Virus record (IMG/VR): IMGVR_UViG_3300021961_000538
Location: 1-26,489 of that record
From: a virus
Strand: one strand, 5' to 3'
Length of the DNA: 26,489 nucleotides
Part shown: positions 1 through 26,489 of the stretch, one piece after another
Layout: every line of letters begins with the position of its first letter
Numbering within the stretch: the stretch's first letter is position 1
Translations under genes and position numbers: made by a program
Notes under the pieces: model-generated
Databases searched by the model: none
What the model saw: only the letters and a program-made list of their open reading frames with translations
Told to the model about the DNA's origin: nothing

Positions 1-2
1 CA

Positions 3-1598
3 ATCAATGCGGCAGACAACCGCATGGTCAACCTTTTTGCCGAAGCTATCCCCGAAGGTAACGGCGGGAAAGAAGCCGGGTTCCTGCTGCGGTGTCCTGG
101 CTTGCGATTGCTCACAACCGTTGGCACCGGCCCTATTCGCGGCTTGTGGGTAACCAATGGCGTGGCCTATGTGGTGTCGGGCAGCAAGTTCTACAGTTTA
201 AGTACCACCTACACGGCCACCTTGCTCGGCACCGTGTCTGGCACCGGCCCGGTCAGCATGGCCGACAACGGGACGCAGATCTTTATTGCCTGTAACCCTG
301 AAAGTTTTATCTACAACACATCCACGGCGGTGTTCGCCCAGATTACCGATACGGATTTCCCCGGTGCTGGATCGGTTGGCTACCTTGACGGGTACTTTGT
401 ATTCAACGAACCGGACTCGCAGAAGTTTTGGGTCACCAGCTTGCTAGACGGCACTTCCGTAGATCCGTTGGATTTTGCCAGCGCGGAAGGCTACCCCGAC
501 AACGTAATTTCGTTGATCGTAGACCACCGCGAAATCTTCCTGTTTGGCACCACCAGCGTTGAGGTCTGGTATGACGCGGGAACGCCGGACTTCCCCTTGG
601 CGCGGATTCAAGGCGCGTTCATGGAAGTCGGGTGCGAGGCCGCGTACTCTGTGGCGAAACTCGACAACAGCGTGTTTTGGCTAGGATCGGACGCTCGGGG
701 GCGCGGAATTGTCTACCGGGCCAACGGATACACGCCCGCACGGATCTCGACCAACGCGGTGGAATACGCCATTCAGGGCTACGGCAGCATCTCCGATGCA
801 ATCGCCTACACCTACCAGCAGGACGGCCATCCATTCTATGTGCTGATCTTCCCGTCGGCTCAAGCTACTTGGGTCTATGACGTATCCACCACGTTGTGGC
901 ACGAACGCGCTGGGTTTGAGGACGGACAGTTTACGAGGCACCGCAGCAACTGCCAGATGTCGTACAACAGCGAGATTGTGGTGGGCGACTACGCGGACGG
1001 GCGATTGTACGCCTTTGATCTTGATGTCTACGCTGACGACGACCAGATCCAGAAGTGGCTGCGGTCGTGGCGGGCGCTGGCTACGGGGCAGAACAACCTC
1101 AAGCGTACCGCGCACCATTCTCTGCAACTGGATGCTGAAACGGGCGTGGGCCTGAATGCCTATCCCGCCTACGATGCCGAAGACCTTGCTACTGAAGCAG
1201 GGGACATTATTGTTGCCGAGTTTGTGCAAGGCTATCTAGTTACGCAAGCCGGTGACCAGTTAGTTACTGAGGCCGGTGACGGCAACGTGTCGCTAGTGAC
1301 GCAAGTGGAACCCGCCGAGGATTACAACGGCTATGCGCTGGAAACGGAAGCCTACACCGCAACGCCGGGTTATGACCCGCAAGTCATGCTGCGCTGGTCA
1401 GACGATGCGGGGCATACCTGGTCAAACGAACACTGGAACTCAATGGGTAAACTCGGGGCTTACGGCACCCGCACCATCTGGCGGCGGCTCGGCATGACGG
1501 AGAAGATCCGCGACCGGGTTTACGAGGTGTCTGGCACAGATCCGGTCAAAATCGCCATCATGGGCGCGGAATTGTTCGTTACGCCAACGAGTAGCTAG
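3..1598 (+). CDS. P22 gp10-like tail accessory / packaged-DNA stabilization protein (5' partial)
   Basis: The reading frame is open to the left edge: codons before the first ATG at 24 read INAADNR, running straight into MVNLFAE, so the true start lies outside the window. The junction INA..NR.VNLF followed by a CPGL motif is typical of the P22 gp10 / Phage_stabilise family, tail-hub proteins that bind below the portal and help hold packaged DNA in the capsid. About 531 codons are visible. The body is rich in beta-strand, Gly and aromatic residues, as expected for a beta-propeller-like tail factor. Its stop TAG overlaps the next gene's GTG start by one base (TAGTG), implying translational coupling. 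Family assignment rests on recalled motifs, not a search. Alternative: another head-tail connector of similar fold. Confidence 0.8.
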   Translation: MNAADNRMVNLFAEAIPEGNGGKEAGFLLRCPGLRLLTTVGTGPIRGLWVTNGVAYVVSGSKFYSLSTTYTATLLGTVSGTGPVSMADNGTQIFIACNPESFIYNTSTAVFAQITDTDFPGAGSVGYLDGYFVFNEPDSQKFWVTSLLDGTSVDPLDFASAEGYPDNVISLIVDHREIFLFGTTSVEVWYDAGTPDFPLARIQGAFMEVGCEAAYSVAKLDNSVFWLGSDARGRGIVYRANGYTPARISTNAVEYAIQGYGSISDAIAYTYQQDGHPFYVLIFPSAQATWVYDVSTTLWHERAGFEDGQFTRHRSNCQMSYNSEIVVGDYADGRLYAFDLDVYADDDQIQKWLRSWRALATGQNNLKRTAHHSLQLDAETGVGLNAYPAYDAEDLATEAGDIIVAEFVQGYLVTQAGDQLVTEAGDGNVSLVTQVEPAEDYNGYALETEAYTATPGYDPQVMLRWSDDAGHTWSNEHWNSMGKLGAYGTRTIWRRLGMTEKIRDRVYEVSGTDPVKIAIMGAELFVTPTSS

Positions 1599-3427
1599 TG
1601 GCAAACCTCAATATCACTAACATCCCCGCGCCTCGGGTGCCGTTTATTGACGAGCGCACCGGGCTGATGGCGCGGGAGTGGTATCGGTTCTTTCTCAACC
1701 TGTTCGTCCTGACCGGCAGCGGGAACAACCCGGTATCGCTTGAGGAATTGCAGCTTGGGCCACCTAACCAGCCCGATCTGACCGAGTTGCTGATCCAAAT
1801 CAATCAGAACATTGCCCCGCAGTACGAGGATCAATCGGGCGACTTCTTGGCGACCCTTGACACCGCGCAACTGATGTCTATGATGTCGCGGTTTGAGAAC
1901 GCCGAAGCCGCCATCCAAGGGGCGTACCTCCAGCCGGTTGTGCAGACCGGCACCATTGCCAACTACAATCTGGACGGTAGCCCAACGGCGGGCGGTGTGG
2001 CCTATGGCACCGGCCCTGCGTTGGCGGTCAGCGCTGCCGGGACGCTGGGCCAGGTGCTGACCAGCGGCGGTGCTGGAGCGCCCACATGGGCCACAGACGC
2101 GGGTGGCTCGGTCACCAGCGTGTCTGTGGTGTCTGCCAACGGGCTGGCGGGGACGGTAGCTACCGCGACAACAACCCCGGCAATCACGCTTTCCACGACC
2201 GTCACCGGCCTGCTCAAGGGCAACGGGACGGCGATCAGCGCAGCCGCCAGCGGCACAGACTACGCCCCCGCAACCAGCGGCACCTCGATCCTGTACGGCA
2301 ACGCGGCGGGCGGGTTCAACAACGTCACCATCGGTTCAGGCGTTTCCTTTGCCGCTGGGACGCTGTCCGCGACCGGATCGGGCGGCACGGTGACCAGCGT
2401 GGCCGCGCTGACCCTTGGCACGACCGGCACAGACCTGTCCAGCACCGTGGCAAACGGCACGACTACGCCGGTCATTACGCTCCAAGTTCCAACCGCTTCT
2501 GCGGCTAATCGCGGTGCTTTGAGCGCCGCAGATTGGACGACCTTTAACAACAAGGGCAGCGGCAGCGTTACCAGCGTCAGCTTTACCGGCGGGATCATCA
2601 CTGTTGCAACGGCTACCACTACCCCGGCGCTAACGGTTGCCGGGACAAGCGGCGGCATACCCTACTTCTCCAGCGCGTCAACCTGGGCTACGTCTGCCGC
2701 TCTTGCGGCGGGGGCGGTAGTTCTTGGCGGTGGCGCGGGCGTGACACCAGCTACGACCGCAACCGGAACGGGTGTTGTTACCGCGCTCGGGGTCAATACC
2801 GGAACGGCAGGCGCGTTTGTAGTCAACGGCGGCGCTTTGGGTACACCGTCTAGCGGCAGCGTAACCAACCTGACCGGCACCGCCAGCATCAACATCAATG
2901 GGACGGTGGGGGCTACAACGGCGGCTGATGGTAAATTCACCACATTAAGCGCATCAGATACGTTTACGCCAAATCAAACAAAAGGCATTGTTGGAACGAC
3001 CACAAACAATTCAGCCCAAACAGGAAGCGTTGGCGAGTATGTCGCGTCAATTGTTTCTTCAGGATCGGCGGTTGCGTTAACGACAGGCACAGCAAAGACC
3101 GTTACTAGCATTTCACTGACTGCGGGGGATTGGGACGTTGAAGGGTCTATTACATTTACCGGCGGGGCAACCACTAACGTCGTGTACCTTAATGCTGACT
3201 TGTCTACTGTTAATGACACTCTTGTTGGCAATGTGGGTACGTTCAACAGCACCACATATGGGGCCGCTGGCATAGTCTTATTTCCTGTGGTAGATCAGAA
3301 TATTCCGCTGTACATGACACGGGTAAGCATTTCTTCGACTACGACATATTATCTTGTAACGCGGGCATCTTTTTCAATTAGCACTTGTTCCGCGTATGGA
3401 GCAATTAAAGCTAGGCGAGTACGATAA
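1598..3427 (+). CDS. Repeat-rich tail fiber / virion appendage protein
   Basis: The 609-residue protein starts with GTG overlapping the upstream stop. Residues 1-45 (NITNIPAPRVPF..ERTGLM..EWYRFF) form a conserved-looking N-terminal module seen in podoviral appendage proteins and are probably the virion-attachment end. Residues about 165-450 are a low-complexity Gly/Ser/Thr/Ala shaft with a recurring pattern: VTSV, about 20-30 residues, T.TTP.ITL. It includes an AANRGALSAADWTTFN-type segment common in tail fibers. The C-terminal 150 residues form a separate beta-rich domain, probably the tip. Base composition changes near 2930: the shaft is GC-rich and the tip AT-rich, like the tailspike that follows, suggesting module exchange. 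No enzymatic motif is visible; host binding is inferred from position and architecture. Confidence 0.72.
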   Translation: MANLNITNIPAPRVPFIDERTGLMAREWYRFFLNLFVLTGSGNNPVSLEELQLGPPNQPDLTELLIQINQNIAPQYEDQSGDFLATLDTAQLMSMMSRFENAEAAIQGAYLQPVVQTGTIANYNLDGSPTAGGVAYGTGPALAVSAAGTLGQVLTSGGAGAPTWATDAGGSVTSVSVVSANGLAGTVATATTTPAITLSTTVTGLLKGNGTAISAAASGTDYAPATSGTSILYGNAAGGFNNVTIGSGVSFAAGTLSATGSGGTVTSVAALTLGTTGTDLSSTVANGTTTPVITLQVPTASAANRGALSAADWTTFNNKGSGSVTSVSFTGGIITVATATTTPALTVAGTSGGIPYFSSASTWATSAALAAGAVVLGGGAGVTPATTATGTGVVTALGVNTGTAGAFVVNGGALGTPSSGSVTNLTGTASININGTVGATTAADGKFTTLSASDTFTPNQTKGIVGTTTNNSAQTGSVGEYVASIVSSGSAVALTTGTAKTVTSISLTAGDWDVEGSITFTGGATTNVVYLNADLSTVNDTLVGNVGTFNSTTYGAAGIVLFPVVDQNIPLYMTRVSISSTTTYYLVTRASFSISTCSAYGAIKARRVR

Positions 3428-3460
3428 TGAACAACCCAAACCCGCCGAGGGGCGCATAAA

Positions 3461-4843
3461 ATGAGCCTTACCAAAGTAACCAATTCAATGATTTCTGGTG
3501 CCGTTGTCAATGTCCTTGATTTTGGCGCTGATTCTACTGGCATCGCGGATAGCACTGCGGAAATTCAAGCCGCCATTGATAGCGTAACAAATGGAACCGT
3601 GTATTTTCCAAACGGCACATATTCCATTAACACAACGCTAAACATTGATGCTGATACAAAACTATCGTTAAATCTTGTTGGCAATGGTTTGGCATCTAAG
3701 CTGCAATACGATGGAACAACTAGCGCTATCCCTATGGTTTATTACTATGGTGGTAGTAACTCAGCGTTTTCAAAAATTGAAGGCTTGCAGTTTTTCAACA
3801 ATTATCACACAGGCGACACAACCTTAAACAATGTGATCGGTGTGCGGATTGGTGAGAAAAACGCAGCCGCAACAGACGGAGGCAATGGAACCTGTAACGT
3901 AACTTTTACAAAAAACCAATTTCAGTACTTCGATACCGCAATTGAAATTTATAGCGAAAGCGATCAAGTCACCATTGAAGATAATTACTTTTTTGTATGG
4001 ACTGGGTATGCGGTTTTAGGAACAAAAAATCCATTGGTTACTTCTGGCGCTGGTAGCGCGACTACGCGAGTGCTAAACAATCTTTTTATCGGCGGGCAAA
4101 CTGGTTCTTGGGCTGTCAAATTTAACGGTTCTGGTTGCTATGCAATTGGTAATACCGTTCAAAACGCCACATCAGGCAAAGGCATCTGGCTTTCAAGTGG
4201 TGCGGGTTTTAATGTCTCTTGCAACTACACAGAGTCAACTGGTGTTGGCCCTTTTATTCTTTGTGATAGCACAGGAAATGGTTACATTGGCGAAAATGAA
4301 ATTGGCGGCTACCCTGGCGGGTATGTTATTGACATTAGCTCAAGTTGCGACAACGTAAACATCGGGTCAAATCTTTTTGCGGTTTCAGGCGGTGTGCCAT
4401 TGGCTCATGTAAGAATTGATGCTGCGTCTACTGGAGTAAACCTTTTAGGCAAACAGCAGGCTTCCTCTGGAAGCAGTAATTTAATTACCGGAACGCCAAG
4501 TTTTTCTTTTGATGGGAATGGCAATACTACCGCTTCGACCTCTTGTAAAGCCCCACTTGTTACAACCGAAAGCAGTTTTGTAAACATTACGGGTTCGTCA
4601 AATTCCACACTATTTACCGCCGTGGATAACGCTTGCTATCTAGTCAACCTATCTCAAGAATCCGAAGATTATGCTGCGACCGCGCTCGTAACTGTTATCG
4701 GAAATAGCGGAACGGTGGCGGTAACTTCTTTGTATAGCACCAACGCAAGCCTGTCTATTACGGCAACAGGGTTAGCGATCAAAGCAAACAATGGAATTGG
4801 TAGCACAAGAACTGTTTATTACGGCTACATTAGAATTGCTTGA
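3461..4843 (+). CDS. Tailspike-like protein with pectate-lyase-type beta-helix
   Basis: This 460-residue protein has an N-terminal segment (residues about 15-80) with VLDFGADSTG..D.TAEIQAAIDS and YFPNGTYSI motifs, the hallmark start of Pectate_lyase_3 right-handed beta-helix proteins. The middle is a long Asn/Gly/Ser-rich succession of short strands with N-N ladder patterns (for example VTIEDNYFFV, VLNNLFIGG), consistent with parallel beta-helix coils. The C-terminal 90 residues are a distinct Ser/Thr/Ala-rich beta domain. It may bind or degrade a surface polysaccharide, but no catalytic residues can be assigned by eye. The gene is clearly AT-richer than the structural genes on both sides, as is the end of the upstream fiber, consistent with horizontal acquisition of host-range sequence. 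A GAGG motif lies 12 bases upstream of the ATG. Confidence 0.75.
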   Translation: MSLTKVTNSMISGAVVNVLDFGADSTGIADSTAEIQAAIDSVTNGTVYFPNGTYSINTTLNIDADTKLSLNLVGNGLASKLQYDGTTSAIPMVYYYGGSNSAFSKIEGLQFFNNYHTGDTTLNNVIGVRIGEKNAAATDGGNGTCNVTFTKNQFQYFDTAIEIYSESDQVTIEDNYFFVWTGYAVLGTKNPLVTSGAGSATTRVLNNLFIGGQTGSWAVKFNGSGCYAIGNTVQNATSGKGIWLSSGAGFNVSCNYTESTGVGPFILCDSTGNGYIGENEIGGYPGGYVIDISSSCDNVNIGSNLFAVSGGVPLAHVRIDAASTGVNLLGKQQASSGSSNLITGTPSFSFDGNGNTTASTSCKAPLVTTESSFVNITGSSNSTLFTAVDNACYLVNLSQESEDYAATALVTVIGNSGTVAVTSLYSTNASLSITATGLAIKANNGIGSTRTVYYGYIRIA

Positions 4844-4868
4844 ATTAAAACGGCGTTAAGGAAAAACC

Positions 4869-5366
4869 ATGAGCAACGTAAACCTCTCAGCATTTGGTGG
4901 TGTCGGTTGGCAGTTTTTCGACAACAACGGTGTGCCGTTGGCCGGTGGGTTGATCTACACCTACGCGGCAGGCACCACGACACCGCAGGCCACCTACACG
5001 ACCAGTGCGGGAACAATAGCGCACACCAATCCGATTGTGCTGAACTCGGCAGGCCGGGTGTCTGGGGGGCAGATCTGGTTGCTGTTCGCCAGCTACAAGT
5101 TTGTCCTGCAAACTTCGGCGGCGGTGTTGATTGCGACCTACGACAATATTTCCAGCGGTGGTGGTGGTGTGCCTGTCATTTCAAACTTTACCGGCGATGG
5201 CACCACGGTCAGTTTTAACTTGGGCAACGCAACCAACGAGAACACTACAAACGTCTACATCAACGGCGTATACCAGCAAAAGAACACCTACTCGCTTAGT
5301 GGGTCAAATCTGGTGTTTTCAGCAGCGCCCCCGAATACATCTACGATTGAAGTCAGCTTTACCTAG
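4869..5366 (+). CDS. Short fiber / head-binding-domain protein
   Basis: The 165-residue protein falls into two parts. Residues about 10-65 contain FFDNNGVPLAGGLIYTY, TTTPQATYT and NPIVLNSAGR, the signature of phage tail-fiber N-terminal and P22-tailspike-like head-binding domains. After a Gly linker (SSGGGGV, about residue 97) comes a second beta domain with a TGDGTTVSFNL..NENTTNVYINGVYQQKNTY-like pattern (here cut by intervening residues) that recurs in fiber and carbohydrate-binding modules. It lacks a catalytic or long shaft domain and is short for a complete spike, so it probably acts as an adaptor or assembles with neighbouring appendage proteins. Start ATG is preceded by AAGGAAAAACC. 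GC content returns to the background level here, which marks the right boundary of the AT-rich island. Confidence 0.7.
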   Translation: MSNVNLSAFGGVGWQFFDNNGVPLAGGLIYTYAAGTTTPQATYTTSAGTIAHTNPIVLNSAGRVSGGQIWLLFASYKFVLQTSAAVLIATYDNISSGGGGVPVISNFTGDGTTVSFNLGNATNENTTNVYINGVYQQKNTYSLSGSNLVFSAAPPNTSTIEVSFT

Positions 5367-5400
5367 CCGGATCCAAACCAGTTAGCTAAGGAGAATTAAA

Positions 5401-5736
5401 TTGACAGTTACAGTTAAGGTTTTGATTCCGGCTAAAACAGCCGAAGCAACTCAAGTTACCCAATACACCGCGACCAACGTCACCACGATTATCGACAAGT
5501 TCACGGCGACCAACTACAGCGCAACGGCTGCAACCTTGAGCGTTAACTTGGTTACCTCGGGCGACACGGCGGGCAACCAAAACTTGATCACCAAGACCAA
5601 GACGCTGGCGGCAAGCGAGGTGTACACTTTCCCCGAGATTGTCGGCCAGGTGCTGATGGCAAGCGGGTTTATCTCCACCATCGCTGGAACGGCCACGGCC
5701 ATCAACATTCGCGCAAGTGGGCGGGAAGTTAGCTGA
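5401..5736 (+). CDS. Small virion-type beta protein, function unknown
   Basis: The 111-residue protein begins at TTG. The start is chosen because an excellent ribosome-binding sequence (TAAGGAG) ends about eight bases before it and no ATG fits. The sequence is Thr/Ala/Val-rich with alternating hydrophobic residues, suggesting an all-beta fold of about eight strands, and has no Cys, no signal peptide and no membrane segment. It sits among appendage and ejection genes, so a neck, tail or decoration role is plausible, but no family was recognised. The next gene's ribosome-binding site follows its stop within 20 bases. Confidence 0.7.
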   Translation: MTVTVKVLIPAKTAEATQVTQYTATNVTTIIDKFTATNYSATAATLSVNLVTSGDTAGNQNLITKTKTLAASEVYTFPEIVGQVLMASGFISTIAGTATAINIRASGREVS

Positions 5737-5755
5737 TAGGCCACAGGAGAAAGAC

Positions 5756-7222
5756 ATGGCAATGCTAGAAGACGTACTGGGCCAATACAACCAAAGCAAC
5801 TTTGATATTGGCTCGGCTGCGGCGCTCATCCGCCAGCTTGGGCAACAAGTGGGGCTGTCCGAAGAAGAACTGGCCGCTGCCGTCCCAGTGTTCGGCGACG
5901 AGCATCGGGCGGCGATCAACAGCGGCTACACCGAAGGCAGCAACTATTCTGCCATTGCTCAACGTGCGGTTGCGGACGCTCTGGATGCGCGGGGGGTAGA
6001 CTCATCGCGCTTCAAACAGGCCACGCAAGGCTTTGTTGACCAAGGCGCACAACAAGCACAACAACGGTGGCAGGCGACACAAAAACCGAATAAAGGGTTG
6101 TTCGGCGATCTTGGGCCGATTGCCAAAATTGCCGCGTTGTTTCCCGGCCCGCAGCAACCGTTCCTTCTGGCAGCAAATGCGGCAAACAGTCTTAGCCAGG
6201 GCGATCTAATCGGTGCGGGAACAAACGCTCTCGGAGCCTATGGTGGTTTCAGCGGGGGGTACAACCCCGGTGCTGGTGGCGAGGGGGCATTGTCTGCTTC
6301 CGAGTTTGCGGCCAATGCTGGCCCCGCGTACACAGGAGGCAATATGGACGGTTTTGACCCTAGCGAAGTTAATCTTGGCGAATACCAGAGTTTCAGCCCC
6401 GGCTACACCGGCGACATGAACTTAGGTGAATATCAGAGTTTCCCCGCTACCGGCGGTGCCTCTGGGCAGGGGATGCTACAGCAACTCATGTCCGCTACCG
6501 GCTTGACCGAAAAGCAGCTTACGGGTTTAGGCTCGGCGGCGATCTCAAGCCTTGCTTCGCTGTACGGAGCCAACCGAATAGGCAAAGCCGCCTCTACTGC
6601 GGCGAACATCGGTACGGGTGCGGCTGACCGCGCCTCGCAACTCCAGCAGAACCAGTACGACCAGACCCGTGCGGATCTTGCGCCGTATCGTATGGCGGGG
6701 ACAAACGCGTTGGCGCAACTGACGGCGGGTACGGCACCTGGTGGGCAGTTCACCAAGTCATTTGGCATGTCGGACTTTGAGCAAGACCCCGGCTACGGCT
6801 TCAGGATGTCCGAAGGCTTGAAGGCGCTCGACCGTACTGCGGCGGCTCGCGGCAACCTGTTGTCAGGGGCCACGCTGAAGGGCGCACAGCGGTACGGGCA
6901 GGATCTGGGCAGTCAGGAGTACCAGAACGCGTTTAACCGCTACCAGACCAACCGCAGCAACGTCCTGAACCCGCTCCAGAGCCTTGCCGGTGTTGGACAG
7001 ACTTCGACCAATCAAGGAATTGCTGCGGGGCAGAACTACGCAACCAACGTGGGTAACCTCGGCATGGGCGCTGCGGCTAACCAAGCTAACGCGGGTCTGA
7101 CCGCCGCACAAGCCAACCAATCTGCATACGGCAACGTCGGCAACGCGTTTGCAAATTACCTTACGCCCAACCCCATGAACGAGTTCTTCCAAAACCAGCT
7201 TAACAAGCGGCCGGGGCAATAA
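5756..7222 (+). CDS. DNA transfer (ejection) protein, gp7-position
   Basis: The 488-residue protein uses the ATG at 5756, with AGGAGA six bases upstream; a longer reading from GTG 5717 lacks this and overlaps the previous gene. The C-terminal half carries a pattern common to podoviral internal DNA-transfer proteins: FEQDPGYGFRMSEGLKAL, then AAARGNLLSG, YGQDLGSQEYQNAFNRYQTN and NVLNPLQSLAGVGQ, followed by Ala/Asn/Gln-rich amphipathic sequence. The N-terminal half is helical and then Gly-rich (residues about 150-240) with a short protein-level repeat, NLGEYQSF at residues 206 and 222. The first of three tandem ejection-type genes, it occupies the position of P22 gene 7. Such proteins leave the capsid with the DNA and help build the channel across the cell envelope. 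The exact gp7 equivalence is inferred from gene order. Confidence 0.72.
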   Translation: MAMLEDVLGQYNQSNFDIGSAAALIRQLGQQVGLSEEELAAAVPVFGDEHRAAINSGYTEGSNYSAIAQRAVADALDARGVDSSRFKQATQGFVDQGAQQAQQRWQATQKPNKGLFGDLGPIAKIAALFPGPQQPFLLAANAANSLSQGDLIGAGTNALGAYGGFSGGYNPGAGGEGALSASEFAANAGPAYTGGNMDGFDPSEVNLGEYQSFSPGYTGDMNLGEYQSFPATGGASGQGMLQQLMSATGLTEKQLTGLGSAAISSLASLYGANRIGKAASTAANIGTGAADRASQLQQNQYDQTRADLAPYRMAGTNALAQLTAGTAPGGQFTKSFGMSDFEQDPGYGFRMSEGLKALDRTAAARGNLLSGATLKGAQRYGQDLGSQEYQNAFNRYQTNRSNVLNPLQSLAGVGQTSTNQGIAAGQNYATNVGNLGMGAAANQANAGLTAAQANQSAYGNVGNAFANYLTPNPMNEFFQNQLNKRPGQ

Positions 7223-7224
7223 TC

Positions 7225-8277
7225 ATGGCAAACATCAACTTTGGCATACTCGACACGCAAAGCCCTGCGAAGATCGGCAATGCGTTCATCCGCTCACCGG
7301 AGCAGCAGAACGCCAATATGCTCCAAGCGATGCAGATGCAGGGGTTTGTAAATCAAAATGAACTAGCGCAATCACAACTCAGAACTGCTAGACGCGCCGA
7401 AGAAGGGCAAGCCCTGCTTGGTCAAGCGTACGCAGGAGCCAATTTTGGGACAGGCGGAACTGCGGGAGGAATGGCAGATGGTGCTGGTCAATCACCATAT
7501 CCTTCAATGCGGGAAAATATTGTTAAAAAACTTCTCGGGACTCCTAGTGCTTACCTAATTCCTGGTGAGTTGGCAAAAATTACTGAGATGGAAAATAAAG
7601 AAACGACTAACAGAAAAGCGCAAGGGGAAGTAGAAAAACAAGCGCGTGAGGCTGTTGACTATACATTGAAACAATATCAAACCGAAGTGCCTAGAGTTAC
7701 TGACGCAGCAGGCGTTGAAAGATATACCCGCGCAACTTTTAAAGACAAGTTGTTAGGGCCGATAGTGAGTAGGTTTAAGACAGAAGACCAAGCTGTTGCA
7801 GATGCTGTAAATTTGTTTAACTCACCCGGCGGCGCAAACAAATGGGCCACGCAGAACATGGGTATGTCAGCAGATAAACTTGTTGACTTGCTTAAAACAA
7901 CTACAAGAACTACAAATCTTGGAAACGTGAATAGAGAACAAAAAGTTGATGCGTTTGGTAATCCAGTTGGAACTCCGGTTGATACACCAATGCAAATGAC
8001 ACCAGGACAAGTACAAACTGCTAAAGACGCAAGACTTTCCCGCGAACAATCTGCAAGTCAGTTTAACGCTGGTGGTTACACTTATGATTTGAAACAGGGC
8101 GTGAGATACAACAGAAATGGAATTGCAGAACCTTTATTGCAACAACCTGCTGGCGGATCTGCTGCTTCTGTAGGTGGTGGCATCCCAACAGGACGTAATG
8201 CCGCAGGATTGGTGCCTGTTGGAGTAACTCCAGAAAAACCACCAGAGTCATATTACAAAGAAGTTAAGGGGTTATAA
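7225..8277 (+). CDS. DNA ejection protein, gp20-position (upstream part, apparently frameshifted)
   Basis: Starts at ATG two bases after the upstream stop. The N-terminus (ANINFGILDTQSPAKIGNAF) followed by a long Gln/Met/Ala helix resembles internal virion proteins. The frame stops at 8275-8277 after 350 residues, ending ..YYKEVKGL. Frame -1 is open from 8268 onward and reads VINTNDAINNLKQMVS.., a natural helical continuation that runs to 8663. A joined product would be about 479 residues, close to the size known for P22 gp20. Base composition drops from about position 7480 (near residue 85), so the gene is a GC-rich head fused to an AT-rich body, which suggests recombination inside the gene. 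Either a -1 slip on the G-run or one missing base would produce the full protein. Confidence 0.68.
   Translation: MANINFGILDTQSPAKIGNAFIRSPEQQNANMLQAMQMQGFVNQNELAQSQLRTARRAEEGQALLGQAYAGANFGTGGTAGGMADGAGQSPYPSMRENIVKKLLGTPSAYLIPGELAKITEMENKETTNRKAQGEVEKQAREAVDYTLKQYQTEVPRVTDAAGVERYTRATFKDKLLGPIVSRFKTEDQAVADAVNLFNSPGGANKWATQNMGMSADKLVDLLKTTTRTTNLGNVNREQKVDAFGNPVGTPVDTPMQMTPGQVQTAKDARLSREQSASQFNAGGYTYDLKQGVRYNRNGIAEPLLQQPAGGSAASVGGGIPTGRNAAGLVPVGVTPEKPPESYYKEVKGL
8263..8277 (+). other. Candidate -1 frameshift site at a G-run
   Basis: The upstream frame reads GTT-AAG-GGG-TTA-TAA. The -1 frame has a stop at 8265-8267, so the two frames overlap only from 8268 to 8277, exactly over the GGGG run (8268-8271). 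A glycyl-tRNA on GGG can slip back one base and re-pair perfectly. This could be programmed frameshifting, a real one-base deletion (five G's to four) or a consensus error. No strong pseudoknot or stem was identified just downstream. Confidence 0.45.
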
Positions 8278-8309
8278 ATACCAATGACGCAATAAATAAC
8301 CTGAAACAA

Positions 8310-8663
8310 ATGGTTAGTAATTTTACTCCCGCAGATATGGTTAACCCCGCTCGTAGAGCAGAAATTGATACGGCGCATAAAACCGCAGTATTACTATCCA
8401 AAGAAATGTTTAACTTGGGCGTGTTAAACGGCGGCGACCAAAAAATACTTGAGCAAGTAATTCCTGACCCTATCGCATTTAGCAAAGGTCTTGTCCCAAT
8501 TGAAACAATTAGAAAAAACCTTGACGCAGCTTCAAATGTAGTTAGTCGCATGAATAACACATTATCAAGAGTTCACAAGCAACCATTGTTGAGTTTGGAT
8601 GCAGTAACACCCAATGCGCCAAGTCCATCAGCGCCGCCAATTCAATCCTTCAGGAGACCGTGA
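8310..8663 (+). CDS. Downstream part of the gp20-position ejection protein
   Basis: The frame is open from 8268; the first ATG is at 8310 and gives 117 residues, but it has no ribosome-binding sequence (upstream bases are AT-rich with no purine-rich motif). The protein is helical with alternating charged and hydrophobic residues (for example PARRAEIDTAHKTAVLLSKE) and a Pro/Ser tail, as expected for the C-terminal part of an internal virion protein. Its stop TGA overlaps the next ATG by one base (TGATG). I read it as the end of the preceding gene rather than an independent gene, because its in-frame sequence upstream of the ATG continues the helix and the genes on both sides are contiguous. 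If separate, it would be translated by re-initiation. Confidence 0.6.
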   Translation: MVSNFTPADMVNPARRAEIDTAHKTAVLLSKEMFNLGVLNGGDQKILEQVIPDPIAFSKGLVPIETIRKNLDAASNVVSRMNNTLSRVHKQPLLSLDAVTPNAPSPSAPPIQSFRRP

Positions 8664-10732
8664 TGGCAGGCTACGATATTGAAGGCGCAAGGAAAGCCGG
8701 TTATTCCGATGAGGCGATTGCGCAGGACATGGCTGATTTCGCTAAAATTGATTACTCCGCAGCAATAAAAGGGGGGCATACAAACGAAAGCATTATCAAA
8801 AGCCTGTCCGTTAATAAAAACAAAGAAGCTGGCGCAAATGCGCCTGGTGCCGCGCAAGGATTGATTTCTGTCTTGCAAGGCCCGACCCTCGGGTTTGCTG
8901 ACGAGATTCTGGGCGGTATCGGGGGCGCTTATGACGCTTTGACAAAGGGTGGCGGTTACCTACCAAACTACAGAGCAAACAGAGATTATCTGCGCGGTGC
9001 TGCTGAATTCCAGCAAAAGCAAAATCCGGTAACTACGGGAATAACGCAAGCAATGGCATCTGCGCCGTTGAGCGTTCTGCGGCTATTTGGTGCTGCACCG
9101 CAAGCCGCAAATGCTATGGCAGTCCCGTCTGTAAATATGCTTGGTCAAGGAATGACTGCGGCTGGAACTGGGGCGCTTTTCGGAACCGTTGGTGGGGCTG
9201 GTGCATCTACTGCGGATACTCTTGGCGGCGTTGGACTTGACGCATTGAAAGGCGGCGCGTTAAGTGCTGCCATTGGGGGCGCAACTGTGCCGGTCTTGGG
9301 CATTGCGGGTGCTGTTGGTGGGAATATTGCACAACGATTTAATCCTACTCGGGCAACAACCGCAGCACAGTTGGAAATTGCTCAAGCGTTGGCTAGAGAT
9401 GCTGAAGCTAGAGGAATAGCTGGCAATCCGGTTATTGCGGCTAGATCCACATTGCCGACATTAGGCGAACCTGCGGTCATTGCCGATGTTGGTGGTGCCA
9501 GCACTCGCGGTTTGTTGGACACAATGGCAACCCTACCTGGCAGGACAAAAGAGGCCGCAGCCCAATTTATTCGTCAGCGTGAAAACGTAGGCGCAGCGCC
9601 GCGCATGATTGCTTTGGCTGAAGAATCTATGGGCGTACAGGGTCAAAGGCTTGCGCCGACATTGGAGGCATTAACGATAAAGCAAGCTGCTGATGCTGCG
9701 CCGATCTACAGGCAATTGGAAAACGTATCTTTCCGCGCAGATGATGAACTTGTAAAACTATTAGCAAGGGAACCAGCAGCACACACGGCTGCTGAAATAT
9801 CTGCTAGAAGGCTCGGAAAACCACACATAGATTTATCTTTAATAAAAGCGGGTGACGATGTTCCTCTGGCTGCTTTGGATAAAATGAAACGCACTTTGTG
9901 GTCTATGGCAGACAGTGCAAAAGAAGCAGTTACCAAAAAACCAACCGACCCAAGTCGTGACATTGACAGTATTCGTGTTGCATTAATTGATAAACTTGAC
10001 AGGCTCTCTCCTAAAGATGCCGCAGGTAATTCTATTTACAAAAAAGCTAGGGATGCCTTTGCCGATCCTGCCGAACTAAAAGATGCTGCAAACATTGGCG
10101 CAAAAGCACTATCGCAAACAGAAGCACGAATCAGCGATCAGATTAAAAACTTTAGCCAAGCAGAACTTGATGCTTTTAGGGTTGGGGCTTTTGAGTCTTT
10201 GCGGCAAGAGTTGGGGACTTCTCTTGGTGGCAGAACAAAAATAATTAATGCGTACAAAAACCCTGTAGTGGCAGAAAAACTGCAAACCATTTTTGGGAGT
10301 GAATCTGCCTATAGACGATTTGCTACAAGCATGGCAAACGAGGAACGATTTAGGCTGCTAAATGCAACAGACAAAGGATCTCAAACAGTAAGCAGAGCAG
10401 CCGCCGCTGATGATCTCGGTATGGGCGCATTACAAGACGTTGCTGGAGTTGCTTCTGGTGTTGCTGGCGGCAGTCCTGCGGGGATCGGGCAAGGCTTGCT
10501 TAATCTGTTCAACCGCACAAAAATGCCTGAAACCACCAGAAACGAATTAGGACGAATCTTGTTGACCGGAGGCCAAGAGGGTCAAAACAATCTCCGCGCC
10601 ATGATGCAAGCCGGAGAACGCATAGCAAGGCAACGGCAAGAATCGGCTCGACGCGCTGGAGTGTTTGCAACAACTCCAGTCGGGGCGGCTACTGGTGCCG
10701 CAGCCTATCAAATGGTTCCCGGTATTGAGTAA
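8663..10732 (+). CDS. Large DNA ejection protein, gp16-position
   Basis: The 689-residue protein starts at ATG 8663 with CAGGAGA six bases before it; the GTG one codon upstream is not needed. Residues 1-55 are charged and helical with a tandem pattern (AGYSDEAIAQDM, then KGGHTNESIIKSL) like small peptide repeats. Residues about 65-215 contain long Gly/Ala-rich hydrophobic stretches (LGGIGGAYDAL, LFGTVGGAGAST, AAIGGATVPVLGIAGAVGG), suited to membrane insertion. Residues 230-600 are alpha-helical and charged. A final Gly/Ala stretch ends the protein. Third of the tandem ejection set, comparable in place and size to P22 gp16, which is released into the host envelope. No lysozyme or transglycosylase motif is visible. 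The gene is moderately AT-rich, like the body of the preceding gene. Confidence 0.68.
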   Translation: MAGYDIEGARKAGYSDEAIAQDMADFAKIDYSAAIKGGHTNESIIKSLSVNKNKEAGANAPGAAQGLISVLQGPTLGFADEILGGIGGAYDALTKGGGYLPNYRANRDYLRGAAEFQQKQNPVTTGITQAMASAPLSVLRLFGAAPQAANAMAVPSVNMLGQGMTAAGTGALFGTVGGAGASTADTLGGVGLDALKGGALSAAIGGATVPVLGIAGAVGGNIAQRFNPTRATTAAQLEIAQALARDAEARGIAGNPVIAARSTLPTLGEPAVIADVGGASTRGLLDTMATLPGRTKEAAAQFIRQRENVGAAPRMIALAEESMGVQGQRLAPTLEALTIKQAADAAPIYRQLENVSFRADDELVKLLAREPAAHTAAEISARRLGKPHIDLSLIKAGDDVPLAALDKMKRTLWSMADSAKEAVTKKPTDPSRDIDSIRVALIDKLDRLSPKDAAGNSIYKKARDAFADPAELKDAANIGAKALSQTEARISDQIKNFSQAELDAFRVGAFESLRQELGTSLGGRTKIINAYKNPVVAEKLQTIFGSESAYRRFATSMANEERFRLLNATDKGSQTVSRAAAADDLGMGALQDVAGVASGVAGGSPAGIGQGLLNLFNRTKMPETTRNELGRILLTGGQEGQNNLRAMMQAGERIARQRQESARRAGVFATTPVGAATGAAAYQMVPGIE

Positions 10733-10896
10733 TGGCGACCACTAACGAACTTGACGTTCGCCTGACCTCCCATGAGGCGGTATGCGAACTGCGGTATGAA
10801 ACCATCAACGCCCGGTTAAAGAGGATTGAGCATATTGGCTTTACCGTTGCTGGGTTCATCATTGCCTTACTTATCCACCTTGTCCTGAAGGTCTAA
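10732..10896 (+). CDS. XhlA-like small membrane-anchored protein (lysis block)
   Basis: A 54-residue gene starting inside the previous stop (TAATG overlap). Residues 1-33 are charged and helical (R..TSHEAVCELRYETINARLKRIEH), predicting a short coiled coil; residues about 35-53 (IGFTVAGFIIALLIHLVLKV) form a single C-terminal membrane segment. This coiled-coil-then-membrane layout matches haemolysin XhlA-type and podoviral holin-accessory proteins. It lies directly before an exported protein, a holin-like gene and an endolysin, so a role in lysis or membrane docking is likely. The family name is an inference from topology. Confidence 0.65.
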   Translation: MATTNELDVRLTSHEAVCELRYETINARLKRIEHIGFTVAGFIIALLIHLVLKV

Positions 10897-10898
10897 AC

Positions 10899-11420
10899 AT
10901 GAAAAAGCTGCTTCTTCTCTTGCTGCTGCCGGTCAACGTGTTTGCCACAGAACTTATGATCTGCAATGGTGAATACGCCCTGTGTGCGGCTTCCGGTTCC
11001 ACGCCTACCGGCAAGAAGATCATGGTCAAGGGCAAGGAGTTTGCAGAGGGGATGGCAGTCTGCCCTGTCCTTACGGGCCGAAGCGTAGCCAACGGTGCGC
11101 TGATGAATAAGTCCTGCGATGCCCCTGCCGGGAAGGTCTGGAGCCTGTTCTCTACCGTCAGCGAAGCGCCACAAGCGCCGACATGGGCGGTTGCGCCACT
11201 TGTGAAGCGATCCTTCATACTTGGCAAAGATTCTGGCATGAGTAATCAGTGGTCGTTCATCTGCGACAAACAAGCCAAGAAAGTGAACGGTGTAACCCTA
11301 GCGTCCTGCTACGGCCCGATCAACGAATCACCCTTTACAAATGGGCATATCAAGCCGGGTACTACAATCATTACCGATGCTCCGGTTGGAGTGTTGAACC
11401 CCGTAGGTGGAAACTTCTAG
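10899..11420 (+). CDS. Exported cysteine-containing protein, function unknown
   Basis: The 173-residue protein has a classic signal peptide: MKK, then seven leucines and PVNVFA, with probable cleavage after VFA (about residue 16). The mature part has six cysteines (ICNG, LCAA, VCPV, SCDA, ICDK, SCYG), an even number consistent with three disulfides in the periplasm, and is otherwise beta-rich. It starts two bases after the previous stop, with GAAGG upstream, and precedes the holin-like and endolysin genes. No spanin lipobox or coiled coil is present, so it is not an obvious spanin. A periplasmic function such as lysis assistance, superinfection exclusion or a moron is possible; none can be demonstrated here. 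Confidence 0.72.
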   Translation: MKKLLLLLLLPVNVFATELMICNGEYALCAASGSTPTGKKIMVKGKEFAEGMAVCPVLTGRSVANGALMNKSCDAPAGKVWSLFSTVSEAPQAPTWAVAPLVKRSFILGKDSGMSNQWSFICDKQAKKVNGVTLASCYGPINESPFTNGHIKPGTTIITDAPVGVLNPVGGNF

Positions 11421-11429
11421 GAGACTATT

Positions 11430-11600
11430 ATGGGCTGGCTCAGAAAGCGTTTTGGTGAACCGTCAACTCTGGCAGGACTTGGGATTTTGTTTGCTGTTGG
11501 AATCCCGCTTGTCCCGCAGCAGTATCAACTGCTGGCGCAAGGGCTGGCGGCTGCAATGGGGCTGGGTGCGGCTGGACGGGCAGATCCCGGTAACAAGTGA
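11430..11600 (+). CDS. Holin-like small membrane protein
   Basis: The 56-residue gene has TAGGAG eight bases before its ATG. Residues about 12-28 (TLAGLGILFAVGIPLVP) and 35-49 (LLAQGLAAAMGLGAAG) are two hydrophobic stretches separated by a short polar turn (QQYQ), with a basic N-terminus (LRKRF). It ends in GTGA, overlapping the endolysin start by four bases. The size, two-segment layout and coupling to the endolysin support a class II-type holin. Assignment is by topology and context only. Confidence 0.65.
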   Translation: MGWLRKRFGEPSTLAGLGILFAVGIPLVPQQYQLLAQGLAAAMGLGAAGRADPGNK

Positions 11601-12046
11601 CCCCGCATTTCAGCCTTGCAGAACTGACCCGCACCGATCACCGGACACTCGACAACACTCCAGATCCCGCCGCACTAGCCAACTTGCACCGGCTGGCGGC
11701 GTTTCTGGAGCAAGTCCGAGAGGTGCTGGGCGGCAGGGCGGTGGTAATCAATTCTGCCTACCGCAGCAAGGCCGTCAATGATGCCGTAGGAAGCAAGGAT
11801 ACAAGCCAGCACAGGCTTGGTTGCGCCGCCGATATCCGAGTACCGGGGATGAGTCCTGACGCTGTGGTGAGGGCTGTAATGGCCTCTGGGCTGGCTTATG
11901 ACCAATTGATTAAAGAGTTTGATAGCTGGACGCACATCAGCATCCCAAACGCGCCCGATGCGTACGCTCGGAAAATGGTATTTATTATCGACAAGACCGG
12001 CACACACCTATTTCCCGTTGATCCAACTGGGCTGGCGGCGGTGTAG
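11597..12046 (+). CDS. Endolysin, M15 family peptidase
   Basis: The 149-residue protein starts at GTG overlapping the previous stop. It shows the Peptidase_M15_3 pattern: F.LAELTRTDH at the N-terminus, INSAYRSKAVNDAVGSK..SQHRLGCAADI with zinc ligands H72 and D79, and DSWTHISIP with H113; acidic E107 sits where the catalytic Glu/Asp is expected. These zinc enzymes cut peptide cross-links of peptidoglycan (D-Ala-D-Ala or L-Ala-D-Glu bonds) and serve as phage lysins. It has no signal peptide, so release to the wall should depend on the upstream holin-like gene. Its last 39 bases overlap the convergent minus-strand gene. Confidence 0.88.
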   Translation: MTPHFSLAELTRTDHRTLDNTPDPAALANLHRLAAFLEQVREVLGGRAVVINSAYRSKAVNDAVGSKDTSQHRLGCAADIRVPGMSPDAVVRAVMASGLAYDQLIKEFDSWTHISIPNAPDAYARKMVFIIDKTGTHLFPVDPTGLAAV

Positions 12047-12166
12047 GCATCCTTGGCAGCGCCAAGTCTTGATCTTTCCTCCTCGCCCCTTCGGAACCAG
12101 CTTAACTGCAACGTTCATCTGGCAAGCGCCGCATAATTTTTGACTAGGGTTAGTGTCCTTATTCAT
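12008..12166 (-). CDS. 52-residue zinc-ribbon-like protein
   Basis: ATG at 12166 is preceded by GAGGA at five bases. The protein has two Cys pairs, LCGAC (residues 12-15) and RCQGC (about 36-39), separated by a basic stretch (KLVPKGRGGKIKTW), the layout of a small zinc ribbon. The start overlaps the stop of the upstream 59-residue gene (ATGA). It is convergent with the endolysin gene and overlaps it by 39 bases, so its mRNA is antisense to the endolysin 3' end. A nucleic-acid-binding role is plausible; no named family was recognised. Confidence 0.6.
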   Translation of the reverse strand: MNKDTNPSQKLCGACQMNVAVKLVPKGRGGKIKTWRCQGCLHRRQPSWINGK

Positions 12167-12342
12167 AGTTTCCTCATCCTGAGCGCAACTCGCGCACGTT
12201 GATATCGTTTTTCTATTTGATCCGGCGTGTTGATGCCCTGCCGAATAATTGTGACTTGATCGCAACCAGCAAGGGCAAGTTTGGGCGGCGAGAGCCATGA
12301 TGGGAGAGGAATTATCTCTACAGGCACTTTTCGTTTTGTCAT
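12163..12342 (-). CDS. Small basic protein, unknown
   Basis: A 59-residue frame from ATG at 12342, ending in an ATGA overlap with the next gene. The sequence is basic (MTKRKVPVEIIPLP at the start; a C-terminal helix DQIEKRYQRARVALRMRKL). The C-terminal half is a probable amphipathic helix with one Cys at residue 27. The ribosome-binding site is poor (AT-rich leader). The gene lies just beyond a strong terminator, so it is expressed by readthrough or from its own promoter. Support comes from the tight coupling to the zinc-ribbon gene. Confidence 0.45.
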   Translation of the reverse strand: MTKRKVPVEIIPLPSWLSPPKLALAGCDQVTIIRQGINTPDQIEKRYQRARVALRMRKL

Positions 12343-12360
12343 TGTTAATCTAAAAGTTAG

Positions 12361-12394
12361 AAAAAAAAGCGGCTGACCTGTGCAAGCCAGCCGC
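12361..12394 (-). terminator. Rho-independent terminator of the left operon
   Basis: On the minus strand a perfect 7-bp stem GCGGCTG/CAGCCGC closes a 12-base loop and is followed directly by eight T's (12368-12361). It lies about 40 bases after the 26-residue peptide gene and would end the leftward early operon, leaving only the last two small genes beyond it. Confidence 0.85.
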
Positions 12395-12432
12395 CAAAAA
12401 CGCCACGGGTGATAGGAGCAGACCCCGCAACG

Positions 12433-12513
12433 TCAAATCAAAGCAATGCAAATACTGGCGACTAGGCACAGGACAAACATAGCCCAAAGCGCCCAATCGG
12501 GCCACGGTTTCAT
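12433..12513 (-). CDS. 26-residue single-span membrane peptide
   Basis: ATG at 12513 is preceded by GAGGGGAACAA, a good ribosome-binding sequence, and overlaps the stop of a 10-codon frame (ATGA). The peptide is MKPWPDW followed by about 18 hydrophobic residues (ALWAMFVLCLVASICIAL), a complete membrane span with a Trp/Pro-rich N-terminal edge. It is the last gene before the terminator. Similar micro membrane proteins in phages can be toxins, enzyme inhibitors or membrane-stress factors; no function can be assigned. Confidence 0.5.
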   Translation of the reverse strand: MKPWPDWALWAMFVLCLVASICIALI

Positions 12514-12574
12514 TTGTTCCCCTCGCGTATAGGAGCCATCATGGTTTCTCCCCTGTGGTGTGGTGGCGCTTCAT
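12510..12574 (-). other. Two chained 10-11-codon mini-frames
   Basis: After the XF1762-like gene, ATG 12574 opens an 11-residue frame (MKRHHTTGEKP) that stops at 12539; ATG 12542 opens a 10-residue frame (MMAPIREGNK) that stops at 12510; ATG 12513 opens the membrane peptide. Each stop overlaps the next start as ATGA. GGGGAG precedes the second frame. They may simply carry ribosomes across the gap by termination-reinitiation. Confidence 0.3.
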
Positions 12575-13017
12575 GGCGCCTCCCAAAGTAGTTTCTGTCC
12601 TTGCAGAATTTCTGCGGTATCAACGCGAGGGCGGCTTGGCACATTCCAATTTCCCCCCCCCCGTTCGGCAATCAGTTTCCAACCAGCTGCGCGGAGACTC
12701 GCCCCGCCCTCTGCTGGCAGCGTGTATGTCATCAGCCTGCGGTATCCCAATGCTTTGGCAACCCGCCACGCGGCCCCGTAGAGCATCGAACAGGCGTTCC
12801 TAGCCCCATCGGTACAACAGCGGTTCACTTCCAGCGTGTAGCCGTTGTCGCTGTTCCTTGCTACCGGCCTGCCGACCATTACCACACCGCGCACCTTTCC
12901 TTCAGCATCTGATACTGCGATGCAGAACTTGCACCCCGGCATCGGCTTGTGGTGACGGTGCAGGGTCGCAACAAAAGCATTGGCCTCCGCAAAGTCGATG
13001 GGCGTTACGGTCAGCAC
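12571..13017 (-). CDS. XF1762-like (GNAT-fold) phage protein
   Basis: A 148-residue protein starting at GTG, two bases after the previous stop. Motifs AFV..LHRHHKPM.GCKFCIAV, GVVMVGRPVAR, LEVNRCCTDGARNACSMLYGAA and YRRLMTYTLPAEGGASLRAAGW match the XF1762 family, found in many prophages and related by fold to GNAT acetyltransferases. The segment GASLRAAGW resembles the end of a GNAT core. The substrate is unknown. Next to recombination genes, it could modify a host or phage protein, but this is speculation. Stop TGA overlaps the first mini-frame. Confidence 0.72.
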   Translation of the reverse strand: MLTVTPIDFAEANAFVATLHRHHKPMPGCKFCIAVSDAEGKVRGVVMVGRPVARNSDNGYTLEVNRCCTDGARNACSMLYGAAWRVAKALGYRRLMTYTLPAEGGASLRAAGWKLIAERGGGNWNVPSRPRVDTAEILQGQKLLWEAP

Positions 13018-13019
13018 CC

Positions 13020-13592
13020 CTATCGCTTCCCTGCGTCAGGGCAGGCTCCGCAGGTGCAGACGTACCGCCCCTCGTTCAACGATCCCGTCCGGTTATAGCC
13101 GCATTCGACCGGCTCCCCTTTCATACGATAGCGATCCACTAAATCGTCAAACTGATAAACACCCATCAGCGCCTCGTTGTACAACGCGGCAAACTTCCTC
13201 GGGTTGAGTGTGCGGATGTACTCGTACCGGGCTGCGCGATCAAATATCTCCGCGCCGGGCAACTGCTGCGCCCAGTCAGGACGATCTGTTGCTGCCGTTG
13301 CGGATGGGGCCGCGTTCTGCATTTTGTTGATCTCGCCGTGCAAGTTGGCGATGGTTGTCCGGTGAATAATCAACTGCTCCAGCAGCGCATCACGTTCATG
13401 CTCGGCCCTTTGCGCCCGTCCTTGAAACTGCGGGAGGAGGCGTTGCTTGAGATCCGCAAGTTCGGCAACAGCAGAACACGCTCCCGGTGTCGGGCAACCT
13501 TTTGGCTCAACTGTTGCCCTGTGCTTGGCGATCAACTCTCGGTTCTCCTCTCGCTGCGTTAACCGCGCTCCTTCTTCGTCGTTATCCATCAT
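13020..13592 (-). CDS. Coiled-coil protein with C-terminal Cys cluster, unknown
   Basis: A 190-residue protein; the start is the ATG-ATG pair at 13592/13589, with GAGGAG five to eight bases upstream, overlapping the previous gene by 11 bases. Residues about 40-100 form a long helix with heptad-like spacing (ELADLKQRLLPQFQGRAQRA, then RDALLEQLI..), consistent with a coiled coil. Residues about 120-165 (FDRAARYEYIRTL..RKFAALY) form a second helical domain. The C-terminus holds CGYN..YVCTCGACP, four cysteines that could bind zinc. No known family was recognised. Confidence 0.65.
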   Translation of the reverse strand: MMDNDEEGARLTQREENRELIAKHRATVEPKGCPTPGACSAVAELADLKQRLLPQFQGRAQRAEHERDALLEQLIIHRTTIANLHGEINKMQNAAPSATAATDRPDWAQQLPGAEIFDRAARYEYIRTLNPRKFAALYNEALMGVYQFDDLVDRYRMKGEPVECGYNRTGSLNEGRYVCTCGACPDAGKR

Positions 13593-13812
13593 TCTTCTCC
13601 TCATCACCAATCTTCACAGACTCCAAAAACTCCGCCAACAAATAGACACAGGGCAATATCAAGTCGCGGCAGATCGCATCGTGTACATCGGACTCCGTTT
13701 TGCCTACGATCTGCGCGTAGATTTTAAGCGCCCCGAGTCGCTCGCTCACCAACATATCAAGGTGGTCGAAGTCGAGTCGTTTCACTTTTTCAATGTTTTC
13801 GTATTCCATCAT
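13582..13812 (-). CDS. 76-residue helical protein, unknown
   Basis: The start is ATG 13812, which overlaps the stop of the upstream 50-residue gene (ATGA); a longer frame from 13848 lies inside that gene and is not used. The protein is acidic to neutral and helical (MMEYENIEKVKRLDFDHLDM, LVSERLGALKIYAQIVGKTE), with one Cys pair near the middle (ICRDLILPCVYLL). Its length and operon position resemble small phage early proteins. It ends inside the next gene's start region. Confidence 0.6.
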   Translation of the reverse strand: MMEYENIEKVKRLDFDHLDMLVSERLGALKIYAQIVGKTESDVHDAICRDLILPCVYLLAEFLESVKIGDEEKNDG

Positions 13813-13961
13813 TTCTTCGCGCCTTTCTTTAGCACCTTGGGCGTCCATGTAAACACATCGGGCAGGGCTTCCTTAAGTTTAGGCACTCGGTTCTGCGGGT
13901 GCAGCACCCACCGGGTGTCGAGCCATTCAATGGCGGCTTGCAGTTTTTCTGCTTGTGTCAT
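13809..13961 (-). CDS. 50-residue small protein, unknown
   Basis: ATG 13961 is preceded by GGAGGCAAA, an excellent ribosome-binding sequence. The protein begins MTQAEKLQAAIEWLDTRWVL, a helix, followed by a Pro/Lys-rich tail ending LKKGAKK. Both ends overlap neighbours as ATGA, so the four genes between 14095 and 13020 are translated as a coupled string. No family was recognised. Confidence 0.6.
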   Translation of the reverse strand: MTQAEKLQAAIEWLDTRWVLHPQNRVPKLKEALPDVFTWTPKVLKKGAKK

Positions 13962-14095
13962 TTTGCCTCCAATGCTTTCGCGTCTAGTGCCTTCAACAGC
14001 CCCGCCATGATTTCCCTTGCTTCGTGGGTGCTAAACGTCTGATGCGTCTTTGCCACGATGCTCTCGGCCCTTCGAATTGCTTCGGCGGGAGTCAT
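13958..14095 (-). CDS. 45-residue helical protein, unknown
   Basis: ATG 14095 lies one base after the stop of the SSB-like gene. The product (MTPAEAIRRAESIVAKTHQT, then FSTHEAREIMAGLLKALDAK..) is almost entirely predicted helix, with no Cys or membrane segment. It resembles the 50-residue gene that follows in opening with MT.AE and a helix, suggesting that the two may be distant duplicates. Stop overlaps the next ATG. Confidence 0.55.
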   Translation of the reverse strand: MTPAEAIRRAESIVAKTHQTFSTHEAREIMAGLLKALDAKALEAK

Positions 14096-14096
14096 T

Positions 14097-14375
14097 TCAG
14101 AACGGGATATCGTCGGTCATATCGTCCATCGGGCGCTTTTGCTCCTGCGGCGCGGCCTTTTCCTTCGGTTTGAATGTGCTAACGGCGGCGTACCATTTTC
14201 CGCCTTTGCTTTCCTTCACATCCACGTTTACCCATTCCTCTCCGGCCTTGTGCTTCTCGCGGAGCCACACGCCCAGATCGGCAACCTTGATGCTAATTTG
14301 CGCCTTCACGAATTCGGGCGCGTTCTCATGCGGAGCCTTGACGATCAAGCCGTTTACAAATTCAATATCAGCCAT
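14097..14375 (-). CDS. SSB-like single-stranded-DNA-binding protein
   Basis: A 92-residue protein with a beta-rich body (IEFVNGLIVKAP, FVKAQISIKV, WVNVDVKES..GKWYAAVSTF) and an acidic tail MDDMTDDIPF. The DDIPF end is the hallmark of bacterial SSB tails, which recruit recombination and replication partners. The body is shorter than a full OB-fold SSB (about 110 residues) but its strand pattern is compatible with a minimal OB fold. It follows the exonuclease stop with no gap (TAA-ATG) in a cassette with an annealing protein, so coating the exonuclease product is the likely role. The tail is directly visible; the binding activity is inferred. Confidence 0.68.
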   Translation of the reverse strand: MADIEFVNGLIVKAPHENAPEFVKAQISIKVADLGVWLREKHKAGEEWVNVDVKESKGGKWYAAVSTFKPKEKAAPQEQKRPMDDMTDDIPF

Positions 14376-14981
14376 TTAAGCTACCTTTTTGAGTTGGTTA
14401 ACCATTTTGTCCACGGTATCCAAAAAGGCGATCACCGCGGTTTCCAGTTCAAGAATTCGCGCTGGATCGCGTTTGTAGCGAATGATGAAAAGCTGAAGGT
14501 GCTCAGGCAAATCGGGCCTGAAGCTGGCGAAATCGCACCAATCCCTGCCGGAACACGCCATCTGCCACATCATCTGGTTTTTGTACCCAGCTGGGACGAT
14601 TCCGGCAAGCAGATAAGCAAGGTGCGTGGCGACCTTCGGGCATTTAATCTCGACTAGCCCAGAATTGCCCACCAGACCGTCTGGAGAGGCTCCAGCGCGT
14701 TCGATAGTTGGGTGCTGGCAAAACCCTACCTCGTCCACGCTAAACCCCGTCTCAGCCTCGTATGCCGACCTTGCCAGCGGTTCCATTTCCGTCCCGAACT
14801 GCATGGCGGCGTTGGTGTAGTCCGAGCCTTGCGGCTTGCCGGTCAGGAGCTCAGCGACAAGCTGCGCTTGATAATCCCGGTAGCCAGCCGTTTCTGGCTT
14901 TGCTAGGACCGCCGAAACCATGCTGGCTGTGACTTTGCCAGCACGTTCAGCAAGCCATTCCGGTGTCCCCTGAGTGCTCAT
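14376..14981 (-). CDS. YqaJ/lambda-type recombination exonuclease
   Basis: A 201-residue protein with the YqaJ viral recombinase pattern: GTPEWLAERAGKVTAS at the start, FGTEMEPLA (E65), then AGASPDGL with D101 and LVEIKCP with E111/K113, a PD-(D/E)xK nuclease core. Lambda Exo relatives degrade one strand of a DNA end so that a partner protein can anneal the exposed strand. The start overlaps the stop of the ERF gene (ATGA), which fits the standard exonuclease-annealase pair. The C-terminus is helical and basic (VDKMVNQLKKVA). Confidence 0.88.
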   Translation of the reverse strand: MSTQGTPEWLAERAGKVTASMVSAVLAKPETAGYRDYQAQLVAELLTGKPQGSDYTNAAMQFGTEMEPLARSAYEAETGFSVDEVGFCQHPTIERAGASPDGLVGNSGLVEIKCPKVATHLAYLLAGIVPAGYKNQMMWQMACSGRDWCDFASFRPDLPEHLQLFIIRYKRDPARILELETAVIAFLDTVDKMVNQLKKVA

Positions 14982-15580
14982 TGGCTGCCCTCAAGGAAGC
15001 CTTCGGTGCGCTGAAGAACCTCTTTGCGCTTGTTTTTCGCGTTTGTGAGCGTTGCCATGCCCATCGTGTCGTTGTCCCGCTGGGCCTCTTTGTAGGCAAG
15101 CGTGAATAGCTTTTGCAGAGCCTCAAGCGTAGTTGCTGCGTTCAAAGCCTCCGAATGTTTGCTCCAGTCTTTGGCGTTTGGCTTTGCTGCAACTGCGGCA
15201 TTGCCGTCATCATCCTCGGGTGCAACTCCGACCGCAGCCGATAGACTGTACCGCCTAGCGTATGTCAGGGCCGAGCCGTATCCCTGTGCGTCATTTTTGC
15301 TGACCGGCAGGGCCAAGACCCCGCATGAGATCCACTCGCCCGACGAGTGCAGGATCATTGTCTCGACTCGCACTTCGTCCAGATCGGACGATTGGACCGT
15401 CTGGATGTAGCTCAGTCCGTTGGCAGAAAACGCGCTGCGGATCGCCTCGACCACGCTGGCGAGATCCGCGTATTTGCTTTTGAAGAACGGATTCGCGCTG
15501 TCTTTGACCGCGCCTTTCATGGCTCCCTGCGCTTTTGCCAACGCTGCCGCAAGCCCTGCGATTGATTCTGATTTGTTCAT
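14978..15580 (-). CDS. erf: ERF-family single-strand annealing protein
   Basis: 200 residues from ATG 15580, chosen because it overlaps the stop of the upstream micro-gene (ATGA); an in-frame extension to 15631 has no ribosome-binding site. Hallmarks are NPFFKSKYADLASVVEAIR near the N-terminus and DAQGYGSALTYARRYSL in the middle, both diagnostic for the ERF family (P22 Erf and relatives). These proteins form rings on single-stranded DNA and pair complementary strands, supporting genome circularisation and recombination. It lies immediately upstream of a YqaJ-type exonuclease and an SSB-like gene. The C-terminal 70 residues are a helical, less conserved domain. Confidence 0.9.
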   Translation of the reverse strand: MNKSESIAGLAAALAKAQGAMKGAVKDSANPFFKSKYADLASVVEAIRSAFSANGLSYIQTVQSSDLDEVRVETMILHSSGEWISCGVLALPVSKNDAQGYGSALTYARRYSLSAAVGVAPEDDDGNAAVAAKPNAKDWSKHSEALNAATTLEALQKLFTLAYKEAQRDNDTMGMATLTNAKNKRKEVLQRTEGFLEGSQ

Positions 15581-15660
15581 TTGTCGCCCCAAATTAAGAT
15601 TGAAAAACATATCATTGCGCCAATGGCGCAAGCGTGAGAAACGATTTCCGAGATGCTCAT
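15577..15660 (-). CDS. 27-residue membrane micro-peptide
   Basis: ATG 15660 overlaps the stop of the upstream 131-residue gene and the stop overlaps the ERF start, both as ATGA, so it fills the gap exactly. The peptide has a central hydrophobic span (about residues 9-24, HACAIGAMICFSILIW) with a polar N-terminus and a GDK end. GGAGG lies just before the ATG, though very close. Its membrane-like composition and double coupling argue for real translation; function is unknown. Confidence 0.45.
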   Translation of the reverse strand: MSISEIVSHACAIGAMICFSILIWGDK

Positions 15661-16052
15661 TCCTCCTCCGAGGCGCGTTCGTTGGCGAGGTCAGACACGA
15701 TGTCGGAACCCGTCAAATGCATGATGAGCATTGCTTCGAGGTCAGACACGATGTCGGAACCCGTCAAATGCATGATGAGCATTGCTTCAACAGAGTTACG
15801 TTCGCGCCTGATGCGATTCTCAAGAGCTTGGCTGTTGTCGCTAATAGAGCAGAGGTACATCTCCCATGCGTAGCTGGGGTCGCGGTTCTCCATCAGATAA
15901 TCGTAGAGGTCAAACTGGGCGCGGCCCTTCTTGGGCCATTGACCGTACTCGAGGATGGTTTCAACGATCTCCTCAAGCGCCAACTCCAACTCTCTTTCCG
16001 TCAACTCGCGGCGCTGGTCTTCGTCCCCGTGGGCTTCGTTTTGGCGGCTCAT
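15657..16052 (-). CDS. 131-residue acidic protein with an internal 17-residue duplication
   Basis: The start ATG overlaps the stop of the upstream 32-residue gene. The N-terminal part is highly charged (RRELTERELELALEEIVETI), followed by a YG.WPKKGRAQFDLYDYL segment and a helical region. Near the C-terminus the segment EAMLIMHLTGSDIVSDL occurs twice in tandem, encoded by an exact 51-bp direct repeat, then LANERASEEE. The duplication keeps frame, so the protein is extended by 17 residues rather than broken. No family was recognised. Confidence 0.62.
   Translation of the reverse strand: MSRQNEAHGDEDQRRELTERELELALEEIVETILEYGQWPKKGRAQFDLYDYLMENRDPSYAWEMYLCSISDNSQALENRIRRERNSVEAMLIMHLTGSDIVSDLEAMLIMHLTGSDIVSDLANERASEEE
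15686..15787 (-). repeat. Exact 51-bp tandem duplication
   Basis: Two identical 51-base copies (15686-15736 and 15737-15787), plus one matching base at 15788. The period is 17 codons. Perfect identity implies a very recent or actively maintained duplication, or an assembly artefact. Confidence 0.95.
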
Positions 16053-16147
16053 GCTGCTACCGCCAAAGCAACAAATTGTTGCACCGAAAACTGCGCGGTG
16101 AATTTTGCGAGTGCGATGGCCTTCACTTCAGCGATTTTGATCTTCAT
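16049..16147 (-). CDS. 32-residue hydrophobic/amphipathic micro-peptide
   Basis: ATG 16147 has a strong AGGAGAT seven bases upstream, the best ribosome-binding site in this stretch. The peptide starts MKIKIAEVKAIALAKFTAQF and ends with a hydrophobic QQFVALAVAA. It is likely an amphipathic helix with a basic face. The stop overlaps the next start as ATGA. No known family. Confidence 0.5.
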   Translation of the reverse strand: MKIKIAEVKAIALAKFTAQFSVQQFVALAVAA

Positions 16148-16157
16148 TTAAATCTCC

Positions 16158-16559
16158 TTAGTAGCTGATTGAGTAGGGATGACCATCTTCAAACGCCTCA
16201 AGCGCGAGGTCGCGTGAGGAGTGCTGCAACTTCCTCGCTACACTAGGGCGCTCAAGGCGGCAAGACTGCGGCCCCTCTGCGTTCGCATAGAAGTCGTTAA
16301 CCCACTTGTCCACCGACTTCACCGTGGCGCGGATGATCGACACGCTGTTCTCCCAGCGGGAGCAGTCGCAGTCCATGCCGCTGTTGACCATTGCAATCTT
16401 GCCGTTTTCGGCATACCCAACAACCTGCCGCAGAATGGTTGCGCGTTTCTGCCTCGCCTCAGTCGCCTCACTCAGCAAATGGCGGCGCTCTTCGATTCGA
16501 TTCCGCGCCCACAGTTTGAAGATGCCCTTCTCTTCCTGCTCTACGGTAAGTCCGTTCAT
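16158..16559 (-). CDS. 133-residue early protein, unknown
   Basis: ATG 16559 is preceded by AAGGAGATTTACC. Residues 1-45 are a charged helix (MNGLTVEQEEKGIFKLWARN, RIEERRHLLSEATEARQKRA); the middle has a Cys pair (DCDCSRWE) and the C-terminus is mixed. The promoter-proximal side holds two strong inverted repeats that may structure its leader. No domain was recognised. It was probably co-transcribed with the DUF932 gene. Confidence 0.62.
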   Translation of the reverse strand: MNGLTVEQEEKGIFKLWARNRIEERRHLLSEATEARQKRATILRQVVGYAENGKIAMVNSGMDCDCSRWENSVSIIRATVKSVDKWVNDFYANAEGPQSCRLERPSVARKLQHSSRDLALEAFEDGHPYSISY

Positions 16560-16578
16560 GGTAAATCTCCTTTGTTTT

Positions 16579-16636
16579 GCCAGACTCGGTCTGGCTGCGT
16601 ATTCCGAAGCCCCCGCGTAAGCAGGGGCAGCGGAAT
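16579..16636 (-). repeat. Two adjacent inverted repeats in the leader of the 133-residue gene
   Basis: Reading leftward, ATTCCG..GCCCC pairs with GGGGC..CGGAAT (16636-16601; 6 bp plus 5 bp around a small internal loop), then GCCAGAC/GTCTGGC (16595-16579; 7 bp, 3-base loop). Neither is followed by a T-run, so they are not typical terminators. They probably form RNA hairpins between the DUF932 gene and the next ribosome-binding site. Confidence 0.7.
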
Positions 16637-16642
16637 AAAATG

Positions 16643-17725
16643 CTAATTTAGCAATCTTCCTGCTTCGCGTTCAAACGATACCCGCGAGTCTTGATGCTGG
16701 ATTCCTCTAGCGTATGCTGTGATACCTGTAGCAACATCCCAAAAGTTTTCCATCGGTCTTTGTTCATCACTCATGTGCGCGGCTTTGATCGCAGAAGACT
16801 GTGCGCGAGTAAAACGTTTAGAGAGAAATTCATCGATATTGTCGATGCGTTTTGATCTTGCATCTTCGATGGCTTTAACAACGCTTGTGGTGCTGCTCGT
16901 TGCGTAGCTTTCGATTGCGGGTGCAATTTCTTCAAGCCAACGATCTGTAGCAGATGCTGTATGCCGGATTTTTATTTCTGCGTATTGCGTAGCACCCCAC
17001 ACGATGCGATTGCAACAAACGTAATCAAACAAAAAGGTGCTGATTCCCAAAGTCGATGAACCTACTTCGCTGTTCCACACAAAAAACCCTCGCGCCATTT
17101 CTCCCGATTTACCATCACGACGATTAGGAACCGTTATGCGGTGCTTTTCATCAGCAAGAAACACAAACATATCCCTATCAGAAGCATAAAGAGTCGTGTT
17201 GTTTTTTGTGATTGCAACGTCTTTGCCGAATTCGCCGGGGATGCGAAAATCGCCTGTCACACCATCACCGAAACGATCTACTAACGCTTGCGTGATTGTC
17301 GAGTTCCACACCCGCCCATAATTTGGGCCTGTAACAGCGCGGAGTTCAGCGGGGCCTCCGTTTTGATAAAGCAGGATTCCGCAATCTTCGATGTCCCGCG
17401 AAACCTGCAACCCGAAGTTAATGCAGTCTGCCGCCATGGGTGAGGGCAAGCTACGCAGATAACCGGAAGGCGCTCCTGCGCGTTGTGCGAGTTGCCCGAA
17501 TGACCAGTTGGTAATATTTACGTCACCACCGTTGGGGCCTACGCAGATCAAGGATTTGTTATCGTTTTCTACGGGGCGGCATTCGATGACGCGGCCGCTC
17601 ATTACTTTGGCGCGACTGCGTTCGCGGACGGTCTGCACATGGTCGTTGAGTTCGGTCAAGCTAAGGAAGCGTTCATCAGCGGGACGGGTGGACCATTGGC
17701 GATTCGCTTGCATTAATGTTGTCAT
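16643..17725 (-). CDS. DUF932 (phage/plasmid-like) protein
   Basis: 360 residues from ATG 17725, which has an AGGA seven bases upstream; an extension to 17767 lacks a ribosome-binding site. The sequence fits the DUF932 / phage-plasmid-like family: NWSFGQLAQRAGAPSGYLRSLP, ELRAVTGPNYGRVWNS, LYASDRDMFVFLAD, RGFFVWNSEVG, and the CCNRIVWG..YAEIKIRHT block. These proteins are common in phages and plasmids beside recombination genes; their biochemical role is unsettled. The gene is AT-richer than its neighbours, and RNA-hairpin sequences flank it on both sides. It is one of the largest early genes here. Confidence 0.85.
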   Translation of the reverse strand: MTTLMQANRQWSTRPADERFLSLTELNDHVQTVRERSRAKVMSGRVIECRPVENDNKSLICVGPNGGDVNITNWSFGQLAQRAGAPSGYLRSLPSPMAADCINFGLQVSRDIEDCGILLYQNGGPAELRAVTGPNYGRVWNSTITQALVDRFGDGVTGDFRIPGEFGKDVAITKNNTTLYASDRDMFVFLADEKHRITVPNRRDGKSGEMARGFFVWNSEVGSSTLGISTFLFDYVCCNRIVWGATQYAEIKIRHTASATDRWLEEIAPAIESYATSSTTSVVKAIEDARSKRIDNIDEFLSKRFTRAQSSAIKAAHMSDEQRPMENFWDVATGITAYARGIQHQDSRVSFEREAGRLLN

Positions 17726-17772
17726 ATATTGTCCTGTATTTTCTAGTACCGGATTCCGCACCGGCAAGCGTT

Positions 17773-17807
17773 TTGGTCAAAGCGACCAAGAAAGGGTTGC
17801 CCCTTTC
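17773..17807 (-). repeat. Two abutting hairpins in the DUF932 leader
   Basis: GAAAGGG/CCCTTTC (17807-17790; 7-bp stem, loop GCAA on the transcript, a GNRA tetraloop) is immediately followed by TTGGTC/GACCAA (17789-17773; 6-bp stem, 5-base loop) with no spacer. No T-run follows. They lie in the 91-base gap between the acidic 65-residue gene and DUF932. Confidence 0.7.
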
Positions 17808-17816
17808 CAAGTCGTT

Positions 17817-18014
17817 CTATTCTTCTATTTCTTCGTCTTCTTCTTCGTCTTCATCAACCTCAATATTATTTTCATCATCGATTGCCATGTGCGCAGCTTC
17901 GTGGGCTTTGCGATCTTGATGCATTTTTTCCATCATTGCTTCTTGTGCCGCGGTGCGAACAGGATTACGAAAATCTTCGGGGTATTCTGCTTCCAGTTCT
18001 GCAAGTGTTTTCAT
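17817..18014 (-). CDS. Acidic 65-residue protein, unknown
   Basis: ATG 18014 has AAGGAAAAAC upstream. The N-terminal half is helical (MKTLAELEAEYPEDFRNPVR) and the last 20 residues are almost all Asp/Glu (VDEDEEEDEEIEE end). Such an acidic tail can mimic DNA or bind basic proteins; several phage early inhibitors are small and acidic, but that role is only a possibility here. Second gene after the leftward promoter. Confidence 0.65.
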   Translation of the reverse strand: MKTLAELEAEYPEDFRNPVRTAAQEAMMEKMHQDRKAHEAAHMAIDDENNIEVDEDEEEDEEIEE

Positions 18015-18025
18015 TTTGTTTTTCC

Positions 18026-18229
18026 TTAATTGTGGTTAATGCAACTTTCGCAATCGCACGAAATTACATCTTGCTTGGCTGCTCTCCGCAATTCTTCCAT
18101 TGTGTCGTACCCTCTCACGTGAACCACCTCGTCGTAAAATCTCCAACCATACGGAGTGTTTAAAATAAAACCAACATTACCGTCTGAATCAACATCTCTT
18201 GTTACGTTTAATTTGTATTTTTTTGCCAT
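18026..18229 (-). CDS. 67-residue early protein with C-terminal Cys motif
   Basis: First gene of the leftward operon, 26 bases downstream of the predicted transcription start, with GGAG before the ATG. The product has a short beta-rich body (YKLNVTRDVDSDGNVGFIL, YGWRFYDEVVHV) and ends with DVISCDCESCINHN, three cysteines and a histidine that could bind a metal. No family recognised. First-gene position suggests early expression. Confidence 0.65.
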   Translation of the reverse strand: MAKKYKLNVTRDVDSDGNVGFILNTPYGWRFYDEVVHVRGYDTMEELRRAAKQDVISCDCESCINHN

Positions 18230-18261
18230 TTTGTTGCTCCGGTTGTTTGCTTCGATGACCC

Positions 18262-18290
18262 ATACTAAATCAACTAAACTTGTCAGTCAA
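18262..18290 (-). promoter_or_regulatory. Leftward early promoter
   Basis: On the minus strand: -35 TTGACT (18290-18285), 17-base spacer, -10 TAGTAT (18267-18262). The -35 matches the sigma70 consensus at five of six positions and the -10 at four of six. Transcription would begin near 18255 and read into the 67-residue gene. Confidence 0.6.
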
Positions 18291-18303
18291 CTCTTTTTGA
18301 CAA
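18280..18303. promoter_or_regulatory. Operator-like inverted repeats between divergent promoters
   Basis: Two nested inverted repeats: TTGTCA (18280-18285) with TGACAA (18298-18303), and GTCAA (18286-18290) with TTGAC (18297-18301), six bases apart. They overlap both -35 elements, so one bound dimer could block both promoters. The likely binder is the Cro-like protein encoded 30 bases to the right. Confidence 0.5.
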
Positions 18304-18325
18304 ATAGTTTTCAAGGGTATATTGT
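18297..18325 (+). promoter_or_regulatory. Rightward early promoter of the Cro-like gene
   Basis: Consensus -35 TTGACA (18297-18302) and -10 TATTGT (18320-18325), 17 bases apart; the overlapping TATATT (18318-18323) gives a 15-base spacer. Either places the transcript start within about two bases of the ATG at 18332, so the first gene would be leaderless or nearly so. Confidence 0.6.
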
Positions 18326-18331
18326 GCTCAC

Positions 18332-18520
18332 ATGAAAACACTTGACGCGGTGCAACATTTTGGGAGTCGGCGAGCGATTGCCGACACTTTAGGAATCAGC
18401 AGGCAGGCGGTCTACGCTTGGGGGGCGGTCGTTGCCAGAGGTGCAGCGTACCGGCTCCAGGTGATGACCGCGGGGAAGCTGGTCGTGGACGAGGCCAAGT
18501 ACAAGCGGAGGAAAAAGTGA
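18332..18520 (+). CDS. Cro-like transcriptional regulator
   Basis: A 62-residue protein with a single helix-turn-helix near the N-terminus: AVQHFGSRRAIADTLGIS then RQAVYAWG, followed by AAYRLQVMTAGKLVVD and a basic tail (KYKRRKK). This is the size and layout of P22 Cro-type repressors. It is divergent from the left operon and should bind the inverted repeats at 18280-18303. No larger repressor gene partners it, so it is either a lytic-cycle switch or the only regulator here. No ribosome-binding sequence precedes the ATG; the promoter position suggests a leaderless mRNA. The stop overlaps the next GTG (GTGA). Confidence 0.8.
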   Translation: MKTLDAVQHFGSRRAIADTLGISRQAVYAWGAVVARGAAYRLQVMTAGKLVVDEAKYKRRKK

Positions 18521-18711
18521 GCAACGACGAGCTGAAGGTGCTGGAGCAGGAATACAACGACATGGCAGAGGAGGGCCGCGCCATGTGGGAGGATCTCGAA
18601 GGCTATGTGGTGCGGATGAAGGAGATCCGCAAGATCATTGACGCGGAGAAGCCAGGTTGTTACGACGAGATTGTGCTGCTCTTTGGCGGCAAGCTGGATC
18701 TCAGCCTATGA
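18517..18711 (+). CDS. Small acidic helical protein, unknown
   Basis: 64 residues from GTG 18517, which overlaps the stop of the Cro-like gene and has GGAGGAAAAA before it. The sequence (SNDELKVLEQEYNDMAEEGR, AMWEDLEGYVVRMKEIRKII) is an extended acidic coiled-coil-like helix with a short Gly/Leu end. Alternative longer in-frame starts lie inside the Cro-like gene and are not used. It is part of the immediate-early right transcript, which ends at the terminator 10 bases downstream. Confidence 0.65.
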   Translation: MSNDELKVLEQEYNDMAEEGRAMWEDLEGYVVRMKEIRKIIDAEKPGCYDEIVLLFGGKLDLSL

Positions 18712-18848
18712 ACTGGGCGAATTGGGCGAAAAGATTCCGCCCAACTATTTTTTGCGATTGCTTTGCAAAAAGTGAGGATCGGCTTATGATCTTAGGTGAT
18801 GCGTTGGTCGGCAGACCACGCAAGCTGAACCCAGCCAGTACTGGGTGA
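18708..18848 (+). CDS. Doubtful 46-residue frame across terminator and promoter
   Basis: ATG 18708 overlaps the previous stop (ATGA), and 46 codons are open (MNWANWAKRFRPTIFCDCFA at the start). However, the frame runs through a terminator hairpin, a promoter and a structured RNA, and it has no recognisable domain. It may be translated at the front by coupling, but most of it is probably non-coding. Confidence 0.2.
   Translation: MNWANWAKRFRPTIFCDCFAKSEDRLMILGDALVGRPRKLNPASTG
18722..18753 (+). terminator. Rho-independent terminator after the Cro-like operon
   Basis: A perfect 7-bp stem TTGGGCG/CGCCCAA with a nine-base loop (18722-18744) is followed by CTATTTTTT. It would end the immediate-early right transcript unless antitermination occurs, separating it from the replication genes. 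Confidence 0.8.
18763..18790 (+). promoter_or_regulatory. Promoter of the replication operon
   Basis: -35 TTGCAA (18763-18768), 16-base spacer, -10 TATGAT (18785-18790; five of six consensus positions). The predicted start is near 18797, at the 5' edge of the structured RNA. It lies directly after the terminator, as expected for an independent transcription unit. Confidence 0.6.
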
Positions 18849-18859
18849 TGGCGCATCGC
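18796..18859 (+). ncRNA. Three-way-junction RNA leader (new structured element)
   Basis: An outer stem GTGATGCG/CGCATCGC (18796-18803 with 18852-18859, one G-U pair) encloses two perfect hairpins: TGGTC-GGCA-GACCA (18805-18818) and ACCCAG-CCAGTA-CTGGGT (18829-18846). The structure starts where transcription from the upstream promoter should begin and ends 11 bases before GGAGG of the DUF1376 gene. It is not a tRNA (only two internal arms, no T-loop). It could be a cis-regulator, a 5' stabilising cap or a small RNA. Confidence 0.55.
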
Positions 18860-18879
18860 TCTACCTTACTGGAGGCTTG

Positions 18880-19653
18880 ATGAATTACTACCCATTTCAT
18901 ATCGGCGATTACGCCGCCCATACGCGCTATCTGACGCTGATGGAAGATCTGGCCTACCGCCGGATGCTGGATCTGTACTATGTCAGCGAAAAACCCCTCG
19001 AGCCAGCCGAACAAACCGCCCGATTGATCGGGATGCGCGACCACGTTGCGGAGGTCGGAACCATCCTATCCGACTTCTTTGAGGCTACCGAGGCGGGTTT
19101 CATCAATAAACGTGCCAACGAGGAACTGGACAAGTTTTCCCTTATGAAACAAGGGGGCCGGGATGGGGCGGCTAAGAGGTGGGGAAAGGGAGGGGATAGG
19201 GAGGCTATAGCCCCCCCATCGCCCCCCCAATCACCCCCTAATAGCAACCAGAACCAGAACCAGAACCAGAGAAAAGCAAGTACATCGGACGCTGCGCGAC
19301 CGACCCCTGCCCGTAAGAAGGTTCCCTTGCCGAGCGATTTTGCTGTTTCGCCTCGAGTTTCGGCTTGGGCTATCGAAAAGGGCTTTGACCGACTCCCTGA
19401 CCACCTGGACGCTTTTCGGCGCAAAGCCGAGATGAACGCTTACCGATATGCCGACTGGGACCTCGCTTTCATGGAGGCGGTTCGTGAGGACTGGGCGAAG
19501 CTGCGCGGTAACGGTAGGGCTGGACCGGCGCCGATAGCGGTCCCTGACGGCACGATTAAATGCGAAACCTGTGGGACGCGCACCCGACAATTCACCGGGC
19601 GGCAATGTGATCCCTGCTGGCGGGGTGTGGTTAACCCAAGGGTGGCGGCATGA
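18880..19653 (+). CDS. DUF1376 (YdaU-like) replication protein
   Basis: 257 residues from ATG 18880 with GGAGG four bases upstream. The N-terminus (NYYPFHIGDYAAHTRYLTLM, DLAYRRMLDLYY) is the DUF1376 domain, found in phage replication-initiation proteins such as YdaU. A low-complexity linker (residues about 100-140) is Pro/Gln/Asn-rich, with a QNQNQNQ run. A second domain with basic helices follows, and the C-terminus has a four-Cys zinc-binding motif (C228, C231, C243, C246). The linker DNA holds G-quadruplex, C-run and hexamer repeats, so the gene may contain the origin it acts on, as lambda O does. It is the first gene of the replication transcript. Confidence 0.75.
   Translation: MNYYPFHIGDYAAHTRYLTLMEDLAYRRMLDLYYVSEKPLEPAEQTARLIGMRDHVAEVGTILSDFFEATEAGFINKRANEELDKFSLMKQGGRDGAAKRWGKGGDREAIAPPSPPQSPPNSNQNQNQNQRKASTSDAARPTPARKKVPLPSDFAVSPRVSAWAIEKGFDRLPDHLDAFRRKAEMNAYRYADWDLAFMEAVREDWAKLRGNGRAGPAPIAVPDGTIKCETCGTRTRQFTGRQCDPCWRGVVNPRVAA
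19181..19269 (+). repeat. Candidate replication origin: G-quadruplex, C-runs and AACCAG iterons
   Basis: Within the DUF1376 gene: four G-runs with short loops on the plus strand (19181-19201), the palindrome GGCTATAGCC (19203-19212), two C7 runs and a C5 run (19211-19238; quadruplex potential on the minus strand), and four perfect tandem AACCAG hexamers (19246-19269). Placement inside an initiator gene parallels the lambda origin within O. Origin function is inferred. Confidence 0.5.
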
Positions 19654-20039
19654 ATCCCGCGGTTGCCCTGCTCCGCTCCAAAGAACCGGAACCCCGCCGA
19701 CAGTTGATTGATTGCGCTCACGCAAACTGCATGAGCCATGCAATCTGCAAGGTCAAGCGTAAGCAGGGCTGGGCGAACCTGTGCGATTTTCACTACGCGA
19801 ACGACAACGCGGATTCCTCTTACGATTACTGCGCCAGGCATGGCTTGACAACAACCGAAAAGAAAATCGCCCACACCAAATCGATGCTGACGGCCCAGAA
19901 AGACTACCGGGCATGGATGAAGGCTCCGAAAACTGCTCTGGCTCAGGAGTTTGCAGACAAGATTCTGGGACGAGTTTTTGTGCGTGAGCGAGTACCTGGC
20001 GAAGACGATGAACCCATAGACGAGGAGATTTCGATATGA
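19650..20039 (+). CDS. Cys/His-rich replication-region protein, unknown
   Basis: The 129-residue protein starts in an ATGA overlap with the DUF1376 gene. It has a probable zinc cluster: DCAHANC..HAIC (residues 22-33), LCDFHY and YCARHG, with enough Cys/His for one or two zinc sites, separated by KVKRKQGWAN. The rest is helical (TEKKIAHTKSMLTAQKDYRA) with an acidic tail (GEDDEPIDEEISI). The immediate coupling to a replication initiator suggests a helper or loader-like partner, but no helicase-loader motif is visible. Confidence 0.65.
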   Translation: MNPAVALLRSKEPEPRRQLIDCAHANCMSHAICKVKRKQGWANLCDFHYANDNADSSYDYCARHGLTTTEKKIAHTKSMLTAQKDYRAWMKAPKTALAQEFADKILGRVFVRERVPGEDDEPIDEEISI

Positions 20040-20212
20040 GCACAAAAGAAGAACTGCGAGCAGCAGCACCTCAGAGCGCCGCTTTTGTGGACGCGATGCG
20101 GGAAGTCTTCGGTGACGACATTCGCGTTCTGCGGATTGTTGAAGGCAAAGTAAGCATCGACAAGCGCCCCGCGTGGATGCGGGCCGCAAACGACAAACCG
20201 GAGGCCGCATGA
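20036..20212 (+). CDS. 58-residue small protein, unknown
   Basis: ATG 20036 overlaps the previous stop and has GAGGAGATTTCGAT in front. The product is mixed alpha/beta (STKEELRAAAPQSAAFVDAM, then REVFGDDIRVLRIVEGKVSI) with a basic C-terminal segment (DKRPAWMRAA). Its stop overlaps the next ATG. No family recognised. Confidence 0.6.
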   Translation: MSTKEELRAAAPQSAAFVDAMREVFGDDIRVLRIVEGKVSIDKRPAWMRAANDKPEAA

Positions 20213-20418
20213 GCAAAGAAGAGGATTTCATTACCGGCGTTGCGAATGGCGTATTCGAGTTTCTTGCGGATCGTCCGGTAAGCGTTATTGATCCGATGAT
20301 TGAGTCAATTTCTGAGGCGTGTGCGAAAGAATTGAGAATGGCAGTTTTGGAATGGATGGACTATCACCGTCCGCAAATTATTTCCGCGATTGCCGCTGCG
20401 TCGAAGGAGGCAGCATGA
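20209..20418 (+). CDS. 69-residue acidic helical protein, unknown
   Basis: Starts at ATG 20209 (ATGA overlap, GGAGG just upstream); an in-frame extension upstream is not needed. The sequence is helical and mildly acidic (SKEEDFITGVANGVFEFLAD, then DPMIESISEACAKELRMAVL) and ends with AAASKEAA. It lacks Cys pairs, membrane segments and known motifs. Part of the tightly coupled replication operon. Confidence 0.6.
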   Translation: MSKEEDFITGVANGVFEFLADRPVSVIDPMIESISEACAKELRMAVLEWMDYHRPQIISAIAAASKEAA

Positions 20419-20672
20419 ATCAGCTTGCTATCGACTTCGCCGCCATTCCGCGGTGCGTGGTTCCCGAGCGGGATACGCAGCTAGGAACGCTCCTGCAAGC
20501 CTTGCAGCAAGGCGAAAAGCTGACGGTGGCCCAAGCCCTCACGCAGTACGGTTGCTACGCGCTATCGCAGCGAATGGGCGATCTGAAGCGCATGGGCTGG
20601 CCCGTGCTGACTTCAACGATTACGACAAACAGCGGGAAACGCGTTGCCGAGTACCGCATGGAGGCGAATTGA
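20415..20672 (+). CDS. Helix-turn-helix protein (HTH_39-like)
   Basis: 85 residues from ATG 20415, which overlaps the previous stop and has GGAGGCAGC before it. Residues about 20-80 (TQLGTLLQALQQGEKLTVAQ, QYGCYALSQRMGDLKRMGWP, then VLTSTITTNSGKRVAEYRM) match the small winged-helix HTH_39 type found in phages near NinB-type genes, with the strand pair forming the wing. Likely a DNA-binding accessory or regulator. The stop overlaps the following TTG start (TTGA). Confidence 0.65.
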   Translation: MNQLAIDFAAIPRCVVPERDTQLGTLLQALQQGEKLTVAQALTQYGCYALSQRMGDLKRMGWPVLTSTITTNSGKRVAEYRMEAN

Positions 20673-21223
20673 ACCCCATTTGCCAAGTCTGCAAGGAAAG
20701 GCGCAACGCGAAGCAAAACGCCATGATGCCGATAACTGGCTATCCTGATTATTTCGTGGACGAATGCGGAACGATATTTAGTTTCCGTCGAAAAATGCCC
20801 GTAGCAATGCGCCCTTACCTTACAAAACATGGTTATCTGCGCACGAAGATAGCCAACGAAAACGGCATCAAATGGTTTATGGCGCACCGTTTGATCGCAA
20901 TGGCTTGGATTCCACAACCAGCAGATACCGTTGAGATAAATCACATTGACGGAATAAAGAACAACAACCACCCGTCAAATTTGGAGTGGGTTTCAAAAGC
21001 AAGAAATGTCCAACACGCGTTTGAACTTGGCCTAAATAAACCTTTGCGCGGGTCTGCTAACGGGAACGCTAAGCTAAACGAACGACAGGTTGTTGAGATA
21101 AAGCAAGAACTAAAAAACTACAGACAAGGAATTCTCACAGAGTTGGGCGACAAATACGGCGTTTCTAAACAGGCGATTGATCTTATTCACAGGGGGAAAA
21201 ATTGGGCGCATATCAGCGCATGA
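20669..21223 (+). CDS. NUMOD4/HNH endonuclease fused to a NinB-like N-terminus
   Basis: 184 residues from TTG 20669, with GGAGG five bases upstream and a TTGA overlap with the HTH stop. Residues 1-22 (CQVCKERR then NAKQNAMMPI) resemble residues 4-23 of the following NinB gene (CQTCEERR then SANAAMWPI). From about residue 20 the sequence becomes a homing-type endonuclease: GYPDYFVDECGTIFSF (NUMOD4-like), MAHRLIAMAWIP, NHIDGIKNNNHPSNLEW (HNH, H92), then a helical DNA-binding tail with VSKQAID (helix-turn-helix). It is AT-richer than its neighbours, so it is probably an inserted mobile endonuclease gene that replaced or split an earlier ninB copy. The free-standing start at ATG 20723 has no ribosome-binding site. 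Confidence 0.75.
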   Translation: MNPICQVCKERRNAKQNAMMPITGYPDYFVDECGTIFSFRRKMPVAMRPYLTKHGYLRTKIANENGIKWFMAHRLIAMAWIPQPADTVEINHIDGIKNNNHPSNLEWVSKARNVQHAFELGLNKPLRGSANGNAKLNERQVVEIKQELKNYRQGILTELGDKYGVSKQAIDLIHRGKNWAHISA

Positions 21224-21555
21224 ACGAGTGTCAAACCTGTGAGGAACGCAGGAGTCGATCCGCTAATGCGGCGATGTGGCCCATCCTGCAAGCGTGGGCC
21301 CAGCAGAAGCAATGGCCCATCAACGGGACGATGACTACGCTTACCGACGAGGAGTGGAAGGACATCCTGACGGCGGCTTTTGAAGGCGAAACCTCCCCGC
21401 GGATCTCGCCAGGGCTCGAGGGCGGAATGGTGATGCTAGGCCGCAGGACTTCGCGCTACGGAAAGCGCCGCTTCAGCGAATGGCTCGACTGGCTCAATGC
21501 TGCATCGCATCATGCCGGCATCAAGATTCCAGCGCCAGAAAGCATGATTCCGTGA
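21220..21555 (+). CDS. ninB: NinB-family recombination protein
   Basis: 111 residues from ATG 21220 (ATGA overlap with the HNH stop). The NinB pattern is clear: RSRSANAAMWPILQAWAQQ (single-strand-DNA-binding family motif R..QNA.MW), LTDEEWKDILTAAFEGE, SPGLEGGMVMLGRRTSRYGK and FSEWLDWLNAA. NinB (Orf) proteins help the annealing/recombination machinery load on SSB-coated DNA. The extra N-terminal CQTCEERR is unusual and is shared with the upstream fusion. An alternative TTG start at 21202 has AGGGGG five bases upstream and would add six residues. Confidence 0.78.
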   Translation: MNECQTCEERRSRSANAAMWPILQAWAQQKQWPINGTMTTLTDEEWKDILTAAFEGETSPRISPGLEGGMVMLGRRTSRYGKRRFSEWLDWLNAASHHAGIKIPAPESMIP

Positions 21556-21842
21556 CCAACGAGCAGAAACGCTTCCAGAACGCTGTACGAGCGGCTGGCT
21601 GCATCGTTTGCCACGGTGAAGGGGTAGAGAGTCCCTGCGAGATTCATCACCTCCTGCGCGGCGGCAGACGCATTGGCGAGGATTTTGTGCTTGGACTGTG
21701 CCAGATCCATCACCGGGGGCTAATAAATACGGCAGAAGCGGTTAGTCGGCATCCCTGGCGGCGGGAATTTGAGGCTCGGTACGGGACTGAGATGGAATTA
21801 CTGGAAAAGACGAGGGAGCTATGCGGCGAGCTGCCAGAGTAG
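21552..21842 (+). CDS. Ref-like (RecA-dependent) HNH nuclease
   Basis: 96 residues from GTG 21552 (GTGA overlap). Cys/His residues fit a zinc-bound HNH nuclease: C17/C20, C29, H32-H33, C50 and H53-H54, with PCEIHHL, LGLCQIHHRG and REFEARYGTEMELLE, the signature of the Ref (recombination-enhancement) family known from phage P1. Such enzymes cut DNA bound by RecA. It overlaps the next gene by 22 bases. Confidence 0.72.
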   Translation: MTNEQKRFQNAVRAAGCIVCHGEGVESPCEIHHLLRGGRRIGEDFVLGLCQIHHRGLINTAEAVSRHPWRREFEARYGTEMELLEKTRELCGELPE

Positions 21843-22102
21843 ACGGGAATCAGTCTCAACTGGCGGCTGCATTCCGATCTTTGGGGTGCAGCGTCCTGTC
21901 TCTGGCCCCTTTGGGCGGAGGAGTGCCTGACCTGCTGGTGGCCATAAACGGTATCACATGGCTGGTTGAGGTCAAAATGCCGAACGGGAAGGAAAACGAA
22001 ATGCAGGTCGAATTCGCCATCACGTGGAAGGGTTGCCGAGCAGTTGTTCGGGATCTGCAAGGGGTCGAATTAACCGTGAAAACGATGAAATTCATGGCTT
22101 GA
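21821..22102 (+). CDS. VRR-NUC domain nuclease
   Basis: A 93-residue protein: VDGNQSQLAAAFRSLGCSVL, GGGVPDLLVAING with D37, WLVEVKMPNGKENE with E50 and K52, then FAITWKGCRAVV. The PD-(D/E)xK order matches the minimal VRR-NUC family, often phage-encoded and thought to act on structured DNA such as Holliday junctions. ATG 21821 is preceded by GAGGGAGCT. Last gene of the replication/recombination transcript, before a 181-base gap with a terminator. Confidence 0.78.
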   Translation: MRRAARVDGNQSQLAAAFRSLGCSVLSLAPLGGGVPDLLVAINGITWLVEVKMPNGKENEMQVEFAITWKGCRAVVRDLQGVELTVKTMKFMA

Positions 22103-22213
22103 CATCTATTTTTCAGAAGAATACGCTCAGAAAATGACCGCAACCCCTATTTGCGCGACTCCCCTCGCGTCTGCCCACCGCGCTGGAAAACTCCCCTTCC
22201 CGACGCGCTGTGT

Positions 22214-22260
22214 CCGGGGACTGCTGCCCGTGGGCGCAGCTATAGCCCCCGGATTCTTTT
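22214..22260 (+). terminator. Terminator-like hairpin before the packaging genes
   Basis: Outer stem CCGGGG/CCCCGG (22214-22219 with 22247-22252) and inner stem CTGC.GCCC/GGGCGCAG (22221-22239), followed by ATTCTTTT. It lies between the VRR-NUC and DUF6321 genes, so it likely separates early from late transcription. Outside this hairpin, the 22103-22283 gap shows only a weak promoter-like pair. Confidence 0.65.
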
Positions 22261-22283
22261 GATGACCAGAAATTGAGGCAACA

Positions 22284-22577
22284 ATGACCGCCGCTTGGAC
22301 GCGTAAGGAAGGCAAAAACCTTGCCGGTGGCCTCAACGCCAAAGGCCGCGCCTCTTACAAAGCCGAAACCGGCGGAACCCTCAAGCCTCCGGTCAAGTCG
22401 GGCGACAATCCACGCCGAGCCTCTTTCCTCGCTAGAATGGGCAATATGCCGGGGCCAGAGAAAAAGCCAAACGGCGAACCAACCCGTCTTGCGCTGTCCC
22501 TCAAGGCATGGGGCGCAAGCTCCAAGGCTGATGCTAAGTCCAAGGCTGCGGCAATTTCGACAAGAAACAAGAAATGA
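22284..22577 (+). CDS. DUF6321 small basic protein
   Basis: 97 residues from ATG 22284 (TTGAGGCAACA upstream). The whole sequence matches a widely conserved phage/bacterial small protein (TRKEGKNLAGGLNAKGRASY, PPVKSGDNPRRASFLARMGN, PGPEKKPNGEPTRLALSLKA, WGASSKADAKSKAA), recalled as DUF6321. It is basic, lacks membrane segments and has no assigned function; frequent placement near terminase genes suggests a packaging or virion role. Its stop is immediately followed by the parS-like site. Confidence 0.75.
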   Translation: MTAAWTRKEGKNLAGGLNAKGRASYKAETGGTLKPPVKSGDNPRRASFLARMGNMPGPEKKPNGEPTRLALSLKAWGASSKADAKSKAAAISTRNKK

Positions 22578-22593
22578 TGTTCCACGTGAAACG
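22578..22593 (+). promoter_or_regulatory. parS-like palindrome upstream of a ParB-domain gene
   Basis: TGTTCCACGTGAAACG matches the bacterial parS consensus TGTTNCACGTGAAACA at every position except the last. It begins on the base after the DUF6321 stop and ends nine bases before the ParB-methyltransferase TTG start. It could be bound by the host chromosome-partition protein ParB. Confidence 0.6.
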
Positions 22594-22602
22594 GGACAGC
22601 AA

Positions 22603-23850
22603 TTGAAGATTGAACAGGTAAAGCTAGATGCGCTGATTCCTTACGCCAGGAACAGCCGCACCCATTCCGATGCTCAAGTGGCCCAGATCGCCGCCAGCAT
22701 CAAGGAATTCGGTTTCACCAATCCCGTCCTGATCGACGAGACCGGCAGCATTATTGCCGGCCACGGACGCGTCATGGCAGCGCGGAAGTTAGCGATTGCT
22801 GACGTTCCCAGTATTCGGCTCACCCATCTAACCGAGGCGCAAAAGAAAGCCTACGTTATCGCAGACAACAAACTGGCCCTGAATGCGGGTTGGGATGACG
22901 AGATGCTGGCGGTCGAACTCACCGACTTGAAGGACATGGGCTTCGACCTCGACTTGTCCGGCTTTAGCACCGACGAGATCGAGGCGTTGTTGGCTCCAAC
23001 AGGGACGGAGGGGCTGACAGACGAGGACGCTGTACCGGACGTGCCTGAAGCCCCTGTGACCGTTCTGGGCGACGTTTGGCTGATGGGCAAGCATCGGGTG
23101 ATGTGTGGCGACTCGACCAGCATTGATGCGGTTGAGAAGCTTTTAGACGGACAAGAGCCAAACACGATGGTCACAGACCCGCCGTATGGCGTGAATCTTG
23201 ATCAATCTTGGCGGGACAAGGCGCTGGGCAGCAAGGCGCTCGGCAAAGGCAACAATCAACTAGTCGAGAATGATGACCGGGCAGATTGGTATGATGTTTG
23301 GGCGCTTTTTCGCGGCAATGTGGCTTATGTGTGGCATGCGTCGGCGTTTACTGATGTGGTTATGGACTCGCTACGCCGCGCAGACTTCGAGGTTAAGCAG
23401 CAGATTATCTGGAACAAGAGCGTGATGGTGATGGGCCGCTCGGACTATCACTTCAAGCATGAGCCGTGCTGGTACGCAATCCGGAAGAACAAAAATCACA
23501 ACTGGGTTGGCGACCGGAAGCAAACAACGATATGGGACGCTGCGCCGCCGAATCACATCATGGGCGGAAGCAATGAAGAGAAAACCTCCCATCCGACACA
23601 GAAGCCAGCAGCGCTGTACGAGAGGGCGTATCTTAACCATACAAACATGGGTGAGTACATTTATGAGCCATTCGGCGGGTCGGGGACTGCGGTAATTGTT
23701 TGCGAGAAAACTGGACGCCGATCTTTGACTATGGAACTAGACCCCAAATACTGCGATGTAATCGTCCAGAGGTGGCAGGAATTCACAGGACAGACAGCAA
23801 CGCTGGAATCAAATGGTAAGCCGTTCATTTCGTTGAAGAAAGCTGCGTGA
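22603..23850 (+). CDS. ParB-domain / beta-class DNA methyltransferase
   Basis: 415 residues from TTG 22603 (no ATG fits; the upstream ribosome-binding sequence is weak). Residues 1-75 are a ParB/Sulfiredoxin-type domain (DALIPYARNSRTHS, QIAASIKEFGF.NPVLID, GHGRVMAARKL at 53-62, the nucleotide-binding loop). No helix-turn-helix like that of true ParB is evident. The methyltransferase follows, with DPPY (192-195), SHPTQKP (329-335) and FGGSGT (357-362); motif IV before motif I is the beta order, giving N6-adenine or N4-cytosine methylation. It may protect phage DNA from host restriction or regulate packaging. It follows the parS-like site and precedes the terminase. Confidence 0.88.
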   Translation: MKIEQVKLDALIPYARNSRTHSDAQVAQIAASIKEFGFTNPVLIDETGSIIAGHGRVMAARKLAIADVPSIRLTHLTEAQKKAYVIADNKLALNAGWDDEMLAVELTDLKDMGFDLDLSGFSTDEIEALLAPTGTEGLTDEDAVPDVPEAPVTVLGDVWLMGKHRVMCGDSTSIDAVEKLLDGQEPNTMVTDPPYGVNLDQSWRDKALGSKALGKGNNQLVENDDRADWYDVWALFRGNVAYVWHASAFTDVVMDSLRRADFEVKQQIIWNKSVMVMGRSDYHFKHEPCWYAIRKNKNHNWVGDRKQTTIWDAAPPNHIMGGSNEEKTSHPTQKPAALYERAYLNHTNMGEYIYEPFGGSGTAVIVCEKTGRRSLTMELDPKYCDVIVQRWQEFTGQTATLESNGKPFISLKKAA

Positions 23851-23869
23851 TTTCGCTTCCTTAAAAAGA

Positions 23870-24217
23870 ATGTCATTTATCAAACCTCACAGACCGACCG
23901 ATAAAACAAGGCAACAAGCACAGAGTGCTTCAGGACTCGGCTTGCCTCAAGATCAGATTGCCGCGCTGATTGGCATTGCTCCTGAGACGCTCCGCAAGCA
24001 CTACGACCTCGAGCTAGGTTTGGGCAAGGCTCAAGCCTCGGCAGCGGTGGCGAAAACCCTGTTCAATAAAGCTACCGTAGGCCAGGACACCACGGCAATG
24101 ATCTGGTGGACCAAAGCCCAGATGCGCTGGTCTGAGACCGTCCGGCAGGAGCTGACCGGCAAGGATGGCGGCGGAATAGTGATCCAAATCAACAACGAAG
24201 ACAGCAACCTTGTTTAA
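23870..24217 (+). CDS. Terminase small subunit-like protein
   Basis: A 115-residue protein with a helix-turn-helix near the N-terminus: GLPQDQIAALIGIAPETLRK, then HYDLELGLGKAQASAAVAKT, LFNKATVGQDTTAMIWWTKA and an end ending NNEDSNLV. This is the common layout of phage small terminases that recognise the packaging site. It overlaps the large terminase start by eight bases. The ribosome-binding site is weak (AAAAAG). Confidence 0.78.
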   Translation: MSFIKPHRPTDKTRQQAQSASGLGLPQDQIAALIGIAPETLRKHYDLELGLGKAQASAAVAKTLFNKATVGQDTTAMIWWTKAQMRWSETVRQELTGKDGGGIVIQINNEDSNLV

Positions 24218-25559
24218 CGCCACAGCAGCCCAAAGCAGGGCCACAGGGCTGATGACCGGCGATGCCAAGCACGTCATGCTGGTTGGTGGATCAAGGTCAG
24301 GCAAGACCTTTGTGGCGCTCCGAGCACTGATTATCCGAGCGACTCTGGCACCCAAGAGCAGGCACGTTGTCTTGCGGTTTCGGTTCAACCACGTCAAATC
24401 CTCGGTCATTCTCGACACCTTTCCGAAGGTGATGGCGCTTTGCTTCCCGCAACTCACCTACGTTATCGACAAGACCGACTGGTACGCAACCCTGCCAAAC
24501 GGTTCCCAGATCTGGTTCGGCGGGCTGGACGACAAAGACAGGACTGAGAAGATTCTCGGGCAGGAATACGCCACGATCTTCTTCAACGAATGCAGCCAGA
24601 TCCCCTTGTCGGCCCGAAACATGGCCGTCACACGCCTCGCGCAGAACTGCGTGGCAGTAGTGGGCAACCAGCAACGACAGATGCGCCTGAAGGCGTTTTA
24701 CGACTGTAACCCTCCTTCTATGGCCCATTGGACGTACAAGATGTTCGTCCGAAAGATCGAACCTGAGTCGGGCAAAGCCCTGGCTGACCTGCTCAACTTC
24801 TCAATGATGACCATCAATCCTCGAGACAACCTCGAGAACCTCCCGCCCGATTACATCAAGGAACTGGAGAACCTTCCGGCTCGGATGCGCTTGCGGTTCT
24901 TGGAAGGCAAGTTCGCTGACATAGCCGCTGGTGCTCTTTGGAACGTCGAAATGATCGACACCCACCGCGAAACCTCTGGGCTTCCCGATATGCTGCGGGT
25001 GGTAGTGGCAGTCGATCCATCCGGCAGCGGGGACACCGACAACGCCGGGAACGACGAGATCGGAATCATTGTCGCCGGTCTGGGCATTGACGGTCGTGCC
25101 TACGTCCTCGAGGACTGCACAATGAAGGCTGGTCCAAGCGTCTGGGCCAACGTCGTTGCGACCGCCTACGACCGCCACGCAGCCGATTTGGTCGTTGCCG
25201 AGAAAAATTATGGTGGTGAAATGGTCCGGCATGTGATAAAAAGCGCAAATCCGTACCTGAAATGCGAGTTAATCAACGCAAGCAGAGGTAAAGCGGTGAG
25301 AGCGGAACCCGTTTCGGCATTGACTGAACAGGGCAAGATCCGGTTCGGCGGCACGTTCCCCGAGCTTGAGGACGAACTTTGCTCCATGACGACAAACGGG
25401 TACACGGGCGAACGCAGCCCGAACCGCGCCGATGCCTTCGTCTGGGCCATGACCAAACTGTTCCCCGGCATCATCAAGACCGATGCTAAAGCGCAGCGCA
25501 AGCACGTTATGCCAACCCAAAACATCAATCGCGGTGCAACCTCTTGGATGGGTGCTTAA
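24210..25559 (+). CDS. Terminase large subunit
   Basis: 449 residues from TTG 24210. The ATPase domain has Walker A GGSRSGKT (26-33), Walker B IFFNE (123-127) and a coupling motif DCNPPS (165-170). The nuclease domain has VVVAVDPSGSG (D269), VVAEKNYGG (E331) and PNRADAFVWA (D408) as probable metal-binding acids. It packages DNA into proheads by ATP hydrolysis and cuts the concatemer. It is co-directional with the small subunit upstream and small basic genes plus the portal downstream, the standard packaging module. Length is normal for the family. Confidence 0.93.
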   Translation: MFNATAAQSRATGLMTGDAKHVMLVGGSRSGKTFVALRALIIRATLAPKSRHVVLRFRFNHVKSSVILDTFPKVMALCFPQLTYVIDKTDWYATLPNGSQIWFGGLDDKDRTEKILGQEYATIFFNECSQIPLSARNMAVTRLAQNCVAVVGNQQRQMRLKAFYDCNPPSMAHWTYKMFVRKIEPESGKALADLLNFSMMTINPRDNLENLPPDYIKELENLPARMRLRFLEGKFADIAAGALWNVEMIDTHRETSGLPDMLRVVVAVDPSGSGDTDNAGNDEIGIIVAGLGIDGRAYVLEDCTMKAGPSVWANVVATAYDRHAADLVVAEKNYGGEMVRHVIKSANPYLKCELINASRGKAVRAEPVSALTEQGKIRFGGTFPELEDELCSMTTNGYTGERSPNRADAFVWAMTKLFPGIIKTDAKAQRKHVMPTQNINRGATSWMGA

Positions 25560-25706
25560 ATGAAAGCCGGACTCTATGCCAACATCAACGCCAAGCAAGA
25601 CCGGATAGCCGCAGGCAGCAAAGAGAAGATGCGTAAGCCAGGTTCCCCAGGCGCACCGACTGCCAAGGCGTTCAAGCAGTCGGCCAAAACTGCGAAGAAG
25701 AGGTAG
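25560..25706 (+). CDS. 48-residue basic protein, unknown (terminase-portal gap)
   Basis: ATG starts on the base after the terminase stop. The product is Lys/Ala-rich (MKAGLYANINAKQDRIAAGS, then KEKMRKPGSPGAPTAKAFKQ..) and has no membrane segment. Similar small basic proteins recur between terminase and portal in related phages; function is unknown. It may be a nucleic-acid-associated or virion protein. Confidence 0.65.
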   Translation: MKAGLYANINAKQDRIAAGSKEKMRKPGSPGAPTAKAFKQSAKTAKKR

Positions 25707-25708
25707 CC

Positions 25709-25837
25709 ATGCCACTGGTCAAGTCGAAGTCACCCGCCGCCTTTCGTAAGAACATCAAGGCCGAAGTTGCCGCTGGCAAGCCGGTGAAACAGGCCGTTGC
25801 CATCGCCTATGCAGTTAAACGCAAAGCAAAAAAATAG
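25709..25837 (+). CDS. DUF6496-like 42-residue basic protein
   Basis: A 42-residue protein (MPLVKSKSPAAFRKNIKAEV, AAGKPVKQAVAIAYAVKRKA..) of a recurring small family with a KPVKQAVAIAYAVKR motif. AAGAAGAGG ends six bases before the ATG. Its TAG overlaps the portal GTG by one base (TAGTG), the same junction type as at position 1598. Function unknown. Confidence 0.68.
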   Translation: MPLVKSKSPAAFRKNIKAEVAAGKPVKQAVAIAYAVKRKAKK

Positions 25838-26489
25838 TGGCTTATCAAGACACAGGCATCAACGAAGCAGGCGCAGTCTCGTCAGGCGGCACCAAGCGTG
25901 ACCGCGACGATGGCGACATGCTGGCAACGATGCGAACGCGCCTCACGATGGCAATTGCGGCGTACTCGGACAGCAGGGAAGACGAGTTAGACGACCTGCG
26001 TTTTCGTGCTGCAAGCCCTGACAACCAGTGGCAGTGGCCCGCCGATGTGCTGGCGACCCGTGGCGCGGTGCAAGGCCAGACAATCAACGCTCGGCCCTGC
26101 CTGACGATCAACAAGTTGCCGCAGCACGTGCTGCAAGTGACCAACGACCAGCGCCAGAACCGGCCCAGCGGCAAAGTGATCCCGGCCGACGACAAAGCCG
26201 ACATTGAGGTGGCCGAGATATTCAACGGTCTGGTTCGGCACATTGAATACATTTCGGATGCTGATGTTGCCTACGACACGGCTTGCGACAACCAGGTCAC
26301 GTTTGGCGAGGGGTACTTCCGCATCCTGACCGAGTACTGCGACGACAACAGCTTTGAGCAGGATCTGCGGATCGGGCGCATTCGGGATTCGTTTTCCGTC
26401 TACATGGACCCGACAATCCAAGACCCGTGCGGCTCGGATGCCGAGTGGTGCTTCATCAACCAAGAGTTGACCAAAGACGAATACGAGCG
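25837..26489 (+). CDS. P22-type portal protein (3' partial)
   Basis: GTG start inside the preceding stop; 217 codons are visible, open to the right edge. The N-terminus is polar and helical (DGDMLATMRTRLTMAIAAYS, DSREDELDDLRF), followed by TINKLPQHVLQVTNDQRQNR PSGKV.PADDKADIEVAEIF in separate blocks, then HIEYISDADVAYDTACDNQV and TFGEGYFRILTEY. NDQRQNRPSGKVIP and the DxA-D-xxxxxG-GYFRI pattern are typical of P22-like portals, the dodecameric ring at the capsid vertex through which DNA passes. The rest lies outside the window. Confidence 0.85.
   Translation, partial: MAYQDTGINEAGAVSSGGTKRDRDDGDMLATMRTRLTMAIAAYSDSREDELDDLRFRAASPDNQWQWPADVLATRGAVQGQTINARPCLTINKLPQHVLQVTNDQRQNRPSGKVIPADDKADIEVAEIFNGLVRHIEYISDADVAYDTACDNQVTFGEGYFRILTEYCDDNSFEQDLRIGRIRDSFSVYMDPTIQDPCGSDAEWCFINQELTKDEYE

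Follow-up and report, generated by a model that had tools for sequence, protein, structure and literature searches.

PreQ1-II and SAM-II riboswitches are translational leaders in which the Shine-Dalgarno sequence is hidden in a pseudoknot. Two phage RNAs also invite comparison. The leader pseudoknot of T4 gene 32 acts on the translation of a phage replication gene, lying about 67 bases upstream and nucleating protein binding (PMC3014915), and putL of phage HK022 is a short two-hairpin RNA located just downstream of its promoter (PMC9378689). Here, we analyzed a virus record of 26,489 bases (the whole of this stretch is hereafter called the window) from a phage for which no close relative was found among cultured phages, and in which a leader region sits between a Cro-like operon and a DUF1376 gene. 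Along the + strand, this region comprises a terminator-like hairpin, a promoter, a 64-base RNA, a Shine-Dalgarno sequence (18871-18875) and the start codon at 18880 (Table 1).

Table 1. Features of the leader region and its neighboring genes (window coordinates)
Feature	Position	Strand	Evidence
Cro-like regulator, upstream operon	18332-18520	+	PF14549 P22_Cro, E 2.6e-17
ORF2, small, between cro and the element	18517-18711	+	Kept in relatives; no family above cutoff
Terminator-like hairpin and T run, after ORF2	18722-18753	+	Sequence; local accessory
Sigma-70-like promoter	18762-18790	+	-35 TTTGCA/TTGCAA; -10 TATGAT (18785-18790)
Three-way-junction leader RNA	18796-18859	+	RNAalifold consensus; covariance model R1, 96.8 bits; 19 contigs
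Outer stem P1, 5' arm, GTGATGCG, pairing with 18852-18859	18796-18803	+	6 of 8 pairs invariant; UA/UG change at pair 2
Hairpin 1 (P2), TGGTC-GGCA-GACCA	18805-18818	+	100% paired; G-U changes at two pairs
Hairpin 2 (P3), ACCCAG-CCAGTA-CTGGGT	18829-18846	+	Two-sided compensatory changes at three pairs
Pseudoknot 5' strand, hairpin 2 loop CCAGTA (anti-Shine-Dalgarno)	18835-18840	+	Complementary in every core; 3 of 6 pairs change two-sidedly
Outer stem P1, 3' arm, CGCATCGC	18852-18859	+	Same alignment as 5' arm
Pseudoknot 3' strand, TACTGG	18867-18872	+	Overlaps first two bases of GGAGG 18871-18875
DUF1376 (PF07120) protein gene, downstream of leader	18880-19653	+	E 4.2e-19

The DUF1376 gene product is probably a replication initiator. 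Short direct repeats were observed within the gene (19181-19270 of the window; AACCAG four times and C-rich 11-12-mers), as were GAGAACC repeats inside the DUF1376 gene of another contig (L116:5360-5420). In lambda, the replication origin is located inside gene O, and it is possible that the repeats inside the DUF1376 gene likewise constitute an origin. Elsewhere in the window, a 51-base exact tandem duplication (15686-15788) lies in frame (17 residues) within a minus-strand open reading frame (15657-16052), and is also present in contig L082.

The RNA folds into an 8-bp outer stem enclosing hairpins of 5 and 6 bp, with the junction sequences U, CGCAAGCUGA and GAUGG in the alignment. The 65-base element was moderately more stable than its shuffles (z -2.4, with 6 of 200 shuffles equally good), and a 179-base stretch gave a folding z of -3.6. 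Energy alone is insufficient to settle the fold, which is settled by comparison between relatives. Among eight distinct cores, hairpin 2 shows two-sided changes from C-G to G-C, A-U to G-C and C-G to U-A, and RNAalifold applied to the distinct cores chooses the same three-way junction. The original prediction had set compensatory base changes in homologs as the test of its fold and had looked for them in all three stems. They are present in hairpin 2 at three pairs, while the outer stem and hairpin 1 contain no two-sided changes, both being near-invariant and varying almost only by G-U. These G-U changes occur on the + strand and would be A-C mismatches on the other strand, which argues for an RNA. 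Because the outer stem and hairpin 1 lack two-sided changes, alternative pairings of the invariant part are possible, and the competing pairings UGCG/CGCA (extending hairpin 1) and UCGGC/GCUGA are frequent in unconstrained minimum-energy folds. A 4-bp complementarity between the start codon and the 3' arm of the outer stem, noticed by eye, was dropped as likely chance. Rfam scans of the window, both at the gathering score and up to E 10, matched no family to the element, upholding the earlier statement that it matches no recognized RNA family. No Rfam riboswitch was found either, the best chance match being DapZ at 19.9 bits (56 needed), located on the terminator.

The principal addition to the fold is a pseudoknot, absent from the earlier description, in which the hairpin 2 loop pairs with the downstream Shine-Dalgarno region. 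The loop is complementary to this region along its full length in all eight cores, in the combinations CCAGUA/UACUGG, CCUUUA/UAAAGG, CCUUCA/UGAAGG and CCUUUUA/UAAAAGG, with a shuffle p of 0.004-0.017 for each core taken singly; in contigs L087 and L090, a 7-base loop is matched by a 7-base target. Over the seven aligned rows (cores without the extra loop base), the whole structure including the pseudoknot is 99.4% paired, and six pairs, of which three belong to the pseudoknot, change on both sides. The covariation score of these seven rows was reached by 0 of 500 shuffles, and slid structures were at most 51.5% paired; the rows are related, yet the changes occur in several distinct combinations. 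Judged from this pattern of covariation, hairpin 2 and the pseudoknot are very probably real structures. The pseudoknot target ends 7-10 bases upstream of the start codon, and some variants form only a weak duplex, that of CCUUUA having -3.9 kcal/mol. As in leaders that mask a Shine-Dalgarno sequence, the conserved pairing includes Shine-Dalgarno bases of the next gene, and its conservation implies that the gene heading the replication operon is controlled at ribosome loading.

We therefore favor, as a reasonably probable reading of the sequence comparison, a cis-acting leader that, by means of the pseudoknot, would hold back translation of the gene opening the replication operon, in most cases DUF1376. 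A riboregulator, an mRNA 5' cap and a source of small RNA had all been offered originally; the riboregulator, in the form of a leader with a Shine-Dalgarno pseudoknot, is the best of the three, and nothing specific favors a cap or a small RNA. The covariation of loop and target can also be read in trans, with the RNA processed into a small immunity or copy-control RNA that uses its loop to bind, on the transcripts of an incoming phage of the same loop type, the same Shine-Dalgarno site; phage P4 CI RNA and P1 C4 RNA are models for such a mechanism. Loop and target change jointly between close phages, in at least four matched types, as immunity specificity would, the RNA is a short replication-leader RNA at a promoter, and this is a point at which DUF1376 modules differing in loop type are swapped. 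However, downstream of the RNA neither a terminator nor a processing site can be seen, and loop and target always share a transcript, for which a cis pseudoknot is the simpler explanation. A literature search on the P4/P1-like immunity reading returned nothing direct, and we regard the trans-acting RNA as unlikely.

Comparison with the relatives also supports the earlier claim of a promoter followed by a structured RNA with which the replication transcript begins. The -35 element, whether read as TTTGCA or TTGCAA, matches at 4 of 6 positions with a spacer of 17 or 16 bases, and the -10 element at 5 of 6. TATGAT is unchanged across all relatives, always with exactly 5 bases, variable in sequence, between its end and the outer stem, and a -35 element (TTGCAA-like or TTGATT) lies 16-17 bases upstream of the -10 in all relatives but L090. 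The fixed spacing between TATGAT and the stem, together with the conservation of the -35, indicates that promoter and RNA form one unit, with an RNA that should start at the first base of the outer stem. The transcription start is thus predicted at about 18796, within a base or two of that position.

A 20-codon open frame (MILGDALVGRPRKLNPASTG, 18786-18848 of the window) begins at an ATG within the -10 box and runs through the element. That the conservation reflects a 20-residue peptide (MI..DALVGRPRKL...) encoded by this frame is hardly credible. The frame is kept in seven of nine variants, and the two changes in the invariant core are synonymous third-position changes, but a 1-base change of loop length in L087/L090 removes both frame and stop, conservation extends 11 bases beyond the stop codon, and the compensatory changes of hairpin 2 alter residues. 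There is also no consistent ribosome-binding site, and the ATG lies upstream of the predicted transcription start. We judge the frame to be incidental.

The terminator has a perfect 7-bp stem (18722-18728/18738-18744), a 9-base loop and six T at 18748-18753, and had been drawn correctly, but its loop exceeds the rule of the terminator scan. Among the relatives, only the near-identical L082 has it in front of the element, so it lies outside the conserved unit. The three-part cassette of 160 bases in the original prediction thus shrinks to promoter and RNA, with which the terminator is not conserved; for these two parts the case is stronger than originally put. The terminator 30-mer was also considered as a repeated mobile element and rejected: other copies have no T run, end in CCGCCCAG rather than CCGCCCAA, and probably belong to coding sequence.

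To examine the distribution of the promoter-plus-RNA unit (18762-18879), we searched viral contigs and found it in 19, representing eight distinct RNA cores; the 19 include several near-identical contigs, and the identity of the cores partly follows from the exact search patterns used. One IMG/VR contig (L082/L005) is 99.9% identical to this phage and carries the same element. Four further copies, at 88-93% identity and with different flanks, were found by BLAST among contigs sharing cro and are free of pattern bias, the other copies having come from pattern scans. Model R1 confirmed the 19 contigs with 91-99 bits, against at most 24 for everything else. In global alignments of unrelated members, identity is 94-100% over the 33-base 5' half and falls to 56-72%, which is the alignment background, in both flanks. 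The genes upstream differ between the phages carrying the element, and a DUF1376-type gene is first or second downstream wherever the sequence extends that far. Searched by BLAST, cultured phages and plasmids gave chance matches to the element or none; of two exact-pattern scans of GTDB genomes, one gave 0 matches and the other 38, none passing the motif filter; and R1, run on about 150 DUF1376 loci, turned up no diverged copies. R1 also gave 0 hits in 399 genomes from the order of the Comamonadaceae genome G001, in a run that, having no positive control, carries little weight. With no diverged copies found, the family looks narrow, with sharp edges.

Mosaicism was observed around the element in a set of five contigs (L123, L116, L117, L087 and L090), with breaks at the core. 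L123 and L116 have a common left flank (93%) and a dissimilar right flank (68%), whereas L087 and L090 have a common right flank (97%) and a dissimilar left flank (60%). From these alignments, the element appears to act as a joint between modules, with the loop and the Shine-Dalgarno region moving together. The switching of flanks on either side of the core in these two pairs would also suit a conserved recombination joint, that is, a boundary for phage module exchange in which the structure is incidental. That explanation leaves the compensation in hairpin 2, the covarying pseudoknot and the fixed promoter spacing unexplained. It is very unlikely to be the whole account and is insufficient alone; a recombination joint is probably true in addition to the regulatory reading, not instead of it.

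A natural deletion bears on the requirement for the element. Contigs L002 and L088 have lost ORF2, the terminator, the promoter and the first two thirds of the RNA, keeping its 3' arm and the ribosome-binding site as a scar; the DUF1376 protein is 97% identical to that of this phage, and the cro promoter is intact. The element is dispensable there, which is a point against the leader reading. The deletion spans the end of cro into hairpin 2 (L002:2950-3000, L083 and L088:4180-4225) and fuses cro to the scar, the fused reading ending in KRRKSTG. The element can thus be dispensable when transcription from cro runs through, as a control element would be.

Taken as a cis-acting leader, the promoter and the 5' RNA would form one portable module heading the replication operon. 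The leader would fold into the three-way junction, and the hairpin 2 loop would pair with the Shine-Dalgarno region and block ribosome loading. The outer stem, hairpin 1 and the junction would most likely be what a small molecule, or else a host or conserved phage factor, recognizes, and this recognition of the invariant core would make or break the lock, while loop and Shine-Dalgarno region could vary freely as long as they stayed complementary. Identity between DUF1376 proteins encoded behind near-identical cores drops to as low as 27-32%; as the core is fixed while these proteins differ so much, its reader is more likely a shared factor than the encoded protein.

This divergence weighs against autogenous control in the style of T4 gene 32, in which the DUF1376 protein would bind its own leader and keep the lock closed. 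Such control would suit the presence of a DUF1376-type gene first or second after the element wherever the sequence reaches, and the T4 leader pseudoknot is a precedent (PMC3014915). However, a shared recognizer is more likely given proteins only 27-32% identical, L087 and L090 have a different small first open reading frame, and the T4 pseudoknot, about 67 bases upstream, does not pair with the ribosome-binding site. We consider autogenous control improbable.

The near-invariant core in front of differing downstream proteins could also belong to an antitermination RNA like HK022 put, which acts without other factors through the beta' zinc-binding domain of RNA polymerase. Such an RNA would stay on the polymerase from the 5' end of the transcript and give read-through of terminators in a long replication and late operon. 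Like putL, the element is an RNA of about 64 bases that carries two hairpins and sits right where a phage operon would begin to be transcribed (PMC9378689). Nevertheless, R1 found nothing beyond chance in the HK022 genome when run with no filters (best 11.0 bits, E 1, compared with 96.8 bits here, for a model built on the element and not on put), and the window holds no second copy of the element, compared with two put sites in HK022. Put-like antitermination predicts neither the covariation of loop and Shine-Dalgarno region nor a fixed place 10-16 bases before the Shine-Dalgarno sequence. It seems, on balance, a distinctly improbable function for this RNA.

We also compared the element with int-alpA (Rfam RF02996), which did not match it at the gathering score or up to E 10. 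In the positive control, the leader of contig L462 scored 36.0 against a gathering score of 35.8; Rfam thus calls this leader int-alpA just above threshold, while the leader of L016 falls below it. As only one scanned locus reaches the gathering score, RF02996 seems to under-call its family. When 85 other DUF1376 loci were searched with a covariance model (R2) built from 17 int-alpA-like leaders, in which P1, P2 and P3 covary strongly, such leaders were found at 35, almost all of them immediately in front of the gene and within about 130 bases of its start. Int-alpA-like leaders were observed in L006, L011, L013, L014, L016, L026, L402, L412, L417, L426, L450, L456, L460, L462 and L466, among others. 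On the window, R2 gave 3.6 bits at the wrong place, revealing no similarity of the element to these leaders; neither model detects the other family. The P3 loop of an int-alpA-like leader is often complementary to the bases that precede the Shine-Dalgarno sequence, 5 of 25 reaching p < 0.05 individually with crude parsing. With such an RNA so often directly upstream of DUF1376 genes and many showing loop complementarity, int-alpA-like RNAs gain a candidate function, and a cis-acting role in the translation of phage replication genes is now testable.

Two further leaders were noted along the way. Contig L007 carries a second int-alpA-like copy (5940-5996, 43.4 bits) about 3 kb downstream of the first. 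A third leader type (GTGAGAAGCGCATAGC...CTCACCG), with a long loop-to-downstream complementarity seen by eye, occurs in L092 (at about 4.4 kb), before an HNH-like gene, and in L414 (3870-4000), before a DUF1376 gene.

Collectively, these observations point to a specific RNA lock that would control the gene at the head of a phage replication operon and, with its own promoter included, be transferred between phages as a unit. A wider reading, tentative and rather doubtful, is that the element represents a new class of switchable leaders, in which the core would sense a diffusible signal or host state and toggle an interchangeable anti-Shine-Dalgarno pseudoknot deciding replication, with int-alpA as a relative or analogue working alike. 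Among the known systems, the element shares with preQ1-II and SAM-II riboswitches a loop that pairs with the following gene's Shine-Dalgarno region, but its fold is different and it precedes a phage replication gene rather than a metabolic gene. The T4 gene 32 pseudoknot does not pair with the ribosome-binding site, whereas that of the element includes Shine-Dalgarno bases. HK022 put is like the element in size and position only; unlike put, the element has a loop that covaries with the ribosome-binding site. With int-alpA, which Rfam files as an sRNA gene while we read the element as a cis-acting leader, the likeness is of another kind. The diagnostic int-alpA junctions GGCUA and GAAAAG are absent from the element, and hairpin 1, the junctions and the outer stem differ, but both RNAs form a three-way junction with an outer stem and two hairpins, and relatives of int-alpA occupy the place of the element directly upstream of DUF1376 genes. 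The Rfam consensus has a pyrimidine-rich hairpin 3 loop (CCuU) and a complementary AgGG tail downstream, like the element, in which the int-alpA topology (P1-P2-P3, with the P3 loop complementary to a downstream segment) was found. By score and junctions, the element is not a member of int-alpA; in architecture and place, the two are alike.

Follow-up and report, generated by a model that had tools for sequence, protein, structure and literature searches.

A chromosomal-type parS sequence at the edge of a phage modification locus, with a putative role in loading host ParB

Background

Canonical ParB reads parS through its helix-turn-helix (HTH), and the canonical chromosomal parS is the 16-mer TGTTCCACGTGAAACA (the Bacillus form). 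The HTH of canonical ParB is also given as the parS reader in PMC12704722, which describes phage ParB-CTPase/N6_N4 methyltransferase fusions and, in the parts covered (a limit that holds for all papers cited here by PMC number), makes no link between these fusions and parS. For ParB of Burkholderia cenocepacia chromosome 1 (ParBc1), symmetric changes in the site abolish binding unless they fall at positions 1-16 or 5-12; chromosomal sites found in nature have one distal change together with one transition at position 5 or 12 (PMC5450999). Among mobile elements, SGI1 has parS-like sites that hijack the IncC ParB (PMC10954446), while on plasmid RK2 a ParB-family clamp, KorB, loaded at the specific operator OB controls transcription (PMC11790492). 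Moreover, cyanophage Mic1 has its own ParAB and a different palindrome (PMC7156551), a phage ParB without ParA has been reported (PMC10286716), and ParB-methylases may have further activities, e.g. the nonspecific nicking reported for Bce_0392 (PMC5512222). We recognised no report of a chromosomal-type parS in a ParB-less phage in the parts covered of the open full-text literature, including PMC10197239 and PMC11849849 (unrelated), and the function of the ParB domain in these common phage proteins is not settled in the literature covered.

We report here on a site that belongs to the same 16-bp class as chromosomal parS (ParABS of the Bacillus and Burkholderia c1 type), changed only at tolerated positions, but which is single, has no parA or HTH parB found with it and lies inside a coupled mini-ORF. 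As with SGI1, a mobile element carries candidate sites for the ParB of another replicon; however, SGI1 mimics a plasmid parS and gains stability, whereas the phage site is of the chromosomal type and tied to the gene of a ParB-fold enzyme (PMC10954446). RK2 in turn encodes its own reader, KorB (PMC11790492), while no reader was found in the phage record. We give an even chance to the explanation that we prefer, in which selection keeps a functional parS of the chromosomal type at the 5' edge of the modification locus, as a putative loading site for host ParB that would control or mark this locus.

Results and discussion

Gene order around the site

The window, i.e. the whole stretch of DNA analysed, is the 26,489-base IMG/VR virus record IMGVR_UViG_3300021961_000538, possibly a genome fragment. 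Its gene content is P22/lambda-like according to family and PHROG profile matches: a Mom-like protein, a RecE-type exonuclease, Erf, a primosomal protein, an HNH endonuclease, NinB, Ref-like, resolvase-like and DUF6321 proteins, a ParB-domain methyltransferase, the small and large terminase subunits, a phage stabilisation protein, tail fibre and spike, and an ejection protein (for coordinates near the site see Table 1). The Mom-like protein (12571-13017, minus strand, phrog_1384) represents a second modification function on the record. No Rfam match at the gathering threshold was obtained in the window, and promoter and terminator scans around the site gave nothing exceeding shuffles. A GC-rich hairpin upstream of the DUF6321 gene (22212-22253) folds no better than shuffles; a sequence resembling it sits directly before the ParB gene of one relative (L324).

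Table 1 Features of the window around the parS-type site
Feature	Position	Strand	Basis
Nuclease or Holliday-junction-resolvase-like gene bordering the slot upstream	21821..22102	+	phrog_93, phrog_5702
DUF6321 protein, 97 aa	22284..22577	+	PF19846, 84.4 bits
parS-type site TGTTCCACGTGAAACG	22578..22593	.	same place in 12 distinct loci
Coupled mini-ORF MFHVKRDSN* (predicted)	22577..22606	+	frame open in 10/10 carriers compared
ParB/Srx (ParB-CTPase-type) domain, residues 1-125, constant part of the gene	22603..22977	+	profile matches
ParB-domain N6/N4 DNA methyltransferase, 415 aa	22603..23850	+	phrog_498, E 8.3e-150
Terminase small subunit, following gene in the slot	23870..24217	+	phrog_309
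Terminase large subunit	24210..25559	+	Terminase_6N, Terminase_6C

The 16-mer is a parS sequence

An initial annotation of the window had pointed to a parS-like 16-mer differing from the canonical site only at its last base, and both points stand: TGTTCCACGTGAAACG has one mismatch (G16) to TGTTCCACGTGAAACA, contains the exact core GTTYCACGTGRAAC and has two mismatches (C5 and G16) to TGTTTCACGTGAAACA, so that the 16-mer is a parS sequence by its core and its departures. It falls within the 16-bp near-palindrome class TGTTYCACGTGRAACA with the exact core GTTYCACGTGRAAC and with G at position 16. Position by position, C5 and G16 lie in the only two pairs at which changes are tolerated by ParBc1 (PMC5450999). 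Chromosomal parS sites form a cluster near parAB and oriC, whereas the phage site is single and the record has no match to ParA (PF01656) or HTH_ParB.

The chance of about one in a thousand estimated earlier was close: under a first-order Markov model, 7.8e-4 sites with at most one mismatch to TGTTCCACGTGAAACA are expected on both strands, and the exact core GTTYCACGTGRAAC is expected 5.2e-4 times per window. At the loose threshold of at most three mismatches to TGTTTCACGTGAAACA, TGTTCCACGTGAAACG is the sole site of the window, while 11 of 100 shuffled windows have at least one. The exact core occurs 18 times in six bacterial genomes (~22 Mb); 17 of these occurrences are grouped, with 2-4 sites in a single cluster per genome that is presumably the chromosomal parS cluster, and the remaining one lies on a phage-like contig (L240).

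Conservation among relatives

Relatives were collected by protein similarity from virus contigs and bacterial genomes (best 80 of the candidates listed per search), giving 239 loci (2.18 Mb). Sites with at most one mismatch were found in 11 of them, always 22-25 nt before a ParB-domain gene; these loci occupy nine contigs (L320 is on the contig of L062, and L321 on that of L056), one haplotype is common to L056, L058, L060, L061 and L062, and L002 is almost identical to the window. At two or three mismatches there are 29 further sites, of which only that of L026 is directly before a ParB-domain gene. With two pattern scans included, there are 12 distinct site-bearing loci: ten counted after identical contexts had been merged, as for the distinct site-less loci and the gene-pair counts below, plus L651 and L652. 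The pattern-scan loci were found through CACGTGRAAC, and core invariance among them is partly by construction. In six carriers (the window, picked for its site, and five loci found by protein), the divergence at fourfold-degenerate sites of the ParB domain is 36-63%, yet variation in the core is limited to its Y and R positions.

That the site is a neutral passenger or a chance likeness could draw on its optional presence in the clade, on evident recombination and on common ancestry, which explains part of the sharing. This is hardly credible given the window expectation (5e-4), a core unchanged (Y/R aside) at such fourfold divergence and a slot in which, L026 excepted, no decayed site of two or three mismatches was seen; chance likeness was rejected on expectation and conservation. 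The site is very probably real and under selection, as judged from these comparisons.

The site is optional in the clade, since 14 distinct loci with a ParB domain at least 86% identical lack it, and their slots contain no site with at most three mismatches. Conservation in relatives with the same gene pair, proposed earlier as a check, was seen in 6 of 9 distinct loci with DUF6321 just upstream, or in 3 of 6 when the loci found by site search are left aside. When 10 carriers and 14 non-carriers are placed on one tree with five outgroups, presence and absence of the site need six changes, a weak test in which 26 of 500 label shuffles need as few; the carriers form one clade in 0/200 bootstrap trees, and the strongly supported branches alone leave one origin possible. 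Recombination is evident among the relatives, and the site keeps its place despite differing upstream contexts and differing downstream enzymes. The contig with the bacterial core occurrence (L240) belongs to a metagenome-assembled genome (MAG) named Rhodoferax; 298 of the 299 genomes of its family lack the site-plus-start pattern, which is present only in that MAG.

The gene joint and its mini-ORF

A 25-base gap between the DUF6321 stop and the start of the ParB-domain gene had been described, and its borders hold (stop at 22575-22577, TTG start at 22603-22605), but the mini-ORF filling it had been missed. Its ATG at 22577 overlaps the DUF6321 stop and its TGA at 22604-22606 overlaps the TTG start, and this predicted frame keeps the DUF6321 and ParB-domain genes coupled. 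Other carriers encode MFHVKRDHH, MFHVEQCK or MFHVERCK, and in L026 and L208 the site is crossed by an open frame from upstream (AFHVKRGFN*). In three site-less relatives with DUF6321 (L008, L013 and L016; the L008 alignment stops 14 nt short and its joint was read by eye) the DUF6321 stop overlaps the ParB gene start directly, so the site looks like a frame-keeping insert of 22-25 nt. DUF6321 was not detected upstream in L217, L235 and L240, where a leader containing TATAAT lies ahead of the site; the consensus promoter scan made no call in the leader of L217.

There is a slim chance that the likeness to parS is a by-product and that conservation concerns an RNA hairpin or the coupled leader peptide (FHVK/FHVE). 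The frame is open in all ten carriers, as a selected peptide would have it, yet if the peptide alone were selected, the constancy seen at synonymous positions in the H, V and K/E codons would have a joint chance of ~0.012 on six loci and 0.005 on ten. Strong folding of the L217 and L235 leaders (z -4.4 and -3.2, respectively) speaks for a hairpin, which is still conceivable in these two. In the window, where the leader does not exceed shuffles in folding (z +1.07) and the C5/A12 form breaks the stem, a hairpin was rejected. Moreover, the positions that vary are just those varying in chromosomal parS, which argues against peptide and hairpin alike. In the folded leaders around the sites of L217 (3480-3620) and L235 (4960-5100), the outer arm is paired with codons near the start of the ParB gene.

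A constant ParB domain before interchangeable enzymes

The ParB/Srx domain annotated at the N-terminus of the window protein was recovered through ParB-like PHROGs and matches to solved Noc and ParB chains, the latter over residues 5-80 only; the ParB_N score (21.5 bits) is below the cut-off of 26.3. The N6_N4_Mtase family matches residues 188-388 (68.7 bits). The protein is one of the fusions described in PMC12704722 (phrog_498), i.e. a phage ParB-domain N6/N4 methyltransferase with a ParB/Srx fold and an amino-methyltransferase domain, with Pfam ParB_N below its cut-off. In the AlphaFold model (mean pLDDT 83, pTM 0.63) a ParB-type fold and a few helices are followed by the methyltransferase; all 50 PDB matches listed by Foldseek are methyltransferases, so the ParB fold rests on profile, PHROG and model evidence. 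Matches that cover 80% or more of the protein occur in 298 of 50,697 phage records, and the best full-length matches in isolate phages are ~55% identical.

In eight carriers, identity to the window over the first 125 residues is 88-98%. The part behind them varies: N6/N4 methyltransferases with differing cores (the window, L128, L224, L208, L222 and the minus strand of L235), a 165-residue ParB-only protein and then a C5 methyltransferase (L217 and L240), a 179-residue ParB protein and then an ABC/GNAT-like protein (L220), a 197-residue ParB protein and then an open frame without assignment (plus strand of L235), or a 189-residue frame with the methyltransferase reading continuing in another frame (L216/L230). 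Judged from these sequences, site and ParB domain are a constant module before interchangeable modification enzymes, a feature that had escaped the initial annotation. The 9.9-kb contig L235 has two copies of site plus ParB domain in opposite directions (sites at 5046-5061 and 9844-9859) with different genes behind them.

Candidate readers of the site

HTH_ParB was found in none of the 11 carrier virus records, all possibly fragments, and the ParA-type family PF01656 was not found in the window record; a phage-encoded reader was thus rejected for the available records. Likewise, phage ParA plus an HTH ParB, as in a self-contained ParABS of the P1 or N15 type, was not found (HTH_ParB in 0/11 carrier virus records, PF01656 in 0/1, the window); if the records are fragments, stretches absent from them may encode a ParB of the phage. 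The MAG holding the carrier contig L240 has one HTH_ParB match. Compared with a parS hijacker, the candidate site is present and an HTH ParB was not found in the carrier virus records; finding no site-reading ParB of their own suggests that host ParB is borrowed, and host ParB is probably, and most plausibly, the reader.

It is improbable that the site is an autoregulatory operator or a loading site for the phage ParB-domain protein itself or for another factor of the phage. Site and ParB domain do stay paired while the enzymes change, but the window protein matches no HTH family (as the initial annotation had seen), its ParB/Noc match spans only the CTPase fold, the 14 site-less relatives have nearly the same ParB domain, and the sequence of the site is that known for chromosomal ParB.

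Local control or segregation

If host ParB is the reader, the bacterium's own ParB would bind the site and be loaded next to the modification gene as a CTP clamp. As long as phage copies are scarce, these clamps may restrain read-through into the genes for modification and packaging, to be released once replication has raised the number of parS sites and thinned out ParB; in addition or instead, they may mark phage DNA as the place where the ParB-fold enzyme is to act. That the use of the site is mainly local in this way seems to us an evenly balanced proposition. By analogy, local control could resemble that by KorB, a ParB-family clamp that represses transcription (PMC11790492).

Support for a functional, host-read parS comes from the low window expectation, the placement in relatives, the constancy of the core, the tolerated departures and the missing HTH_ParB; against it stand the comparably similar relatives without a site, the lack of any promoter-like match above shuffles and the single MAG with the arrangement in its family (1/299). 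The initial interpretation holds as to parS sequence and conservation and less so in other respects, the site being optional in relatives and simple titration of host ParB being a weak idea with one site of at most three mismatches in the window record.

Alternatively, host ParB and ParA may hold or partition unintegrated phage genomes through parS, e.g. in a P22-like carrier state, adjacency to the ParB gene being linkage; we consider this rather unlikely. The carrier state is reportedly treated in two P22 studies, on which this idea leans, and the window does have P22-like gene content. Segregation nevertheless remains a strong rival, since the closest precedent, SGI1, uses its parS-like sites for its own stability (PMC10954446); one site per genome would suffice, and parS in other virus contigs sits elsewhere. 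Integrated or lytic genomes, on the other hand, need no parS, and L235 has two sites. A local role is moderately favoured over segregation because the good sites of the fetched stretches are confined to the position before the ParB gene, and L235 has this pair of site and gene in two copies.

Should host ParB be loaded as proposed, parS hijacking would extend from plasmid-exploiting islands to phages exploiting the segregation protein of the chromosome. The parS kept beside a ParB domain offers a bench handle on whether this domain cooperates with host ParB clamps.

parS-type sites in other virus contigs

Among the sites listed for virus contigs, with identical contexts merged, T..A flanks were found around 89/142 symmetric cores, 63/135 asymmetric cores and 21/99 copies of a control palindrome, and more than one site is present on 16/116, 6/120 and 0/120 of the respective contigs listed. 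A crude test for open frames of at least 100 aa, with contexts merged in the same way, gave a mixed picture (33/52 T..A-flanked sites versus 61/73 others; 11/11 in L189). In 50 virus contigs with the full asymmetric 16-mer, HTH_ParB was over the cut-off in none (one weak match lay below it), hence contigs labelled as viral seem commonly to have parS but no recognised ParB, although some of them may be mislabelled or partial. ParB_N was found in 1/50, leaving unsupported a general rule that viral parS adjoins ParB-fold genes; as these sites are not near such genes, the neighbourhood seen in the window may be linkage. A wider and doubtful extension is that phages use the host centromere code as an address, with a ParB-fold adaptor bringing interchangeable enzymes to the clamp-marked genome, and that many ParB-less phages exploit host ParB via host-type parS.

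The 116.7-kb contig L189 (IMGVR_UViG_3300037518_000322) carries twelve perfect 16-mer parS sites within 5 kb (8906-13863), several of them in short gaps before genes. Neither HTH_ParB nor ParB_N is over the cut-off in this contig, and its only BLAST relative is 102 bases of a Streptomyces phage (77.5%). Finally, at least three to five parS-type sites each are present in the virus contigs L439 (2658-3443), L484 (10536-11461), L428 (5526-12168) and L196 (2053-3789).
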